This document shows, piece after piece, positions 1 to 64,000 of a stretch of 64,000 nt of DNA. The stretch is taken from positions 4,523,001 through 4,587,000 of the forward strand of contig NZ_CP022303.1 in the NCBI RefSeq assembly GCF_004216475.1, read 5' to 3'. Position numbers and translations under genes: made by a program. The notes beneath the pieces are model-generated. The model was given only the letters and a program-made list of their open reading frames with translations, was not told where the DNA came from and ran no database searches. Positions within the stretch are counted from its first letter, which is position 1; each line of letters starts with the position of its first letter. Source of the stretch: Thalassococcus sp. S3. Its GTDB lineage: Bacteria > Pseudomonadota > Alphaproteobacteria > Rhodobacterales > Rhodobacteraceae.

Positions 1-78
1 CCCGCCTCGCGCTCGACCTTCTGTCTTTTGAAGGTTAGGCCGCGTTGTTCCACAACATGATAAGAAGGAGATGTGCAG

Positions 79-1410
79 ATGTCGCGTGACGCGCTTCTGA
101 AAACATACATGGACATGGTCGAGGACCGCACCGAGGGCCAAAGCGAATTTCATCAGGCTGTCCGGCATGTCGCGGGTGACGTGATCACCATAGAAAAGGC
201 ACACAAGGAGTACGCGGCGGCGAAGGTGCTGGAGCGTCTGGCAGAGCCTGACCGGGTCATCGGTTTTCGCGTTGTCTGGCAGGACGACGCCGGGGAGGTG
301 CAGGTCAATCGCGGCTGGCGCGTGCAATATTCCAACGCGATCGGTCCCTATAAAGGCGGCTTGCGCTTTCATCCAACCGTCTCGCCTTCGGTGCTCAAGT
401 TTCTGGGGTTCGAGCAGGTCTTCAAGAATGCGCTGACCGGCTTGCCCCTGGGCGGCGGCAAGGGCGGGTCGGATTTCGATCCTCGCGGGCGGAGCGATAG
501 AGAGATCATGCGGTTCTGCCAGGCCTTCATGCGCCAGCTCGCCCCCTATATCGGCCCGGATCGAGATGTTCCGGCCGGGGATATCAACGTCGGTTCGCGG
601 GAAATCGGATGGCTTTTCGGAGCCTACAAGGCGCATGCGCTTGAGTTCACCGGAGCCCTGACCGGGAAAGGACCGTCTTTCGGCGGGTCTGAGATCCGGA
701 CAGAGGCGACGGGGTACGGTCTGATCTACTTTCTGGAGGCGATGCTGGCAGAGCATGGCGATGATCTGGAAGGCAAGCGCATCGCCATATCGGGCAAGGG
801 AAATGTCGCCACACATGCCGCCGAAAAGGCGGTGGCGAAAGGCGCCAAGGTGATCACATTGTCGGACACGTCAGGCACACTAACGGCCGAAGACGGACTC
901 ACCCAAGACACCATCGACTGGGTACGCGCACGCAAAGCCGCGGGAGAGGACATTGCAGGCGCCCCACATGCGGAGTTTGCAGAGAGCGCCAGCCCTTGGG
1001 ACCAAGAGGTCGATATCGCCTTGCCCTGCGCGACGCAGAACGAAATGGACGCCAGCATGGCGCGCAGGCTTGTCGACAATGGCGCACGCATCGTTGCCGA
1101 GGGCGCCAACATGCCGTTGACCAGTGACGCCCAGCAGATCATTGCGGATGCCGGTTTGCTGCACGCGCCGGGCAAGGCCGCGAATGCGGGCGGGGTGGCG
1201 GTGTCGGGCCTTGAGATGAGCCAGAACAGCCATCGCCGCTTTGCCTCCCGGCAGGAGGTGGACGACGCGCTGAAGGACATCATGCGCCACATTCACGCAC
1301 AGGTCGCAGAGGAAGGACGGCAGGGCAATCGGGTCGATTACGGGCGGGGTGCCAATATCGCGGCCTTCCGGAAAGTCGCGGATGCGATCACCGCGATGGG
1401 AGCCATCTGA
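79..1410 (+). CDS. gdhA: NADP-type glutamate dehydrogenase
   Basis: Glu/Leu/Phe/Val dehydrogenase of the hexameric bacterial GdhA class (about 443 aa, the usual length). It interconverts 2-oxoglutarate plus ammonium and glutamate in the cytoplasm. The N-terminal substrate domain has PYKGGLRFHP and the glycine-rich GGGKGGSDFDP with the catalytic lysine region near residues 122-134. A Rossmann domain follows, with GKGNVATHAAEKA as dinucleotide loop. The ATG at 79 is preferred over the in-frame GTG at 73, because the AAGGAG at 65-70 is 8 nt before the ATG but overlaps too closely with the GTG. The stop overlaps the start of the next gene by one base (TGATG), so the two are probably co-translated. 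Glutamate made here could feed the aminotransferase-type genes downstream, but that is inference. Confidence 0.95.
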   Translation: MSRDALLKTYMDMVEDRTEGQSEFHQAVRHVAGDVITIEKAHKEYAAAKVLERLAEPDRVIGFRVVWQDDAGEVQVNRGWRVQYSNAIGPYKGGLRFHPTVSPSVLKFLGFEQVFKNALTGLPLGGGKGGSDFDPRGRSDREIMRFCQAFMRQLAPYIGPDRDVPAGDINVGSREIGWLFGAYKAHALEFTGALTGKGPSFGGSEIRTEATGYGLIYFLEAMLAEHGDDLEGKRIAISGKGNVATHAAEKAVAKGAKVITLSDTSGTLTAEDGLTQDTIDWVRARKAAGEDIAGAPHAEFAESASPWDQEVDIALPCATQNEMDASMARRLVDNGARIVAEGANMPLTSDAQQIIADAGLLHAPGKAANAGGVAVSGLEMSQNSHRRFASRQEVDDALKDIMRHIHAQVAEEGRQGNRVDYGRGANIAAFRKVADAITAMGAI

Positions 1411-3023
1411 TGAAGGGGGCCGATCTGTTCGTGACCTGTCTGGAAGACGGCGGGATCGACACTGTTTTCGCCCTACCGGGGGAGGAGACCAACGCGCTTA
1501 TGGTCGCGCTGGAGGCATCGTCGATCGATGTCGTGCTGTGCCGTCACGAGCAGGCCGCGGCGTTCATGGCGTCGGTACACGGTCGCCTTACAGGCCGGGC
1601 CGCCGCGTGCCTGGCCACCCTTGGACCGGGTGCAACGAACCTTCTGACGGGTGTCGCGGACGCGACGCTGGATCTGGTGCCCCTTGTCGCGATCACCGGA
1701 CAAGGTGGGCGAGACCGGATCGCAAGGGGTAAACATAGCCATCAGATGATTGATTTAGGCCAGCTTTTTGCGCCGGTAACCAAGCTGTCACGAACGCTAC
1801 AGACCAGCGCCGAGATACCGGGAGCGGTAGCGGAGGCGCTCAGCCAGGCCAGCATGGCCCATCCCGGCGCAGTGCATCTGTCGCTTCCCGAAGATCTGGC
1901 AGGCGAAGCGGTGGAGGGGCGGCCCGTCTCTTCGCCGGCGGCTCGCACGCCGCAGGCCCATCCGGATGTCCTGGCCGAAGCCGCCGCCCGGATCTCGGCG
2001 GCCAAGCAGCCGATCATCCTGGCCGGTGCCGGCCTGCTGCGGGCCGGCGCCACGGCAGAGCTCAACGCGTTTGCTGCGAAAACGGGACTGCCGCTGGCGA
2101 CGAGTTTCATGGCCAAAGGTCTTCTGCCGGTGGATCATCCGCAGCATCTTGGCGCCTTCGGCTTGCCGCGGGAGGATCATGTTGACCGCGCCATCGCAGC
2201 TTCCGATCTGATCCTTGCAATCGGTCTTGACCCGGTGGAATACCCGATGGCCAAACTGACGAGCGACGGTGAGGTCCCTCTGATCGCACTCGGACACGCA
2301 CCGATCCCTCGCGATGTGACAGGCGACATTCAAGCGGATGTGGTGGGTGATCTGAAATCGTCCCTGCCCACCTTGTCAGGCGCATTGCAGGGCCGTCGCT
2401 GGACGGTCTGGTCTGATGCAGAGACAGCGCGCGCCGCGCTGATCAGTGATTTGAATTCAGCGTTTGAGGACATGGATCAATCCCCTCCCTCCGCCGGTGC
2501 ATTGGTGGCCGCGCTTGGGCAGAGCGTCGATGAACACGATACGATCCTGTCGGGCGTTGGCACGCATAAGCTGGCCCTGGCCCGCAATTTCACACCCAAG
2601 CGGCCCGGGCAAATCATCATTCCCAACGGTTTGGCGGGCATGGGTCTTGCCCTTCCCGGCGCCATCGCCGCGGCCCGCCTGCAAGAAAGGGGCCGGGTCA
2701 TCGCGGTGTGCGGAGATGGCGATGTCATGATGAATGTGCAGGACATGGAGACCGCAACGCGGCTGGATCTGTCCGTCACGGTGGTGGTTTGGGTCGACGG
2801 TGGCTATGGCCTTATCGAAGACAAGCAAGAAAAGGAGACAGGCGACCGCCCCGACCTTTCCTTTGGTACGGTCGACTGGGATCATCTGGCCCGTGCATTT
2901 GGCTGGACCCACATCGGATGTGACACCGCCGACGATCTGACGAAGGCGCTTGGCAACACAGCGTCGGCTCCGAAACGTCGCCTAATCACCGTACCGGTCT
3001 CCTACAGCGGGTCATTCGCGTGA
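1410..3023 (+). CDS. ThDP-dependent enzyme, acetolactate synthase-like
   Basis: A 537-aa thiamine-diphosphate enzyme with the N-Pyr, central and C-PP domain order of the acetolactate synthase/benzoylformate decarboxylase superfamily. Glu47 (in CRHEQAA) is at the position of the ThDP-activating glutamate. LGPGATNLLTGVADA near residue 71 is typical of this family. The diphosphate/Mg motif starts as GDGDVMMN at 435-442. No small regulatory subunit gene follows and the sequence is diverged from true IlvB, so a biosynthetic ALS role is unlikely. A decarboxylase or carboligase on another 2-oxoacid is more probable. It is translationally coupled to gdhA, which suggests a 2-oxoacid/amino-acid pathway. 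The substrate cannot be read from sequence. Confidence 0.85.
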   Translation: MKGADLFVTCLEDGGIDTVFALPGEETNALMVALEASSIDVVLCRHEQAAAFMASVHGRLTGRAAACLATLGPGATNLLTGVADATLDLVPLVAITGQGGRDRIARGKHSHQMIDLGQLFAPVTKLSRTLQTSAEIPGAVAEALSQASMAHPGAVHLSLPEDLAGEAVEGRPVSSPAARTPQAHPDVLAEAAARISAAKQPIILAGAGLLRAGATAELNAFAAKTGLPLATSFMAKGLLPVDHPQHLGAFGLPREDHVDRAIAASDLILAIGLDPVEYPMAKLTSDGEVPLIALGHAPIPRDVTGDIQADVVGDLKSSLPTLSGALQGRRWTVWSDAETARAALISDLNSAFEDMDQSPPSAGALVAALGQSVDEHDTILSGVGTHKLALARNFTPKRPGQIIIPNGLAGMGLALPGAIAAARLQERGRVIAVCGDGDVMMNVQDMETATRLDLSVTVVVWVDGGYGLIEDKQEKETGDRPDLSFGTVDWDHLARAFGWTHIGCDTADDLTKALGNTASAPKRRLITVPVSYSGSFA

Positions 3024-3715
3024 CCTGGCCCATTTTCGGACAGGTTGACGTCCGAATCTAGCCGCTGGTTGCCGGCGCTAATCGCATCGGTTCTTCTTGC
3101 TCGGGCGAGTGAATGCAGGCGAATTGCCTCAGTCTTGCCAACGCATTGATCTTAGGGGCCGTTTCCCTTGGATTCGGCCCATTGATCGCACTTTCCACGC
3201 TTTTCATGTGATCAAGTCGCGCCTGAAATAATCGACTATTTTCAAGATGCCTAGATGTTGAGCGAACGCGTGATTCCCTACGTCTTCGCCTGAAGTCATA
3301 GAGCAAGACTAATTCATCTGCGGCCTATTCACGTCATGTTACCCGACCTACATACCAGTCAGCTTTGAAATACAGATCACTACGGATGTAATTTTTATAT
3401 ATAAATCAATATTTTAAATTCATACAATTAAGATGATCAGAAATAAAAGATCGAAGATTTCAACTAGATTCCGTTTCTAAAGAGAAACCGCAAAAGACTA
3501 TGTGGAAACTTGCCTTCCTACCAAGATTAAATCTAACATCAATTAAGTAAGATTTAGCGTATTCAAAGATTGCAAATGGCGAATAATCGCGTGGCATGAT
3601 ATTTCTTATCGACTTCAATCGATGATTGTTTGTCCGGCAAGCGAGACTCCGCATGCCAACCTGTTTGACCCATGCAGATTTCAGGACACCGCGAACGTGA
3701 ATTTGGGAGTATCAA
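3024..3715. other. gene-poor, AT-rich spacer before the decayed operon
   Basis: About 690 bases without a convincing gene. The part from about 3310 to 3600 is strikingly AT-rich compared with the GC-rich neighbours, with long runs of A/T around 3385-3425. Two minus-strand ORFs lie here (3058-3306 and 3460-3654), but they have no recognisable domain or good ribosome site and look like chance. AT-rich islands upstream of horizontally acquired clusters often hold promoters. I could not point to one clear -35/-10 pair. Confidence 0.5.
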
Positions 3716-4396
3716 ATGGATTCCGGATCGAACCTCGCCAACGATATTATCGCTTCTGACCGCCAGCATGTCTGGCATCATCTCACACAGCACAGCGTAT
3801 TCGAGACCGCCGACACGCCGGTCTTTGTCCGTGGCGAGGGGCTTCATGTCTGGGATGCCGACGGGCGTGAATATATCGATGCTGTCGCAGGCGGGATGTG
3901 AACCGTGAATGTCGGCTAGGGCCGAACGTCGATTGCCGACGCTGTGCGCGAACAACTTGCCACGCTCAATTTCTATTCCGGGGCTGCGGGGTCGGAGCCG
4001 GGAGAAAAATTCGCAAAGCGGCTTTTGGAGAAAATGCCAGGTCTTTCGCGGCTTTACTTCACAACGTCCGGCTCGGAAGCGAATGAAAAAGTCTACAAGA
4101 TGGTGCGCCAGATTTCGCAGCAGAAACGTGACGGGAAGAAGAGCAATTCTGTACCGGGATCGTGCCGTGAACAGGGCGTGCTGATCGGTGCGTCGAACCG
4201 CAGCATGGCCGGATTTAACAACACGTTGCTGCTGAGCCCGGCCCTCGTCTGCACGCGCGAGAACGTGGACAGCATCGTGAATGCTATCGATACGGCGCTG
4301 ACGCATATCTTTGCCCCTCAGCCGGACGAGGACGACGCGTTCGAGGATTTCGACCTCGATGATATCGAGGTGGTCGAGAGCCGCGTCTTCGCTTGA
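3716..4396 (+). pseudogene. tpa: decayed taurine:pyruvate-type aminotransferase (class III, PLP)
   Basis: The ATG at 3716 has a good GGGAG site 6 nt upstream. The first 60 codons encode a class III aminotransferase N-terminus (VWDADGREYIDAVAGGM). In the same frame, a TGA at 3899-3901 stands where family members have Trp (GGxWTVNVGYG), and a TAG at 3917-3919 where they have Tyr. The frame then continues as RTSIADAVREQL, and the YFTTSGSEANEKVYKM cofactor region is intact to about 4130. Around 4140-4165 the family residues ILYRDR are read in the next frame. The sequence then jumps straight to the C-terminal GVLIGASNRS...GFNNTLLLSPAL segment, so some 280-300 codons including the PLP lysine are missing. 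Two nonsense codons, a frameshift and a large deletion make it certainly dead. The taurine:pyruvate assignment rests on remembered similarity of the N- and C-terminal segments. Confidence 0.85.
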
Positions 4397-4447
4397 GCGT
4401 TTCAAGCACCAAGGCGATCTGCCGGTCCAAAACTTGACGGGAGGGGT

Positions 4448-5849
4448 ATGACCACGTGTTCGCAGACAAATCCATTGATGCAGAGCGGCGCGCCCTGGAG
4501 ATTGGCCGGAGTTTTCTGCGCGGCAACGTGGATGGCACCGTCGTGGACATCACCCATGCGTGACCGGCAAGCTTCCCTGCCCTGGCCGACACCGGTGTCG
4601 GAGAACTCGCAGCACTTGAGGCATATTGGCGCGACCACGGCAGCCAGCACAGTCGTTCGTCCGGTCCACGCTACTTTGGTTTTTCACCGGCGAAGTGACA
4701 CCGGCGGCGCTGACCTCAGATGTCCTTGTGCCGTATCTCGACCAGAATGTGGCGACAGAGCGACACTCGATCGCGGCCTACATCGAAGAGCTGTTACTGG
4801 CGCAGATGCTCGACCTCCTGAACCTGCCGAGGGAGGTTTTGTCGGGGGTTCTGATCACTGACACTTCGGCTGCGAACATGGCGTGCCTTGTCGGCGCCCG
4901 GCAAGGGTACGGACAGCGATCGGGTTATGACATCGCAGAAGACGGAATCGCTGGCGGGCCAAAGATCACGGTCTTTGCCGGAACGCCCCATACAAGTATC
5001 CACAAGGCACTGAGCACGCTAGGCCTAGGACCGCGGACGCTTTGCGAAGTGCCGAGCTTGCCTGGTCGCGAGACTATCGACACGGATGCTCTGGCGGCGG
5101 CGCTCGAATGCCACCCGGACGGCCAGAAAATCGTGGTCGCAAGCGCGGGCAACGTGAACACGGGCGATTTCGATGCGCTTAACATCGTGGCGGACCTCGC
5201 GGAGCGGCACGGCGCGTGGCTTCATATCGACGGCGCGTTCGGAGCCTTTGCCCGCTGCATGCCAGACTATGTAGCACTGGCCGATGGGATGTAGCGGGCC
5301 GACAGCCTGTCCGTCGACCGTCACAAATGGCTCAACCTGCCGTATGATTGCAGGCTGGCATTCTCCAGACACATGGATATGCAAGAGAGGTCATTCTCCG
5401 CCGACGCGCCCTATGTGCCAAAGGAAGGCAAATTACCGGCCTTCATGAACCGCGCGGTCGAACAATCAAGGCGCTATCGGGCTCTGCCACTTTACATGAG
5501 CTTTCAAGCCTATGGACGTGAAGGCTTCCAACGGATCTTTGAGGAAAACTGCCGCTTCGCGCACCGTCTTTCCGAATGGGTGGACGCCACGTCCGATTTC
5601 GAGCACCTGGCCGAGACCCAGCTCAACATCATCTGCTTCCGTGGGCGTTATGCCGAGGCCGAAGCGGATGCGCAGAACCGCGCCCTTCTGAAACGCATCA
5701 ATGGCAGCAGGCGGCTGTTCATAACGCCAACGACCTACAATGGCCACTTCTGCTACCGCCTTGCCTTCAGCAATTGGCAAACGAGCGACAGCGACCTGGC
5801 AACCGTGACCGACACCTTGATCGAAGCAGATCGGAGCGCGACCGCATGA
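4448..5849 (+). pseudogene. decayed group II PLP decarboxylase
   Basis: Remains of a pyridoxal-dependent decarboxylase (DOPA/glutamate/cysteine-sulfinate decarboxylase family), preceded by a strong GGGAGGGG site at 4439-4446. The N-terminal part (ADKSIDAERRALEIG ... SSGPRYFGF) is read in one frame and is interrupted by a TGA at 4561-4563. A single T appears lost in the T run at 4680-4684, shifting the frame. The next segment contains FFTGEVTPAAL, DQNVATE and ASAGNVNTGDFDAL, then hits a TAG at 5292-5294. After that stop the same frame continues with the PLP-lysine motif DRHKWLNLPYDC and a full C-terminus to 5849. The ATG of the MNIO gene overlaps its stop (ATGA), so the MNIO gene was once co-translated with it. 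It may have decarboxylated a sulfur or acidic amino acid, but the substrate is unknown. Confidence 0.85.
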
Positions 5850-6826
5850 CACTCGACCTCGACATGAGCCCGACAGCGGCAGGCCGGCAGCCCGAGCCGA
5901 TCGTGGAGCCGCTGGGCATCGGCATCCAGTACAATCCCGAGATCCTCGACTGGTTTCCATTCGAAGAGTGCCAGGTAGACGCCTTCGAAGTATTGGTCGA
6001 TTCCTTCATGGGCGTGCTGGATGGTCCGTATCTGATGCTCCCCGGTTTCGCGGAGCGTCTGCAGGAGCTTGCCAAGAAATCTCCGCTGGTGGCGCATTCG
6101 AACTATGGCTGCGACTTTGGCTTCGGGCCATTGGAGGACACTCCGGCCGTGCGCCGTCATGTACCTCTCGCCAAAAAACTGAACTCACCCTGGGTCGTGA
6201 ACCATATGTTTTACGGCGATGACAGCTGGCTCGATATCTGGAGCAGCCCGGTGCAGTTCAGTCATGCCGAGCTTGACCGTCTGGCCGACCGCGCGGCACG
6301 CCTGCAAGAGCTTTATGGCATGCCGCTTGCGCATGAGAATGCCGCCTATTACCTGCCCTGCCCCGGCGGCGAGATGGAAGAGGCGGAGTTTTTGGCACGG
6401 CTTGTCGAGAAATCAGGCACCTATCTCCACGTCGATCTCCACAACATCTACGCCAACTCAATCAATCTCGAAGGTTTCTCGGTCCAGGGCTATCTGGATA
6501 CGATCCCGCTTGACCGCATTGTCAGCATGCATGTCGCGGGCGGAAGCTGGCGCGAAGGCGTCTATCACGATTGGCACGACAGCCCGGTTCCGGACGAAGT
6601 TTGGCAGATGCTTGAATACGTGCTGGCGCGAAGCCGCCCGGGTGGTGTTTTCCTCGAATACCAGGGCCAGGCGCATCACCCTGACACGCGCGTCATGGGC
6701 GAGGATGGCGACAAGGACTTAATTAAGCGCGACCTCGAGATCGCGATGTCGATCTGGGACAATACCTATGGCCCGGAAAGCCGTTACAGCAAACGCAAAA
6801 AGCTCAGGGAGACCGTTGTCGCATGA
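5846..6826 (+). CDS. DUF692 multinuclear non-heme iron oxygenase (MNIO), TglH/MbnB-like
   Basis: A 326-aa TIM-barrel MNIO. Visible metal-site residues are His84 (AHSNYG), His120 (VNHMF), Glu164 in AHENAAYY, Asp197/Asn200 in HVDLHNIYAN, His229 (SMHVAG), the HDWHDSPVPDEVW segment near 241-253 and Glu271 (FLEYQ). These enzymes use two or three Fe ions and O2 to rewrite Cys, Asp or Asn residues at the C-terminus or core of a peptide (oxazolone/thioamide formation in methanobactin, Cbeta excision in 3-thiaglutamate). The start at 5846 overlaps the dead decarboxylase stop. The gene overlaps the next one by ATGA at 6823. The neighbours, a partner protein and a small LanB, point to the scaffold-peptide (Tgl) type. 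The actual substrate is not known. Confidence 0.85.
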   Translation: MTLDLDMSPTAAGRQPEPIVEPLGIGIQYNPEILDWFPFEECQVDAFEVLVDSFMGVLDGPYLMLPGFAERLQELAKKSPLVAHSNYGCDFGFGPLEDTPAVRRHVPLAKKLNSPWVVNHMFYGDDSWLDIWSSPVQFSHAELDRLADRAARLQELYGMPLAHENAAYYLPCPGGEMEEAEFLARLVEKSGTYLHVDLHNIYANSINLEGFSVQGYLDTIPLDRIVSMHVAGGSWREGVYHDWHDSPVPDEVWQMLEYVLARSRPGGVFLEYQGQAHHPDTRVMGEDGDKDLIKRDLEIAMSIWDNTYGPESRYSKRKKLRETVVA

Positions 6827-7659
6827 GCCTCGCCGCACAAACCACCTGGGACGTCTGGCGCCGCATCCTGAAGGAACCGGCGCTGCAAGCCACCGTTAAG
6901 GATGGCAAGCTTGGCGCGAACCTGGCCGAAACCGGCTTTGCCGGCGATGAGGTCGATATCGCCCGTTACTATCAAACCCATTTCAAGGACGCGGCGTGGT
7001 TTGTAACCTCCTACCGTTTTCGGGTCGTAAGTGCCTTCGTCAACGCGGTGGAGCTGGGCGCACCGCTCACCCACCGGGTGCTTCTGGCCCACGGCCGAGA
7101 GATCCGGGACGTGGCAGAGGCCTATTACGACGATACCGGGTGGCTTGATGACGGGCCTTATGTCTACGGCCTGTGCGCCAAGATCCTTGACTGGCTGCCC
7201 GTTAGTCATTTGGGAAAAACCATCGCGCCACTGACCTCCGTTGCCAAGCTGGAAGCCGCCTCGGTGCAGGTCCTGCTCGATGCGACCGACCTTTCTCCTT
7301 CGGTCTGGTCAACACCGATCCCGGATCGGAACGCGCTTTTGGCGATGCTGGATGCAAGTCGAATGCCCGTTTGGACGGGTCGCGCGCGCGTGGTGGAAAC
7401 GGGCCACGACATCGCCCCGCTCTTTTTGGTCAAGGGCGCCACGACCGCGCCGATACCGGAACTGCCGAAAAAGACATACCATTTCGCGGCCTACCTGCCC
7501 GACCCGGAACAAAAGCACCGTTTCGCGCGGGTGTCCCCTGCGGATTTCGACGCTGCACAGCGGCTCGCAGCTGGGACGGCCAGCCCTGAATTTATCCGCA
7601 GCAATATCGGGTCTTACGCGAAGTTCGCCAAGATCCGCGCTGTTGGACGGGGTGACTGA
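6823..7659 (+). CDS. probable MNIO partner protein
   Basis: A 278-aa protein starting inside the MNIO stop codon, an arrangement typical of MNIO enzyme/partner pairs (TglH-TglI, MbnB-MbnC). Helical N-terminal half (WRRILKEPALQATVKDG, then DIARYYQTHF and RFRVVSAFVNAVELG) and a more mixed C-terminal half ending PEFIRSNIGSYAKFAKIR. No catalytic motif, signal peptide or membrane segment is visible. Partners of MNIOs bind the leader or scaffold peptide and present it to the iron site. I assign the role from position and size, not from a motif I can name, so structure comparison with TglI/MbnC is needed. Confidence 0.6.
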   Translation: MSLAAQTTWDVWRRILKEPALQATVKDGKLGANLAETGFAGDEVDIARYYQTHFKDAAWFVTSYRFRVVSAFVNAVELGAPLTHRVLLAHGREIRDVAEAYYDDTGWLDDGPYVYGLCAKILDWLPVSHLGKTIAPLTSVAKLEAASVQVLLDATDLSPSVWSTPIPDRNALLAMLDASRMPVWTGRARVVETGHDIAPLFLVKGATTAPIPELPKKTYHFAAYLPDPEQKHRFARVSPADFDAAQRLAAGTASPEFIRSNIGSYAKFAKIRAVGRGD

Positions 7660-7665
7660 CAAGCG

Positions 7666-9849
7666 ATGAAGCACGCCAATCTCCAACCTGACGTGGCGCG
7701 TGGCTGGACCGCATCCAGCGCGTTCTGGATGCGGTCGGCGGGATTTCCGCTGGCCTGGCTGGAAACCTGCGCCTGTCCGGTTGACCATCGGGATGAAGAC
7801 GCGTTGCGGGCATGGTTCACTCAGGATCGGATTGACCGGATCTCTGACTTCGTGGCCTTCTCGCGCGATCCGCTTGTGGCGGAGGCCATCGGGCTCTCGA
7901 ACCCGGATGCGCTTGACCGGATACGACGTTTGGCAGAGAGCGATCCCGGCAAGATCAACAGTCGCAACCGACAGCGACTGCGGCTGTACTGGATGTATAT
8001 GCAACAGCTTTGCGTCAAGAACGATACGTGTTCGTTCTTTGGCCCGATGAGCTGGGGCCGGATCGCAGCAGATGACGACGCCGATCGTTTCGACGTCGCG
8101 GACGCTATGCCCGATGCTGGCCGGCGCATCTTTGTCGAGCATTGGTTCGTGCAACGGATCGCCGATCAAATCTACTCAGACCCATCGGTGCAGGCGGCCT
8201 TGCCCGTTCGGATAAACAGCGGTGTGGCGATGACAGCGGACGGTTTGATCGTGCCGGTGGATCGGCACATAGCTCTGACGCCGAAGCAACTGGAACAAAT
8301 CCGCGAGATCGCGGAGCGTCAGGACGGCGCGTCGCCTGCGCGATGGGGCAACCCACCGCCCGCTGGCTTTCTGGCGAAGATGCGCCAGAAGCGCGTGATC
8401 GAAACCGGGATCCGCGTTCCAACGGTGATCAAGTATCCCTTGCACTGGCTTGCAGATTACGTTGCCGCTCACAGTCTGAACGATTGGTCGACCCGGCTGG
8501 CGGACCTGCAGGATATCGTTGCCAGCGCAGAGGAACGGACCGGCGCCGCGCGTGCCGATCAGTTAAGTCATCTCGCAGAGACCGCCGCGAACTGGGGCGT
8601 CACGCTGGACCGGCGCGCGGGCGAGATGTATGTCGGGCGCTTTCCCACCTACCAAGACGCGCGCCGCAAGGTCGATCTGACGCTCTCGCAGACGACGATG
8701 CGGGAAATCACACGCGATCTCGCGCCACTTCTTTCGGGCTATACCCGGCTTGTCGACCGGGTCGCCACGGCACTTGACGATGCCTACGCCCGTGTCCTGG
8801 CCAGCGCGGCGACCGGCGGTGAGACAAGCTTTCTTGCCATGCTGCGCGCATTGTCCGAGGCTGGTGATCTTCTGTCGTCAGTAGTGGAAACCGAACGCAA
8901 AGAGCTGCAGCGGCTCTGGGGCACCGCCAGGCATTTCGCAAAAGCCAGGCCAGAAGGGCAGGAGCTCTCCTTCACCTCAACGAGGCTTCGGGCGTTTTTT
9001 GATCAACTCGCTACCCCGACGCGCGTGATAAAGGAGCTGCCTTGGCGATATGTGCATTCCCCCGACATCATGCTGATGGCCAGGGATGCGCGTGCCGTGG
9101 CGGCCGGAGACTTCTTGGCCGTTATCGGAGAAACCCATCCCGGTATCTTCATGGTCGGGCATCCAGTCACCGCGCCCTTCCGCCCTCCGAACTTACCGAC
9201 TGAAGCGGAGTTGGGTCGGTTTTCGCATGGCCCTACACCGGTCATGTGCGACCCGCCAGAGAGCTATCAACGCTCCAACGTGAACCTGCCGGACGCCCCG
9301 CAGCTGATGGAGATAACCCTGCCCGGCCAGACCTCAAGCCTTGCCGCGGAGAAGGTGATCCGGGCCGCGGAGTGTCGGGTTGTCCAAACAAGAACCTGTG
9401 TCGAGCTTGTGGTCCCAGACCGCAACATTCGCGTACCGCTTCTGACTGCCATGGCGGGGCATCTTCACAAGGCGATCTTCGCGCTTGCGGGTGATCTTGC
9501 GGGCGGCTCAAGGGGCGAACGGCTTCGCGTCGGAAGAGTGATATTCCGGCGTCGGCAGTGGCGGATCGAAACTGCCAGCATGCCCAAGATCGAGCGCCCG
9601 GCGGAGATGCCGGACTGTTTTGCCGCACTTTGCCACTGGCGCGAGAAGGCGGGCCTGCCACGCTTCGCCTTTGCCGTGATCCCGGGGGAGCCGAAACCTG
9701 TTTATATTGATTTCCAAAACCCGTTGGCTGTCGATGCGCTCACAAAGCTCTCCAAATCCGTGCCCGCCTTCCGCCTGTCCGAGATGCTGCCCGCGCGGGA
9801 TGATCTGCTTTTCGCCGACCCAAAGGGCGCCTTCACCGCGGAGTGTTGA
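7666..9849 (+). CDS. small LanB-like, tRNA-dependent peptide-modifying enzyme (PEARL/TglB type), 3' end replaced by IS21
   Basis: A 727-aa protein matching the lantibiotic dehydratase N-terminal (glutamylation) fold. Near residues 100-131 it has RNRQRLRLYWMYMQQLC followed by KNDTCSFFGPMSWG, the characteristic R...R/FxPFG-like region of the family. No C-terminal elimination domain is present. It is therefore either a split dehydratase or a peptide aminoacyl-tRNA ligase (PEARL), which adds an amino acid from aminoacyl-tRNA to the C-terminus of a scaffold peptide. MNIO and partner genes immediately upstream favour PEARL. The protein stops at FTAEC, where family members typically continue with an SELR-like tail. 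Its TGA (9847-9849) lies inside the IS21 terminal repeat, so the last residues were lost to the insertion. Activity of the product is uncertain. Confidence 0.75.
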   Translation: MKHANLQPDVARGWTASSAFWMRSAGFPLAWLETCACPVDHRDEDALRAWFTQDRIDRISDFVAFSRDPLVAEAIGLSNPDALDRIRRLAESDPGKINSRNRQRLRLYWMYMQQLCVKNDTCSFFGPMSWGRIAADDDADRFDVADAMPDAGRRIFVEHWFVQRIADQIYSDPSVQAALPVRINSGVAMTADGLIVPVDRHIALTPKQLEQIREIAERQDGASPARWGNPPPAGFLAKMRQKRVIETGIRVPTVIKYPLHWLADYVAAHSLNDWSTRLADLQDIVASAEERTGAARADQLSHLAETAANWGVTLDRRAGEMYVGRFPTYQDARRKVDLTLSQTTMREITRDLAPLLSGYTRLVDRVATALDDAYARVLASAATGGETSFLAMLRALSEAGDLLSSVVETERKELQRLWGTARHFAKARPEGQELSFTSTRLRAFFDQLATPTRVIKELPWRYVHSPDIMLMARDARAVAAGDFLAVIGETHPGIFMVGHPVTAPFRPPNLPTEAELGRFSHGPTPVMCDPPESYQRSNVNLPDAPQLMEITLPGQTSSLAAEKVIRAAECRVVQTRTCVELVVPDRNIRVPLLTAMAGHLHKAIFALAGDLAGGSRGERLRVGRVIFRRRQWRIETASMPKIERPAEMPDCFAALCHWREKAGLPRFAFAVIPGEPKPVYIDFQNPLAVDALTKLSKSVPAFRLSEMLPARDDLLFADPKGAFTAEC

Positions 9850-9869
9850 TTGTCACTGAGAACTGACCC
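9846..9869 (+). repeat. IS21 left terminal inverted repeat
   Basis: The 24 bases beginning TTGATTGTCACTGAG and ending CTGACCC are the exact reverse complement of 12494-12517. The TGA in this repeat is the stop codon of the LanB-like gene. Confidence 0.9.
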
Positions 9870-9879
9870 TTTGCCCCGC

Positions 9880-9903
9880 TTGATTGTCACTGAGACTTGA
9901 CCC
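9880..9903 (+). repeat. internal copy of the IS21 terminal repeat
   Basis: Same 24-base sequence as the left end with two mismatches (GAGACTTGACCC in place of GAGAACTGACCC). It is probably a second transposase-binding site, as in other IS21 elements. A degenerate counterpart lies at about 12469-12486. Confidence 0.8.
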
Positions 9904-10771
9904 ATGAGAACACACTGCGCCAACGCATTCGTTGGGGAGATTTTGAGTGATCGACATGGGATTTTTGAGTGTTATTCGACGGTGGGCATGACGTGAGAAG
10001 GTGCCAATTCGTGAGATTGCCCGGCGCACGGGCTTGTCTCGCAACACCATCAAGAAGTACCTGCGCGAAGGTGCTATAGAACCCAAGTTCAAGACGCCTC
10101 CGAGGCCGAGCAAATTGGATCCATATGCTGACCGGTTGTCAGCGTGGCTTTTGGCCCAGACACGCAAGTCTCGCAAAGAACGGCGGACGGTGAAGCAGAT
10201 GCACGCGGATCTTGTGAAGCTGGGATATGATGGCTCTTACGAACGGGTTGCGGCTTTTGCCCGTGCATGGCGTGCGGACCGGCACCGTGCTGAGCAGACG
10301 ACGGGGTGCGGCACCTACGTGCCTTTGGTGTTTCAACCTGGAGAGGCGTTCCAGTTCGATTGGAGTGAGGATTGGGCCAATATCGCAGGCGAGCGGGTCA
10401 AGCTGCAGGTCGCCCATATCAAGCTGTCGCACAGCCGAGCATTCCTGGTCCGGGCGTATCCGCTGCAAACGCACGAGATGCTGTTCGACGCCCATTGGCA
10501 TGCCTTCCGCGTCTTTGGCGGGGTGCCGGGTCGTGGGATCTACGACAATATGAAGACGGTCGTGGACCGTGTTGGCAAAGGCAAACAGCGCGATATCAAT
10601 GCACGCTTCAAAGCCATGTCCAGCCACTACGTGTTTGAGCCTGAGTTTTGCAATCCAGCTGCGGGTTGGGAGAAAGGTCAGGTTGAGAAGAATGTGCAGG
10701 ATGCGCGCAACCGCATGCGGCAGGTCATGCCGGTCTTCAAGGACCTGGCTGAGCTGAACCAGTGGTTTGAG

Positions 10772-10795
10772 GATCGTCACGCCAAAGGCGCGCTT
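10772..10795. repeat. short palindromic unit at the istA frameshift (type B)
   Basis: The stretch CGTCACGCCAAAGGCGCGC lies exactly where the istA frame breaks. A near-identical unit, CGTCGCGCCAAAGGCGCGC, is at about 11499-11517. Both have a CGCC-AAA-GGCG core. Insertion boundaries are less certain than for the istB elements. Confidence 0.5.
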
Positions 10796-11492
10796 CCAGC
10801 ACGACATCGCGCTTTGGGATGAGACACCGCACAAGGTCTTGCCTGGTTCCATCGCTGACGCATGGGAGGCTGAGAAGCCGATGCTGATGGCGCTGCCGCC
10901 TGCCTTTGACGGCTTCACAGAGCATAGCAAACGGGTGTCCCCGACATGCCTGATCACCTTCGAACGCAATCGCTATAGCGTGCCTGCCAGCTTTGCGAAC
11001 CGTCGGGTCAGCCTGCATGTCTACCCTGAGCGTTTGGTGGTCGTGGCCGAAGGGCAAACAGTTTGTGAGCACGCACGGATCATTGAGCGGTCACATCGCA
11101 AGCCCGGCAAGGTCATCTATGACTGGCGTCACTATCTGGCTGTCATCCAACGCAAACCGGGCGCGCTTCGCAACGGTGCGCCGTTCACAGAGATGCCTGT
11201 AGCCTTCCGTCAATTGCAGGATCACATGCTGTGCAAGGACGGCGGCGACCGAGAGATGGTCGACATCCTGTCATTGGTTCTTCAGCACAATGAAGAGGAT
11301 GTTTTGCGGGCAGTGGAACTGGCCCTCGAAGCAGGCGTTCCCACCAAAACGCATATCCTGAACCTGTTGCACCGATTGATCGACCGCAAACCGACAGAGC
11401 ACCCCGAGGTCGATCCACCAAAGGCGCTGGTATTGCAAACGACGCCAGAAGCAAACGTCAATCGCTATGACGGCCTGAGACGGACTGGGGAG

Positions 11493-11518
11493 AAGCGCGT
11501 CGCGCCAAAGGCGCGCGC
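11493..11518. repeat. second type B palindromic unit near the end of istA
   Basis: A GC-rich palindrome with a CGCGCC-AAA-GGCGCG core in the last codons of istA, sharing 18 of 19 bases with the unit at the upstream frameshift. It changes the expected IstA C-terminus. Confidence 0.5.
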
Positions 11519-11827
11519 ATCGTGAAACGGGGGCGTCATGACCCAGCCGGAGCCTCCATCGTCATCATGCTGCACAGCCTCAAGCTCTACGGCATGGCAA
11601 ATGCGGTCGATGATCCGGTCGCCCAGGGGGCGCCAGCGTTTGAAGCCGCAACGCCAATGCTGTCGCAATTGCTCAAGGCTGAAATCGCGGAACGCGAGGT
11701 GCGGTCCATTGCCTACCACACCAAGGTGGCGCGCTTCCCCGCATATAAAGACCTCACCGGCTTTGATTTTGCATCCGGTGAGATCAACGAGGCGACAGTG
11801 CGGCAGCTGCATCGATGCGAGTTCATC

Positions 11828-11867
11828 CATTGCCCGGCAGTCGTTTGCACAGCAAACGATGAGAGGA
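11828..11867 (-). repeat. ~40-bp palindromic insertion element, copy 1 (type A)
   Basis: An insert between IstB residues CEFI and EAAEN. It is a palindrome with arms TCGTTTGC/GCAAACGA and an outer CATTGCCCGGCAG. It is in the opposite orientation to copies 2 and 3 and shares their CTGCCGGGCAATG and CCTCTC ends. The 40-bp length shifts the frame by one. Confidence 0.85.
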
Positions 11868-12080
11868 GAAGCGGCCGAGAACGTCGTGCTAATCGGCGGC
11901 CCCGGAACAGGCAAAAGCCATACCGCTACAGCAATTGGCGTGCAGCCGATCGAACATCACAGGCGCAAGGTCCGCTTCTTCTCAACCGTGGAACTCGTCA
12001 ATGCACTGGAACAGGAGAAAGCACTCGGCAAAGCCGGGAAGATGGCTGAGATGCTCACCAAGGCTGACTTGGTCATCCTG

Positions 12081-12121
12081 CCCTCCCGGCAGATTGCTGC
12101 GCAATCGCCTGCCGGGTAATA
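12081..12121 (+). repeat. ~41-bp palindromic insertion element, copy 2 (type A)
   Basis: An insert between IstB residues LVIL and DELGYLPF. It begins CCCTCCCGGCAG, has an ATTGC/GCAAT inner stem and ends CTGCCGGGTAATA. Confidence 0.85.
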
Positions 12122-12256
12122 GACGAGCTCGGTTACCTGCCGTTCAGTGCGTCCGGCGGAGCGCTCCTCTTCCATCTGCTCAGCAAGCTCTATGAACGCA
12201 CCAGCGTGATCATCACCACCAACCTCAGCTTCTCAGAATGGGCACAGGTCTTTGGC

Positions 12257-12299
12257 CCCTCTCGGCAGATTTGCTTCGCAAATCGCCTGCCGGGCAATG
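12257..12299 (+). repeat. ~43-bp palindromic insertion element, copy 3 (type A)
   Basis: An insert between IstB residues VFG and DAKM. It begins CCCTCTCGGCAG, has the inner stem ATTTGC-TTC-GCAAAT and ends CTGCCGGGCAATG. Compensatory differences between copies keep the stem paired. Confidence 0.85.
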
Positions 12300-12493
12300 G
12301 ACGCCAAGATGACCACCGCGCTGCTCGACCGGCTCACACATCGCTGCCACATCCTGGAAACCGGAAACGACAGCTACCGCTTCAAAGCCAGTGCCAAGGC
12401 TGCAAAGAAAACAGAAAAGGAGGCCACAACATTGACCGCGTCATAAACCACAACGCATAAGCAAAGTTGGGTCAAATCTCGGCGAAAAAACCG

Positions 12494-12517
12494 GGTCAGT
12501 TCTCAGTGACAATCAAT
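12494..12517 (-). repeat. IS21 right terminal inverted repeat
   Basis: Exact reverse complement of the left end at 9846-9869. Confidence 0.9.
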
Positions 12518-12571
12518 ACCCTCAGTGACATCAGACGCGTCATCCGTGGATTCTCATTTCGGCAACGTCTG

Positions 12572-12928
12572 ATGCAGATGGTGATACAAAAGGCGCCGCG
12601 GTCTGTTTCACGCGAAGTCTTTGAAGATGCCAACTCCCATGAAAGCGAGAGCGTTGGCGGTAGTGCGTTGAAACCTCCTGTGGAGGCAACGGAGATCTAC
12701 GAAGACCTTGAGGTTTGTAGTCTGATGACTGGCGAAAACGCCGCCGGAAGCGTCACAAACCTCTGCGACCGCTCCCAATCGACCTGCGCGCCTCTTTCAC
12801 AGGCCAGGGGCAAAGTTATGTGGAGCGGCAGAAGGATCATGCGTCCTCCGACAGCCTCAGGCGCTCGTCACGCCAGAAAGCTGTTGCCGTCCACGCTTGT
12901 GCGCGACCTTAGCTGTCTGAGAACATGA
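12572..12928 (+). CDS. candidate precursor/scaffold peptide or remnant ORF (speculative)
   Basis: The 390 bases between the IS and the next gene contain one open frame in the same direction as the MNIO-LanB operon. It is 118 aa from the ATG at 12572 (a second ATG is at 12578). The N-terminal part is acidic and leader-like (SREVFEDANSHESES, then EATEIYEDLE). A Ser/Thr/Cys-rich segment follows (VCSLMTGENAAGSVTN and LCDRSQSTCAP), with three cysteines. The last ~45 residues are Arg-rich and less plausible, and they run into the 3' end of the opposite-strand oxygenase gene. There is no strong ribosome site and the IS right flank may be rearranged. No family is recognised. It is listed because a RiPP or scaffold peptide is otherwise missing from this locus. 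Confidence 0.3.
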   Translation: MQMVIQKAPRSVSREVFEDANSHESESVGGSALKPPVEATEIYEDLEVCSLMTGENAAGSVTNLCDRSQSTCAPLSQARGKVMWSGRRIMRPPTASGARHARKLLPSTLVRDLSCLRT

Positions 12929-13529
12929 GGTTGCAGGCTACCGAAATGCGCCGGCCAGGGTCACGGAACGGGTGCACCATGTGCTGGAGCCAGCTTGGGA
13001 ACAACAGCATCCTCCCTGGGCGGGGTGCGATGTACTTTCGAACCTCGAACGCGGCGCCGGGTAGGCCTACCAGAATGGCGGCAGGGCGCGGATCCAGAAA
13101 CTCGATCGCACCTTTCAGGGGCTCGTCAGTGCAATGGTCCGGCACCGCCACATAGTAGACGCCCGACCAGATACATCCCCGGTGACAATGCATCTCGTTA
13201 TAATGCATCTCGCCGTTCACGTTGGCCCAGGCTTCGATCTCGAACCCCGGGTGATCGGTTGATCCGGCCCGGCGCATCACTTCGTCCGCAAGATCCAGAA
13301 AGCGCTGCATCAGCGTGCGCACAGCCTCCTGCTCACTGCTCTGATACGTCTTCGGGGAATGCCAACCACCCACATTCGTAAAGATGCCGGGGTCTTCGAC
13401 GGCCCCGGCCTCGTCGAGGATCAGACGCTCCAGTTCCGCGTTCAACGCGGTGGCCTCGTCATCGTCGTGACGCATCAGAAAAGTCGGGAAGATCGTTTCG
13501 AACTCTGCGGTACTGACGTTCACGCTCAT
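12909..13529 (-). CDS. putative Fe(II)/2-oxoglutarate-type oxygenase (TIGR02466-like)
   Basis: A 206-aa protein resembling the small 2OG-Fe(II) oxygenase family TIGR02466. The double-stranded beta-helix core is seen as NVNGEMHYNEMHCHRGCIWSG with His114/His116, Asp146 (EFLDPR), LFPSWLQHMVHPF with His183/His186, and Arg194 (RRISVACNL) as likely co-substrate residue. An AAAGGA site lies upstream of the ATG. It sits 12 bp after the aminopeptidase gene on the same strand, so the minus-strand order is carrier protein, M24 peptidase, oxygenase. Possible roles are hydroxylation or desaturation of a carrier-bound amino acid. The substrate is unknown. Confidence 0.7.
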   Translation of the reverse strand: MSVNVSTAEFETIFPTFLMRHDDDEATALNAELERLILDEAGAVEDPGIFTNVGGWHSPKTYQSSEQEAVRTLMQRFLDLADEVMRRAGSTDHPGFEIEAWANVNGEMHYNEMHCHRGCIWSGVYYVAVPDHCTDEPLKGAIEFLDPRPAAILVGLPGAAFEVRKYIAPRPGRMLLFPSWLQHMVHPFRDPGRRISVACNLMFSDS

Positions 13530-13541
13530 GGTCCTTTCGGA

Positions 13542-15524
13542 TCAAATCGGTTGAGTTGCGGCAAGCAGCCAATCCATCGCAGTGCCCTCCAGATAGGGTT
13601 CGACCGTCTTGACGACATATTGATGATAATTGTTCAGCCAGTCGCGTTCCTGCACGTTGAGAAGCGCCGCGTCGATCAAAGCGGTGTCGAATGGTGCCGC
13701 TGTTACTGTCTCGAACCCAAGGAAAGGCACGTCGTCCAGCCCGTCTTTGTCGGCATGCGCGATCATGGTGTTCTCATGCCGGATACCAAACGCATCGCGC
13801 AGATAGGCACCCGGTTCGTTCGAGAGGACATTGCCAGCCTGAACGGGACGCGACCCGGATTGTGCGATCACAACCCGGCCTTCATGCACCGCCAGAAAAC
13901 TGCCGATCCCGTGGCCGGTGCCGTGATCGAACTGGACGCCTTCTGCCCAGACCGGTGCGCGTGCGATGCCATCGAGCTGGGCGCCGGTCGTTCCTTCGGG
14001 AAAGCGCGCCGTTGCCAGGGCAATATGCCCGCGCAAAACAGCGGTCGACAGCCGAACGGCATCCGCCGGCGGCGGACCCACGGCAATGGTGCGCGTGATA
14101 TCCGTGGTTCCGGACAGATATTGGCCGCCGCTGTCGATCAGAACGGGCTCGCCCATGGCCAGGCGCCGGCTTCCTGTTTTCGGCGGACTGTAGTGAATGA
14201 TGGCCGCATTCGGCCCTGAGCCGACGATCGGGGGAAAGCTGACACCGCGAAAGGTGGGATCCTCGGCTCGAAAGGCCGTGATCCGCTCGGCCAGCGTGTG
14301 TTCGTCGGGCAGCGCATCGGGATTGAGCGCTGACAGCCAGTGCAAGAATTTAACCACCGCCGCACCATCACGGGCAAGCGCCTCACGAAAGCCATCGCGT
14401 TCAGCCTCGGTCTTGACCTCCCGCATCTGAAGGATCGGGTCGTCCAGATGCACCGGCATGGAGCCATCACTGCCCAGAAGATCCGTAACCCAGGCAGAGA
14501 CGCGGTTTCGATCATATCCAACGGCCCGCCCGGACCGGGCAAGCTGGCCCAGCGTGTCGCCGAAATCATCATAGTCCTGGATGGTGACGGTGTTGCCCAA
14601 TTGCTGTTCTACCGCGCCCGAGAGCTTTCCACGCTCAATGAAAAGATCGGCATGGCCATCGGTGTGAAACACCGCGTAAGCCTCCGGCACCGGGGTCGTT
14701 TCGGTGTCACCGCCGCGGATGTTGAAGGTCCATGCGATGGCTTCGAGTTCGGTCACCACAAGGCTGTCGACGCCCGCAGCGGCCAGGCTCTCGCCCAGTG
14801 CCGCACGTTTGTCGTCGCTGGTACGACCGGTATACTGGATCGGGTGGGGCACCACCGCGCCGAAGGGGCGCGCAGCGCGGTCAGATCCCGACCAAAGCGC
14901 ATCAATGGGATTTTCATCAAGTGAAACCAGTGTGTGTCCACTATTGCGTTTCGCAGTGTCGATTTCGGATGGATTGTGCAGCTTCGGATCAAATCCGATC
15001 CGCGATCCCTCCGGCAGGGCGTCCTTCAGAAACGCCCAAATCGGTGGTTTCAGATGGTGGCGTGGAGTAACCGGCGTGCCATCCAGTTCCTGATCGGCTT
15101 GGATGACATAACGGCCATCGACGAAAAGCCAGGCCTCGTCCTTGCCGATCACCGCGGTTCCCGCCGATCCGCTGAAGCCTGTCAACCACTCAAGCCGACG
15201 CGCATAAAACGGCATATCACGGGAGCCATGCGCATTGCGTTGCGGAACAATGACCGCATCAACGCCCCTCTCTTCAAATCCTTTCCGCAAAGCTGCGATG
15301 CGCGCGGGATCACGCGTGATTTCGGGGCCTGCCACCGCATCCACGGCGGCCAGGACCTCAGCGCGCAGGGCATCTGGCAAATCCGAGAAAACCACATCGC
15401 ACCAGTCCGGTCGCCATTTCGCGCCGGGAACAACCGAAACGCGGTCCAGCACCGAAGCCAGGTCTTCCGTCAGTGAGGGCGGCGCATATGGAGCCAGCCG
15501 CTCAAGCAAACCTTTATCAATCAC
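13542..15524 (-). CDS. M24 family aminopeptidase P (Xaa-Pro aminopeptidase)
   Basis: A 660-aa protein with two creatinase-like N-terminal domains and a C-terminal pita-bread domain, the long three-domain APP form. Metal ligands are all visible: IDSGGQY (Asp), GTTDITRT (Asp), HGTGHGIG (His), SNEPGAY (Glu) and RHENTMI (Glu). It removes the N-terminal residue ahead of proline and is cytoplasmic (no signal peptide). It starts with GTG at 15524 behind an AGGA site. An extra ~50-residue N-terminal stretch precedes the usual start of homology (near ITRDPARIAALR). Its place between the carrier-protein gene and an oxygenase gene suggests processing of the NRPS product or self-protection, but housekeeping peptide turnover is possible. 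Confidence 0.9.
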   Translation of the reverse strand: MIDKGLLERLAPYAPPSLTEDLASVLDRVSVVPGAKWRPDWCDVVFSDLPDALRAEVLAAVDAVAGPEITRDPARIAALRKGFEERGVDAVIVPQRNAHGSRDMPFYARRLEWLTGFSGSAGTAVIGKDEAWLFVDGRYVIQADQELDGTPVTPRHHLKPPIWAFLKDALPEGSRIGFDPKLHNPSEIDTAKRNSGHTLVSLDENPIDALWSGSDRAARPFGAVVPHPIQYTGRTSDDKRAALGESLAAAGVDSLVVTELEAIAWTFNIRGGDTETTPVPEAYAVFHTDGHADLFIERGKLSGAVEQQLGNTVTIQDYDDFGDTLGQLARSGRAVGYDRNRVSAWVTDLLGSDGSMPVHLDDPILQMREVKTEAERDGFREALARDGAAVVKFLHWLSALNPDALPDEHTLAERITAFRAEDPTFRGVSFPPIVGSGPNAAIIHYSPPKTGSRRLAMGEPVLIDSGGQYLSGTTDITRTIAVGPPPADAVRLSTAVLRGHIALATARFPEGTTGAQLDGIARAPVWAEGVQFDHGTGHGIGSFLAVHEGRVVIAQSGSRPVQAGNVLSNEPGAYLRDAFGIRHENTMIAHADKDGLDDVPFLGFETVTAAPFDTALIDAALLNVQERDWLNNYHQYVVKTVEPYLEGTAMDWLLAATQPI

Positions 15525-15579
15525 ACAACCATCCTATTTCGTTCATTGTCTTGTTGGTCCTTCCGGATGGTGCCCCGGA

Positions 15580-15813
15580 TCACCCTTCGGGTGAAAGACC
15601 GCTACAGATCTCGTCAAGTTCCGGGAGTGTGCTGACAAGAATATCCTCGGTGCAGACACGAATTCCGAAATCCTCTTCCAGCCGGTTGGCCAGCATCACC
15701 GCGCTGAGTGAATTCCCGCCGAGTTCCAAAAACATCGCATCCTCGGGAAGATCCGTGATATCAAGAAGTTCCCGGGCGTACTCCCGGAGGGCGCTGGGGA
15801 TGGAGTTCGTCAT
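15580..15813 (-). CDS. free-standing acyl/peptidyl carrier protein
   Basis: A 77-aa carrier protein starting MTNSIPSALREY. It has the phosphopantetheine attachment motif LGGNSLSAVML and a typical helix pattern (YARELLDITDLPEDAMF, then EEDFGIRVCTEDIL). The start at 15813 is chosen over an upstream in-frame ATG because GGAG lies 9-10 nt before it. It must be loaded in trans, probably by one of the two adenylation domains encoded here, and offered to the free-standing condensation or oxygenase enzymes. It diverges from the methyltransferase gene, with 50 bp between the starts that must hold both promoters. Confidence 0.9.
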   Translation of the reverse strand: MTNSIPSALREYARELLDITDLPEDAMFLELGGNSLSAVMLANRLEEDFGIRVCTEDILVSTLPELDEICSGLSPEG

Positions 15814-15863
15814 AATGAACGCTCCGTGGTTCTGCGATAGGTTGAGCATAGGCATCTGCATTT

Positions 15864-16661
15864 ATGACGCAAGAAGACAGATCCACTGGCGGCGGTTCGC
15901 CACCGGCGCCTCTCAATCCCATTGAAGAAAGCGCGGTTCTGCAGGCCTTTTGGCGCGCAAATGCCGATTTCGAGGATCCGGTTGCCAGACGTGTCGTGGC
16001 AGAGCTTGTCACGGATGAGATGGCGGAACGGTATCGCGCGGACAACAGCATCTACGCGGCCATGCATCTGGCGTCGGTCAAGGCGGCGGATACTGCGCTT
16101 ACCGCATGGGCCAGGCGCCACGATGCGCCATCTATCGTGTTGCTGGGCGGCGGCTTGGACGGTCGCGCGGAACGGACGCTGCTGCCCAAGAAAAGCAGGA
16201 TCTTCAACATCGACACGCCACCAATCCTTGCGCGATATACGGCGCTGACGGCGGGCGCACCCATACCATCTGTTCCGGTGCCGGCCAGCCTGACCAAGCC
16301 GGACGATCTGCTCGCCGCGCTGGAGGCCGCGGGATGGGAAAGCGCAAAGCCCACCTGCTTCATCGCCGAGGGGGTTCTGGAATTTACCGGCCCCACCCGA
16401 ATGCTCAGCCTGCTGCGCGCGCTGATCACACGCACCGCGCCGGGAAGCATGGTGTTGCTTCAGGCGCTCGACCCCGGGCTTGTCGCCTATGCAGAGCATA
16501 TCGGGGACAAAACCTTCCCTTGGCGCAAGCTCCCGGATGCAGATGCGCTTTTGAAAGAGATCCAGGGGGCAGAGGTGGTTGAGCTTTCGACGGGGGCCCC
16601 AACCTGGGATGGTCCAGCGCGGAGTGTCGCGCTGTCGCATGTTTATCAATTGACCATCTGA
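15864..16661 (+). CDS. SAM-dependent methyltransferase, LCMT/PPM1 family
   Basis: A 265-aa class I methyltransferase of the leucine-carboxyl-methyltransferase type. The SAM loop is IVLLGGGLDGRAER, with FNIDTPPIL as the acidic second strand and CFIAEGVLEFTG as the motif shared by this family. Members typically O-methylate carboxylates or small molecules in polyketide/NRPS clusters. It is convergent with the aminomutase-like gene, 23 bp from stop to stop. A role in capping or esterifying an acidic group of the product is inference. Confidence 0.85.
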   Translation: MTQEDRSTGGGSPPAPLNPIEESAVLQAFWRANADFEDPVARRVVAELVTDEMAERYRADNSIYAAMHLASVKAADTALTAWARRHDAPSIVLLGGGLDGRAERTLLPKKSRIFNIDTPPILARYTALTAGAPIPSVPVPASLTKPDDLLAALEAAGWESAKPTCFIAEGVLEFTGPTRMLSLLRALITRTAPGSMVLLQALDPGLVAYAEHIGDKTFPWRKLPDADALLKEIQGAEVVELSTGAPTWDGPARSVALSHVYQLTI

Positions 16662-16684
16662 CTTCGCCTGAAGACCCGGCAGCA

Positions 16685-18043
16685 TCATCCTGCATCCGCC
16701 GCGCGCGCGAGCCGGGCCAGCTTTGCCTGGTTTGCTTCCAGAACCGAAGCGAAGCGGTCAGCAAAAAAGTCGATGTCACCATCGCCCAGCGCAAGTGTCG
16801 GATACGCCCGGCATAGGGGGCACATCATGATCCCGGCGCTCTGCAACATCTTGGTCAACTGCCCGTCCGCAAGTGTCGCGGCAAGACTGCCATAGCGGCG
16901 GCCCGAGCCACCGACCTCACCGATATGGAACACCTGTGCGGCGCCGAAGCGATTGATGTGCAAAGGAACCGAAAGGGCTTGCGCGATATTCAAAGCAGTC
17001 TCGGCCAATTTCGCGCTTTGCACCTCGATCCGGTCAAAGGCAGCAAAGCTGTCCTTGCTCAGAATGCCAAGCGTCGAGGCGATGGCGCGCAGTCCCAGAC
17101 CGTAGCCGTTATAGGTGCCGCCATGGGCCACACGGCGCTTGGCGTAAAGCTCCATGATCTCGGCACGCCCGGCCAGAACCGAAATAGGGATGCCGTTGGA
17201 GACAGCTTTGCCGGTGACGAACATATCGGGCTCAAGCCCGATCGCCTTTTGCCCGCCACCGGGACCCAGCCGAACGCCGGTTATCACCTCGTCCGCGACC
17301 ACCACGATACCGTGCGCGCGGCAAAGGCGGACCATCTCTGCGATATCCGCGTGATCGGGCCAAAGTCCGCCGCCATTGATACAGACAGGCTCAAGCAGCA
17401 CACAGGCAAGGTCCTCTGCATGCTCTGTCAATATCCGCGACCAGCTGTCGTCCTCGAAAGACACAAGAAGGCATTCCCGCTCCAGCACGCCGTCGGCCCG
17501 GCCTTCGCTTTCAAAAGGTCCGTTTGCCTGTGGATGGGTTTGGCCATCCTCCCCCATCTGCCCCCCAAGCAAGAGATCGCTTGATCCATGATAGTGCCCC
17601 GCAAATCTCATGACCTTCCGGCGGCCGGTATAGGCTCGGGCCAGACGGATCGCATTCGAAACCATTTCGGTTCCCGACAGGCCGAAGCGTAATACAGGCG
17701 CCCAGCCAAACCAGCGATGCAAAGCCTCTGCGGCCTCCAGTTCGACGATGCCATTTACCACATGTGCAGCGGTTGAAAGCTGCCTGGCCAACGCGTCGTT
17801 GAACACCGCATCGCCGTGACCAAGGATCAGACTTCCAAAGGCCGAAGACAGGTCGAGATATTCGTTGCTGTCAAGATCGACCACACGCGCCCCGCTTGCC
17901 CGCGCGATCCGGATCGGGGCCGGTTCGGTCGCGGCGCGAAAATTGCTGTGGACCCCACCGGCCAGCACATTGGCCAAAGCCGCGTTATAGCCATCGCCCT
18001 CGGGCGTGGCATATTGGGGCACGCGGGTGGACGCGTCAGACAT
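16685..18043 (-). CDS. glutamate-1-semialdehyde aminomutase-like class III PLP enzyme
   Basis: A 452-aa fold-type I PLP enzyme close to HemL in layout but longer and diverged. Key features are PGGVHSNFR-like N-terminus (LAGGVHSNFRAATE), GTEMVSNAIRLARAYTGR (cofactor phosphate region), FAGHYHG, ADEVITGVR with Asp251, and the Schiff-base Lys279 in VTGKAVSNG. The ATG overlaps the end of the upstream NRPS gene by 8 bp, so it is translationally coupled to it. In NRPS clusters such enzymes transaminate or shift the amino group of an aldehyde or keto intermediate, sometimes while tethered to a carrier protein. A heme role is unlikely here. Confidence 0.88.
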   Translation of the reverse strand: MSDASTRVPQYATPEGDGYNAALANVLAGGVHSNFRAATEPAPIRIARASGARVVDLDSNEYLDLSSAFGSLILGHGDAVFNDALARQLSTAAHVVNGIVELEAAEALHRWFGWAPVLRFGLSGTEMVSNAIRLARAYTGRRKVMRFAGHYHGSSDLLLGGQMGEDGQTHPQANGPFESEGRADGVLERECLLVSFEDDSWSRILTEHAEDLACVLLEPVCINGGGLWPDHADIAEMVRLCRAHGIVVVADEVITGVRLGPGGGQKAIGLEPDMFVTGKAVSNGIPISVLAGRAEIMELYAKRRVAHGGTYNGYGLGLRAIASTLGILSKDSFAAFDRIEVQSAKLAETALNIAQALSVPLHINRFGAAQVFHIGEVGGSGRRYGSLAATLADGQLTKMLQSAGIMMCPLCRAYPTLALGDGDIDFFADRFASVLEANQAKLARLARAADAG

Positions 18044-21000
18044 GATGCAAAGCCTCGTCCTGAAGATACCGGATCAAATCAGAGGCCAAATCGGGAAACA
18101 GATCCACAACCGCGGGATGCACGCCGATGCGCAGCGTCAGCCTGTCAGCGTATAGAACCGACAGGATCGTGACAGGGCCGGAAAACGTGAAATCCTGAGG
18201 GTCCCAGCCCTCATGCGCGTCCAGGCTGCGAACGGGCCCATCGGCTGTCTCTGGCATCTCGGGTGCTTCGAACAGGCTGAAAAATGCATCCGGCAGAAAG
18301 GCGGTGTAGCTGGCGAAGATGCTGTTCTTTATGCCACGTTTAATCTGCTGGCGGAGCGGAACGAAGGCGAAATTCTGCGCCTCAAGCACCTCGCTCTGAG
18401 TATTTCGGCACGCGTCCTCAAGGCTGCTGCCCTGGTTGATGTCGACAATCGAATGGTTCGCCAGAGGGCCCACGACGTTGAGAAGTCGGGGATCGGTGCG
18501 CGCCGTGATCGAGAACCCGATCCTCAAGGCGGACGTGTCGAGGCAGCGAAACAACGCGCGAGCGGTCAATGTCATCACAGTGGTGAACAGGGTCGCACGG
18601 CACGTGCGCGCCAGCTTTCGCCAATCGGCGGCCTTGATCGGAACCGATCCGACCGTCACAACTTGCGGCTGGGCTTCCTGTGCGGTGACAAGGTTCCGCT
18701 CTGGCCAAGGGGATGATGCCTTGGGCAGGACCCTCCGCATATCCGCCGCCTTGACCATCAAACCACGCTTCGCGATCAAGGCCTCCCAAGCGGCGTAGTC
18801 GATATAGCTCAACTCAGGCGGCGGTGGCAAAACAAGTCTCTCGCCAAGTTCGGCAGCCAGGAGGCGATGAAATTCCCGGCGGATCACATGCAGTGACTGG
18901 CCGTCATGCGACACGTGATCAAGCACAAGCAGCAAGATCGCGGGCTTCGTTTCCTGTCGCAACAAAATGGGCCTTAGCGGTCCATATTGGCCAACGTCGT
19001 TTCGAACGGCCAACTCTGCCTGGCATCGCGCCTCGGCGCTTTGATCAGGCCCGAGGTCGATCACACGGACCTTGGGCATCGGCGCCGTTTGCAGGATCGG
19101 GGGCGTTGCCGGTGACACGTCCTTGAACCCCGTTCGCAGGATGGGATGACGCGACACCAACGCGGCAACGGCCCGGTCGATCATCGCCGGCTCTACTGGC
19201 GCCGAAAGCTCGAAAACCAGGGGAAGCGCTGGCAGGTTCCGGTCCCGTTCGGCCAGTGCTTTCAGGTGCCGGCGCTGGGCGTCGCTTGCCGGAACTGGCC
19301 CTTCGGCCTGTCCAAGGTCCGGCAGATCAAGACCCTCTTCCATCGCCTGGCTGACGCGCAGCTCAACCGCAAAGTCTCTTAGCGAAGCGCTTTGCAGCAG
19401 GACCCGGACCGGAACGTCGCGATCCAGGATACCGGCAAGTCTTCGGCTGATATCGACCGCTGCCAACGAATAGCCCCCAACCGCGTAGAAATTCGCGTCG
19501 AGATCAATCCGGTCCTGGCCCAGAACATCGCAAACCGTGTCCAGCACCAGTTTCTCGACCTCGTTTCCTGATTGATCGCCCTCCGGCGCCATCTCCGCCG
19601 CAAGGGCCTGCAGGCGGGCCACGTCTGTTTTGCCGTGTGCCGTGGCGGGCATCTGGGACAGCAACATCAGATGCGATGGGACCATGTAGGCAGGCAAGCG
19701 GCTCAAAAGGCTCTCGCGGACCGCATTGCGCGTTTTCTGCGCAGAGGCATCTGGATCCTTGGGCACGATTGCCGCATGCAACTCTGCGCCCGCCGCCTTG
19801 CGGAGCGTGAAGACGGCGCAATTGTCGATCTGTCCCGATGCAAGGGCGGCCGTCTCGATCTCGGCCGGTTCTATTCGGTAGGCGCCAACCTTGACCTGAC
19901 GATCGCCGCGCCCGAGGAAAGCCAGCTTTCCATCAGCCTCCAAACGAACCAGATCACCGGTATGATAGGACAATGCGTCTTTGTCCAAGGGATCTGGCCG
20001 GAATGTATTTGTTGGCAATGGTTTGACATAGCCCATCGCGACGCAAGGCCCGCCGATCACCAGCTCGCCCACCACACCCGGTGGGCAGGGCCGGCCCAGC
20101 CGGTCCACAACAGCGACACGTGTACCCGCCACGGGCGTACCGATGGGCAGATTTGGACCTTCATGTTCAAGATGCCCTTGCCAGCCTGTCGTCCAAACCC
20201 CGGCTTCGGTCGGTCCGTATCCACCGAAGAGAGAAAGATGAGGGGCGTGTTCAAGACATCTGCGAAAGTCATCGGCCGAGTTGACATCACCGCCTACGAC
20301 CATTGTGCGCAGCCCGTCCAGCATGTCCGGGCGACCGTGCACCAGGTCATGAAATAGCCGGGGCACCACACTGGCGAAGGTCGCGCCGGAGCGTTTGATC
20401 AGATCGGCCAGATCGTCGGTACTGGATGTCTCTGTTTCGGCGATCACAAGACGGTCGGCAACCAGAAGACCGCTGCACATCTCAAACAGCGAGACATCGA
20501 ATGTGGGCGGGCACGACGACAAGACGATGTCATCGTCGGCGATGCGCCAGACGCCCATATCGCCGAACACCCGGATCAGCCCCCTCTCGGTGCAGCGAAC
20601 ACCCTTGGGCGTCCCGGTCGAGCCCGAGGTGAAAAGAACATAGGCCTCGGCTTCCAGATCATCGGGCGTGGGCGCGGGCGGGTCAGGCTCTGCCGCGAGC
20701 GAACGGCTGTCGCCATCAATCGTCATGAAGAGGGCCGGACAAGGTAACGAGGCCGCCGGGCCGCCTTCGCAGCAGAGGACGGCACTCAGCTGCGCCTCCT
20801 CCGCGATCACGCGCAAACGGTCGGGCGGCGCAGTGCGGTCAAGTGGCACGAAAGAGCAGCCATGCCGCCTGATGGCAAGCTGCGCAAGCGGAAGCGCGGG
20901 ACATTTCGGGGCGAGAATGCCCACGCGACTACCTGCGGCGATGCCGGCCTTTGCAAGCTGTTCATGAAGTCGGTGAACATGTCGCCGGGCGGTGGCAAAG

Positions 21001-22376
21001 GTCATTTCGCGGTCCCGCCAGACAATCGCGACCCGGTCTGGGTCGGCTGTCGCCCGCTCTTCGAACCTGGTCACGAAACCTTGGTCACCCGCAGTCGGTT
21101 CGGGGCCGTTTATCCATGCCTCGGCCCGCGAAAGTGCGTGCGTTTCGCTGATCGGAAGGTCGCGACATGGCGTTGTGGGATCCTCCAGCGCCGCATCGAG
21201 AAGCGTCTCGAAATGAGAGATGACTGCTTTTGCGTCGGCCTCTCCCATGATGCGACGGCCAAAGCACAAAAGCATGCGCCAGCCCTTGGGTTCGTCGTAA
21301 AGAAAGACGTCAACATCCCCGATCGCGCCTGAAATCGGTCGGTCGAAATGGCGGAAATGGCGCCCGCCAGAGACGACATCCGTCTCACCTCCCTGATGCA
21401 CACCAAACGTGAAGAAGCCACCGCGATGGCTGCTTTGCATGACATCGTCTTCCGATGGCTGCGCTGTCATGCGTCGCGTATGCGCGACGTGTTCAGCGAA
21501 TGATCGTGTCTCATCCACATCAAAGGCGATGTGCCGGGCCTGGTAGATTGGCCCGACGACATGTTCCAGCGCCTTGGTCTCGCGGGCTGCGCGAACCGAC
21601 AACAACGGAACAACACCGGTGCGGGTATAGCGCACGACAACGGCCGTCCAGGCCGCGAGCAGTATCAAATGGGGCGTTGCACGCAATTGTTTCGCGGCCC
21701 CCATCAGCCGTGCGCCCAGATCAGGGGCAAGCCTTCGCTCCACCCGGCCTGCCGCCTCTGCCGGACATGTTTCATCGCGCGCAGTCGACGGCCAATGGGT
21801 TTCGATCTCGCCGTCGTTCTGTTCGGATTGATGCGGCACGGGCCGGGTCGCTTGCGCGTAGGTGCGATAGTCCGGCGCCGGCTCCAGCGTGTCGGCACGA
21901 TCACTCAGAAGCGCGATCAATTCGGTCATCAGCACCTTCATCGACCAACCATCCGCGATCGTATGATGAAGGAAAAACAGCAGAACAGTCTCGCCATCCG
22001 GGCTATCGCAACGCCGGACGCGCCAAAGCGGGGCTTTGGCCGTATCAAAGGGCAAAGCGACGATCTGGTCCGAACGCTCGTTCAGCGCCTTCTGGAAAGC
22101 GGCGGTCGTGTCAGACGGTAGTTTCACATGCGCATAGTCGACATCAATCCGCTGGGCGACGTGCCTAAGAAAAACACTGCCTTGAGTTGAGAAATCGCTT
22201 CTCAATAACTCATGACGCTCTGACAGTTTCTGCAGCGCTGCACTTATTTGCGCGTCATCAATGGGCGGCGAAAGGCTCATTTGATGGGCGATGCAATATC
22301 CGGGCTTTGTGCCCTGCGTCGCTTCGTGTAGCAATATGTCGAACTGCTCCGGAGAAACTGCGCTGTCTTTCGACAT
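18036..22376 (-). CDS. nonribosomal peptide synthetase, C-A-T-C
   Basis: A 1446-aa NRPS. The domain order is condensation (about 1-410, active HHTIADG at 137-143), adenylation (about 430-925, core LFTSGSTGTPKGV at 581-593, YHTGDLV, A10 GKTD), carrier (about 935-1010, VGGYS with Ser970) and a second condensation domain (about 1030-1446). The second C domain has DHVSHDG at 1153-1159: the first His of HHxxxDG is replaced, but the catalytic second His is kept. Residues at the ten specificity positions read D-V-F-R-V-G-G-V-W-K, which I cannot match to a known substrate. There is no thioesterase or reductase. The start at MSKDSAV (22376) has an AGGAG 8 nt upstream; the longer ORF lacks one. Its 3' end overlaps the aminomutase gene. 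Confidence 0.93.
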   Translation of the reverse strand: MSKDSAVSPEQFDILLHEATQGTKPGYCIAHQMSLSPPIDDAQISAALQKLSERHELLRSDFSTQGSVFLRHVAQRIDVDYAHVKLPSDTTAAFQKALNERSDQIVALPFDTAKAPLWRVRRCDSPDGETVLLFFLHHTIADGWSMKVLMTELIALLSDRADTLEPAPDYRTYAQATRPVPHQSEQNDGEIETHWPSTARDETCPAEAAGRVERRLAPDLGARLMGAAKQLRATPHLILLAAWTAVVVRYTRTGVVPLLSVRAARETKALEHVVGPIYQARHIAFDVDETRSFAEHVAHTRRMTAQPSEDDVMQSSHRGGFFTFGVHQGGETDVVSGGRHFRHFDRPISGAIGDVDVFLYDEPKGWRMLLCFGRRIMGEADAKAVISHFETLLDAALEDPTTPCRDLPISETHALSRAEAWINGPEPTAGDQGFVTRFEERATADPDRVAIVWRDREMTFATARRHVHRLHEQLAKAGIAAGSRVGILAPKCPALPLAQLAIRRHGCSFVPLDRTAPPDRLRVIAEEAQLSAVLCCEGGPAASLPCPALFMTIDGDSRSLAAEPDPPAPTPDDLEAEAYVLFTSGSTGTPKGVRCTERGLIRVFGDMGVWRIADDDIVLSSCPPTFDVSLFEMCSGLLVADRLVIAETETSSTDDLADLIKRSGATFASVVPRLFHDLVHGRPDMLDGLRTMVVGGDVNSADDFRRCLEHAPHLSLFGGYGPTEAGVWTTGWQGHLEHEGPNLPIGTPVAGTRVAVVDRLGRPCPPGVVGELVIGGPCVAMGYVKPLPTNTFRPDPLDKDALSYHTGDLVRLEADGKLAFLGRGDRQVKVGAYRIEPAEIETAALASGQIDNCAVFTLRKAAGAELHAAIVPKDPDASAQKTRNAVRESLLSRLPAYMVPSHLMLLSQMPATAHGKTDVARLQALAAEMAPEGDQSGNEVEKLVLDTVCDVLGQDRIDLDANFYAVGGYSLAAVDISRRLAGILDRDVPVRVLLQSASLRDFAVELRVSQAMEEGLDLPDLGQAEGPVPASDAQRRHLKALAERDRNLPALPLVFELSAPVEPAMIDRAVAALVSRHPILRTGFKDVSPATPPILQTAPMPKVRVIDLGPDQSAEARCQAELAVRNDVGQYGPLRPILLRQETKPAILLLVLDHVSHDGQSLHVIRREFHRLLAAELGERLVLPPPPELSYIDYAAWEALIAKRGLMVKAADMRRVLPKASSPWPERNLVTAQEAQPQVVTVGSVPIKAADWRKLARTCRATLFTTVMTLTARALFRCLDTSALRIGFSITARTDPRLLNVVGPLANHSIVDINQGSSLEDACRNTQSEVLEAQNFAFVPLRQQIKRGIKNSIFASYTAFLPDAFFSLFEAPEMPETADGPVRSLDAHEGWDPQDFTFSGPVTILSVLYADRLTLRIGVHPAVVDLFPDLASDLIRYLQDEALHHV

Positions 22377-22495
22377 TGGGCAAACTCCTGGAATTTCTGC
22401 GAATAGGTGCGAGTGTTCAGGAAACAAAATCATTATTCAAGTTGATTTGCCCAGAACCGCCTATACGGGCAAAGACCAACCGATAGGAGATGTTG

Positions 22496-24208
22496 ATGAA
22501 GGCAAATCATTACCTTGCCGAGTTTCTGGCCCGCATCGGGGTGAAACATGTCTATCAACTCTCCGGCGGCATGATCGCGCCCCTTCTTGACGCGGTCGGA
22601 GAGCATCCGGCCCTCAGACTGATCGACATCGTGCACGAACAATCGGGCGGCTTCGCTGCAGATACCGAAGCACGCCTGACGAACGTGCCGGGCGTTGCCA
22701 TGGGAACGTCGGGGCCGGGCGCGCTCAACCTCGCAACGGCAATGGCCACAAGCTTCTATGACAGTGTGCCGATGATCTATATCGGCGGTCAGGTTCAAAG
22801 CTATCTTCAGGTGAACGGCAAGGCCACGCGCCAGTCGGGATTGCAGGAATGCCCGTTCGGCGCCGTAGCCGCGCCCATTTGCAAGGCGGTCTTTCAACCC
22901 GGTTCGGGCAAGGATGTGCCGGACATGCTGGGGGAGGCGTACAAAACCGCCATGTCCGGGCGCCCGGGTCCGGTACTCATCGATTTCCCCTTTGATTGCC
23001 AAATCGCAGAAACCGACGCGGAAAGCGTCCGCGACCCGGACCCGATCGCCCCGGACACTCCAAACCCTGAAACCATCGCCGCATGTGCGGACATGCTCCG
23101 CACCGCGGAGCGTCCGATCCTGCTGGCGGGCGGCGGTGTGCGGGCAACAGGGCGTGAGGCCGTACGGTCGCTGTCGCGAGATATGGGCCTGCCGATGGTT
23201 ACAACCATCTCAGCGCTTGATGCCGCCGATCCAACGGCGGACACATCATTGGGCCTGTGCGGCGTCTACGGCACGCGGCGGGGAAATCTGGCCTTGAGCG
23301 AGGCGGATGCGGTGCTGTGTATCGGCTCGCGGCTTGATCATGGCGTCATCGGCGCGGATCCAGCGGGCTTCACCCGGCGAAGGTCCGTTTTTCGGGTAGA
23401 CATCGACGAAGGCGAGGCCGGTGCCCGACACATCAAAGCCGAAGTGGCACATGCTGATGCAGGCGCCTTTGCCGCCGCACTACACGACTCTCTCAGCGAG
23501 GCGCAGTTCGTCTTGCCCGATCCCTGGCGCCAGCGGTTGCGCGCATTGCGCGACGAAGTGTCGGACACGGCAGAGCGGCGACATGGCGACAGCATTGATC
23601 CAAACCGGTTTCTTGCGGCGCTGGGGCAGGCCTCTTCTGCGGCAGGAAGCTATTGCATTGATGCAGGCCAGCATACATGGCACAGCGCGCAATCCCTCCG
23701 GCTTAAACCGGACCAGCGTTACGTCAGCAGTACGGGTCTTTGGGCCATGGGATGCGGCCTGCCCGCCGCGATTGGCGCCGCCTTGATCACCAAACGCCCC
23801 GCGGTGGTGATTGCCGGCGATGCAGCCGTGCAGCTGAACATACAAGAAGCCGCCATCGTCGCGAGAGAGCGCCTGCCGGTCAAAGTCGTGATCCTGGACA
23901 ATAGCGGCCACGGCATGGTGCGGCAGTTCCAGGATGAGTTTCTGGACAGCCGACATCACGGGACAGAGCCACAGCCCCCTGATCTGAATGCGGTTTTCGC
24001 CGCTTATGGCTTTGCTGAACGCACGGTCGCAAACGATCAGGACGTGGCGGATGCGCTGGACTGGCTTTGGGCCACACCAGAAGCGCCAGCCGTTCTCCGG
24101 GTGATGATTTCGGCAAAGGACCATGTAAGCCCCAGCGTTCCCTTCGGTCGGCAGTTGCGGGACATGAAACCCGCAGCCCAGGAGGGCCAGGTCGTCACGC
24201 AGCCCTGA
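22496..24208 (+). CDS. ThDP-dependent enzyme, acetolactate synthase superfamily
   Basis: A 570-aa three-domain ThDP enzyme. Glu48 in VHEQSGG is the cofactor-activating residue, GTSGPGALNLATAMA is the family signature, and AGDAAVQLNIQE near residue 440 is the diphosphate/Mg site. The start at 22496 is preferred over an ATG six bases earlier because TAGGAG is 7-8 nt upstream. It diverges from the NRPS gene across 120 bp and is convergent, with no gap, with the flavoprotein gene (the two stop codons abut). It probably makes an unusual acyloin, aldehyde or 2-oxoacid building block that the aminomutase-like enzyme could aminate. It is different from the ThDP gene at 1410. Confidence 0.88.
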   Translation: MKANHYLAEFLARIGVKHVYQLSGGMIAPLLDAVGEHPALRLIDIVHEQSGGFAADTEARLTNVPGVAMGTSGPGALNLATAMATSFYDSVPMIYIGGQVQSYLQVNGKATRQSGLQECPFGAVAAPICKAVFQPGSGKDVPDMLGEAYKTAMSGRPGPVLIDFPFDCQIAETDAESVRDPDPIAPDTPNPETIAACADMLRTAERPILLAGGGVRATGREAVRSLSRDMGLPMVTTISALDAADPTADTSLGLCGVYGTRRGNLALSEADAVLCIGSRLDHGVIGADPAGFTRRRSVFRVDIDEGEAGARHIKAEVAHADAGAFAAALHDSLSEAQFVLPDPWRQRLRALRDEVSDTAERRHGDSIDPNRFLAALGQASSAAGSYCIDAGQHTWHSAQSLRLKPDQRYVSSTGLWAMGCGLPAAIGAALITKRPAVVIAGDAAVQLNIQEAAIVARERLPVKVVILDNSGHGMVRQFQDEFLDSRHHGTEPQPPDLNAVFAAYGFAERTVANDQDVADALDWLWATPEAPAVLRVMISAKDHVSPSVPFGRQLRDMKPAAQEGQVVTQP

Positions 24209-25534
24209 TCACCCGGCAATAGCACGGGCCGTTCCAATCGCCGTTGCCACGGCCGCAAGCATGGGATTGCGCGCGTTCCGGGAAGGAAACCGCGCAGTAC
24301 CCGCAACCCAGAGATTGCGCATGCCGCGAACTCGGCCCGAAAGATCGGTGACACTTTGCCCTTCAGCCCCGCTTCGCAGGGTTCCGAATGCATGGGACGC
24401 AGCACCAAGCGGCAGTAGTCTTGGAACGCCCATGCCCCGCGCGGTTCCAAGACGATCGCAGGTCTCCTTCAGATGCGTGAGCATGGTCGAAAGCTCTTCT
24501 TCGGAGGCAACGGCTTCCGGCATGTCGATCCGAGCCCCCCAAAGACCGGTCACATCGTCGTCGGTTGTGTCAAAACGAAGCCCGTTGGCGGCACGCGGCT
24601 CTGCGCTCATGTACCAAAAGAGTGCCAGCGTGGCAGCTCCCTGCGCAAACGGCGGCGCAAGGATGAGCGCATGCGCCCCGTCCGGCGCGGTCGGCAGGCA
24701 TGCGGCCCCCATTTTCAAACCACCCTCTGTCATCGCATCATAGAGCCTGCGGCCCTTAGGCGACAGTTCACTCAAACGGGCCGCCGCCAGCGGATGGTCC
24801 GCCAGATATCGACCAACGGGAAATCCCTTCTCGGCACAAAGCCCCGAGGCATGAAGCAATGCCGCGCTGCGGAGTGGATCGGCAGCGATCACAATCTCTG
24901 AGGCACGAAGTTGCCTAATCGCGCCCGTGCTGACATCGACCGTCTCGACAGAGGTGACTTGCCCACCTGAATGTATCAAGCGACGCGCGCGATACGGCCT
25001 GATCTCTGGCATCTCCGCAGCTCGCGAAAAGATGTCGATCGGACCTGCCACCGGACCGTTTGGGCCATGGGGCCGCGCCATGGCCACCGGCGTGATATCG
25101 CCGTTCGGAGCGTCGCCTTCTAACGCCCCCAACCAATTTGCCGCCTGGTCGTAGAACGGATCGAGCGCGGCACGGGCAAAAGCATCCCCCTCGCTATCAA
25201 ACAGATCCAACCGACACAGGACGCCTGTCCACAGAACGGACGCCCCGCCCCGCGAAAGAGGGACATGAAGTGCCGGACGTTTCCCCGCCGTTTCCTCTGA
25301 TGCCGAAGGTACGGGCAAAAGATGCGCGGAGAGGAGCCGATCCAGCAGCGAATTGCCGAACCGCAGGCGAGGATCCGTCGAAAAATGGGTTGGAAAAGGA
25401 GCGGAGTTGACCAGCCCAGAATCGATTAATAAGATCGTTTTACGAGAAAGACTAAGCTCTGTTGCAACCGTAGCGCCAGCCATGCCGGCGCCTATTACCA
25501 GTGTGTCGAACTCCTGTTTTCCATTTGCGTTCAT
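24209..25534 (-). CDS. FAD-dependent oxidoreductase, GMC-like
   Basis: A 441-aa flavoprotein starting MNANGKQEF. The dinucleotide-binding VIGAGMAGATVATELS is at the N-terminus, followed by an E/D-ending strand (ILLIDSG). The C-terminal end has SHAFGTLRSG...VRGMRNLWVAGTARFPSRNARNP, the GMC-oxidoreductase FAD closing motif in which the usual catalytic His region reads GAASHAFG. It probably oxidises an alcohol or amine of the product. It is shorter than most GMC enzymes (over 500 aa). The upstream ATG at 25612 would overlap the divergent oxygenase gene, so the start at 25534 is chosen, although its ribosome site is weak. Confidence 0.8.
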   Translation of the reverse strand: MNANGKQEFDTLVIGAGMAGATVATELSLSRKTILLIDSGLVNSAPFPTHFSTDPRLRFGNSLLDRLLSAHLLPVPSASEETAGKRPALHVPLSRGGASVLWTGVLCRLDLFDSEGDAFARAALDPFYDQAANWLGALEGDAPNGDITPVAMARPHGPNGPVAGPIDIFSRAAEMPEIRPYRARRLIHSGGQVTSVETVDVSTGAIRQLRASEIVIAADPLRSAALLHASGLCAEKGFPVGRYLADHPLAAARLSELSPKGRRLYDAMTEGGLKMGAACLPTAPDGAHALILAPPFAQGAATLALFWYMSAEPRAANGLRFDTTDDDVTGLWGARIDMPEAVASEEELSTMLTHLKETCDRLGTARGMGVPRLLPLGAASHAFGTLRSGAEGQSVTDLSGRVRGMRNLWVAGTARFPSRNARNPMLAAVATAIGTARAIAG

Positions 25535-25579
25535 GAGCTTTGTTCTTTGACGCCTTATTGGGATTGCAAAGAGTATCTG

Positions 25580-26446
25580 ATGATGCCGGAACACGCATAT
25601 GTTAGAGCCCAATTTCCGACAAAGGAAGATATAGACTCTTACAATAAAAACGGATTTGTCATCGCACGCGGATTATTGTCGCCTGACGATATCGACGGCG
25701 CTCTTTTTGGAATCGATCGCTATTACGCCGGCGAACGCGACTGGTCGTTACCCGTCTCCGGAGGGTTTCTCGACTGGAAAGCCGAACACGCCGATGGCTT
25801 GCGTATCAACGACTATGTTTCTCTGCAAAATACAGAGCTGCGCGATCTCGTGATGCAACCGGCACTGGGCGCGGCGTTTTCCGCGCTGAGCGGTGCGCCG
25901 GTGATCCGGCTGTTCCACGACCAGTTGATCTCGAAATCTCCCTCCTTCGGAGCCGATACCGCCGTGGGCTGGCACGTGGACGGAGCCTATTGGAAAACAT
26001 GCACCTCGAACCGGATGCTGACGGCGTGGATTCCACTTGTCCCCTACACCGAAGAAATGGGCCCGATTCATTTCATCCCGGGCAGCCACCTCTGGGAGGG
26101 GTTCGGCTGGATGACGACCTTTAACGAAAAGGATCTGGATGCGCTGCTTGAGAGGGTGGCCGCAGAAGGCCAGCCGACCGAACCGGTGGCCGTGATGCTG
26201 GAGCCGGGCGATGTCAGCTTTCATCACGCGCGAACGATCCACGGAAGCCCCCCCAACCGCGGCGCGACACCACGGATCGCCCTGACCGTGCACGTTCAGG
26301 ACGGCGACAACCGATATACGTCGTTCGAGGATTGCAGGGGCGCGAAGGCGGTTCACGTCAACGACGCCCTGTGCCGTCAGGGCACGGATGGTCTGCCCGA
26401 TTACAGTGACGACGAAATCTGCCCTCAGGTCTGGCCCGCGGCATAG
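25580..26446 (+). CDS. PhyH-family Fe(II)/2-oxoglutarate oxygenase, paralogue 1
   Basis: A 288-aa phytanoyl-CoA dioxygenase-like enzyme. The iron triad His132-x-Asp134 (GWHVDGAYW) and His221 (ARTIHGSPPN) and the 2OG-binding Arg232 (PRIALTVH) are intact. Family members hydroxylate, desaturate or halogenate small molecules, often on carrier proteins. The start at 25580 follows AAAGAG. It is the first gene of a plus-strand operon with NRPS, condensation enzyme, paralogue 2 and exporter, and diverges from the flavoprotein with only 45 bp between. The C-terminal motif HVNDALCR...DYSDDEICPQVWP is shared with the paralogue at 31045. Confidence 0.88.
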   Translation: MMPEHAYVRAQFPTKEDIDSYNKNGFVIARGLLSPDDIDGALFGIDRYYAGERDWSLPVSGGFLDWKAEHADGLRINDYVSLQNTELRDLVMQPALGAAFSALSGAPVIRLFHDQLISKSPSFGADTAVGWHVDGAYWKTCTSNRMLTAWIPLVPYTEEMGPIHFIPGSHLWEGFGWMTTFNEKDLDALLERVAAEGQPTEPVAVMLEPGDVSFHHARTIHGSPPNRGATPRIALTVHVQDGDNRYTSFEDCRGAKAVHVNDALCRQGTDGLPDYSDDEICPQVWPAA

Positions 26447-26480
26447 CGCCCTGGGCCAATGTCTTCTTCAGGATAATCCG

Positions 26481-29400
26481 ATGAACGTACAACTGGCCCG
26501 ATCTGAACATATCATTCCACCAAGCCTTCCGGTCGCCGGAAAACGCTCCCTGGCGTATTGGCCAAAAACAAAGGTCACGCCAGCAGGCACGCCTCTTCCA
26601 TCCGGGCTGCTGCCAGAGACGGGCGCAGAGCAGCTGGCGCGGCTCGCGGCTGCGATCCAGACCGTCTTGATCCGAACGCACCGGGACGATCCTGCCCCGG
26701 TCGGGATCGTGATGCCCGGTGGGGGCATCGTCCGGGTTGAGGCCCAGAATGATCTGCAGGCCACAGTTGGCGGCTTGCTTGCAGATGCCTCCGCAAGGAT
26801 CGGCGAAAGCCCGGCGCAGCCGCCGGTCGAACCCAAGGAGGCCGTGAATGCCGCGTTCGCCATCGCAGTTTGCACTGATGGAGAGGCCATTCCGACCGTC
26901 CGTCAGGACGCCACCGTTTTCTTTGACGCCAATGAGGGTCGACTGGCCTGCTGTCACAACTCGCGCCTCTTCGATGCCGACACCGTGGTTCGTTTCCTCG
27001 ATCACATCACTGCTGTTCTGACCGCCCTGAAAGAGGCGCCGGACACTGCGGTTGGCGCAATTGACATTCTGAGCGATGCGGAGCGGAAACAGATCGCCGC
27101 GGCAACCTGCCCCGATCCACAGCCACTGCCCGAGGCGGGCACGGTTCAGGCGCTTTTTGCCGGGCAGGCCCGAACAGCGCCGGATGCCGTGGCGATGATA
27201 TTTGAGGGTCAGAAAACCACCTATGCTGACCTGAATCGGCAGCGCGCGGCCATAGGGGCCTGCCTGCTACGCCATGGTTGTGATCAGGGCGACCGCGTCG
27301 GCGTCTGCGTACCACCCGGCCCTGAACAAATTGCAGCACTTCTGGCCGTTCTTGGCATCGGCGCAACGCCTGTGCCGGTTGACCATACATTCCCGCATCA
27401 CCGGCTCGCAATGATCGCGGAAACCGCCCAGCCCAAAGTCTTTCTGAGCGCTGACAGGATGCGTGACGTCGTCGATGGCTTTGGAGATATCGTCTTGATG
27501 TCCGAGGCGATGGCAGAGGACACGCAAGACCTGAGTGTTCAGGGAGATATGGGCGGAGCCGCTTATCTGCTCTTCACCTCAGGTTCGACCGGTCGCCCGA
27601 AAGGCGTTCTGGTGGGCCAGCGCACGCTCATCAATCTGCTCTCATGGCAGGACAAGCAGAAGCCAGCCGTCGGACGACGCACACTCAATCGGTCCTCAAT
27701 GGCGTTCGACGTCGGCTTCCAAGAGATCTTCGCCACGCTATGCTTTGGCGGAACCCTCGTAATCAGCACCGAGGCGCAACGCGCCGATATTGGCGCGCTT
27801 CTGAAAATCCTTGCACAGGAAAAGATCCACCGCTCGTTCCTGCCGCCTGTCGCTTTGCTGCAGATTGCCGAGCTTTATGATGAAGCGTCAGACGATTTAT
27901 CGGCACTCGAAGAGGTGATCGTCGCGGGCGAACGTATGACGATCACGCCCCCCGTGGTAAAAATGTTTCGGACCTGCCGGGCGCAGCTGATCAATCAATA
28001 CGGCCCGACCGAAACGCATGTCGCCACCTCTCACACCCTGTCGGGGGCGAGCGTGCGCTGGCCGCTGACACCGCCGATCGGGAAACCCATCGCGAATGCA
28101 CGCGTCCACATCATCGATGCCGCCGGAATGCGCTGCCCGATGGGCACAACCGGGGAGATCGCGATTGGCGGACTGCTTCCCGCGCTGGAATATGTCGATG
28201 CCCCCGAAGCGACAGCCGCGAAATTCGTGCAAGATCCGTTTCCCGGCGCCGCGGACGATGGGCGGATGTATCTGACAGGCGATTTCGGACGCCTGCTGCC
28301 ATCTGGAGAGATCGAATTCGTCGGACGGCGCGATGATCAGGTCAAATTGCGCGGCTATCGGATCGAGCTTGGCGATATCGAGGCCCATGCCTGCGATCTG
28401 CCGAATGTCGGGCTGGCGGCCACGCGACTTCAATCGACAGGGGCGGGCGATTCCGACACGCTTTTGTGCCTCTATCTGCAAAGCCGCGACGGCGCCGCGC
28501 TGGATCTGCCGGCACTGCGCACCGATCTGGCCAAGGTCCTGCCGCGTCACATGGTGCCGGCCCTTCCCGCGATGCAGCAACTTGATGACATCCCGCTCAA
28601 CAGCAATGGAAAGATCGACAGGTTGAAGCTGCCACAGCTTGAGCTTGTGCAATCCGATGGCGATGAAGAGCCGACAACTCCACGGGAGCGGGTGCGTCAG
28701 GTCTGGCGGCGTCATCTGCATGTCGATGACATCGGCGAAGACGCGGCTTTTGCCGATCTGGGCGGCCACTCTCTTACCGCGATCCAGGTCGTCTCGGCCG
28801 TCAACCACAGTTTCGGGATCAGTGTCCCGGTCGTGGCGCTTCTCAGGGGCGCGACCTTTGGTCAGTTCGCTGACGTGGTCGAGGATTATATCCGGCGCAA
28901 GGGCGGCGGCGAAACCACCGCGACGCCGGTCTCGTCAGGACCAAGCCTGCAAAGCACCGAACTGCCCGGCATCGGAAAGATCCAAACCCCCTATCCGTCG
29001 GAAACACGACACTATTACGACGAGATATTCGCCAACGGCGCTTATTGGGTCGGTGGCGCGCGTATCCCCGAGGGCGGAACGGTCGTCGATATCGGGGCGA
29101 ATGTGGGCGTCTTCACGCTCTTCGCGCTGGTGAACGCCAAGGCGGCCCGCGTGCTCGCCCTTGAACCGGTCCCGCTTCTGGCGGATGCGTTCCGGTCCAA
29201 TGTAGCCCCTCTGGCAGGCAAGGCCACGCTGGTTCAGGCGGCAGCCGCTGGCGAGAATGGCCGCACCGAATTGACGACCTATCCCCTGATTACAGGAATG
29301 TCTTCGCTGCGCCCGGATGTTGCCAAGGACAGCGCGTTGCTGACCGGTCTTCTGGGACGTGCCCGCGCCCGTGATACCGAAACCGACACCGTCCTCGCGC

Positions 29401-29735
29401 CGGTCGAAGGCACGCTGGTCGAAAGCCGCATGTCCTCTGAAACCCTGCCGACCGAGACCCGCCGCCTTGCCGACCTTCTGGCAGAACAGGACATTGACCG
29501 GGTCGACCTTCTGAAAGTCGATGTCCAGCGGGGAGAAGAGCTTGTTCTAGCTGGCCTTGATGATGCGGCCTGGGCAAAGATCGATCAGGTTGTCGTGGAG
29601 CATCAGGAACCCTCGGGCACCGGCGGTGCCATCGCTGAATTGCTCGCCTCAAAAGGTTTCACGGTGACCAGCGCGCAGCATGAGATGCATCTGGGCACCG
29701 AGGTGCATTACACGACCGGTCGAAAGGCACCATGA
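26481..29735 (+). CDS. NRPS: adenylation-carrier-FkbM methyltransferase fusion
   Basis: A 1084-aa protein. Residues 1-205 have no catalytic condensation motif and look like a vestigial C-domain C-terminal part. The adenylation domain spans about 220-720 (LLFTSGSTGRPKG at 363-375, INQYGPTETH, YLTGDFG, NGKIDR with Lys711). The carrier domain is about 730-805 (LGGHSL, Ser764). Residues 840-1080 are an FkbM-type SAM methyltransferase (VVDIGANVGVFTLFA at 868-882, LLKVDVQRGEELVL later). Specificity positions read D-V-Q-V-I-A-Q-V-A-K, close to the proline code D-V-Q-L-I-A-H-V-V-K. The start at 26481 has AGGA upstream. The stop overlaps the condensation gene by ATGA. An FkbM domain usually O-methylates, so it may cap a hydroxyl made by a PhyH enzyme. 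Confidence 0.92.
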   Translation: MNVQLARSEHIIPPSLPVAGKRSLAYWPKTKVTPAGTPLPSGLLPETGAEQLARLAAAIQTVLIRTHRDDPAPVGIVMPGGGIVRVEAQNDLQATVGGLLADASARIGESPAQPPVEPKEAVNAAFAIAVCTDGEAIPTVRQDATVFFDANEGRLACCHNSRLFDADTVVRFLDHITAVLTALKEAPDTAVGAIDILSDAERKQIAAATCPDPQPLPEAGTVQALFAGQARTAPDAVAMIFEGQKTTYADLNRQRAAIGACLLRHGCDQGDRVGVCVPPGPEQIAALLAVLGIGATPVPVDHTFPHHRLAMIAETAQPKVFLSADRMRDVVDGFGDIVLMSEAMAEDTQDLSVQGDMGGAAYLLFTSGSTGRPKGVLVGQRTLINLLSWQDKQKPAVGRRTLNRSSMAFDVGFQEIFATLCFGGTLVISTEAQRADIGALLKILAQEKIHRSFLPPVALLQIAELYDEASDDLSALEEVIVAGERMTITPPVVKMFRTCRAQLINQYGPTETHVATSHTLSGASVRWPLTPPIGKPIANARVHIIDAAGMRCPMGTTGEIAIGGLLPALEYVDAPEATAAKFVQDPFPGAADDGRMYLTGDFGRLLPSGEIEFVGRRDDQVKLRGYRIELGDIEAHACDLPNVGLAATRLQSTGAGDSDTLLCLYLQSRDGAALDLPALRTDLAKVLPRHMVPALPAMQQLDDIPLNSNGKIDRLKLPQLELVQSDGDEEPTTPRERVRQVWRRHLHVDDIGEDAAFADLGGHSLTAIQVVSAVNHSFGISVPVVALLRGATFGQFADVVEDYIRRKGGGETTATPVSSGPSLQSTELPGIGKIQTPYPSETRHYYDEIFANGAYWVGGARIPEGGTVVDIGANVGVFTLFALVNAKAARVLALEPVPLLADAFRSNVAPLAGKATLVQAAAAGENGRTELTTYPLITGMSSLRPDVAKDSALLTGLLGRARARDTETDTVLAPVEGTLVESRMSSETLPTETRRLADLLAEQDIDRVDLLKVDVQRGEELVLAGLDDAAWAKIDQVVVEHQEPSGTGGAIAELLASKGFTVTSAQHEMHLGTEVHYTTGRKAP

Positions 29736-31042
29736 GCACCGACGCCCGCGACCGCCTGCGCGAGATACATGCAGAGCTTGCGGATCCGTCGGTCCTGAAC
29801 CTTTCGTACACGCTTGGACTTGAAGGACCGCTTGATGTCGATGCGTTGGCCTGGGCCTTCGACCGGATCGCCGAAACGTTCCCAAGTCTCGGCGCTGCCG
29901 ACGGTGCGGACATGTTTGGCCTCCATGACTTCTCGGATCCAAATACCCAAGGCCAGCTGACCGGCGTCATTGATCAGGTCAGACGCCACCGGTTCGACAT
30001 AGATACCGATCCGCTGCTGCTTGCACGATGTCTGACATTGGGGCCGTCCCGCCATATCCTGGTCATCGCGATCCACCATTCCGCGGCCGACGGCTGGTCC
30101 CTCTCGGCCATCGCGCGGGCGCTTGGCCGTTATTATGCCGCACTTCTCAACGGGCAGGAGGCGGAAATCGATACCGTCCTGGACCCCACCGATGCCGCGC
30201 CGGCATCCGAGCGGCGGTTGGCGCGGGAGCGCGATGAGCTGTCAAAGGACCTCGCCGGTCTTGACCGCAACGCCAGCCTTACGGTCGCCAACAGCACCGG
30301 GTCAGAGCCCTTGGTGCGATTTACGCGCAGCTATTCGTCGAGCTTCGCAAAGGCGATGGAGCTTGCGGCAAAGCAGGCCCGGGTGACAGCTTTCGCCGCC
30401 ATTGCCGGCACTGTCGCACGCAAGGTTCTCGAAGCGCTGGAGCGTCGTGAAATTCTGGTTGGCACAACCATCCTGAACCGCCATTCCTCGTCAGACCTGC
30501 TGGTGGATGCACCGCTTTATCAGGGCTCGCTCTTCCGTATCGCGCAGACCTATGACTGGAAAGATATCGGCAGCCGCGTGGCCGCAGCCTCGGGCCGCAT
30601 GCTGCCCTATGCCCAACAGCTTGAGATTGCTCGCGCGGCGATGGAAAGCAACGGGCCTGTCACGCCCCCGCTGTTCGTCTTTGCCGACACCCACCCCCTT
30701 TCCGCCCTTAGTTTGGAGGATATTACGATCCGGTTCCTCGATGCCTCTGACGAGGACGACCAGCCCTTGCCGGCTATCCGCATGGCCGACATCGTCTTTT
30801 TCTGGAGGTCCGGCCCTGGTGGGGCGACAGGCAACCTGATCGTGCCGGCCTCGCTTGGTCCCGTTGGCAAGGGGCTGATCGACAAGATTGATGAAGCCCT
30901 GAAGACGCTGGCCGGTGACACGATCGCGGAAACGCCCGAGGTCCGGCCATGGGCGCCCGGTCTTGTCGCCCGCGACGCCCCCCTTGTTGACGGACTTAGC
31001 CCGGTGGGGCGGCTCGCGCTCTCGTCAGTTTACGGAGAATGA
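29732..31042 (+). CDS. free-standing NRPS condensation domain protein
   Basis: A 436-aa condensation-fold acyltransferase with an intact HHSAADG at 115-121, and the N- and C-lobe layout (RFDIDTDPLLLARC before the motif; PLYQGSLFRIAQ and a DFG-like region later). It is not fused to adenylation or carrier domains, so it joins two carrier-bound acyl groups, or a carrier-bound acyl group and a free amine, in trans. Likely partners are the free-standing carrier protein at 15580 and the A-T-FkbM enzyme directly upstream, to which it is coupled by a 4-bp overlap. Confidence 0.9.
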   Translation: MSTDARDRLREIHAELADPSVLNLSYTLGLEGPLDVDALAWAFDRIAETFPSLGAADGADMFGLHDFSDPNTQGQLTGVIDQVRRHRFDIDTDPLLLARCLTLGPSRHILVIAIHHSAADGWSLSAIARALGRYYAALLNGQEAEIDTVLDPTDAAPASERRLARERDELSKDLAGLDRNASLTVANSTGSEPLVRFTRSYSSSFAKAMELAAKQARVTAFAAIAGTVARKVLEALERREILVGTTILNRHSSSDLLVDAPLYQGSLFRIAQTYDWKDIGSRVAAASGRMLPYAQQLEIARAAMESNGPVTPPLFVFADTHPLSALSLEDITIRFLDASDEDDQPLPAIRMADIVFFWRSGPGGATGNLIVPASLGPVGKGLIDKIDEALKTLAGDTIAETPEVRPWAPGLVARDAPLVDGLSPVGRLALSSVYGE

Positions 31043-31044
31043 AC

Positions 31045-31863
31045 ATGGTTGGACCTGAGGACATCGCGCATTACCGGGCCCACGGATGGTGGCTCAGCCC
31101 GCCTGTCCTGTCCGACGATGTGCTTGACACGCTTGCCTTCGGGATCGAACGCTATCGCCTGGGCGAGCGGGACCGGCATCTCGCTGTGGATCTGGGCGGC
31201 GATGGTGAAACCGAAGTCGTGGCGCAACTTGACTATCTTTCGCTGCAGATCAACGAATTCCTCGATGCGCTTCTGTCCTCTCCGGTCGGCGAAATGGCCG
31301 CTGCCTTGGCCGAGACCGAAAGCGTGCGCATTTTCCACGATCAGGTCGTGATCAAGCCGCCTTTCGATCCCAACCGCAGCGCAAAGGTCGGATGGCACAG
31401 CGACCGGGCCTATTGGTCGTCGTGCAGTTCACAGTCGATGATCACCGCATGGATCCCCCTTGAGGACGTGCCAGAGGAAAAGGGCCCCCTTGCGGTATGG
31501 GACGCAAGTCATACATGGCCCGAAACCGAGACGCTCCACTCTTTCGGCGATCAGGATCTGCAGACAATCGAAGCGCGTTTTGCAGACAAGGGTCACACTC
31601 CGCAGGTCCTGACACTGCCCATGACGCGCGGCCAGGTCAGCTTTCATCATTGCAGGCTGGTGCATGGTGGGTACCCAAACAAATCCTCTGAAGACCGGAT
31701 CGCCTATGCGATCCACATGCAGGATGACGTCAATCATTATGTCCCACCCGCAGCGGCGTCCGGTCGAACCGGGCACATAAACGATCTGCTCTGCCGTAAG
31801 ACCGCTGACAACAAACCGGATTACGCAGACCCTGAAACCTTCCCACAGCTTTGGCCCGTCTGA
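31045..31863 (+). CDS. PhyH-family Fe(II)/2-oxoglutarate oxygenase, paralogue 2
   Basis: A 272-aa enzyme with the triad His118-x-Asp120 (GWHSDRAYW), His207 (RLVHGGYPN) and Arg218 (EDRIAYAIH). The ATG at 31045 is chosen over one at 31039 because CGGAG is 7 nt before it. It shares the unusual C-terminal block HINDLLCR...DYADPETFPQLWP with paralogue 1, so the pair probably arose by duplication. They may act successively (for example hydroxylation then desaturation) on the same tethered residue. Both are cytoplasmic. Confidence 0.88.
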   Translation: MVGPEDIAHYRAHGWWLSPPVLSDDVLDTLAFGIERYRLGERDRHLAVDLGGDGETEVVAQLDYLSLQINEFLDALLSSPVGEMAAALAETESVRIFHDQVVIKPPFDPNRSAKVGWHSDRAYWSSCSSQSMITAWIPLEDVPEEKGPLAVWDASHTWPETETLHSFGDQDLQTIEARFADKGHTPQVLTLPMTRGQVSFHHCRLVHGGYPNKSSEDRIAYAIHMQDDVNHYVPPAAASGRTGHINDLLCRKTADNKPDYADPETFPQLWPV

Positions 31864-31881
31864 CCGTACGAAAGGTCGGAT

Positions 31882-33138
31882 TTGACCCCTCACCTGCCCG
31901 CGCGCAAGATCCTGGCCTTTCCAGGTTTTTTGACGGCCTCGGCATTGCTGCGGGTGGCGGATGGTATCGCTCTGGTCAGCCTGCCATGGTTCACCACGCT
32001 GCTCACCTCCGACGCCGCGCTGATCGCGCTGGTTCTTGGTATCACGCGGGTTCCCTGGCTGATCCTTGCAGTGCCCGCCGGGGTCTGGATCGACCGGCAC
32101 CCCCGCCGGATGCTGCTTTTGGGGTCAATCGGCATCAGCATCGTGATCCTTCTGATCCTAGCTGTGCAAGCCAGTCTGATCCCGGAAAACAGCGGCCCCG
32201 CAGCCTCGACATCGGCGCCGCTGCTCGGTTTCTTCACGCTGATTTTTCTCGGAGGCGCCACTCAGGTCATGCGCGAAACGGTGGAGCAGACCGTTCTTCC
32301 CGATATCGTTTCGCCAAAAGATCTTGAGCGTGCCAACGGGCGCCTTCATGCCGCCTATCTGATCTGCGGCTCCATCCTTGCACCGGCGGTGGCCGGTTAC
32401 CTCTTCTCCATCGACTATTCCGTTCCCTTCGTGGTTCAGGCCCTGCTCCTGACATGGGCCGCGCTCTTATTGCGGCGGATCCCCGGCGCCCGCTCATTCA
32501 GCCGCGCCGCAAGCAGCAATTTCTGGTCCGACATGATCGCAGGTCTTCGGCTGGTGGCGGCCAATGCGCTTCTGGGCCGTCTTGCGCTGATCCTCGCCGT
32601 TCTGAACGCTGCGACCGGTCTTGCCTTTGCGCTACTGGTCCCCTTTGTGCAGGAAACGTTGTCGCTGGATGCCTGGACTTACGGTCTTGTGCTCATGATC
32701 GCGGCCATTGGCGCCCTTCCCGCCGGTTTGTTCGGGCATTGGATTGTCCGTTTTTTGTCGGCGCGTCTGACCTTTATGCTATCCCTTGGCTGCTTTCCGA
32801 TTGCCTTGGGGTTGCTTGCGACAGCGGATGATCTGCCAACGATCATTATCGCGCTCTTTATCGAGACATTTGCCTCGGTCCTTCTCAACATGCTCACCAT
32901 TTCCTGGCGCCAGCGGATGGTCGCACCAGAGATGTTGGGCCGGGTGAATGGTGCCTACCGGATGATCGTATGGGGCGGTCTGCCTGTCGGCTCGTTTCTG
33001 GCCGCTGGCCTGATCGCACTGCTCGCTCCGGCCTTTGGCACAGAAGAGGCGCTGCGGCTATCACTTGCCGCAAGCGCGGCGGTCTGCATCTTTGTCAGTG
33101 GCCTCGCTTTCGTCCTGATGCGCCGACACGCGCCATAA
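31882..33138 (+). CDS. MFS transporter (MFS_3-type efflux)
   Basis: A 418-aa major facilitator protein with about 12 hydrophobic segments and the A-like loop GVWIDRHPRRMLLLGS between TM2 and TM3. It resembles the MFS_3/EntS group that exports siderophores and other secondary metabolites. It starts with TTG at 31882 behind AAGG. It is the last gene of the oxygenase-NRPS operon, 18 bp after paralogue 2, so export of the NRPS product is its likely job. Confidence 0.88.
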   Translation: MTPHLPARKILAFPGFLTASALLRVADGIALVSLPWFTTLLTSDAALIALVLGITRVPWLILAVPAGVWIDRHPRRMLLLGSIGISIVILLILAVQASLIPENSGPAASTSAPLLGFFTLIFLGGATQVMRETVEQTVLPDIVSPKDLERANGRLHAAYLICGSILAPAVAGYLFSIDYSVPFVVQALLLTWAALLLRRIPGARSFSRAASSNFWSDMIAGLRLVAANALLGRLALILAVLNAATGLAFALLVPFVQETLSLDAWTYGLVLMIAAIGALPAGLFGHWIVRFLSARLTFMLSLGCFPIALGLLATADDLPTIIIALFIETFASVLLNMLTISWRQRMVAPEMLGRVNGAYRMIVWGGLPVGSFLAAGLIALLAPAFGTEEALRLSLAASAAVCIFVSGLAFVLMRRHAP

Positions 33139-33153
33139 CCAGCAGGCGGCCTA

Positions 33154-34230
33154 TCATGCGACGTGAAGGGTGCGGGGCAGCTCGGACAGGATACGGCAGC
33201 CTGTGTCGGTGACCACGGCCACCTCTTCCAGCCGGATGCCGAACCGTCCGGGCAGGTAGATGCCCGGCTCGATGGTAAAGACCATACCCTCCTCCAGCAC
33301 CAGCGGGTTGGAGGCAGAGATATAGGGCGGCTCGTGCACCTCGCTGCCAAGTCCGTGACCGGTGCGATGGGTGAAGTATTCTCCGTAGCCCGCCGCTGTT
33401 ATCACGTCGCGTGCCGCTGCATCGACTGTTCGGGCTTCGACCCCGGGCCGGATCGCATCAAGGGCAGCTTTGACAGCGGCGTCCACGATATCATGGACTT
33501 CGGCATATCCCTCTGGCGGCTCCCCTAGGCAGGCCATTCTGGTAATGTCGGAGAAGTAGCCGTCCTTGGACCCACCGATATCGACGACGATGGCCTGGCC
33601 CGGACGAACGATGGTATCGCCGGTATGGTGATGCGGATAAGACGAATTAGCGCCCGTACCGACGATGGAAAAGGCCGTCCGGGCGCCGTGCTGTTCAAAG
33701 ACATCCTTTGCAACATCGGCAAGCGCGTCTTCAGTCAATCCGTCGCGAACGGCTGCGCGGAGAGCCGTTTGCGCCGCATCGGCGATGAGCGCGTTTTCCT
33801 TCAGCGCGGCCAGCTCTTCTGCATCCTTCACCATGCGCAGCGCGCCCAGCGTTTCGGTCCCGAAAGCTCGGGCCACATTGGGCAGGGCGTCCAGGACCAT
33901 CAAGGCGTGATCGGCGCGCATGGCCTCGTCCAGCGCGATCCGACGTGGGCGGGAACCCACGGCCTCCAACGCGGTCTCAAGGGCGCTGCCCGGACCGTCC
34001 GCATCGTGCCATTCCCAAAACGGCAAATCCGTGTGCTGACGTACGTCGCCGGCATTGAGCGCAGGCATCACAAAACCCGCCTTGTCCAGTCCCACCAGAA
34101 AAAGGCAGGCCCGTTCATCGGGATGCGGCATGAACCCCAGAAGCCAGCGCATATGCGCCCCCGGCGCGAGGGCGACCAGATCTGTTCCCGTCGCCTCCAT
34201 TCTGGCCCGCAAACGCTCGAATCTGGTCAT
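33154..34230 (-). CDS. M24 family Xaa-Pro dipeptidase-like peptidase
   Basis: A 358-aa two-domain creatinase/prolidase-fold enzyme. Metal ligands are VVDIGGSKDGYFSDITRM (two Asp), HRTGHGLGSEVHE (His), FTIEPGIYL (Glu) and RLEEVAVV (Glu). Cytoplasmic. The ATG at 34230 sits 7 nt after GGAGG. It starts 2 bp after the GAF gene stop and is convergent with the MFS gene. The operon order on the minus strand is peptide-binding protein, GAF protein, M24 peptidase. It is likely to cleave dipeptides with C-terminal proline, or a related amide, brought in by the neighbouring importer. It is distinct from the longer aminopeptidase P at 13542. Confidence 0.9.
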   Translation of the reverse strand: MTRFERLRARMEATGTDLVALAPGAHMRWLLGFMPHPDERACLFLVGLDKAGFVMPALNAGDVRQHTDLPFWEWHDADGPGSALETALEAVGSRPRRIALDEAMRADHALMVLDALPNVARAFGTETLGALRMVKDAEELAALKENALIADAAQTALRAAVRDGLTEDALADVAKDVFEQHGARTAFSIVGTGANSSYPHHHTGDTIVRPGQAIVVDIGGSKDGYFSDITRMACLGEPPEGYAEVHDIVDAAVKAALDAIRPGVEARTVDAAARDVITAAGYGEYFTHRTGHGLGSEVHEPPYISASNPLVLEEGMVFTIEPGIYLPGRFGIRLEEVAVVTDTGCRILSELPRTLHVA

Positions 34231-34232
34231 GC

Positions 34233-34685
34233 TCACTCCTCCATAGATACTTGATCAAAGGCACTGATAAGCGCCCTCAGGTGATCAGTGACCACCTCGT
34301 TGAGCCCCGCAACCCGATCCTTGGTAAAAATGTCCCGCGCGCCCAAAACATTGACCGTGCCGACCACCTGGCCGTCAACCGAGACGGGGATGTTCACCGC
34401 AGCCTCGCATCCCAAAGCATTGATCAGGGCATGATCGGCGAAATAGGGGGCAAACTCTGCCGTGCTATTGGCGACAAAGACCTCTCCCCTGTCGATCACT
34501 TGGGCGGTCCAGGCGTTCGCATTGACGGGCTTGGTGCCGGTCACCGGATAATCGTTTGCGTTGGATGAATAGACCCGGCGCGCAAGCTGACGCTCGCTGT
34601 CGAGGATGGTGACCGTGAAGAGCGTCGCCCCGGACGCGGCTTCCACAGCGCGGTGTAGCGCAACAAAAGTATCTGCGGGGCTCAT
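34233..34685 (-). CDS. GAF-domain protein
   Basis: A 150-aa single GAF domain (FTVTILDSERQLARRVYSS, then GCEAAVNIPVSVDGQVVGTVNVLG). There is no output domain. Stand-alone GAF proteins bind small ligands; some relatives act in amide/peptide catabolism operons. It sits between the ABC binding protein and the dipeptidase and is separated from the former by a very strong hairpin, so it may be expressed at a lower level. Ligand unknown. Confidence 0.8.
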   Translation of the reverse strand: MSPADTFVALHRAVEAASGATLFTVTILDSERQLARRVYSSNANDYPVTGTKPVNANAWTAQVIDRGEVFVANSTAEFAPYFADHALINALGCEAAVNIPVSVDGQVVGTVNVLGARDIFTKDRVAGLNEVVTDHLRALISAFDQVSMEE

Positions 34686-34707
34686 GCTCTGCCTTTTCTG
34701 GTCCGCA

Positions 34708-34733
34708 CCGGGGGCGGCGAAATCCGCCCCCGG
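34708..34733 (-). terminator. strong hairpin between binding-protein and GAF genes
   Basis: A perfect 10-bp GC stem (CCGGGGGCGG/CCGCCCCCGG) with a 6-nt loop, 10 bases after the binding-protein stop codon on the minus strand. No U-run follows, so it may act as a 3' mRNA stabiliser or partial attenuator rather than a full terminator. Confidence 0.65.
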
Positions 34734-34743
34734 AATGGGGTCA

Positions 34744-36339
34744 TTACTTCTTTTCGGTCAAGCGATAGAACACGTAATCCGAGCTTGCGCCATTCACATA
34801 GCCCTGCACCTCGTCCGCCATGGCAACCTGTTTGATGGCTTGGAACATGACGACAAAGGGCGCCTCTGTCTGCATGGCCTGCTGAAGCTCGACATACATC
34901 TGGTTGCGGGTGTCCGGATCACGCTCCGCCAGGGCGGCCAGCGTCTTCTGGTTGATGTCCTCCGGTGGCATCCATGCATTGCGCCAAGTGGTGGTCGAGA
35001 CATATGCGTCATCGGAATTATCGGCGTTATAGGCAAACGCCTTGGCGTTCGAATGGGGATCCATGAAGTCCGGGCCCCAGTAAAGCAGCATGCCCTGATG
35101 GGTCCGCGCGCGATACTTGGTGATCACCTGCGCACCCGTTCCCGGCAAGATTTCAAAGTTGATCCCCGCCGGCGCGAAGGTCTGTTGCAGGCTCGCGGCA
35201 ATGTCGGTGAACGGCGCCGCGTTGATCACATCAAGCTCGATGGTGATCGGAAGCTCCATGCCGCTTTCCGCGAGGATCGCCTTGGCCTTTTCCGGATCAT
35301 AGGTGAAGGGCGTGTCGGTCAGCGCGCCCGGGAAGCCTTCGGGCCAGAAGGCCTGATGCACATCCATCTGTCCGGCAAGGAAACTGTCCGCCATCCCTTC
35401 GTAGTCGACCAGATAGCGGGCCGCTTCCCATAGCGCGGGATTGGTCAGCGGTTCATGCTTCTGGTTGAAGCTGAACCAGTGCACCGCGGTCTGCGGATAG
35501 GTCTCCACCCGGATCCCTTCATTACCGGACAAACCCTCGATCTGGTCGGGGGTCAGGTTCTTGGCCATATCGACATCATCCGTCTCAAGCAAAAGCCGCT
35601 GGGTCGCCGCTTCGGCCACATGACGGATCAAAACACGCTCAATCGAGGGCGCGCCGTCCCAATAGTCCGAATGGGAGGCGAGCATGAGCACTTCGCCCGG
35701 TGCGTATCTGGTCAGTTTGAAGGGACCTGTTCCCGCGCTGTTCTGGTTCATCCAGGCGTGGCCCATCTCGCCATCGACCTCATTGGCCATCGCGGTCTCC
35801 ATGTCGACCACGGATGCGGGGCGCGATGCCAGAACGTTCAACACGAAAGAAGGCGCGAAATCCCCCTCCCAGCGGGCCGTCACGGTATTGCCTTCCGTGG
35901 TGACCATCTCCTCGATATTGTCAGCGGTCCAGCCGAGATTGCCGAGGATAAAGGCCGGGGCCTTGTTCAGGACCAGAACGCGTTTCCAGCTGCCCACAAC
36001 GTCTTCACCGCGCAAAGGGTTTCCAGAGTGGAAGGTGACGCCATCGCGCAGCGTGAACGTGACCGTCTTCGCCTCGGCGTCGATCTCCCAGCTTTCGGCC
36101 AGGCCGGGCGCGAGCGTCGTAGTGTCTTTGGCGCCGTACTGGACGAGTTGGTCATAGGTATTCGTGACATATTCACCGGACGAAAACTCGTAGGCTGTCG
36201 CCGGATCGATGGTGACGATGTCGTCGATGTTCTGAGCCACCACGAGCGCATCTTTCGGGGTCTCCGCAATCGCGGGCGCGGTGCTGAGCGCGATCATACT
36301 GACCGCGAGGGCTCTTACAAAAGTCGGTGCGAAGGTCAT
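34744..36339 (-). CDS. peptide/nickel-type ABC substrate-binding protein (SBP family 5)
   Basis: A 531-aa periplasmic binding protein. It has a signal peptide (RALAVSMIALSTAPAIA with cleavage before ETPKD) and the family-5 start VVAQNIDDIVTIDPATAYEF. Next come FTLRDGVTFHSGNPL and, near the C-terminus, the typical MLLYWGPDFMDPHSNAKAF region. It starts behind GGGAGAG. It works with the divergent permease/ATPase operon at 37067-40522, which lacks its own binding protein. It probably imports a short peptide or related compound. Confidence 0.92.
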   Translation of the reverse strand: MTFAPTFVRALAVSMIALSTAPAIAETPKDALVVAQNIDDIVTIDPATAYEFSSGEYVTNTYDQLVQYGAKDTTTLAPGLAESWEIDAEAKTVTFTLRDGVTFHSGNPLRGEDVVGSWKRVLVLNKAPAFILGNLGWTADNIEEMVTTEGNTVTARWEGDFAPSFVLNVLASRPASVVDMETAMANEVDGEMGHAWMNQNSAGTGPFKLTRYAPGEVLMLASHSDYWDGAPSIERVLIRHVAEAATQRLLLETDDVDMAKNLTPDQIEGLSGNEGIRVETYPQTAVHWFSFNQKHEPLTNPALWEAARYLVDYEGMADSFLAGQMDVHQAFWPEGFPGALTDTPFTYDPEKAKAILAESGMELPITIELDVINAAPFTDIAASLQQTFAPAGINFEILPGTGAQVITKYRARTHQGMLLYWGPDFMDPHSNAKAFAYNADNSDDAYVSTTTWRNAWMPPEDINQKTLAALAERDPDTRNQMYVELQQAMQTEAPFVVMFQAIKQVAMADEVQGYVNGASSDYVFYRLTEKK

Positions 36340-36360
36340 TAATCTCTCCCGTTGGTATCG

Positions 36361-36981
36361 TTATGTCTGCGACGGCTCCGGCTGCAGCCGCTTGACGCTT
36401 GGCCCGATCAAGCCGGGCGATGTTCCGGTCCAAAGCAACCGGGCCGGCCCTTCGCCGACATTGGCGAAGGAATGCGGAGTGTCGCCCATGAAATGCAGGC
36501 TGTCGCCGGGATGCAGCACCAGCGTCGCCTTGCCCAATGTCTGCTTTACCGTGCCATCCAGCACTACGATCAGCTCCTCACCGACATGCGCGGTGACTTC
36601 CGAGGCATAGCCGACCGGAATGTGGATGATCAGGGACGACAACGTCCCGCCCGGCAACACAGTCGAGATGCGTTCGTAATGCAGCGACGAATCCGCCAGA
36701 GCAAACCGGTCCCGTTCCCCGGCCCGTGTGACGCTGTCCGCCGGGCGCGGGGTGGCAACAAAGAAATCGATGTCGACATTCAGCGCCCCAGCAAGGCTGG
36801 CCAGGGTGCCCAGACTGGGCGTTGCAAGGTCACGCTCCACCTGGCTGAGGAACCCGACCGAGATGCCGGCCTGATCTGCCAGCGCTTGCAAGGTCAAACC
36901 CGCCTTGCGCCGCAAATCGCGGATCCGGCCCCCAAAAGCGGGCGGCTGGGCTGACTCGGGCTGTCGTTGGGATTGGGACAT
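36361..36981 (-). CDS. XRE-family regulator with cupin sensor domain
   Basis: A 206-aa protein. The helix-turn-helix is near residues 20-75 (IRDLRRKAGLTLQALADQAGIS, FLSQVERDLATPSLGTL), followed by a C-terminal cupin barrel (EELIVVLDGTVKQTLG, LHPGDSLHFMGDTPHSFANVG). Regulators of this PuuR-like class sense small organic ligands. The ATG at 36981 has an ideal AGGAGGA site. The gene is divergent from the importer operon and upstream of the binding-protein gene, so it most likely controls both and itself through the dyad at 37016. Confidence 0.92.
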   Translation of the reverse strand: MSQSQRQPESAQPPAFGGRIRDLRRKAGLTLQALADQAGISVGFLSQVERDLATPSLGTLASLAGALNVDIDFFVATPRPADSVTRAGERDRFALADSSLHYERISTVLPGGTLSSLIIHIPVGYASEVTAHVGEELIVVLDGTVKQTLGKATLVLHPGDSLHFMGDTPHSFANVGEGPARLLWTGTSPGLIGPSVKRLQPEPSQT

Positions 36982-37015
36982 GATTCCTCCTGCCACAAAA
37001 AACGTAGTAAAAAAA

Positions 37016-37046
37016 TTTTGATCAGTCAAAAATTCTTTGCTAGGTT
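37016..37046 (+). promoter_or_regulatory. divergent promoter with operator-like dyad
   Basis: A TTTTGA-TCAG-TCAAAA inverted repeat (37016-37031) in the 85-bp XRE/permease gap. On the plus strand TTGATC (37018-37023), 17 bp, TAGGTT (37041-37046) fits a sigma-70 promoter. On the minus strand TTGACT in the same dyad serves the regulator. One bound regulator could block both. Confidence 0.55.
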
Positions 37047-37066
37047 AACAAAAAACGGACATTGCG

Positions 37067-38080
37067 TTGACCCGCCTCCTGCCCGCACTCAGCCTTATTC
37101 TGACATTGCTCCTGACGTTTCTGGGGCTCTTGGCGATCACCTTCCTGATTGGCCGGGTCGTGCCGATTGACCCTGTGCTTGCCGTGGTCGGCGACCGCGC
37201 AAGCAAGGAGACCTATGACGCGGTCCGTGCCGCGATGGGGCTGGACGACCCGCTGATTGTCCAGTTCGGGCGCTATGTCTGGCAGGTTCTTCAGGGGGAT
37301 CTTGGCGTATCCGTCGCCACCGGCCGGGCCGTCGCCGTGGATCTGGCGCGTGTCTTTCCCGCAACTCTGGAAATGGCGACCATCGGCATCATCATCGGCG
37401 TGTCGCTGGGCGTGCCGATGGGTGTTTTCGCGGCCGCCCGCCAGGGATCCTGGATCGATCAGGTGATCCGGGTGATCGGGCTTGCCGGATACGCCATCCC
37501 GGCATTCTGGCTGGGCCTGGTGGGGCTTGTTCTGTTCTACGCTCAGCTACGCTGGGTGGGCGGGCCGGGGCGCATTGACCTCTTTCTTGACGGGATGGTT
37601 CCGGTGAAGACCGGGCTTTTGCTGGTCGACAGCGTGCTTGATCGCAATTGGGAGGCCCTTCAAAGCGCCCTGTCCCACATCGTGCTGCCCGCGACGATCC
37701 TGGGGTTTTTCGCCCTTGCCTATATCGCGCGGATGACCCGGAGTTTCATGCTGGAACAGCTCTCGCAGGAATACATCATCACCGCACGGGTCAAAGGCGT
37801 GCCGGAGCGGCTGATCCTCTGGCGTCATGCTTTCCGGCCGATCCGGGTCCAGCTCATCACGGTGATCGGGCTCAGCTATGCCGGGCTTCTGGAAGGTTCG
37901 GTGATGATCGAGACTGTGTTCAGTTGGCCGGGCATCGGAAACTATCTGACCACCGCGTTGCTGAACGCGGACATGAACGCGGTGCTGGGCGCCACGCTTG
38001 TCATCGGCACGGTCTTCATCGCCATCAACAAGGGATCGGACATGCTTTACCGGCTGTTGGATCCGAGGGCACGCACATGA
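37067..38080 (+). CDS. peptide ABC transporter permease (DppB-like)
   Basis: A 337-aa inner-membrane permease with an N-terminal TM, a periplasmic segment carrying MGLDDPLIVQFGRYVWQVLQGDLGVS, and five further TMs. The cytoplasmic coupling loop is EYIITARVKGVPERLILWRHAFRPI (EAA motif). TTG start at 37067 with only a weak ribosome site; no ATG is available nearby. ATGA overlap with the next permease. Partner of the binding protein at 34744. Confidence 0.9.
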   Translation: MTRLLPALSLILTLLLTFLGLLAITFLIGRVVPIDPVLAVVGDRASKETYDAVRAAMGLDDPLIVQFGRYVWQVLQGDLGVSVATGRAVAVDLARVFPATLEMATIGIIIGVSLGVPMGVFAAARQGSWIDQVIRVIGLAGYAIPAFWLGLVGLVLFYAQLRWVGGPGRIDLFLDGMVPVKTGLLLVDSVLDRNWEALQSALSHIVLPATILGFFALAYIARMTRSFMLEQLSQEYIITARVKGVPERLILWRHAFRPIRVQLITVIGLSYAGLLEGSVMIETVFSWPGIGNYLTTALLNADMNAVLGATLVIGTVFIAINKGSDMLYRLLDPRART

Positions 38081-38979
38081 TTTCGCGCGCGTGGCTCCTG
38101 TCGGACGATCCCGAAACCCGTCTGCAGTCTCGGTTGGGGCAAGCCTGGCGATTGATGCGGGCTCTGGCGCGCAATGGCCTCGCGATGGTCGGCCTTGCAA
38201 TCGTGGTGGCGCTTCTCTTGATCGCGGCCTTCGCACCCTGGCTGGCCCCCTATTCTCCTGTCGAGGGTGTTCTCGCGAACCGCCTTCAGCCCCCATCGGC
38301 TGAGCATTGGATGGGAACGGACGAGCTTGGCCGGGATATCTTGAGCCGCGTGATCCATGGCGCGAGGATCACGTTGATGATCGTTCTTCTGGTCGCCGTC
38401 ATCGCCGCGCCGCTCGGACTGCTGATCGGTGTCGTTGCTGGGTATTTCGGCGGCTGGATCGACCGCGTGCTCATGGGTCTGACCGACATCTTCCTGTCGC
38501 TGCCAAGACTGATCCTCGCACTGGCCTTCGTCGCCGCACTGGGGCCCGGCATTGAAAACGCGGTAATCGCCATCGCCATTACCGGTTGGCCGATCTACGC
38601 GCGCATCGCCCGTGCCGAGGTTCTGACGTTCCGCAATTCCGAGTTTCTGGACGCCGTGCGCATGCAGGACGCATCGGCCTTTCGCATCATAAGACTTCAT
38701 GTCATCCCTCTGTGCCTGTCTTCGACCATCGTGCGCGTCACTCTCGACATGGCCGGCATTATCCTGACAGCGGCCGGGCTGGGCTTTCTTGGTCTGGGCG
38801 CGCAGCCACCCTTGCCGGAATGGGGCGCGATGATCTCGCGCGGGCGGGCCTTCATCCTTGATCAATGGTGGGTCGCCACGATGCCCGGCTTTGCCATCGT
38901 CATCGTCTCTCTGGGCTTCTGCCTTCTTGGCGACGGCTTGCGGGATGTGCTTGACCCGAAAGGCCGGAGCCGGGGATGA
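38077..38979 (+). CDS. peptide ABC transporter permease (DppC-like)
   Basis: A 300-aa permease with N-terminal TM followed by HWMGTDELGRDILSRVIHGARI, the hallmark of DppC/OppC proteins, and the EAA loop SEFLDAVRMQDASAFRII. The ATG at 38077 overlaps the previous stop. Its own stop overlaps the ATPase start at 38976. Forms the membrane pore with the DppB-like protein. Confidence 0.92.
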   Translation: MISRAWLLSDDPETRLQSRLGQAWRLMRALARNGLAMVGLAIVVALLLIAAFAPWLAPYSPVEGVLANRLQPPSAEHWMGTDELGRDILSRVIHGARITLMIVLLVAVIAAPLGLLIGVVAGYFGGWIDRVLMGLTDIFLSLPRLILALAFVAALGPGIENAVIAIAITGWPIYARIARAEVLTFRNSEFLDAVRMQDASAFRIIRLHVIPLCLSSTIVRVTLDMAGIILTAAGLGFLGLGAQPPLPEWGAMISRGRAFILDQWWVATMPGFAIVIVSLGFCLLGDGLRDVLDPKGRSRG

Positions 38980-39797
38980 CATTGCTTCACGTCGACAATC
39001 TGCGCGTCACCTTCCCGTCCGATCATGGCCCGGTCGAGGTTGTGCGCGGTCTCTCCCTGACCCTGGGCCGGGAAAGACTGGGGATCGTGGGCGAAAGCGG
39101 TTCGGGGAAAAGCATGACGGGCCGCGCCATCATGGGGCTGATCCCACTGCCGGGCCGCGTCACGGCGGACCGCCTCGAATTCGAGGGAACCGACCTCAGA
39201 ACCCTCTCTGAACGGGACTTTCGCGCAATGCGCGGGGCACGCATGTCCATGGTTCTGCAGGATCCCAAATTCAGCCTGAACCCTGTGATACCCATCGGCG
39301 ACCAGATCGCCGAAGCGTTGGAAGTCCACGGCGCCCTCTCCGCCCGTCAGCGCCGGGTGCGGGTTCTTGAGGTTCTGGAGGCCGTGCGGATCGCGGATCC
39401 GGAGCGGGTCGCGCGGCTTTATCCCCACGAGATCTCCGGCGGGATGGGGCAGCGGGTGATGATCGCGATGATGGTGGTTCTTGAGCCGGCCCTCATGATC
39501 GCAGATGAACCGACCAGCGCACTGGATGTGTCGGTCCGGGGTCAGGTGCTCGACATTCTGGACGATCTGGTGCAGCGGCGCGGGATGGGTCTGATCCTGA
39601 TATCGCATGACCTCAACACGGTTGCCCGCTGGTGCGACCGCATCATCGTGATGTACCAGGGCCGCGTGGTCGAGGAACTGGGCGCGGGCCAACTGGAGGC
39701 GGCGGAACATCCCTATACACGGGGCCTGCTGTCCAGCGTGCCCCGGATGGATGAAACCCGTGATCGTCTGCCGGTTCTGGATCGGGGCACGTTGTGA
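38976..39797 (+). CDS. peptide ABC transporter ATPase (DppD-like)
   Basis: A 273-aa ABC ATPase: Walker [10 protein letters not shown]-loop VLQDPKFSLNPV, signature SGGMGQRVMIAM (the usual Q after SGG is M-G-Q here), Walker [13 protein letters not shown] and switch ISHDLN. The C-terminal tail (EHPYTRGLLSSVP) is typical of the peptide-transport group. Overlaps both neighbours by 4 bp. Confidence 0.93.
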   Translation: MTLLHVDNLRVTFPSDHGPVEVVRGLSLTLGRERLGIVGESGSGKSMTGRAIMGLIPLPGRVTADRLEFEGTDLRTLSERDFRAMRGARMSMVLQDPKFSLNPVIPIGDQIAEALEVHGALSARQRRVRVLEVLEAVRIADPERVARLYPHEISGGMGQRVMIAMMVVLEPALMIADEPTSALDVSVRGQVLDILDDLVQRRGMGLILISHDLNTVARWCDRIIVMYQGRVVEELGAGQLEAAEHPYTRGLLSSVPRMDETRDRLPVLDRGTL

Positions 39798-40522
39798 TCG
39801 GAGTAGGCGATCTGACCGTGCGTTTCGGCCCGACAACCGTATTGCACGATGTCTCCTTCTCGGTCGCGGCGGGCGAAAGCTTTGCACTCGTCGGGGAAAG
39901 CGGTTCGGGGAAATCCACGATCCTCAAGGCTCTTGCCGGACAGATCTCGGACTGGGACGGCACCCTCGAAATCGCGGGAGAAACGCTCTCTCCCGGGCGC
40001 CGTGCCCGGCTGGCTCGCAAGGTCCAGATGGTGTTCCAGGACCCTTACGGCAGCCTGCATCCACGTCGCAGCCTCGACGACACTCTGTCAGAGCCGCTGA
40101 TCATTCACGGCCTGCCGGATCGCGATGCCCGTGTTCTCGCCATGTTGGACGCCGTTGGATTGCCACGGCGCTTCCGCTTTCGCCTGCCACATCAGCTTTC
40201 CGGCGGACAACGCCAGCGCGTCGCCATCGCCCGCGCGCTGATGCTTGGCCCCCCGGTCTTGCTGCTGGATGAGCCGACAAGCGCCTTGGACGTCAGCGTG
40301 CAGGCCGAGATCCTGAACCTGCTCAAGGGCCTTCGCGAAGAGAGGCAATTGACCTTCCTGCTTGTCACCCATGACCTTCCGGTTGTGAGCTTTCTCTGCG
40401 ACCGGCTCGCGATTTTAAAGTCGGGCCGGATCGAGGAACAAGCCGGGGTCGACGCGTTGCGCACAGGTCGGTTCGAAACGGAATACGGTCAGGAACTCAT
40501 CAAACGCTCCCGCGATGGCTGA
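39794..40522 (+). CDS. peptide ABC transporter ATPase (DppF-like)
   Basis: A 242-aa ABC ATPase with GTG start inside the previous stop. Walker [11 protein letters not shown]-loop [13 protein letters not shown], signature [14 protein letters not shown], Walker [12 protein letters not shown], switch VTHDLP. It is shorter than DppF by the C-terminal oligopeptide-transport tail. Last gene of this importer. Confidence 0.92.
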   Translation: MIGVGDLTVRFGPTTVLHDVSFSVAAGESFALVGESGSGKSTILKALAGQISDWDGTLEIAGETLSPGRRARLARKVQMVFQDPYGSLHPRRSLDDTLSEPLIIHGLPDRDARVLAMLDAVGLPRRFRFRLPHQLSGGQRQRVAIARALMLGPPVLLLDEPTSALDVSVQAEILNLLKGLREERQLTFLLVTHDLPVVSFLCDRLAILKSGRIEEQAGVDALRTGRFETEYGQELIKRSRDG

Positions 40523-40997
40523 ACACGGCGGATTCCCGCCCGCAGGGCCTGACAGCACTGCCCCCTTGAACTGAAAGAGCGGGGCGGAAAACATATCTGC
40601 CGACGCGCATTGGCGTCGGCCCAGAGATCTGCACCGGCAATCCGCGCCTTTGGCTGCCGTTCCAAGGCAGAATTCCCGAGTTTCGATCGCATGGTATGCT
40701 CGATTGACCTCGCGGGCGGCCGTATCGCGCCGCAGCGCGCCTTGGGGTTCGCGAACCACCGGTAGAATCCGGTTCGGGGCACCCAAAAGCACTCGATCCA
40801 TGCAATCCTTTTCTTGCATTTCTGGACATGGGCCTCCCCTCGCCCTCGACGCATAGAGGGGTATCAAAGCTCGACATGCATTTGTCTGGGACGCCGGTTG
40901 CCATGTGAGCGCGATCGTGACGTGACGGTCCTCAGGACCCGTCGGTGCCCGACCTCTGCCCGAGCTTATGGAAACCAAACAGGAAAGGATCCCCTTG
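40523..40997. other. spacer between the two peptide importers
   Basis: 475 bases without a supported gene. On the minus strand a broken reading contains RTGFYRWFANPKAR, reminiscent of an IS3-type OrfB start, so a degraded transposase scrap is possible but weak. A palindrome GGTCCT-C-AGGACC lies at 40927-40939, about 60 bases before the next start, and might be an operator. Confidence 0.35.
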
Positions 40998-42581
40998 ATG
41001 TTCCACAAACCCATGCATTCCGGCCTGCTGCTCAGCGCCGTTTTTGCCCTGAGCGTCGGCGCGGCGCAGGCCCAGACTTATGTCCGCGGCAATTCGGGCG
41101 ATCCGGAGACGCTGGATCAGCACAAGACCTCAACGGTTGTCGAAGGGCATGTGTTGCGGGACCTCTACGAGGGTCTTGTCGTCTATAACAGCGCGGCCGA
41201 GGTCGTACCCGGGGTCGCCGAAAGCTGGGAGGCATCCGAAGACGGCACGATCTATACGTTCACCCTGCGTGAAGGCGCGAAATGGTCGAACGGCGATCCG
41301 GTCACGGCAGACGACTTCGTCTTCTCGCTCAATCGCATCATGCGGCCCGAAACCGGCGCAAAATACGCCAACATTCTCTATGCCATCAAAGGCGCGGAAG
41401 CGATCAACAAAGGAGAAGAGGCTGAGTTGGGGGTGCGCGCCATTGATGACCGCACGCTGGAAATCACTCTGGAAAATTCAACACCCTTCTTCATCGAGCT
41501 GCTGACCCACCAGACCGCCTTGCCCGTGCATCCGGCAAGCGTGGAAGAATACGGCGCCGATTTCGTTCGACCCGGCAACATGGTGTCGAACGGCGCCTAT
41601 TCGCTGGTTTCGTTCACGCCAAACGATAAGCTCGTCATGGAAAAGAACGAGATGTTCCACGACGCTGAAAACGTGGCCATCGCGCGTATCGAGTATACGC
41701 CGTTCGAAGACCGCGCCAACTGCGCACGCCGCTTCCAGGCCGGCGAGGTTCATTCCTGCGACGACATCGCGGCCGAACAACTGGCCGATCTGAAGAGCCG
41801 TTTGGGCGAGAAGGTCCAGATCCATCCGTATCTGGGCGTCTACTATTACGGCATGAACTCCACCCGGGAGGGGATCAGCGATGTACGCGTGCGTCAGGCG
41901 ATGAGCATGGCCATCGACCGTGAGTTCATCGCCGAAGAGATCTGGGCCGGCGCGATGCTTCCCGCCTATGCTTTGGTCCCGCCGGGCACCGCCAACTATG
42001 TTGAAGAACCGCCGCAGCTTGAATATGCTGGCATGGCCATGCTCGACCGTGAAGACCAGGCGATCGCACTGATGGAGGAAGCGGGTTTCGGTCCGGACAA
42101 TCCGATTACGATCGAGATCAGCTACAACACCTCGGAAAACCACCGCGCGACCGCCACGGCGATTGCCGATATGTGGGCCCCTCTGGGCATCAACGTCACG
42201 TACAATGTGCGTGATCTGTCCGCCCACTACGCCAACCTGCGCGACCAGAAAGACCACGATGCCGCCCGTGCCGGCTGGATCGGAGACTATTCGGATCCGC
42301 AGAACTTCCTGTTTCTGAACCGCGCGGACAATCCCGGCTTCAATTACGGGCTTTACGACAACCCGGAATATGACGGCCTTCTCGACAAGGCGGCAGAGAC
42401 GACCGATCTGACCGAGCGTGCCCAGATCCTGGCCGAGGCCGAGGCGCTTTTCCTGCGTGACGTGCCGCAGATCCCGATCCTCTTCTATTCCTCGCTGAAC
42501 CTTGTCTCGGACCGATTGCAGGGCTGGCAGGGCAATATCATGGACGTGCATCCCACACGCTTCCTGAGCCTGAGCGAATAA
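40998..42581 (+). CDS. peptide ABC substrate-binding protein (SBP family 5, OppA/DppA-like)
   Basis: A 527-aa periplasmic protein with a signal peptide (LLLSAVFALSVGAAQA before QTYVRG). The family-5 region reads GDPETLDQHKTSTVVEGHVL; FTLREGAKWSNGDPVTADDF follows, then the C-terminal GWIGDYSDPQNFLFL. The start at 40998 is 8 nt after AGGAAAGGA. First gene of an importer operon whose permeases and double ATPase follow. The motif resembles the OppA branch, so peptides are the likely substrate. Confidence 0.93.
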   Translation: MFHKPMHSGLLLSAVFALSVGAAQAQTYVRGNSGDPETLDQHKTSTVVEGHVLRDLYEGLVVYNSAAEVVPGVAESWEASEDGTIYTFTLREGAKWSNGDPVTADDFVFSLNRIMRPETGAKYANILYAIKGAEAINKGEEAELGVRAIDDRTLEITLENSTPFFIELLTHQTALPVHPASVEEYGADFVRPGNMVSNGAYSLVSFTPNDKLVMEKNEMFHDAENVAIARIEYTPFEDRANCARRFQAGEVHSCDDIAAEQLADLKSRLGEKVQIHPYLGVYYYGMNSTREGISDVRVRQAMSMAIDREFIAEEIWAGAMLPAYALVPPGTANYVEEPPQLEYAGMAMLDREDQAIALMEEAGFGPDNPITIEISYNTSENHRATATAIADMWAPLGINVTYNVRDLSAHYANLRDQKDHDAARAGWIGDYSDPQNFLFLNRADNPGFNYGLYDNPEYDGLLDKAAETTDLTERAQILAEAEALFLRDVPQIPILFYSSLNLVSDRLQGWQGNIMDVHPTRFLSLSE

Positions 42582-42592
42582 GATCGACACAA

Positions 42593-42624
42593 GACCGTCC
42601 GGACAAGCTCCGGGCGGTCTTTTT
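42593..42624 (+). terminator. intra-operon intrinsic terminator/attenuator
   Basis: Stem GACCGTCCGG/CCGGGCGGTC (one G-U pair) with a 7-nt loop and TTTTT directly after. It sits 12 bases after the binding-protein stop and before the permease genes, which would give more binding protein than transporter. Confidence 0.85.
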
Positions 42625-42640
42625 GCAGGACCCCTTTTTC

Positions 42641-43564
42641 ATGCTTCGATACGCCCTGAGGCGCCTTCTGGGCGCCGTGCCGACGATGTTTCTGATCATC
42701 ACGGCGGCTTTCTTTCTGATGCGCGTGGCGCCTGGTGGCCCCTTCGACCGCGAACGCACGCTGGAAGCCACCGTGATGGAGAACCTCAACGCGACCTTCC
42801 ACCTCGATAAGCCCCTTTACGAGCAGTATTTCCGATATCTGGGAAACCTGTTCCAAGGCGATCTGGGGCCAAGCTTCATCTATCGTGACTTCAACGTGCA
42901 GGAGCTTCTGGCCGCTGGCCTGCCGATCTCGATGACGTTGGGCGGTCTGGCGCTGCTGCTGGCCTTGGTCATCGGCGCCCTGTTGGGATGCATCGCGGCC
43001 TTGCGGCAAAACTCTTGGGTCGATTACGCGGTCATCGCGACGGCGACCATCGGCATTACCGTTCCGAACTTCGTGGTGGCCCCGGTCCTTGCCCTGCTGT
43101 TCGGTGTCTGGCTGGGTCTGTTGCCCGCCGGGGGGTGGGGCGGCGGCAATCCGGCCAACATGGTCCTGCCCATCATCACGCTGGCGCTGCCGCAGATCGC
43201 CGTCATCGCACGCCTGATCCGCGGCTCGATGATCGAGGCGCTCCGCTCGGATCACGTGCGCACGGCCCGGGCTTATGGCCTGCCCACCCGTATGATCGTC
43301 ATCACCCACGCGCTGCGTGCAGCCTGCCTGCCGGCGGTCACGTATCTTGGACCCGCCGCTGCCGCACTGCTCACCGGTTCTATCGTGGTCGAGACCATCT
43401 TTGGCCTGCCCGGCATCGGACGATATTTCGTTCAGGGCGCGCTTAACCGTGACTACACGCTCGTGATGGGCACGGTCATTATCGTCGCCCTCTTCGTGGT
43501 GGTCTTCAACCTGATCGTTGACCTGCTCTACGCCGCACTTGATCCGAGGGTTCGCTATGACTGA
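42641..43564 (+). CDS. oligopeptide ABC transporter permease (OppB-like)
   Basis: A 307-aa permease with N-terminal TM, FFLMRVAPGGPFDRER (OppB signature), LDKPLYEQYFRYLGNLFQGDLGPS, and the EAA loop DHVRTARAYGLPTRMIV. The ATG at 42641 is chosen over the in-frame TTG inside the terminator T-run. It overlaps the next gene by 8 bp. Confidence 0.92.
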   Translation: MLRYALRRLLGAVPTMFLIITAAFFLMRVAPGGPFDRERTLEATVMENLNATFHLDKPLYEQYFRYLGNLFQGDLGPSFIYRDFNVQELLAAGLPISMTLGGLALLLALVIGALLGCIAALRQNSWVDYAVIATATIGITVPNFVVAPVLALLFGVWLGLLPAGGWGGGNPANMVLPIITLALPQIAVIARLIRGSMIEALRSDHVRTARAYGLPTRMIVITHALRAACLPAVTYLGPAAAALLTGSIVVETIFGLPGIGRYFVQGALNRDYTLVMGTVIIVALFVVVFNLIVDLLYAALDPRVRYD

Positions 43565-44678
43565 GGCACTCGCCAACGCGGCCGAGGCAAAGGGCCGCTC
43601 CCTCTGGGCCACTGCTTTCTACAGGCTGCGCCGCAACAAGGCGGCGATGGCCTCTCTGGCCGTTCTGATCTTCTACATCCTGGCCGGTATCTTCGGCCCT
43701 TCGCTCTCTCCACACCACTACGCCACGGTTTACCGCGACTATGTCAAAGTCCCCGCGAGCCTTGAGGCCTATCCGCGTGAGGAACAGATCATTCCTCAGG
43801 CCGAGCGGGCCTTGGCCCGTGCCCGGGTTGACCTGCAGGAGGTGCGGCTCAACGGCAACACATTGGTGGTGGAGGCAACCTCGCCCCGTGAAATCGACGA
43901 ACGGATCGTGCGGTTTCTTGATCGCTCGGACCTTTTCTCGGGCGCGCAGGTGGCCGAGCTTTCGCCCGATGGCACCCGCATCGTGATGCAGGCGGACGTC
44001 GAACGGCTCTATTTCATTTTCGGCACCGACGCCAACGGTCGTGACCTGCTGTCGCGGATCCTGATCTCTGTCCGCGTGTCGCTGATGATCGGTGCGCTGG
44101 CCACCGGGGTCGCGCTTGTCATCGGCGTGCTTTACGGCGCCACGGCGGGCTATGTCGGGGGATGGGTCGACAACGTCATGATGCGGCTTGTCGATATCCT
44201 CTACTCCCTGCCCTTCATCTTCTTCGTGATCCTTCTGGTCGTCTTTTTCGGGCGAAACGTGATCTTGATGTTCATAGCCGTGGGGGCCGTTGAGTGGCTT
44301 GACATGGCGCGGATCGTTCGAGGGCAGACGATCTCCTTGAAACGACGCGAATTCGTTCAGGCCGCAGATGCGTTGGGCGTGGGATCCGGCGGGATCCTGA
44401 GACGGCACATCATCCCCAACACGCTGGGTCCCGTGATCATCTATACCACCCTGCTGATCCCGAAGGTGATCCTGCTGGAATCCTTCCTGTCGTTCCTGGG
44501 CCTCGGCGTTCAGGAGCCGCTGACCTCCCTCGGGGTGCTGATATCCGAAGGGGCGCGGGATCTTCGGGGCGCGCCTTACATGCTCCTCTACCCCTCCATT
44601 GCGCTGACCATACTGCTCTTTGCCCTGAACTTCCTGGGGGATGGGCTGCGCGACGCGCTTGATCCAAAGGACCGCTGA
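43557..44678 (+). CDS. oligopeptide ABC transporter permease (OppC-like) with long periplasmic insert
   Basis: A 373-aa permease. After TM1 there is an unusually long loop of about 110 residues (near 50-160, hydrophilic, many Glu/Arg) before FGTDANGRDLLSRILISVRVS, the OppC motif. EAA loop REFVQAADALGVGSGGI. The insert is a known feature of some OppC/YejE-like proteins and may contact the binding protein. Confidence 0.9.
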   Translation: MTEALANAAEAKGRSLWATAFYRLRRNKAAMASLAVLIFYILAGIFGPSLSPHHYATVYRDYVKVPASLEAYPREEQIIPQAERALARARVDLQEVRLNGNTLVVEATSPREIDERIVRFLDRSDLFSGAQVAELSPDGTRIVMQADVERLYFIFGTDANGRDLLSRILISVRVSLMIGALATGVALVIGVLYGATAGYVGGWVDNVMMRLVDILYSLPFIFFVILLVVFFGRNVILMFIAVGAVEWLDMARIVRGQTISLKRREFVQAADALGVGSGGILRRHIIPNTLGPVIIYTTLLIPKVILLESFLSFLGLGVQEPLTSLGVLISEGARDLRGAPYMLLYPSIALTILLFALNFLGDGLRDALDPKDR

Positions 44679-44679
44679 C

Positions 44680-46290
44680 ATGGCCGATCCCCTGTTTCAG
44701 ATCGACGACATCAAGGTCACCTTCGACACCCAGGACGGCGATGTCTCCGCCGTGCGGGGCGTGAGCATGAACATCGCGCGGGTTGAGGCCGTGGCCGTCG
44801 TTGGTGAAAGCGGATCCGGCAAAAGCCAGGTCATCATGGCCTCTATGGGCCTTCTGGCCGCCAATGGCCGCGCCACCGGATCCGCCCGGTTTCAGGGCCA
44901 GGAACTGATCGGGCAGCCCAAGCGGGTCCTTGACCGGGTGCGCGGCTCGAAGATCGCGATGATCTTTCAGGAGCCGATGACCTCGCTCGATCCGCTTTAC
45001 ACGATCGGGCGCCAGATCGCCGAGCCGCTGCGCGTGCACGGCGGCCTGAGCGCACGAGCCGCGCGCAAGCGGGTGCTGGAGCTTCTGGAGCTGGTCAAGA
45101 TCCCCAATCCCGCGCAGCGCATCGACAGCTATCCGCACGAGATGTCGGGCGGTCAGCGCCAGCGGGTGATGATCGCCATGGCGCTTGCCAACGATCCCGA
45201 CCTCCTGATCGCGGATGAGCCGACAACGGCCCTGGATGTCACGATCCAGGCTGAAATTCTAAGCCTTCTGGCAGAGCTGCAAGAGCGTCTGGGAATGGCG
45301 ATCCTTTTCATCACGCATGATCTGACAATCGTGGAGGCGTTTGCCGACAGGGTGTATGTGATGCGTCATGGGGAGGTCGTGGAGCACGGCGTGACCGACG
45401 ACATCTTTCTGCGTCCACAGCAGGACTATACCCGCATGCTGCTTGACGCCGAACCCGAGGGCAGCAAGGATCCGGTGCCCGACAGCGCCGAAAAAATCCT
45501 TTCGGCAAAAGGCATGAACGTCGTCTTCCGCTCGAAGGGAGAGGATATCGCAGCGGTGAAGTCCGTCGATCTGTCCCTGCATGCCGGCCAGACGCTGGGT
45601 GTGGTCGGGGAGTCCGGGTCCGGCAAATCGACACTGGGCCGCGCGATGCTCAAGCTGATCCCGGCCGAAGGGACCGTCGTCTTTCAGGGTGCCACCATTG
45701 ACGCGATGAGCCGCGCGGACCTGCGTCCGTTGCGCAAAAAGCTCCAAATGGTTTTTCAGGATCCCTATGGCTCGCTCAGCCCGCGCATGACCGTGGGGCA
45801 GATCATCACCGAAGGCCTGTTGGTTCACCAGCCCGACCTGTCGGACGCCGACCGGGATCAAGCGGCCCGCGACGCGCTCAGGAACGTCGAACTCGACCCC
45901 GGTGTCCGAAATCGTTTCCCGCATGAATTCTCCGGCGGGCAGCGCCAGAGGATCGCCATTGCCCGGGCGCTGGTTCTCAGACCCGACGTGATTGTTCTGG
46001 ACGAGCCCACTTCGGCGCTGGATCGATCGGTGCAAAAGCAGATCGTGACCCTGCTCAGGGATCTGCAGACACGTTTTGGCATGTCCTATGTGTTCATCAG
46101 CCACGACCTCGCCGTCGTTCGTGCACTGTCGGATTACGTCATGGTGATGAAAGAGGGCAAAGTGGTCGAAGAAGGGCCAACGGAACAGATATTCGATCGC
46201 CCCGAAGCGGACTATACAAAGCGGCTGATGCGAGCGGCCTTTGAATTGAAGGATGTCCTTTCTGACCGCATTTTGCGCAAGACCGCCTAG
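44680..46290 (+). CDS. dual ATPase of the oligopeptide ABC transporter (DppD-DppF fusion type)
   Basis: A 536-aa protein with two complete ABC domains. Domain 1 has [31 protein letters not shown] and [12 protein letters not shown]. Domain 2 has [35 protein letters not shown] and [13 protein letters not shown] YejF/GsiA-like arrangement that replaces two separate ATPases. AAAGGA lies 8 nt before the ATG. Confidence 0.93.
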
Positions 46291-46300
46291 AGGCCCCTGT

Positions 46301-46320
46301 ACCGCTCCACGAGGGGCGGT
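46301..46320 (+). terminator. hairpin after the oligopeptide importer operon
   Basis: Stem ACCGCTCC/GGGGCGGT (one G-U pair) with an ACGA tetraloop, 10 bases after the ATPase stop. No U-run, so only a possible terminator. The rest of 46321-46670 shows no supported gene. Confidence 0.45.
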
Positions 46321-46679
46321 GCGGATTTCAAAAAGCGAGGTGTCCCGGCTCAGCCTTTTTAGGAACCGGTTCTCAGAGCCAACCGGCACGATAGAAGAGG
46401 CCAATGCGCGGGCGTCCAGACTGATTTCGGCGCCCCTTTGCAGACCAAGTCTGGTTTTGAACCTTGGGGGCAAACAGGCCCAAACATGTTGTGCCAGGCA
46501 TCGCGCTTGCTCGACCGTCAGGGGGCTGTCACGCCGTTGATGCAACACCCCCGGAATCCCGCCAATCTGTTTGTCGCGGTTTTCGCGATTGAGGCTCGCA
46601 TTGCTTCCTCAAGGAGGAAGAGATCTTAATATACTGTTTTATAATAATAGTTTTTCAGCGCACACGCAATATCAACAAA

Positions 46680-46720
46680 TGTCAACTCAATTGACAATGT
46701 TGTTTCCTCCCGTCTATCCT
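46680..46720 (+). promoter_or_regulatory. sigma-70 promoter with overlapping dyad for the CUT2 operon
   Basis: TTGACA (46691-46696), 18 bp, TATCCT (46715-46720), about 28 bases before the TTG start. The -35 is one arm of the inverted repeat TGTCAA-CTCAA-TTGACA (46680-46696), a likely repressor site. The region just upstream is AT-rich. Confidence 0.65.
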
Positions 46721-46748
46721 GATCCAGGGCCGCTTGGGGAGGGCTGCG

Positions 46749-48269
46749 TTGTCCACCGAAACATTGAAGATCGAGGGATTGCAAAAGTCCTTTGGCAGCA
46801 ATCATGTCCTGCGTGGCATTGATCTGTCCCTCGCTGCGGGCAGCGTAACCGTCCTTATGGGCGCCAATGGCGCGGGCAAGTCGACGCTTGTTAAGATCAT
46901 TTGCGGGTACCACACGGCCGACGGGGGCCGGATGACGCTCGCGGGACGCGCATTCACCCCGGCGGACGCTGCGGACGCCATCGCACAGGGCGTGGTCACG
47001 GTTCACCAATCCATCGATGACGGCGTCGTCCCGGAACTGGACGTCGCGAACAACCTGATGCTGGATCACCTGGTCAAGAGAGGAAACGGCCTTTTCGTTC
47101 GAGAACGCTGGCTGCGCGAGGAAGCCCGCAAGATTGCGGCCTCCATGGGGATCGAGGTCGATATGCGTGCCCGTGTCTCGGATCTATCCGTTGCCGACCG
47201 GCAAATGATCGCGATCGCCCGAGCCATGGCGCGATCGCCAAAGGTCCTTATTCTGGACGAACCCACATCCTCTCTGTCCGCCGCTGAAGCGGATCGTCTG
47301 TTTGAACTGATCGACCGGCTTCGCAAGCAGGGCGTGGCCATCCTTTATATCTCACACCGCATGTCCGATATCCGGCGCGTTGCGGATCGGATCGTTTGCA
47401 TGAGGGATGGAGAAATCTCCGGCCTTTTTGACGAAGCGCCGCTTGATTACGAGGCTGCGGTCACAGCGATGCTGGGGCATCGGATGACCGAGGTGGATAT
47501 CGAGGTGGAGGATGGCAAAAGCCCCATCTTGGAGCTTGACAACATCACCTTGTCTGCGGGCGGTGCGCCCATTGATCTGACCGCACGGGACGAAGAGGTC
47601 GTCGCGCTGATCGGTCTGCTGGGCAGCGGCAAAAGCCGACTTGCCGAGGTCATCTTTGGCATCACCCCGCCGGCGGGCGGACATATGCGGATCGACGGCA
47701 AAGACTATCGTCCCAACTCGGTCCGGCAGGCCGTTGCACAAGGTGTTTTCATGTCGCCGAAAGACCGTGGCAGCAACGCGGTGATCCCCGGTTTTGACAT
47801 TGCCAACAATATGACCTTGCCTTTTCTCGGAGCGTTCAGCGCCGGGTCGTTTCTGCGATCCGGCAAACAAAGAAGCCGCGCCCGCGAAATGGTCGAACAT
47901 GTCGGGATCGTCTGTCAAAGCCAGGCAGATGACATCGGCACCTTGTCGGGTGGCAATCAGCAAAAGGTCATGATCGCCCGTTGGTTGATGCAGCCCTGCC
48001 GGGTCCTGTTGCTGGATGAGCCGTTTCAGGGGGTCGATATCGGCGCGCGGCGCGATATCGGCGCGAATATACGGGCCTCTGCCCAAGGGCGCGCGACGCT
48101 GGTCTTCATGGCAGAGATCGACGAGGCCCTGGAGATCGCGGACCGTATCGTGGTGATGAGCGAATGCGCCGTCGTCAGCACGCACAAAAACGAACAGGTC
48201 GATCTGACCGCGCTGGTTTCGGACATCACCGGAGGTTCAGCGGCTTCACAAACAGGCACAGACTTATGA
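46749..48269 (+). CDS. sugar-type (CUT2) ABC transporter ATPase, RbsA/MglA-like
   Basis: A 506-aa double-ATPase. The first domain is canonical (GANGAGKSTLVK; DLSVADRQMIAIARA; ILDEPTSSLS). The second is degenerate in Walker A (GLLGSGKSRL) but has TLSGGNQQKVMIARWL and LLLDEPFQGVDIGARRDI, as in RbsA. TTG at 46749 follows GGGGAGG by 6 nt. ATGA overlap with the permease. Substrate class is sugars, polyols or autoinducer-like compounds. Confidence 0.92.
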   Translation: MSTETLKIEGLQKSFGSNHVLRGIDLSLAAGSVTVLMGANGAGKSTLVKIICGYHTADGGRMTLAGRAFTPADAADAIAQGVVTVHQSIDDGVVPELDVANNLMLDHLVKRGNGLFVRERWLREEARKIAASMGIEVDMRARVSDLSVADRQMIAIARAMARSPKVLILDEPTSSLSAAEADRLFELIDRLRKQGVAILYISHRMSDIRRVADRIVCMRDGEISGLFDEAPLDYEAAVTAMLGHRMTEVDIEVEDGKSPILELDNITLSAGGAPIDLTARDEEVVALIGLLGSGKSRLAEVIFGITPPAGGHMRIDGKDYRPNSVRQAVAQGVFMSPKDRGSNAVIPGFDIANNMTLPFLGAFSAGSFLRSGKQRSRAREMVEHVGIVCQSQADDIGTLSGGNQQKVMIARWLMQPCRVLLLDEPFQGVDIGARRDIGANIRASAQGRATLVFMAEIDEALEIADRIVVMSECAVVSTHKNEQVDLTALVSDITGGSAASQTGTDL

Positions 48270-49279
48270 ACGACCGGCTGCTCAACTTCGCCATCCGTTA
48301 CGGCTTTCTCATCCTGCTCGCGGGGCTGGTGATTTACTTCAGCGCGGCTGCGCCCGGCTTTTCAAGCCCCCGTTCGGCTGTCTTTGTTCTGCAATCTGTC
48401 GCGATCACGGGGATTCTGGCCCTCGGCGTGACATGTACGCTGGTGGTCGGCGGGTTCGATCTGTCGATCGGCGCGGTCGCGACCTCGGCCTTGATGCTGT
48501 CGGCCTATTCGATGGTCATCCTGGAACATCCCGCATTCATTGCCGTCCTTCTCTGCCTGGTGATGGGCGCGTTCGTGGGGCTGATCAACGGCCTTTTGAT
48601 CGTGAAATTCCGCGTTCCAGATCTATTGGCAACCCTGGGCATGATGTTCCTGTTGATTGGTTTGCAGCGCATCCCGACGCAGGGCAATTCCATCGCGACC
48701 GGCATGGCCCTTGCCGATGGCGCCGTAGCAGAAGGCGCCTTTTCGCAAGCGTTTCTTTGGCTTGGGCGTCACCGCTTCGATCTTGTGATCGAAAGACTTC
48801 TGCCCGTGCCGGTGGTCGTCTTCCTGGTTATCGCGGTATTGATCTGGCTCTTCCTCGGCTTCACGCGTCACGGACGGCTGATGTACGCAATCGGTTCGAA
48901 CGAACGGGCCACCGCGCTGGTTGGCACGCCGGTCAATCGCTACAAGGTGGTGGCCTACATGATCTCTGGCGTGACCGCTTCGATCGGGGGGATCCTTCTA
49001 GCTGCCCGCCTCGGGCGTGGGGATATTGCGAGCGGGAACAACCTTCTGCTGGACAGCGTCGCGGCGGCACTGATCGGGTTCGCCGTACTTGGCGCGGCGC
49101 GTCCCAACGCCTTTGGCACCGCGGTGGGCGCACTGTTCGTCGGCATTCTGTTGCAGGGCATGACCATGATGAACGCGCCCTACTATACCCAGGACTTCGT
49201 AAAGGGCCTCGTGCTGGTGGCAGCGCTGGTTTTCACCTTTTACCTATCCTCGCGCCGAAGCGGCGCGGGGCATTCATAA
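48266..49279 (+). CDS. CUT2 ABC transporter permease, RbsC-like
   Basis: A 337-aa permease with 8-10 TMs, TCTLVVGGFDLSIGAVATSA early and the conserved loop IGSNERATALVGTPVNRYKVVAYMISG-type segment (near 215-240) typical of RbsC. Single permease as usual for CUT2. Confidence 0.92.
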   Translation: MNDRLLNFAIRYGFLILLAGLVIYFSAAAPGFSSPRSAVFVLQSVAITGILALGVTCTLVVGGFDLSIGAVATSALMLSAYSMVILEHPAFIAVLLCLVMGAFVGLINGLLIVKFRVPDLLATLGMMFLLIGLQRIPTQGNSIATGMALADGAVAEGAFSQAFLWLGRHRFDLVIERLLPVPVVVFLVIAVLIWLFLGFTRHGRLMYAIGSNERATALVGTPVNRYKVVAYMISGVTASIGGILLAARLGRGDIASGNNLLLDSVAAALIGFAVLGAARPNAFGTAVGALFVGILLQGMTMMNAPYYTQDFVKGLVLVAALVFTFYLSSRRSGAGHS

Positions 49280-49305
49280 AATCAGCAATTGGGAGGAGAA
49301 ACAAA

Positions 49306-50346
49306 ATGCTGAAACGGAGCTTCCTAGCGCTTACAAGCGCCGCGACTTTCACGCTCGGCACGATGACGGCAACAGCGCAGGATATGCCCGCGCCATTTGA
49401 CAATCAGGGGGACGTGAACATTGCCCTTGTCCGCTACCTGTCCACCGGCGACTTTTTCCAGGCCTACCTGTCTGGTGTTGAAACACAGGCCGCGGCATTG
49501 GGTGTGAACCTGCGGGTCTTCGACAGCCGTCAGGATGCCGCGTTACAGGCCGATATGGTCGACCAGGCCATCGCACTGGGCGTGGACGGCATTGTCATCC
49601 AGCACGGGCTGACGGAATCCATGAAGGAGGCCGCACAACGGGCGGTCGATGCTGGCATCAAGGTCGTCGCCTTTGATGTTAATGTCGAGAACGACGCGAT
49701 CCCGCAAATCGAACAGTCTGATTACCTTTTGGGCAAGATGGCCCTTGATCAGGCTCTGAAAGACAACGGTGATGCCTTCACCGCAGGCTATGTTTACGTG
49801 CCGGGTATCGCCCCGCTGGACCGGCGGCACGTCGCGTGGGAAGAGGTTAAAGCAGCAAATCCAGGCATCACCGAGGCCGCGCAATTTGGAACCCTGGATA
49901 ATCCCATCGCGAATTCCGTGGCGAACCAGGCCCGCGCGGTTCTGCAGGCCAATCCCACCATCAACGTCGTCTTCGCGCCTTATGACGAGTTTGCCAAAGG
50001 GGTAAAAATCGCCGTCGACGAGGCCGGTCTGACCGATGACATCGACATCTATTCGGCTGACGTCTCCACCGCCGACATCTCCGCCATGCGGGAGCCGGGA
50101 TCGGCATGGGTCGCGACTGTGGCCACCAATCCAGCCGTAGTTGGCGAGGTTTCTGTCCGCGCATTGGCGCTGATGCTTGCGGGTGAGGATCCGGGGGCAA
50201 GTGTGATCATCCCGCCAACCCTGATCACCCAGGACTTTCTGAACGAACAAGACATCAAGAATATGGATGACCTCGGCGCCAAGATGCCTCAGTTCCAGCA
50301 TGCCGACGTGGCCATGGCCGACTGGATGCCCCTGCCGCCTCGTTGA
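49306..50346 (+). CDS. CUT2 periplasmic sugar-binding protein, RbsB-like
   Basis: A 346-aa type I periplasmic-binding-fold protein with signal peptide (SFLALTSAATFTLGTMTATAQ). Two Rossmann-like lobes: VDQAIALGVDGIVIQHGL and VVFAPYDEFAKGVKIAVDEAGL are typical. Preceded by GGGAGGAG. The product is close in layout to ribose- or rhamnose-type binding proteins, but no ligand can be assigned. Confidence 0.9.
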   Translation: MLKRSFLALTSAATFTLGTMTATAQDMPAPFDNQGDVNIALVRYLSTGDFFQAYLSGVETQAAALGVNLRVFDSRQDAALQADMVDQAIALGVDGIVIQHGLTESMKEAAQRAVDAGIKVVAFDVNVENDAIPQIEQSDYLLGKMALDQALKDNGDAFTAGYVYVPGIAPLDRRHVAWEEVKAANPGITEAAQFGTLDNPIANSVANQARAVLQANPTINVVFAPYDEFAKGVKIAVDEAGLTDDIDIYSADVSTADISAMREPGSAWVATVATNPAVVGEVSVRALALMLAGEDPGASVIIPPTLITQDFLNEQDIKNMDDLGAKMPQFQHADVAMADWMPLPPR

Positions 50347-50411
50347 CCGAAGACATGCATGCCCGTCCTGAGGTTCGACTTTGGCGAAACCGGGACGCAG
50401 CGACCCAAATT

Positions 50412-50434
50412 CCGGCGCCCTTTCAGCGCGCCGG
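50412..50434. terminator. hairpin in the convergent gap
   Basis: Perfect 7-bp stem CCGGCGC/GCGCCGG with a 9-nt loop between two stop codons facing each other. It lacks a T-run on either side, so bidirectional termination is only a guess. Confidence 0.4.
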
Positions 50435-50444
50435 ACATCGCATG

Positions 50445-51428
50445 TCAGATCATCTTTCTGACTCTCTCGTTACGACAGGTCGAGCGTCTTGGCGGCAGGT
50501 CGTCTGACGCAGGTGGCGTGCACCTTTCGGTCGCCGGGACAGGCACGACCCGGGCTGTCAGCGTCAGCCCCACCGAAAGTGCCGCCACCACCAGACCCAG
50601 AAGGGCGGCTTCGTTCAGGGTCTCTCCGAACAAGGCCCATGCCATGATCATCGTGACCGGCGGTGAGAGATAGGTCAGACTTGCCACTCGTGCCGCGGGA
50701 AGCTGGCGCAGCAAGACAAACATCAGGCCATAGGCGGCAAGCGAAACAACCAGCGCCAGCCAGATAATCGAGAAGACCAATCCAACCGACCAATCCGCCC
50801 GCAGCCCCTCCAGCCCGATGGCCAGCGGCGTCAGTACAAGCAGCGACGCCGTACAATGCCAGAATGTGACCAGCACCAGCGGTATCTTCGGTCCGCCATC
50901 GACATTCGCGCTCCGGTCGATGAGCGAGGCGATGGTAATCGCGATGACCGCAACGAAGGGCAACAAATAGGCCAGAACAGATCCTCCCAGGGCTAGGCCA
51001 TCTCCGATCACGATAGCCACGGCGAGCAGACCTAAACCCAGCCCCATCCACTCTCGCGCGGACACGCGCTCTCCGGTCATTCGGACCGACAAGGCTCCGG
51101 TCATGATCGGCTGCAAGGCGGTGATGAACGCCGCAAGCCCTGCAGACAGCCCCAGATCAATCGCGCCAAGGACAGACGCCAGCCAGGCGGCATGCGCCAG
51201 GGCACCGACGACCATGTGCCTCAGCAAGACGCCGCGTGGGATCCGTTGCCAGTTTCGCGTCAGCGTGACGATCAGCCCAAGCACCGCGACCACCAGTACA
51301 TATCGCCAGAACAGAACGGTGAAGGTTCCGGCATAGTCGAGGCCAAATTTGGCCCCGACAAATCCTGAACTCCACAGCACAACGAAGAGGCCGCATAGCA
51401 GGGGCAAGGCTGTGATCCGGGCTGTCAT
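50445..51428 (-). CDS. EamA/DMT-superfamily transporter
   Basis: A 327-aa membrane protein of ten TMs in two EamA repeats (LLCGLFVVLWSSGFVGAK at the start of the first; YLSPPVTMIMAWALFGE in the second). Such permeases export amino acids or metabolites. The C-terminal ~35 residues are hydrophilic and Arg-rich. It overlaps the upstream small ORF by 4 bp (51425-51428), so three minus-strand genes form an operon. Confidence 0.9.
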   Translation of the reverse strand: MTARITALPLLCGLFVVLWSSGFVGAKFGLDYAGTFTVLFWRYVLVVAVLGLIVTLTRNWQRIPRGVLLRHMVVGALAHAAWLASVLGAIDLGLSAGLAAFITALQPIMTGALSVRMTGERVSAREWMGLGLGLLAVAIVIGDGLALGGSVLAYLLPFVAVIAITIASLIDRSANVDGGPKIPLVLVTFWHCTASLLVLTPLAIGLEGLRADWSVGLVFSIIWLALVVSLAAYGLMFVLLRQLPAARVASLTYLSPPVTMIMAWALFGETLNEAALLGLVVAALSVGLTLTARVVPVPATERCTPPASDDLPPRRSTCRNERVRKMI

Positions 51429-51676
51429 CTCACACCCCCCTGCCCTTCGCCTGCGTCAAGGGCACGAGGTCCACGCGATGAAAGATGGCTGCTGATCAAC
51501 AGCATCTCCCTAGAAAGGCACCTGCGAGAGAGTTGATTTTCCGGCGCGTTGATCCGTTCAGCCAACGCGCGCCAAGCGCCATACCATGTCGGGACCAGAT
51601 CAAATGGCTCCGTTCGAAGCGGCCGGTTGGCCAAGTTTGCAGAGCGCAGGAGCGCCAGATGCCTAGCTTTCTCCAT
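51425..51676 (-). CDS. small hypothetical protein
   Basis: 83 aa, basic, with no recognised domain (LALLRSANLANRPLRTEPFDLV, PTWYGAWRALAERIN). It is supported mainly by position: its ATG overlaps the stop of the upstream small gene (ATGA), and its own stop overlaps the EamA start in the same way. Such chained overlaps are rare by chance. Function unknown. Confidence 0.5.
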   Translation of the reverse strand: MEKARHLALLRSANLANRPLRTEPFDLVPTWYGAWRALAERINAPENQLSRRCLSREMLLISSHLSSRGPRALDAGEGQGGVR

Positions 51677-52008
51677 CAGAACCGGAACTCCGCGTCGTGT
51701 TCCGTCAGAATGCGAAAGGCCGTAATGCTAAGCGCTGCCTCTCCATCATTCGCCGTTACACCAGAGTAAGAGAAACCGTCTATCGCCTCAGAATAGTCAC
51801 TGCCACAGGCCTTCGGTTCGACCGGGACATCCACGTGAATTTGTCTGTCGTGAGCATTCCTACGCAGCCAGCTTTGCTCAAAACGGCTGTCGGAGGCTTC
51901 GTCGGGCCAGCGGATCTGAATGCCGTCGATGCAGAGCTCTGTATGTGCTGTTCCAAAACCTGCGGCAATGACGCTACCGCCTGTAAAGGTCAAATCGTGT
52001 CTGCCCAT
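51676..52008 (-). CDS. small hypothetical protein
   Basis: 110 aa, acidic, no TM or signal. It contains GGSVIAAGFGTAHTELCIDGIQIRW-type beta-rich N-terminus and a DVPVEPKACGSDYSEAIDGF segment. Not recognised. First gene of the minus-strand operon ending in EamA, and divergent from the LysR regulator, which is the likely controller. Confidence 0.55.
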   Translation of the reverse strand: MGRHDLTFTGGSVIAAGFGTAHTELCIDGIQIRWPDEASDSRFEQSWLRRNAHDRQIHVDVPVEPKACGSDYSEAIDGFSYSGVTANDGEAALSITAFRILTEHDAEFRF

Positions 52009-52086
52009 TTTAAAACGCCTCGCTTGCTCTCATGGCTAAACTGGAGCGCTACGGGCATTCACAGAAGATTATGAATATGCCACACT

Positions 52087-52107
52087 CCTTTGCGTTTTAC
52101 GCAAAGG
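52087..52107. promoter_or_regulatory. perfect palindrome in the LysR divergent region
   Basis: Arms CCTTTGCGT and ACGCAAAGG around TTT, 7 bases before the LysR start codon. The T-N11-A style and position fit a LysR autoregulatory operator that also faces the small-ORF/EamA operon. Confidence 0.65.
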
Positions 52108-52113
52108 CTGGCG

Positions 52114-53013
52114 ATGGACATTCTTGGCGATCTGGAACTCTTTGAAGAGCTGGCCGAATTGGGCAGCTTCTCTGCTGTGGCACGGCGCCGAGGCCAGGCA
52201 CCGTCCAGCGTGTCGCGACGCCTCGACCGGCTCGAAGCCCATCTGGACCAACGCCTATTCAACCGCGCACCCACCGGGCTGTTTCTGACGGCGACCGGCG
52301 CGCGCAAGCTGGCCGAGGCCCACGCCCTGACCAAGGCCGCCGCAGCCTTTGGCGAAACCAGAGAGGCGCGGGGCGAGCTGACCGGGCACGTCGTCGTCTC
52401 CGCGCCGTCAAGACTGGGCACCGTTGCCGTGGCACCGGTGGTGGCTGACTTTCTGATCGAAAATCCCAATGCGTCGATAGATCTGCACCTCACGGACGCG
52501 TTTCTGGATCTGGATCGGAAACGCATTGATCTGGCGATCCGGATCGGCGGCACGGTGCCCGATCACTATCTGATCCGGCGCATCGCCAGCAATGTGCGCA
52601 TCCTGATCGCGACACCCGATTATCTGGCCAGCCACGGCCCTTTCGATACGGTGGAAAGCTTGGACGCAAGTCATGGCCTGATGCTCGGCAACACGCCCGT
52701 CTGGACCTTGACGTCAACCGAAGGACGCATTCATGTCGCAAAGCCCAAGGCCAGGCTGCGTTGCGTTTCGGGTGACGCCGTGATGCGCTTTTGCGAGGCC
52801 GGTCTGGGTATCGCGCTCAAGTCAGCCTGGGATGCCGCACCACTGTTGGATGCCGGCGCTTTGGTCCGGGTGCTGCCCGGCTGGAAGCAGGAAGAACTGT
52901 CGGACATCATGATGATCCTCCCGGATCGCCGGCTGATATCACCGACATTGCGGGCACTCGAACAGCGTCTGGCCGAAGACCTGGGCAAGCTCACACGGAT
53001 CGCACTTGATTGA
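52114..53013 (+). CDS. LysR-family transcriptional regulator
   Basis: A 299-aa LTTR. The N-terminal winged helix is LELFEELAELGSFSAVARRRG with SSVSRRLDRLE as recognition helix. The effector domain begins about residue 90 (GHVVVSAPSRLGTVAVAPVV). The start at 52114 is chosen because the upstream in-frame start lies in the palindrome. A CrgA-type small LTTR. Likely targets are itself and the divergent EamA operon. Confidence 0.93.
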   Translation: MDILGDLELFEELAELGSFSAVARRRGQAPSSVSRRLDRLEAHLDQRLFNRAPTGLFLTATGARKLAEAHALTKAAAAFGETREARGELTGHVVVSAPSRLGTVAVAPVVADFLIENPNASIDLHLTDAFLDLDRKRIDLAIRIGGTVPDHYLIRRIASNVRILIATPDYLASHGPFDTVESLDASHGLMLGNTPVWTLTSTEGRIHVAKPKARLRCVSGDAVMRFCEAGLGIALKSAWDAAPLLDAGALVRVLPGWKQEELSDIMMILPDRRLISPTLRALEQRLAEDLGKLTRIALD

Positions 53014-53070
53014 TCCTGCTATGGATCCTTTGCCCGCCTGTCCCGCCGCCTTCCCAATCGAGATGAACTT

Positions 53071-53107
53071 TTGACATCTTGTCAATTTAGTTTCGATTCG
53101 CTATCAT
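53071..53107 (+). promoter_or_regulatory. MarR promoter with operator palindrome
   Basis: TTGACA-TCT-TGTCAA (53071-53085) overlaps a -35 TTGTCA (53079-53084), followed after 17 bp by TATCAT (53102-53107). The start codon at 53114 is only 6 bases further, so the transcript may be leaderless or nearly so. Autorepression by the MarR protein is the simple reading. Confidence 0.65.
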
Positions 53108-53113
53108 TTATGT

Positions 53114-53707
53114 ATGGCGCGTGAAATCAATCACTCCAAAATGATCGCGGAGCTGCTGGTCCATATCGGACGGGCTTCGCGGAGCGAGGATGCGGGCACC
53201 GACCTGACAGCCGCGCAATGGACCTGTTTGCGTTTTTTCGCGCGGGCCAATCCCAGCACGCGCACCCCGTCGGCCTTTGCCAGCTTTCAGGCAACCACAC
53301 GGGGGACGGCCTCCCAAATCGTCAAGGCGCTTGAAAAGCGTGGCCTGATCGCGCGGAAGACGTCGCCGACGGACGGGCGCAGCACATGCCTGGAACTGAC
53401 CGAGACAGGGCACAAGGCGCTTGCCGCTGACCCGCTGGAGCGGCTGATCAGCGCCGTTGACATGCTGCCGCGCACGGAACGGGACGCTTTTTTGAAAACC
53501 CTCTCGAGCCTGGTTTCCACGCTGGCCGATCTGAGAGGCGCGCAAGCCTTCGGGACCTGCGGCGACTGCACTCACTTCACCCCGTCCGGTACGAGTGGTT
53601 ATTGCGCTTGCATGGCTGCGGAAGTTGCAGCCGAAGACATTCAAAAGCTCTGCGCAAGTTACAGCGGAATAGAACGCGGGCAGAAAGGACACCCAGATGG
53701 CATCTGA
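53114..53707 (+). CDS. MarR-family regulator with C-terminal cysteine cluster
   Basis: A 197-aa winged-helix protein. DNA-binding part: QWTCLRFFARANPSTRTPSAFASF, GTASQIVKALEKRGLIARK and the DGRST wing. After residue about 145 come FGTCGDCTHFTPSG and GYCACMAAEV, with a last Cys in DIQKLC. Five cysteines in 35 residues suggest an Fe-S cluster, zinc or redox sensor. The stop overlaps the Mrp gene by 11 bp, and both downstream products are Fe-S biogenesis proteins, which supports an Fe-S-sensing role. Confidence 0.88.
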   Translation: MAREINHSKMIAELLVHIGRASRSEDAGTDLTAAQWTCLRFFARANPSTRTPSAFASFQATTRGTASQIVKALEKRGLIARKTSPTDGRSTCLELTETGHKALAADPLERLISAVDMLPRTERDAFLKTLSSLVSTLADLRGAQAFGTCGDCTHFTPSGTSGYCACMAAEVAAEDIQKLCASYSGIERGQKGHPDGI

Positions 53708-54869
53708 TGACACCAACACTGCTCCGGGCCGGATGATCGCGATCAGCAGCGGCAAAGGAGGTGTCGGAAAGTCGACCGTCACCACAAACGTCGCGGTTGC
53801 ACTGGCCCGTATGGGACTGCGCGTAGGCATTGTCGATGCCGACATTTATGGCCCGTCCATTCCCGGCATGCTGGGCATACCGGTGGGCACGCCTCCAGCC
53901 ATGTCTCCGGACCGCAAGGTGATCCCCTCCGAAGCCTTCGGGATCAAGGTCATCTCGATGGCGATGCTGTCCCAGGATGACAATCCCGCCATTCTGCGCG
54001 GACCAATGGTGACCAAGTACCTTCAGATGTTTGTCCGACAGGTCGATTGGGGGCCGCTCGATATCCTTTTGCTCGATCTGCCACCGGGCACAGGGGATAT
54101 TCAGCTAACCCTCGCGCAGGCCTTTCCGCTGACCGGCGCGGTCGTGGTCAGCACGCCGCAGGATGTCAGCCTAAAGATCGCCCGGCGCGGTCTGCGCATG
54201 ATGGAGCAGGTGAAGGTTCCGATCCTTGGCGTGATCGAAAACATGAGCGGATTTACCTGCCCCTCCTGTGGAACGCTAACGCATATCTTCCATCAGGGCG
54301 GCGGTGCTGCCATCGCGGCGGAACTGGGTGTGCCGTTTCTGGGCAAGGTCCCGCTAGATCCGCATGTGGTGGACACGGGCGATGCCGGCACACCTCTGGT
54401 CGATGCCGCGCCAGACAGCCCCGCCGCCGAGGCTTATCGCCAGATCGCGGGCGCCCTTTCGGGCGGCTCAGGACCGGTCGGCGGTGTTGCCATGCCTTTT
54501 GCATGGACCATCACAGACGAGAAGAGCCGGCCAAGCGTCTCTCCGGTCGAGCCTGGAATGGCGCCGGATCGGCTTGCGGATGTCGACTATGATGCCACCG
54601 GGCTGGCCCTCAGCTGGGCGGATGGCCGGGTGCAACGGCTCAGCCCTCGTGATCTGCGCATAAGCTGTCAATGCGCCGCGTGCCGTGAGGAGATGACGGG
54701 GGCCGCCCTTCTCGACCCGTCGACCGTCCGGCTCGACATTCGTGTCACGCGGATCTGGAGTGTGGGTAACTACGCCCTCGGCATCTCCTTCAGCGATGGG
54801 CATGATACGGGCATCTATACCTTCAAGGCCCTGCGCGAGATCGAGGATGCGGAGCTGGAAGATGTCTGA
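53697..54869 (+). CDS. mrp: Mrp/NBP35-type Fe-S carrier ATPase fused to DUF971
   Basis: A 390-aa protein. The P-loop SGKGGVGKS at 18-26, DADIYGPSIPGMLG, LLLDLPPGTGD (Walker B) and the cluster-binding CPSC near 188-191 define Mrp (ApbC). The N-terminal DUF59 domain of many Mrps is absent. Residues about 280-390 (LALSWADGRVQRLSPRDLR, CQCAACREE, YALGISFSDGHDTGIYTF) form a DUF971/GBBH-like domain, usually a separate protein. It shuttles Fe-S clusters to apo-proteins in the cytosol. Confidence 0.9.
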   Translation: MASDDTNTAPGRMIAISSGKGGVGKSTVTTNVAVALARMGLRVGIVDADIYGPSIPGMLGIPVGTPPAMSPDRKVIPSEAFGIKVISMAMLSQDDNPAILRGPMVTKYLQMFVRQVDWGPLDILLLDLPPGTGDIQLTLAQAFPLTGAVVVSTPQDVSLKIARRGLRMMEQVKVPILGVIENMSGFTCPSCGTLTHIFHQGGGAAIAAELGVPFLGKVPLDPHVVDTGDAGTPLVDAAPDSPAAEAYRQIAGALSGGSGPVGGVAMPFAWTITDEKSRPSVSPVEPGMAPDRLADVDYDATGLALSWADGRVQRLSPRDLRISCQCAACREEMTGAALLDPSTVRLDIRVTRIWSVGNYALGISFSDGHDTGIYTFKALREIEDAELEDV

Positions 54870-56127
54870 AGAAGCCTCCCGCCTGCGTATTCGCGCCCAA
54901 GCCTCCGCACGGGACCCTAGCGTCATGGGCTTTATACTCGACGCGCCGCTGACAGGCGCGGACGCGCATTTTGCGTCCAACGAAGACGCCCCCCTACCGC
55001 GCACATTGCGGGGCATCGCCGGTGTCGGCACGGTCGAAGTCTCAAACGCGACGATCTGGGTGCGCAAAACCGAAGGCGCCGCCTGGCCGGATCTGAAACC
55101 ATCCATCGCTGCGGGCATTCGCGCGGTTCTATCCTCGACGCCCGATCCTCTTGGATCCACCCTGCAAGAACAGACGGATCACGACCCCGATGCGGTGCTT
55201 CTTTCATCGGTGCGGGATCTCTTGGACCGGCAGGTGAACCCGTCGGTTGCCGCCCATGGAGGTCATATCGAGGCCGAGAAGGTAGAGAACGGCACCGTTT
55301 TCCTTCGCATGTCCGGTGGATGCCAGGGATGTGCCGCCTCCGCGGCGACCTTGCGCGAAGGGGTCGAGCGGATGTTGCGCGCGGCCCTGCCCGACCTGCA
55401 GGAAATCGTTGACGTCACCGATCATGAAGCCGGCAGCACGCCCTATTACGCGCGTGAAAGCGGAACATCACCCGTTTTCGAACGGCCCGTCCCGGCAGGG
55501 GCGCTCAACTGGAATGAAGGCCAGGTGATGGTCGACCCCGACTTTCTGGCCCCGCGTCTGGGCCTGACGCCTGACGCCTTGCGCGCGGGCCTTCAAAACG
55601 GCGATGTCGTCGGCGTCACGGAAACAGGGACAGACGCCGATGCCGGCAAAACCAGGATCATACTGCGCAGCAGCACGCGGGCCTGGGCGGCCGAGATAGA
55701 CACACAAGGGCACGCACGTGAAATCCCGCCACCCAAGGTGATTGATGCAGCCTCCGGCGCGGAGCGCAAGCTTGCCGCACGCATCCGGGCCTATCTGATG
55801 TCACAGCCTGGCGGGTCTGAGCCGCTGACCTACCGAGCCCTGGCGCGCGCGATAGGTTTGTGGGCGCCCGGCTCGGTGCGCAAGATTACGAAGGCGCTTG
55901 AGGCAACGATGCGCGATGACGCCCGCGCAAATCGACCCTTCCTCGCCGCCCGCGTGGTCAGTCGCGCGGGGCAAGGGCTGCCCGGACAGGGCTTTTTTGA
56001 TCTGGCGCGCAGCCTCTCCCGAGGCCCGGAAGAGAGCGAAAGCGATCGGGACTTTCATATGCGGGAGCTTCAGCGGCTTGAGGAGCAGCGAACAGTTCCC
56101 GACTTGACGGAGCCCTCCCCGCGATAG
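54862..56127 (+). CDS. NifU-family Fe-S scaffold fused to extra C-terminal domains
   Basis: A 421-aa protein. Residues 5-95 resemble the Nfu N-terminal domain. 110-180 is a NifU C-terminal domain with the cluster-binding Cys154-x-x-Cys157 (GGCQGCAAS). 215-285 looks like a DUF6522-type small beta domain (MVDPDFLAPRLGLTPDALRAGL). 310-395 is helical, resembling a winged-helix/ATL-like domain (LTYRALARAIGLWAPGSVRKI). It starts 5 codons inside the Mrp end. The fusion suggests a dedicated carrier for one client or a regulatory role. Confidence 0.8.
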   Translation: MSEEASRLRIRAQASARDPSVMGFILDAPLTGADAHFASNEDAPLPRTLRGIAGVGTVEVSNATIWVRKTEGAAWPDLKPSIAAGIRAVLSSTPDPLGSTLQEQTDHDPDAVLLSSVRDLLDRQVNPSVAAHGGHIEAEKVENGTVFLRMSGGCQGCAASAATLREGVERMLRAALPDLQEIVDVTDHEAGSTPYYARESGTSPVFERPVPAGALNWNEGQVMVDPDFLAPRLGLTPDALRAGLQNGDVVGVTETGTDADAGKTRIILRSSTRAWAAEIDTQGHAREIPPPKVIDAASGAERKLAARIRAYLMSQPGGSEPLTYRALARAIGLWAPGSVRKITKALEATMRDDARANRPFLAARVVSRAGQGLPGQGFFDLARSLSRGPEESESDRDFHMRELQRLEEQRTVPDLTEPSPR

Positions 56128-56328
56128 TCCTGGCTCGGCCTATCAGAAGACAAGGACGCAAGGGCAACTCTAACGGCCGACGGATCAGGGCAATACCTTA
56201 GCAGCCAAGTCTTTCCACCTGCCCAAGCACATCAACGACGACAGTTCCCTTGGCTATCAGCATGTCTTGAGTGCCGCTGTTGCAAATTGATGCAAACCAC
56301 CTGCCGACCTCAGCGCTGATAAGCCATG

Positions 56329-57273
56329 TCAGGCTGCGTCAGGTCTTTCGTCGGACCAGCCAAGCGGCAGGCCCGCATCGGGGAGAAACCCATAGATCGG
56401 CTCATCGGGGATACCGGCCATCAGAAGCTCCCGCACCTGCATCAGGTGGTCGAGGTCGATCCCGGTCTTCAGGCCCATGGCCTCCAGCATGAAGACCAGA
56501 TCTTCGGTCACGATATTGCCGCTGGCCCCCGGGGCAAAAGGACATCCGCCCAAACCGCCAAGGGAACTGTCCAGAGTGGTGATACCCTCTTCCAATGCCG
56601 CAGCAGCATTGGCGAGGCCCAGGCCACGGGTGTTATGCAGGTGCACGCCGGTCAGCTTGTCGGCGCCGACGGTCCGGTGCACCGCGCGGATGCGGTCACG
56701 GATCATGCGGGGATTGGCATAGCCGGTCGTGTCCGAAAGGCCCACCTCCTCGGCACCGGCCGCGATCAGCTCTTCGGCAAGACGCGTGACGGTGTCGAGC
56801 GGTACGTGACCTTCGATGGTGCAACCGAACGCGGTGGCGATACCGGCCTCGAAATAGGGGCGCTCGCCTTCTGGCTTCGCATCGACAAGGGCACGGATGG
56901 CGCGCACTTCCTCGATCATTTGGGCGTGGGTGCGGCGGACGTTTTTCAGCGAATGGGTCTCGCTGGCGGAAACTGGGATGGAAATCTTGTGAGCGCCTGC
57001 GGCCAGGGCCGCCTCCGCCCCGCGCGCATTGGGCACGAGGGCCGCGATGGTCAGCCCGTCTATGCCGCAGGCAAAGGCCACAAGCTCGGCCGTGTCGGCC
57101 ATCTGGGGCAGAAGCTTGTAGTTTACAAAGCTGCCGACCTCGATCTCCGGCACACCGGCGGCAGCCTCGGCGGCGATCCAGGCTTTCTTGGTTTCAAGAT
57201 CGACTACCCGGTCGATGCTTTGCAACCCGTCGCGCGGCCCTACCTCACTGACTGTGATGTCGATCCTGGCCAT
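56329..57273 (-). CDS. HMG-CoA lyase-like DRE-TIM enzyme
   Basis: A 314-aa TIM-barrel lyase with EVGPRDGLQS (metal and catalytic Arg/Asp), HLHNTRGLGLAN (metal His pair) and GGCPFAPGASGN, the HMG-CoA lyase signature with its active-site Cys. It cleaves HMG-CoA or a related 3-hydroxyacyl-CoA such as citramalyl-CoA. The start at 57273 is preceded by GGAGG; an upstream in-frame ATG overlaps that site. Divergent from the CoA-transferase. Confidence 0.9.
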   Translation of the reverse strand: MARIDITVSEVGPRDGLQSIDRVVDLETKKAWIAAEAAAGVPEIEVGSFVNYKLLPQMADTAELVAFACGIDGLTIAALVPNARGAEAALAAGAHKISIPVSASETHSLKNVRRTHAQMIEEVRAIRALVDAKPEGERPYFEAGIATAFGCTIEGHVPLDTVTRLAEELIAAGAEEVGLSDTTGYANPRMIRDRIRAVHRTVGADKLTGVHLHNTRGLGLANAAAALEEGITTLDSSLGGLGGCPFAPGASGNIVTEDLVFMLEAMGLKTGIDLDHLMQVRELLMAGIPDEPIYGFLPDAGLPLGWSDERPDAA

Positions 57274-57301
57274 GGAAGATGCCTCCGGCAAAATGTGGTA
57301 T

Positions 57302-57319
57302 TGATATATTGTTATATCA
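57302..57319. promoter_or_regulatory. AT-rich dyad between lyase and CoA-transferase genes
   Basis: Perfect inverted repeat TGATATA-TTGT-TATATCA in the 135-bp divergent region. The size and style fit a GntR/FadR-type operator controlling both directions. No matching regulator gene is adjacent in the window. Confidence 0.6.
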
Positions 57320-57408
57320 TTTATATGGTTTCGGAAACAAGGGTTGTTCGCCTTCTATAGACTCAAGAGTAGCCTCCCAGGTTTGACCCCGAATATCTGA
57401 CGGTTGAG

Positions 57409-58578
57409 ATGAATTTTCTGAGAAATATCAAAGTCGTCGAGTTTTCCCACATGGTCATGGGACCCTCAGCCGGGATGATCCTCGCCGATCTGGGCGCCGA
57501 TGTGATCAAGATCGAACCGATCGGTGGTGACAAGACCCGGCGCCTGCCCGGCTCCGGCGCGGGCTATTTCGCGATGTTCAACCGCAACAAGAAGAGCATC
57601 TGCCTCGATATCAAGAGCGAGGAAGGACAAGGCATCGTCCGCAAGTTGCTGGAAGGTGCGGACGTCATGATCGAGAATTTCCGATCCGGCGCGCTCGATA
57701 AGCTGGGGCTGAGCTACGAGGCGGTGCGCGAGATCAATCCCAGGCTGATCTACCAATCCTCAAAGGGCTTCTTGAGCGGTCCTTATCAGGAGCGCACGGC
57801 GCTGGACGAGGTCGCGCAGATGATGGGTGGGCTCGCTTATATGACGGGGCCAGAGGGGCGGCCCCTGCGCGCGGGCAGTTCAGTGATCGACATCACCGGC
57901 GGCATGTTCGGTGTGATCGGCATTCTGGCGGCCCTGCTCGACCGGGAGCAGAATGGACGGGAAGGGCGGCAGATCACCTCCTCCCTGTTCGAGACGACGG
58001 TGTTTCTGGTCGGCCAGCACATTGCACAACACGCGGTTACCGGGACGCCGGCTCCGCCGATGCCGACGCGGGTTTCGGCCTGGGCCGTCTATGATGTCTT
58101 CGACACCAAAGACGGGCAGATGTTCGTGGGCGTGGTGAGCGATGGGCAATGGCGCGCCTTCTGCGAGGTCTTTGGGCTAACGCATTGGAAGGATCATCCG
58201 GACTGTGCCGAAAATTCCGACCGTGTGGCCAGGCGCGACGAGATCATTCCGGAACTACGCAGGCTCTTTGGTGCAATGGCAACGGCGGAATTGGAAGACA
58301 AGCTGTTAAAGGCCGGACTGCCCTTTGCCCCGATCAACCGGCCCGAGGATCTGGCCGAGGATCCGCAGGTTGCCGAGGGCGGGTTGTTCGAACTTGCGCT
58401 GCCGGATCACAACGCCACTGTGAAGCTGCCCAAGCTGCCGATCGAGAGCAATGGCCAGCGCGACGAGACAGCGGGCGATCCGCCAAGGGCGGGCGAGAAT
58501 TCGGACGCCGTTCTGGACGGCCTGGGCTTCGACGCTGCGCAAATCGCGGCCTGGCGCAAGGCCGGGATCGTCGCATGA
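57409..58578 (+). CDS. CoA-transferase family III (CaiB/BaiF)
   Basis: A 389-aa formyl-CoA-transferase-fold enzyme. N-terminal VVEFSHMVMGPSAGMILADLGADVIKIE and the catalytic Asp near residue 133 (ALDEVAQMMGG). It moves CoA between carboxylic acids. With the lyase next door and the LeuCD-like genes downstream, a citramalate- or HMG-like acid is a plausible acceptor. The stop overlaps the LeuC-like start. Confidence 0.9.
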   Translation: MNFLRNIKVVEFSHMVMGPSAGMILADLGADVIKIEPIGGDKTRRLPGSGAGYFAMFNRNKKSICLDIKSEEGQGIVRKLLEGADVMIENFRSGALDKLGLSYEAVREINPRLIYQSSKGFLSGPYQERTALDEVAQMMGGLAYMTGPEGRPLRAGSSVIDITGGMFGVIGILAALLDREQNGREGRQITSSLFETTVFLVGQHIAQHAVTGTPAPPMPTRVSAWAVYDVFDTKDGQMFVGVVSDGQWRAFCEVFGLTHWKDHPDCAENSDRVARRDEIIPELRRLFGAMATAELEDKLLKAGLPFAPINRPEDLAEDPQVAEGGLFELALPDHNATVKLPKLPIESNGQRDETAGDPPRAGENSDAVLDGLGFDAAQIAAWRKAGIVA

Positions 58579-59978
58579 GCAAGAGGACCACGACGCTTTA
58601 CGACAAGCTTTTGGCGCAGCACGAGGTGCGGCGTGACGAGGGTGGCGCGTCGCTGGTACTGATCGACCGGATCATGCTGCACGAAAGGACAGGCTCGATT
58701 GCGCTGTCGAACCTGGCGGAAGACGGACGTGAGATCGTCGCTCCGGAGACGGTGTTTTCGACCATCGACCATATCGCCGACACGCGGCCCGGGCGCCCGC
58801 GGGAGACACGGATGCCGGGCGGCGAGGTCTTCATCGAGGCCATGCGCGCCCAGACCCGGAAGGCGGGGCTGAAGCTCTTTGATATCAACGACCCGCGGCA
58901 GGGCATCGTGCACGTGATCGCGCCCGAACTGGGCATCGCGTTGCCGGGCATCACGCTGGTCTGTCCAGACAGCCACACCTGCACGTTGGGCGCGTTGGGG
59001 GCGCTGGCCTGGGGGATCGGATCCACGGATGCCGAACATGCGCTGGCCACGCAAACCCTGCGGGTACCACGGAAGAAACAGATGCGCATCTGGCTGGACG
59101 GGCGACTGCCCGAATGGTCAACGGCCAAGGACGTGATCCTTGCGCTCATCGCAAAGTATTCCGCCGGGCATGCGGTCGGTCACGTAATCGAATTCGCCGG
59201 ACCGGCGGTCGAGGCGATGGAGATCGAGGCGCGGCTGACGCTCTGCAATATGGGGGTGGAATTCGGTGCCTTCACGGCGGTGATCGCGCCGGATGAGAAA
59301 ACCATCGACTATATCGCCGGGCGCCACTACGGCCCCGCGCCGCATATGCTGGAGGCGGCCAAGACCCATTGGCGCAGCCTGAAGACCGATCAGGGCGCCG
59401 ACTTCGACAGCGAGATCGTGTTCGACGTCTCGACCCTTGCGCCGATGGTGTCCTGGGGGACGAGCCCCGAACAGACGGTGGGCGTGGACGGCACGGTCCC
59501 GACAGGGGGCGACGGCAAAGCGCTCGGTTACATGGGGCTGGCCGGCGGTCAGGCGCTGCTGGGCTTACCGGTGGACACGGCCTTTATCGGCTCATGCACC
59601 AATTCGCGGCTGTCCGATCTGCGCCGCGCCGCTGCGGTGCTGCGCGGGCGGCGGGTGGCAGAGGGCGTGCTGGCAATCTGCGTGCCCGGATCCACGGCGA
59701 CCAAGGAGGCGGCAGAGGCCGAAGGACTGGATCAGATCTTCAAGGCCGCAGGCTTTCAATGGCGCGAGAGCGGCTGTTCGATGTGCTTTTATGCCGGCGG
59801 GGAAGGCTTTGGCGGGCGGGAGCGGGTGATCTCGTCGACCAATCGGAATTTCGAGGGGCGACAGGGCCCGCGCGCCCGCACGCATATCGCCAGCCCCGAG
59901 ACGGTGGCATGGTCAGCGGTGCAGGGGCAGATCGCCGATGTCCGCGACCTGCAGGCCAGCCAAAGGCGCGCCTCGTGA
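58575..59978 (+). CDS. aconitase-family hydratase large subunit (LeuC-like)
   Basis: A 467-aa protein with [4Fe-4S] cysteines in IGSCTNSRLSDL and SGCSMCF, and the LeuC-type PDSHTCTLGALGALAWGIGSTDAE. Isomerises or hydrates a C4-C6 dicarboxylate. Surrounded by CoA-transferase and hydantoinase genes rather than leucine genes, so a citraconate, dimethylmalate or methyl-maleate hydratase role is likelier than leucine biosynthesis. Confidence 0.88.
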   Translation: MSKRTTTLYDKLLAQHEVRRDEGGASLVLIDRIMLHERTGSIALSNLAEDGREIVAPETVFSTIDHIADTRPGRPRETRMPGGEVFIEAMRAQTRKAGLKLFDINDPRQGIVHVIAPELGIALPGITLVCPDSHTCTLGALGALAWGIGSTDAEHALATQTLRVPRKKQMRIWLDGRLPEWSTAKDVILALIAKYSAGHAVGHVIEFAGPAVEAMEIEARLTLCNMGVEFGAFTAVIAPDEKTIDYIAGRHYGPAPHMLEAAKTHWRSLKTDQGADFDSEIVFDVSTLAPMVSWGTSPEQTVGVDGTVPTGGDGKALGYMGLAGGQALLGLPVDTAFIGSCTNSRLSDLRRAAAVLRGRRVAEGVLAICVPGSTATKEAAEAEGLDQIFKAAGFQWRESGCSMCFYAGGEGFGGRERVISSTNRNFEGRQGPRARTHIASPETVAWSAVQGQIADVRDLQASQRRAS

Positions 59979-60607
59979 TGGAAGCATTCCGGCAGCATCA
60001 GGGCCTCGCGGCGGTGATGGCGGTGGACAATGTGAACACCGACCAGATCATCCCCTCGCGGGAGATGAAGCGCGTGTCGAAAAAGGGGCTGGCGGACGGG
60101 TTGTTCGCCAATCTGCGGTATCTGGACGCCGACACGGGCGGGCGAACGCCCGATCCCGACTTCCTGCTGAACCAGCCGGAGGCGCAAGGCGCCACGATCC
60201 TGATCGGGGGGGTGAATCTCGGCTGCGGTTCCTCCCGCGAACATGCGGTCTGGGCGCTGAGGGAATACGGGTTCCGCGCGCTCATCGCGGCCAGTTTCGG
60301 GTCGATCTTTCGCGACAATTGCGTGGCCAACGGGGTGGTGCCGGTCACGCTGGACAAGGCAGAGGTCGCCGCGCTGGCAGAGGCGGCGGCCGCGCATCAC
60401 GTGACGGTTGATCTGGACGCGATGCAGGTCCGCTGCGGCGATCTGAGTTTTGATTTCAAGCTGTCGGATGAGCGGCGGGAGATGCTGCGCGAAGGGCTCT
60501 CGCCGGTGGATGTCACGCTTAAGCATCAGAGCGAGATCGACGCATTCCGCGCCCGCGACAGGATCACCCGCGCATGGCTTTATCAATTCGGAGAGGGGCA
60601 GGGATGA
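59978..60607 (+). CDS. aconitase-family hydratase small subunit (LeuD-like)
   Basis: A 209-aa swivel-domain subunit with DNVNTDQIIPSREMKR, LGCGSSREHAVWALREYG and FRALIAASFGSIFRDNC. Partner of the LeuC-like protein; the start overlaps its stop by one base (TGATG). Confidence 0.9.
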   Translation: MEAFRQHQGLAAVMAVDNVNTDQIIPSREMKRVSKKGLADGLFANLRYLDADTGGRTPDPDFLLNQPEAQGATILIGGVNLGCGSSREHAVWALREYGFRALIAASFGSIFRDNCVANGVVPVTLDKAEVAALAEAAAAHHVTVDLDAMQVRCGDLSFDFKLSDERREMLREGLSPVDVTLKHQSEIDAFRARDRITRAWLYQFGEGQG

Positions 60608-62343
60608 TTGACCCGGTGACGTTGTCGGTGCTGCGCGGTCGGCTGGAACAGGTGGCTGACGAGATGGACGCGACACTCTTCAACGCCGCCTTCAATCCCA
60701 TCATCGCCGAAGCGCACGACGCCAGCCACGGGTTCTATGACGCACAGACGGGCGACACGCTGGTACAGGGCAAGTTCGGCCTGCCGGTCTTTGTGGGCGC
60801 GATGGCCTTCGCGGTGCGGGCGGTGATTGCCTATGCGGATCAGAACGGCAAGCCGGAGCCGGGCGACGTCTTTATCTTCAACGATCCCTATGACGGCGGC
60901 ACGCATCTGAACGACTTCAAACTGGTCCAGCCGGTTTTCCGGGGCGACGAGATCTTTTGCTACATGGCGTCGGTCGCGCATTGGCATGACGTGGGCGGCA
61001 ACGTGCCGGGCAATTACAATCCAGCAGCGACGGAAGTGTTTCAGGAAGGCGTGCTGATCCCGCCGGTCAAGCTGGTCCGCAAGGGAGAGGTGCAGGGCGA
61101 CATCCTAGCGGTGCTCAAGGCCAATACCCGCCTGCCGCTGTCCGTGCATGGTGACCTGAACGGTCAGCTTGCCGCGCTGAAGCTGGGGGAGGAGCGGCTG
61201 AGCACGCTCATCGCCGACTATGGGGCGGAAACGCTGCTGGAGGTGATGGTAGAGCTGCGCAAGAGGGCAGCACAGCAGATGAAGGCGCTGATCACGGAGC
61301 TGCCGGACGGGACCTATGAGGCCACCGATCATCTGGACAATGACGGGATCAGCGCGGACGAGTTGGATGTGAAGGTCACGATCACGGTCGAGGGCGATGC
61401 GCTGACGCTGGATTTTGTCGGCACGTCCGGCGCCTGTCAGGGGCCGGTGAACATCTCCCGTGCGACGGCGGAGGCGTCGATCTACGTCGCCCTCAAACAT
61501 GTCTTCCGCGATGTGGCGGCGAATGCGGGTGTGCTGGATCCGGTGAAGATCGTGATCCCCGAGGGCTGCCTTTTGGACGCGCGCGCGCCCAAGCCGGTGG
61601 GCGGCTATACCGAGACGATCCTGAGGGTGATCGACGTGATTTTCGTGGCTTTGTCCAAGGCAGCGCCAGAGCGGCTGAACGGCTGCGCTTATGGTACGAT
61701 CAACGCGCTTTCGATTGCGGGCCACAAGGAGGATGGCGCGCGCTGGGTGATGTTTTCGTTCTTCGGCGGCGGCCATGGCGGGCATCCCGAAGGCGACGGG
61801 CTGAGCCATGGCAACGCGCCCATCTCAATGGCGACGATCCCGCCGGTGGAGATTTTGGAGAGCCGCTATCCGGTGCGATTCACGCAGTGGGGCCTGCGCG
61901 AAGGGTCGGGCGGGCCGGGGCGGCATTGCGGCGGGCTTGGCGGGCTTTACGAACTTGAAGTGATGGGCGACGCGCGCGGATTTCTCTTTGGCGAGCGCGG
62001 CAAACACGCGCCGCAAGGGGTGGCGGGCGGTGCGCAAGGCGCGCTGAACCGCTTCACCTTTGACGGGCCGGGGGTGCAGGGCGCGTTCGACCTGTCGCCG
62101 CCGATGGTGTCAAAAATGACCGGGATCGAACTGGCCAAGGGCCAGCGCGTACGGCTGGAGACACCGGGCGGCGGAGGCTACGGCCCGCCGGGCGAACGGG
62201 ACCCGGCGAAGGTCGCCGAGGATGTGGCCGACGGTCTGATCAGCGCGGAGGACGCGCGCGAGATCTACGGCGTGGTGCTGCGCGAGGATGGCAGCGTGGA
62301 CGACGCGGCCACGTCCATCGCCAGAGGGGAGGCCGCGGCATGA
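60604..62343 (+). CDS. hyuB: hydantoinase/oxoprolinase B-type subunit
   Basis: A 579-aa HyuB protein (DPVTLSVLRGRLEQVADEMDATLF; IFNDPYDGGTHLNDFKL; a Gly-rich TPGGGGYGPP near the C-terminus). With HyuA it forms an ATP-dependent enzyme for cyclic amides (N-methylhydantoin, 5-oxoproline) or, in related carboxylases, ketones such as acetone or acetophenone. ATGA overlap with LeuD-like and with HyuA. Confidence 0.92.
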   Translation: MIDPVTLSVLRGRLEQVADEMDATLFNAAFNPIIAEAHDASHGFYDAQTGDTLVQGKFGLPVFVGAMAFAVRAVIAYADQNGKPEPGDVFIFNDPYDGGTHLNDFKLVQPVFRGDEIFCYMASVAHWHDVGGNVPGNYNPAATEVFQEGVLIPPVKLVRKGEVQGDILAVLKANTRLPLSVHGDLNGQLAALKLGEERLSTLIADYGAETLLEVMVELRKRAAQQMKALITELPDGTYEATDHLDNDGISADELDVKVTITVEGDALTLDFVGTSGACQGPVNISRATAEASIYVALKHVFRDVAANAGVLDPVKIVIPEGCLLDARAPKPVGGYTETILRVIDVIFVALSKAAPERLNGCAYGTINALSIAGHKEDGARWVMFSFFGGGHGGHPEGDGLSHGNAPISMATIPPVEILESRYPVRFTQWGLREGSGGPGRHCGGLGGLYELEVMGDARGFLFGERGKHAPQGVAGGAQGALNRFTFDGPGVQGAFDLSPPMVSKMTGIELAKGQRVRLETPGGGGYGPPGERDPAKVAEDVADGLISAEDAREIYGVVLREDGSVDDAATSIARGEAAA

Positions 62344-64000
62344 GCCAGACGATGCTGATCGGGATCGACGTGGGCGGCACCTTCACGGATGTCTTCACCA
62401 TCGACCAGGAAACGGGCGCGGTGGGCGTGCACAAGGTCGCCTCCACCCGCGGGCGCGAGGCGGACGGGTTCTTTCGCGGGGTACAGGCGGGCACGTCCGA
62501 TTTTGGCCGGATAGCAGCGATCATTCACGGCACGACCGTGGGCACCAACGCTCTTCTTGAGCGAAAGGGGGCCAAGACCGGGCTGATCACGACCGAAGGG
62601 TTTCGCGACATCCTCCAGATGCGCCGCCGTGATCGACCCACGACCTGGGGTCTGTGGGGGCAGTACCGGCCTGTCGTCGAACGCCGCATGAGCGTGGAGG
62701 TGCCGGAGCGGGTGCTGGCCGACGGATCGGTCCTGACGGAGCTGGACGAGGACGCGATGGCAGGGGCCGCACAGGCCCTCATAGACAGCGGTGCGGAATC
62801 GGTCGCGGCAGTGTTCATCAATTCCCACGCCAATCAGGAGAACGAGGCCAAGGCGCGGCGGGTGCTGGAGCGGATCTGGCCCAACGCGCATATCTCGGTC
62901 TCATCCGACCTGCTGCCCGAGATCCGGGAATTCGAACGCGCCTCGACCACGGCGCTGAACGCCTATCTGCAGCCGGTCGTGGGCAACTACCTGCGCACAT
63001 TAGACGCGCGACTGGAGGAGAACGGGTTCGGCGGCGAGTTCCTGATCGTGCAATCGAATGGCGGGCTGATGAACTCCGATGTGGCGGCCCGCACCCCGGT
63101 GCGCACAGCGCTGAGCGGGCCGGCGGCGGGGGTCTATGCCTCGGCCCATATCGCGGCGGAGGCGGGGTTCGACAATATCGTGACCTGCGATATGGGCGGG
63201 ACCAGCTTTGACATCTCGGTCGTGGCGGATGGAGAGGCGGCGCTGGCCGCGCAATCCTCGGTCGATTTCGGGCTGGTGATCCGCTCGCCCATGATCGAGA
63301 TCACGACGATTGGCGCGGGCGGAGGCTCCATCGCGTGGATCGACGCGGGTGGAATGCTTCAGATCGGGCCGGAAAGCGCCGGCTCCATCCCCGGGCCGGT
63401 CTGCTACGGCCAGGGCAATGATCGCCCGACGGTGACAGATGCAAACGTCGTGCTGGGCCGGATCAATGCCGACAGCCCCATCGGCGGGCAACTACAGACA
63501 CTGGACAAAACGGCCGCGGAAGAGGCCATCCGGGTCCATATCGCCGAGCCGCTGGGCATGGACGTGCTGTCCGCAGCGGAGGCGGTCATCGACGTGGCCA
63601 ATGCGCGCATGGCGGGAGCCATCCGTCTGGTCTCCATCGAGCGGGGGCATGATCCGCGCCGGTTCGCGGCCATGCCCTTTGGTGGCGGTGGCGCGCTGCA
63701 TACCTGCGCTCTGGTGCGGGAGATCGGACTGAAAAGCGCGCTGGTGCCGCGCTATCCGGGCATCGTATCGGCGTTGGGATGCGTGATCGCGGATATGCGG
63801 CAGGATTTCGTGCGGACACTGAACATGCCTCTGTCAGAGGCCGACCCGGCGGAGATCGCAGCGCAGATCCGCGACTTTGAGGCACAGGGGCACGCGCAGC
63901 TTGAGGAAGCCAAAGCAGAGTTTTCCGGCATCGGGATCAAGGTCACGCTGGACATGCTCTATGCCGGACAAAGCCATTCAGTCGATGCGGTGCTGCCAGA
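62340..64000 (+). CDS. hyuA: hydantoinase/oxoprolinase A-type subunit (3' end outside the window)
   Basis: Open reading from the ATG at 62340 to the window edge, at least 553 codons. ASKHA-type ATPase fold: IGIDVGGTFTDVFTID (phosphate 1), IIHGTTVGTNALLERKG, TCDMGGTSFDISVV (phosphate 2), TTIGAGGGSIAWID, FGGGGALHTCALV. Family length is about 680-700 aa, so roughly 130-150 residues are missing. Works with HyuB. Confidence 0.93.
   Translation, partial: MSQTMLIGIDVGGTFTDVFTIDQETGAVGVHKVASTRGREADGFFRGVQAGTSDFGRIAAIIHGTTVGTNALLERKGAKTGLITTEGFRDILQMRRRDRPTTWGLWGQYRPVVERRMSVEVPERVLADGSVLTELDEDAMAGAAQALIDSGAESVAAVFINSHANQENEAKARRVLERIWPNAHISVSSDLLPEIREFERASTTALNAYLQPVVGNYLRTLDARLEENGFGGEFLIVQSNGGLMNSDVAARTPVRTALSGPAAGVYASAHIAAEAGFDNIVTCDMGGTSFDISVVADGEAALAAQSSVDFGLVIRSPMIEITTIGAGGGSIAWIDAGGMLQIGPESAGSIPGPVCYGQGNDRPTVTDANVVLGRINADSPIGGQLQTLDKTAAEEAIRVHIAEPLGMDVLSAAEAVIDVANARMAGAIRLVSIERGHDPRRFAAMPFGGGGALHTCALVREIGLKSALVPRYPGIVSALGCVIADMRQDFVRTLNMPLSEADPAEIAAQIRDFEAQGHAQLEEAKAEFSGIGIKVTLDMLYAGQSHSVDAVLP

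Follow-up and report, generated by a model that had tools for sequence, protein, structure and literature searches.

A decayed pearlin-type gene cluster in Thalassococcus sp. S3 with a probable carrier as the tail of a class III aminotransferase

The closest described counterpart of the locus studied here is the tgl cluster of Pseudomonas syringae ES4326 (TglA, B, E, F, G, H, and I), dedicated to 3-thiaglutamate. Pearlin carriers known to date are free peptides, about 50–70 residues long, with a dispensable N-terminal part (PMC9303977). As reported for TglA, TglHI requires the last 18 residues plus Cys and TglB the last 12, and indels close to the C terminus abolish or reduce activity (PMC9016710). 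PEARLs have also been used in the laboratory on proteins with an engineered C-terminal tag (PMC11962472). A related cluster, tmo of Tistrella mobilis, is associated with 3-thiahomoleucine. Farther afield, and as far as the accounts used here describe them, borosins of the omphalotin type likewise have their ribosomally made substrate peptide attached at the C terminus of an enzyme, and daptide loci place a class III aminotransferase, and also a peptidase, near the RiPP precursor.

We analyzed a window of 64,000 nucleotides from Thalassococcus sp. S3 (contig NZ_CP022303.1, positions 4,523,001 to 4,587,000). The locus is very probably what remains, after decay, of a pearlin (3-thia-amino-acid) cluster belonging to a new sub-type, in which the carrier is the tail of a class III aminotransferase. 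An initial annotation had proposed a scaffold-peptide, Tgl-like pathway built on a DUF692 iron enzyme, an overlapping partner, and a small LanB protein. The trio is real and was correctly placed (ORFs, Pfam, NCBIfam, and PDB matches), and the aminotransferase and PLP decarboxylase genes reported upstream of it do exist and are both broken. The pathway assignment is borne out; what escaped that annotation is the carrier peptide, present as the aminotransferase C-terminal tail, and the non-functional state of the window copy as a whole. The features are listed below in window coordinates; L003 denotes the locus of an intact relative and P0001–P0003 the intact fusions, all described further on.

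3716..3898, + strand: class III aminotransferase pseudogene, 5' piece (ORF; alignment to the intact L003 gene)
TGA 3899-3901 and TAG 3917-3919, + strand: stops in frame after the aminotransferase 5' piece (alignment to the intact L003 gene)
3944..4396, + strand: remainder of the aminotransferase remnant, running into the carrier tail (Pfam Aminotran_3 4.1e-10; NF005812 1.1e-18; blastn pieces)
4259..4393, + strand: C-terminal carrier domain of TglA type within the aminotransferase remnant (NF038377 3.8e-11 and 7.1e-11)
4340-4393, stop 4394-4396, + strand: carrier core FEDFDLDDIEVVESRVFA (like cores in P0001–P0003 and in 21/21 PEARL loci)
4456..5849, + strand: pseudogene of a group II PLP decarboxylase (ORF pieces, two of them matching Pfam Pyridoxal_deC; comparison with the intact gene of L003)
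5846..6826, + strand: TglH-type MNIO (DUF692), 326 aa, ORF intact (Pfam, PDB match, residue check)
6823..7659, + strand: TglI-type partner protein, 278 aa, ORF intact (NCBIfam, PDB match, partner profile)
7666..9849, + strand: PEARL (small LanB), 727 aa, truncated at its 3' end by the IS (Pfam, tree, residue alignment)
9846..12516, + strand: IS21-like element, istA split in two ORFs (ORFs and terminal repeats)

The MNIO matches Pfam MbnB_TglH_ChrH (4.6e-42) and chain D of PDB 8hci (1.5e-133). A loss of metal ligands from this protein, named at the outset as a point against the Tgl-like reading, was not found: with the TglH iron ligands as given in PMC10880893 and residue numbers fixed by the HSN motif in the P. 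cerasi protein, 10 of the 10 positions checked, nine iron ligands and Asn73, are kept (window residues 84-271). The partner, whose ORF overlaps that of the MNIO by 4 bp, matches NCBIfam TglI at 4.7e-30 and 8hci chain C at 5.8e-24, and a profile built from 16 partners has 8hci_C as its sole match (9.7e-112). We regard it as a distant TglI relative, because its TglI score (104.9 bits) falls far below the 450-bit cut-off. A Burkholderia plasmid MNIO was set aside as another sub-type, without a PEARL; a search for relatives on viral contigs found none.

The LanB protein matches Pfam Lant_dehydr_N (1.6e-22, best stretch residues 67-355), a label that would also suit a split class I lanthipeptide dehydratase, the alternative named in the initial annotation. 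The chance of that identity is negligible, and we reject it: the tree places the window protein inside the Tgl/Tmo PEARL clade (support 100/99), apart from eight other small or split LanB rows; Pfam gave no elimination-domain match; phmmer, run with the window PEARL, listed none of the long LanB ORFs from four fetched loci at E<=10; and a carrier and a TglHI pair are present. Within the clade, the window and L003 proteins stand together (100/100) on their own branch. The window protein keeps the equivalents of TglB Arg10 and Glu801 and has lost that of Arg803, removed by the IS, all three being kept in the nine other aligned rows; for lack of this last residue we take it as a remnant, not a working member. 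At position 542, a critical Glu according to a review, Asp occurs in 10/10 aligned rows (numbering follows the P. cerasi protein). The ORF falls slightly short of intact, since it takes its stop codon and the final base of its terminal codon from the IS. The latter has perfect 24-bp terminal inverted repeats (9846-9869 / 12493-12516), and inspection by eye showed no direct repeats at its borders.

The last 18 residues of the aminotransferase remnant, FEDFDLDDIEVVESRVFA, agree in length and motif with the minimal TglHI substrate already published, and form the same 18-residue block, at the same spacing, as that of TglA in the account of PMC9016710. FDLD followed by 11 residues, with a terminal Ala, occurs in the window tail and in P0001–P0003, which fits the F[N/D]LD motif, the fixed distance to the C terminus, and the terminal Ala that mark such carriers. 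Against NF038377 the window ORF 3944-4396 scores 43.7 bits (cut-off 45), and 45.7 bits, above the cut-off, in a genome search. In a scan of 36 loci, the carrier core and an M50-type gene were each present in 21/21 PEARL loci and in 0/15 PEARL-less loci; in the 20 other PEARL loci the core sits on ORFs of 48-170 residues. A first motif scan also returned four unrelated ORFs (L016, L023, L024, and L026), dismissed by eye and not counted in the recount, which used a stricter core.

Intact aminotransferase-carrier fusions number three (480-482 residues, all with the tail): P0001 lies in L003, in a Rhodobacter-labelled MAG, and P0002 and P0003 lie on short contigs of at most 10,090 and 1,728 bp, respectively; genomic context is seen for one fusion, that of the MAG. 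PF00202 is matched by P0001 (6e-85) and, in precomputed annotation, by P0002 and P0003. In a tree with 29 untailed relatives the three group together as a single clade (100/100). Fifteen residues are specific to this clade, some at sites invariant in the 29, a pattern suggesting that the substrate has changed and not that function was lost. Their nearest relatives are annotated as taurine/hypotaurine-pyruvate aminotransferases (Tpa); alphaproteobacterial Tpa share 67-73% identity over the aminotransferase body among the untailed matches listed, and differ from the tailed clade, which adds the 18-residue carrier and its own 15 residues. Lys286, which we take by homology to be the PLP lysine, is invariant in 32/32 aminotransferase rows. 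In the AlphaFold monomer of P0001 the last aminotransferase helix spans 439-457 and the tail (460-482) has pLDDT <50; since body stretches such as 22-46, 54-68, 287-293, and 318-327 are likewise <50, the model is silent on the active site. The MAG fusion tail scores 34.7 bits against NF038377 (cut-off 45).

L003 is an intact nine-gene operon headed by the fusion and holding CmoA-like, second methyltransferase, M50-type, PLP decarboxylase, and MFS genes. The CmoA-like protein reaches 127.7 bits (family cut-off 193.3) and the M50 match 22.3 bits (cut-off 27.2), and the second methyltransferase matches general methyltransferase families only; among the nine labelled genes there is no radical SAM protein. 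Although a product of no described kind had been supposed, the presence of CmoA-like, methyltransferase, and M50-type genes argues for 3-thiaglutamate or a compound derived from it. The locus has in common with the tgl cluster the carrier core and the homologues of PEARL, TglH, and TglI, and intact L003 shares with it the CmoA-like, second methyltransferase, and M50-type genes as well; here, on the other hand, the carrier is fused to a class III aminotransferase, the PEARL stands on its own branch, and the window copy is dead. With the tmo cluster (loci L007/L026, strain KA081020-065) identity to the window is 30% for the PEARL, 66% for the TmoH-like MNIO, and 30% for the TmoI-like partner, yet L003 has a CmoA-like enzyme and a fused carrier, and none of its nine labelled genes codes for a radical SAM protein. 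The L003 M50-type protein also scores 56.5 bits against the daptide metalloprotease model (cut-off 300) and the daptide aminotransferase model gives 234.8 bits (cut-off 450), whereas the portion of the daptide literature drawn upon names neither PEARL nor MNIO in that pathway.

The window copy of the pathway is, to judge from its sequence, dead. Relative to L003, the aminotransferase remnant bears a 772-bp deletion at 4162/4163 (blastn), and the decarboxylase a TGA at 4561-4563, a 1-nt frameshift near 4683, and a TAG at 5292-5294. Equivalents of TglE, TglF, and TglG, which have homologues in L003, do not occur next to the trio in the window; genome searches, run with no positive control, found nothing matching M50 or CmoA-like proteins and, for the methyltransferase, one weak generic match only. 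That H, I, and B still work as a pathway in this strain is rejected, because the PEARL is truncated and genes are missing. Values of dN/dS (NG86) against L003 lie between 0.05 and 0.17 in each of the eight pieces, whether broken or not; the decay is therefore recent relative to the divergence, and the ratio does not separate functional from dead genes in this case. The identities of the genes, the conservation of catalytic residues, the carrier tail in three intact fusions, and this decay are read directly from sequence. The proposed link to the neighboring NRPS locus finds no support: Pfam detected no adenylation or condensation domains in the 12 larger ORFs flanking the L003 operon (contig positions 35,000-79,093), though in the window strain such a link may once have existed.

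Each chemical step of the pathway is inferred from the characterized Tgl/Tmo enzymes. By this analogy, Cys would be added to the carrier and its beta-carbon excised, the thiol would be carboxymethylated by the CmoA-like enzyme and the second methyltransferase, and the M50-type protease would free 3-thiaglutamate and regenerate the carrier. Tentatively, and with less than even confidence, the PLP decarboxylase and the aminotransferase may act on released 3-thiaglutamate, by decarboxylation and then transamination as in a GABA shunt, the fusion holding the product near the enzyme that uses it. The protein could then be a natural enzyme-carrier chimera, an amino acid being added, rewritten, and released on the tail of the aminotransferase that then takes the product, a reading we find plausible while short of probable.

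Why a carrier should sit on this enzyme admits other answers. The aminotransferase might be a passenger that only raises solubility or expression of a working carrier, with no part in the pathway. The short C-terminal requirement of PEARL and TglHI, 12 and 18+1 residues (PMC9016710), would allow it, as would the modification by a PEARL of tagged eGFP, lysozyme, and MBP (PMC11962472) and the lack of an aminotransferase of this kind within the fetched stretch in 20 of 21 PEARL loci. Body and tail are nonetheless both kept in three fusions (77-82% identity to P0001), the lysine is invariant, and the clade-specific residues suggest a changed substrate; we consider a mere passenger rather unlikely. 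Still less probable is a regulatory or targeting tag, whose modified residue would stay in place and alter activity or bring the enzyme to a membrane protease. The thiahemiaminal-bearing peptide has been considered as possibly the wanted product itself (PMC9303977), and L003 does have a gene resembling intramembrane metalloproteases; yet its operon retains release-protease and MFS genes, as a free-product pathway might, and no stand-alone carrier was found in the MAG genome (G126), nor any second carrier match in that genome or in the window genome (G000). An assembly artefact or a chance continuation of the frame might be suspected where the window copy is a pseudogene and the sole intact case with context comes from a MAG, but is very improbable: the tail is common to the three intact proteins, the window tail reaches 3.8e-11 against the curated carrier model, and the window genome (4 contigs, 100% complete) independently shows the same gene order. 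Chance was rejected on that score and on the three tailed proteins.

If the chimera reading is true, peptide-carrier biosynthesis and downstream transamination would be united in one protein and, with the decarboxylase, Cys would end up as the sulfur counterpart of a GABA-shunt product, a compound not yet known. In borosins, as described, the enzyme methylates its own tail, whereas here other enzymes would use the tail over and over as their carrier. A carrier reduced in nature to its minimal recognized block and set on a metabolic enzyme would, to our knowledge, have no precedent. The fused aminotransferase and the neighboring decarboxylase may use the product, and so offer a handle on the purpose of 3-thia-amino acids. 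The PLP decarboxylase and MFS genes, extra to the tgl cluster, recur in 3/10 Pseudomonas tgl loci scanned (L017, L022, and L029), which suggests that the published seven-gene list may lack downstream steps.

The carrier peptide of this locus is found at the C terminus of a broken aminotransferase gene.

3944-4396, class III aminotransferase remnant, then a match to the model of TglA, the tgl carrier peptide

Residues 2-67 of this ORF match class III aminotransferases (Pfam), residues 65-122 correspond to positions 393-450 of the 451-position aminotransferase model, and residues 106-150 match the TglA carrier model, the C-terminal 18 residues being FEDFDLDDIEVVESRVFA. The initial annotation read the ORF as a dead aminotransferase, which holds for the broken remnant but overlooks the carrier at its end. 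PMC9016710 reports that TglHI requires at minimum a 19-mer, comprising the 18 C-terminal residues of TglA followed by Cys, and that TglB requires the last 12 residues of TglA; Phe36 and Leu38, within the F[N/D]LD motif, are critical, positions Asp40, Ile41, and Ile44 also matter, and indels near the C terminus abolish or lower activity. In the window tail, the motif, its spacing, and the terminal Ala are conserved; relative to aligned Pseudomonas cores, the tail has Val at the place of Ile44 and Arg at that of Lys47. A carrier-model search found no second carrier in the window genome.

Intact versions of the fusion exist. In partly overlapping sets of whole genomes, the carrier model matched the window genome plus one other among 295 of the same family, its own genome only among 390 of the order, its own plus three genomes from a single other genus among 385 of the class, and its own only among 398 of the phylum. 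It also matched one of two genomes in the genus to which G126 belongs; in G126, the carrier ends a 515-codon open frame. This locus (L003 and L011, one record, from a MAG labelled Rhodobacter sp.) encodes a fusion that spans 509 aa when read from the most upstream start and 482 aa as deposited (P0001), followed by genes for a decarboxylase, MNIO, partner, PEARL (peptide-aminoacyl-tRNA ligase), MFS, CmoA-like, second methyltransferase, and M50-type proteins, all nine on a single strand, overlapping or with short gaps; its MNIO, partner, and PEARL are 87%, 71-72%, and 66% identical to those of the window. Among the 120 matches listed for P0001 out of 8000 proteins scored, with source names including taurine-pyruvate and hypotaurine-pyruvate aminotransferase, two more are tailed, P0002 (82% identity) and P0003 (77-78%). 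The sequences of P0015 and P0073, longer than the other untailed matches, contain no carrier core, and the remaining 115 have 448-465 residues, tail absence being judged mostly by length (the sequences of four were read and those of two others aligned). Word-based tail-only searches of proteins of about 265-890 residues recovered P0001 (one of 8 candidates) and P0003 with P0002 (two of 26), and no other enzyme class bearing the tail. With tails removed, the three tailed bodies are set off from 29 untailed ones (100/100), and at 15 positions share a residue present in none of the 29. The AlphaFold monomer of P0001 (mean pLDDT 73.9) ends in a helix at 439-457 and a low-confidence tail at 460-482, several body stretches being low-confidence as well.

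The neighboring trio is Tgl-like, and the initial annotation was right as to its positions (5846-6826, 6823-7659, and 7666-9849) and its character. The predicted DUF692 iron enzyme matches MbnB_TglH_ChrH (Pfam, 4.6e-42) and chain 8hci_D of the P. syringae TglH structure (1.5e-133). The ORF at the MNIO-partner site, matched by no Pfam family, is TglI-like (NCBIfam TglI, 4.7e-30, well below the model's cut-off; solved TglI chain 8hci_C, 5.8e-24), and a profile built from 16 partner proteins matched 8hci_C only (9.7e-112). The third ORF encodes a LanB-type protein with no Pfam match to the elimination domain, as had been described. Set against PEARL clades in a tree of 25 rows, where some outgroup branches are long and themselves unsurely placed, it groups with its L003 counterpart (100/100) inside the Tgl/Tmo clade (100/99); the two adjoin 15 Tgl/Tmo rows, a placement with unstarred support of 93/91, and lie away from eight other small or split LanB rows. 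Small LanB proteins also occur on Streptomyces plasmids (L050 1692-9292 and L051 6959-9187), adjoining adenylation-domain and MbtH genes, with an acyl-carrier gene in L050; these are PEARL-like enzymes in NRPS settings.

The window copy has decayed. Its aminotransferase is interrupted early by in-frame TGA and TAG codons and lacks an internal 772 bp relative to L003; its decarboxylase has one frameshift and two stops. Downstream lie:

9846-12516, IS21-like element, 24-bp perfect inverted repeats, istA split over two ORFs
12912-33138, NRPS region past the IS21-like element

No direct repeats were seen at the element's borders; it supplies the PEARL's stop codon along with the final base of its last codon, and the PEARL keeps the equivalent of TglB Glu801 and lacks that of Arg803, both kept in all nine other aligned PEARLs. 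Genome searches run without a positive control detected neither an M50 nor a CmoA-like homologue; for the second methyltransferase, the match was weak and generic. Given the broken aminotransferase and decarboxylase, the Arg803-less PEARL, the M50 and CmoA-like genes not found, and no other carrier found, the sequence indicates that the cluster is very probably non-working; the missing genes may have been lost via IS-adjacent deletion. The NRPS region encodes a condensation-adenylation-carrier protein, an adenylation-carrier-FkbM methyltransferase protein, a lone condensation domain, a lone carrier protein, two PhyH oxygenases, a 2OG-Fe oxygenase, a GMC oxidoreductase, a second class III aminotransferase, an LCM methyltransferase, and an MFS protein.

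By homology to characterized enzymes described in PMC9303977 and PMC10491745, the PEARL would add Cys to the carrier, the TglHI pair would excise the beta-carbon, carboxymethylation would fall to the CmoA-like enzyme together with the second methyltransferase, and the M50-type protease would free 3-thiaglutamate. What is new is the place of the carrier. On chemical grounds, the alpha-amine of the carrier-bound residue, held in an amide bond, is out of reach of the fused aminotransferase, which would therefore act after release or on a different substrate, if it acts at all. We favor, tentatively and at rather less than even odds, action on the released product, decarboxylase and aminotransferase working in sequence like glutamate decarboxylase and GABA transaminase. 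The literature searched, with most subscription journals outside its scope, yielded no description of an enzyme-fused pearlin (TglHI/PEARL pathway) carrier. Tagging of foreign proteins by PEARLs is described in PMC11962472 as an engineered use, and in borosins the enzyme is known to bear its ribosomal substrate at its own C terminus.

An MNIO-alignment pattern scan of one genome per species (84,980 species), possibly incomplete, gave 36 loci, 21 with a PEARL by phmmer labels. A carrier-core pattern derived from known cores occurs in all 21 and in none of the 15 others, on an ORF of 48-170 residues in 20 and on an aminotransferase only in L011. The M50-type gene is present in 21/21, the CmoA-like and second methyltransferase genes in 17/21, and decarboxylase and MFS genes in four, L011 and three Pseudomonas tgl loci, where the PLP decarboxylase and MFS genes lie just upstream of the CmoA-like gene:

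L017 4154-6841, P. cerasi, decarboxylase split into two ORFs
L022 4083-6747
L029 4063-6750

In these three, both genes are additional to the seven tgl genes named in PMC10880893. The MNIOs of the 15 loci without PEARL or TglA-type carrier form a sister sub-type, 47-61% identical to the window MNIO:

L010 13995-18290; L015, L030-L039, L041-L044

Possibly this sub-type makes another MNIO product from an unknown precursor. A CmoA-like gene is nearby in 13 of the 15. A partner-like ORF of about 870-890 aa is present in several, and the one in L010 carries the annotation methyltransferase-domain protein.
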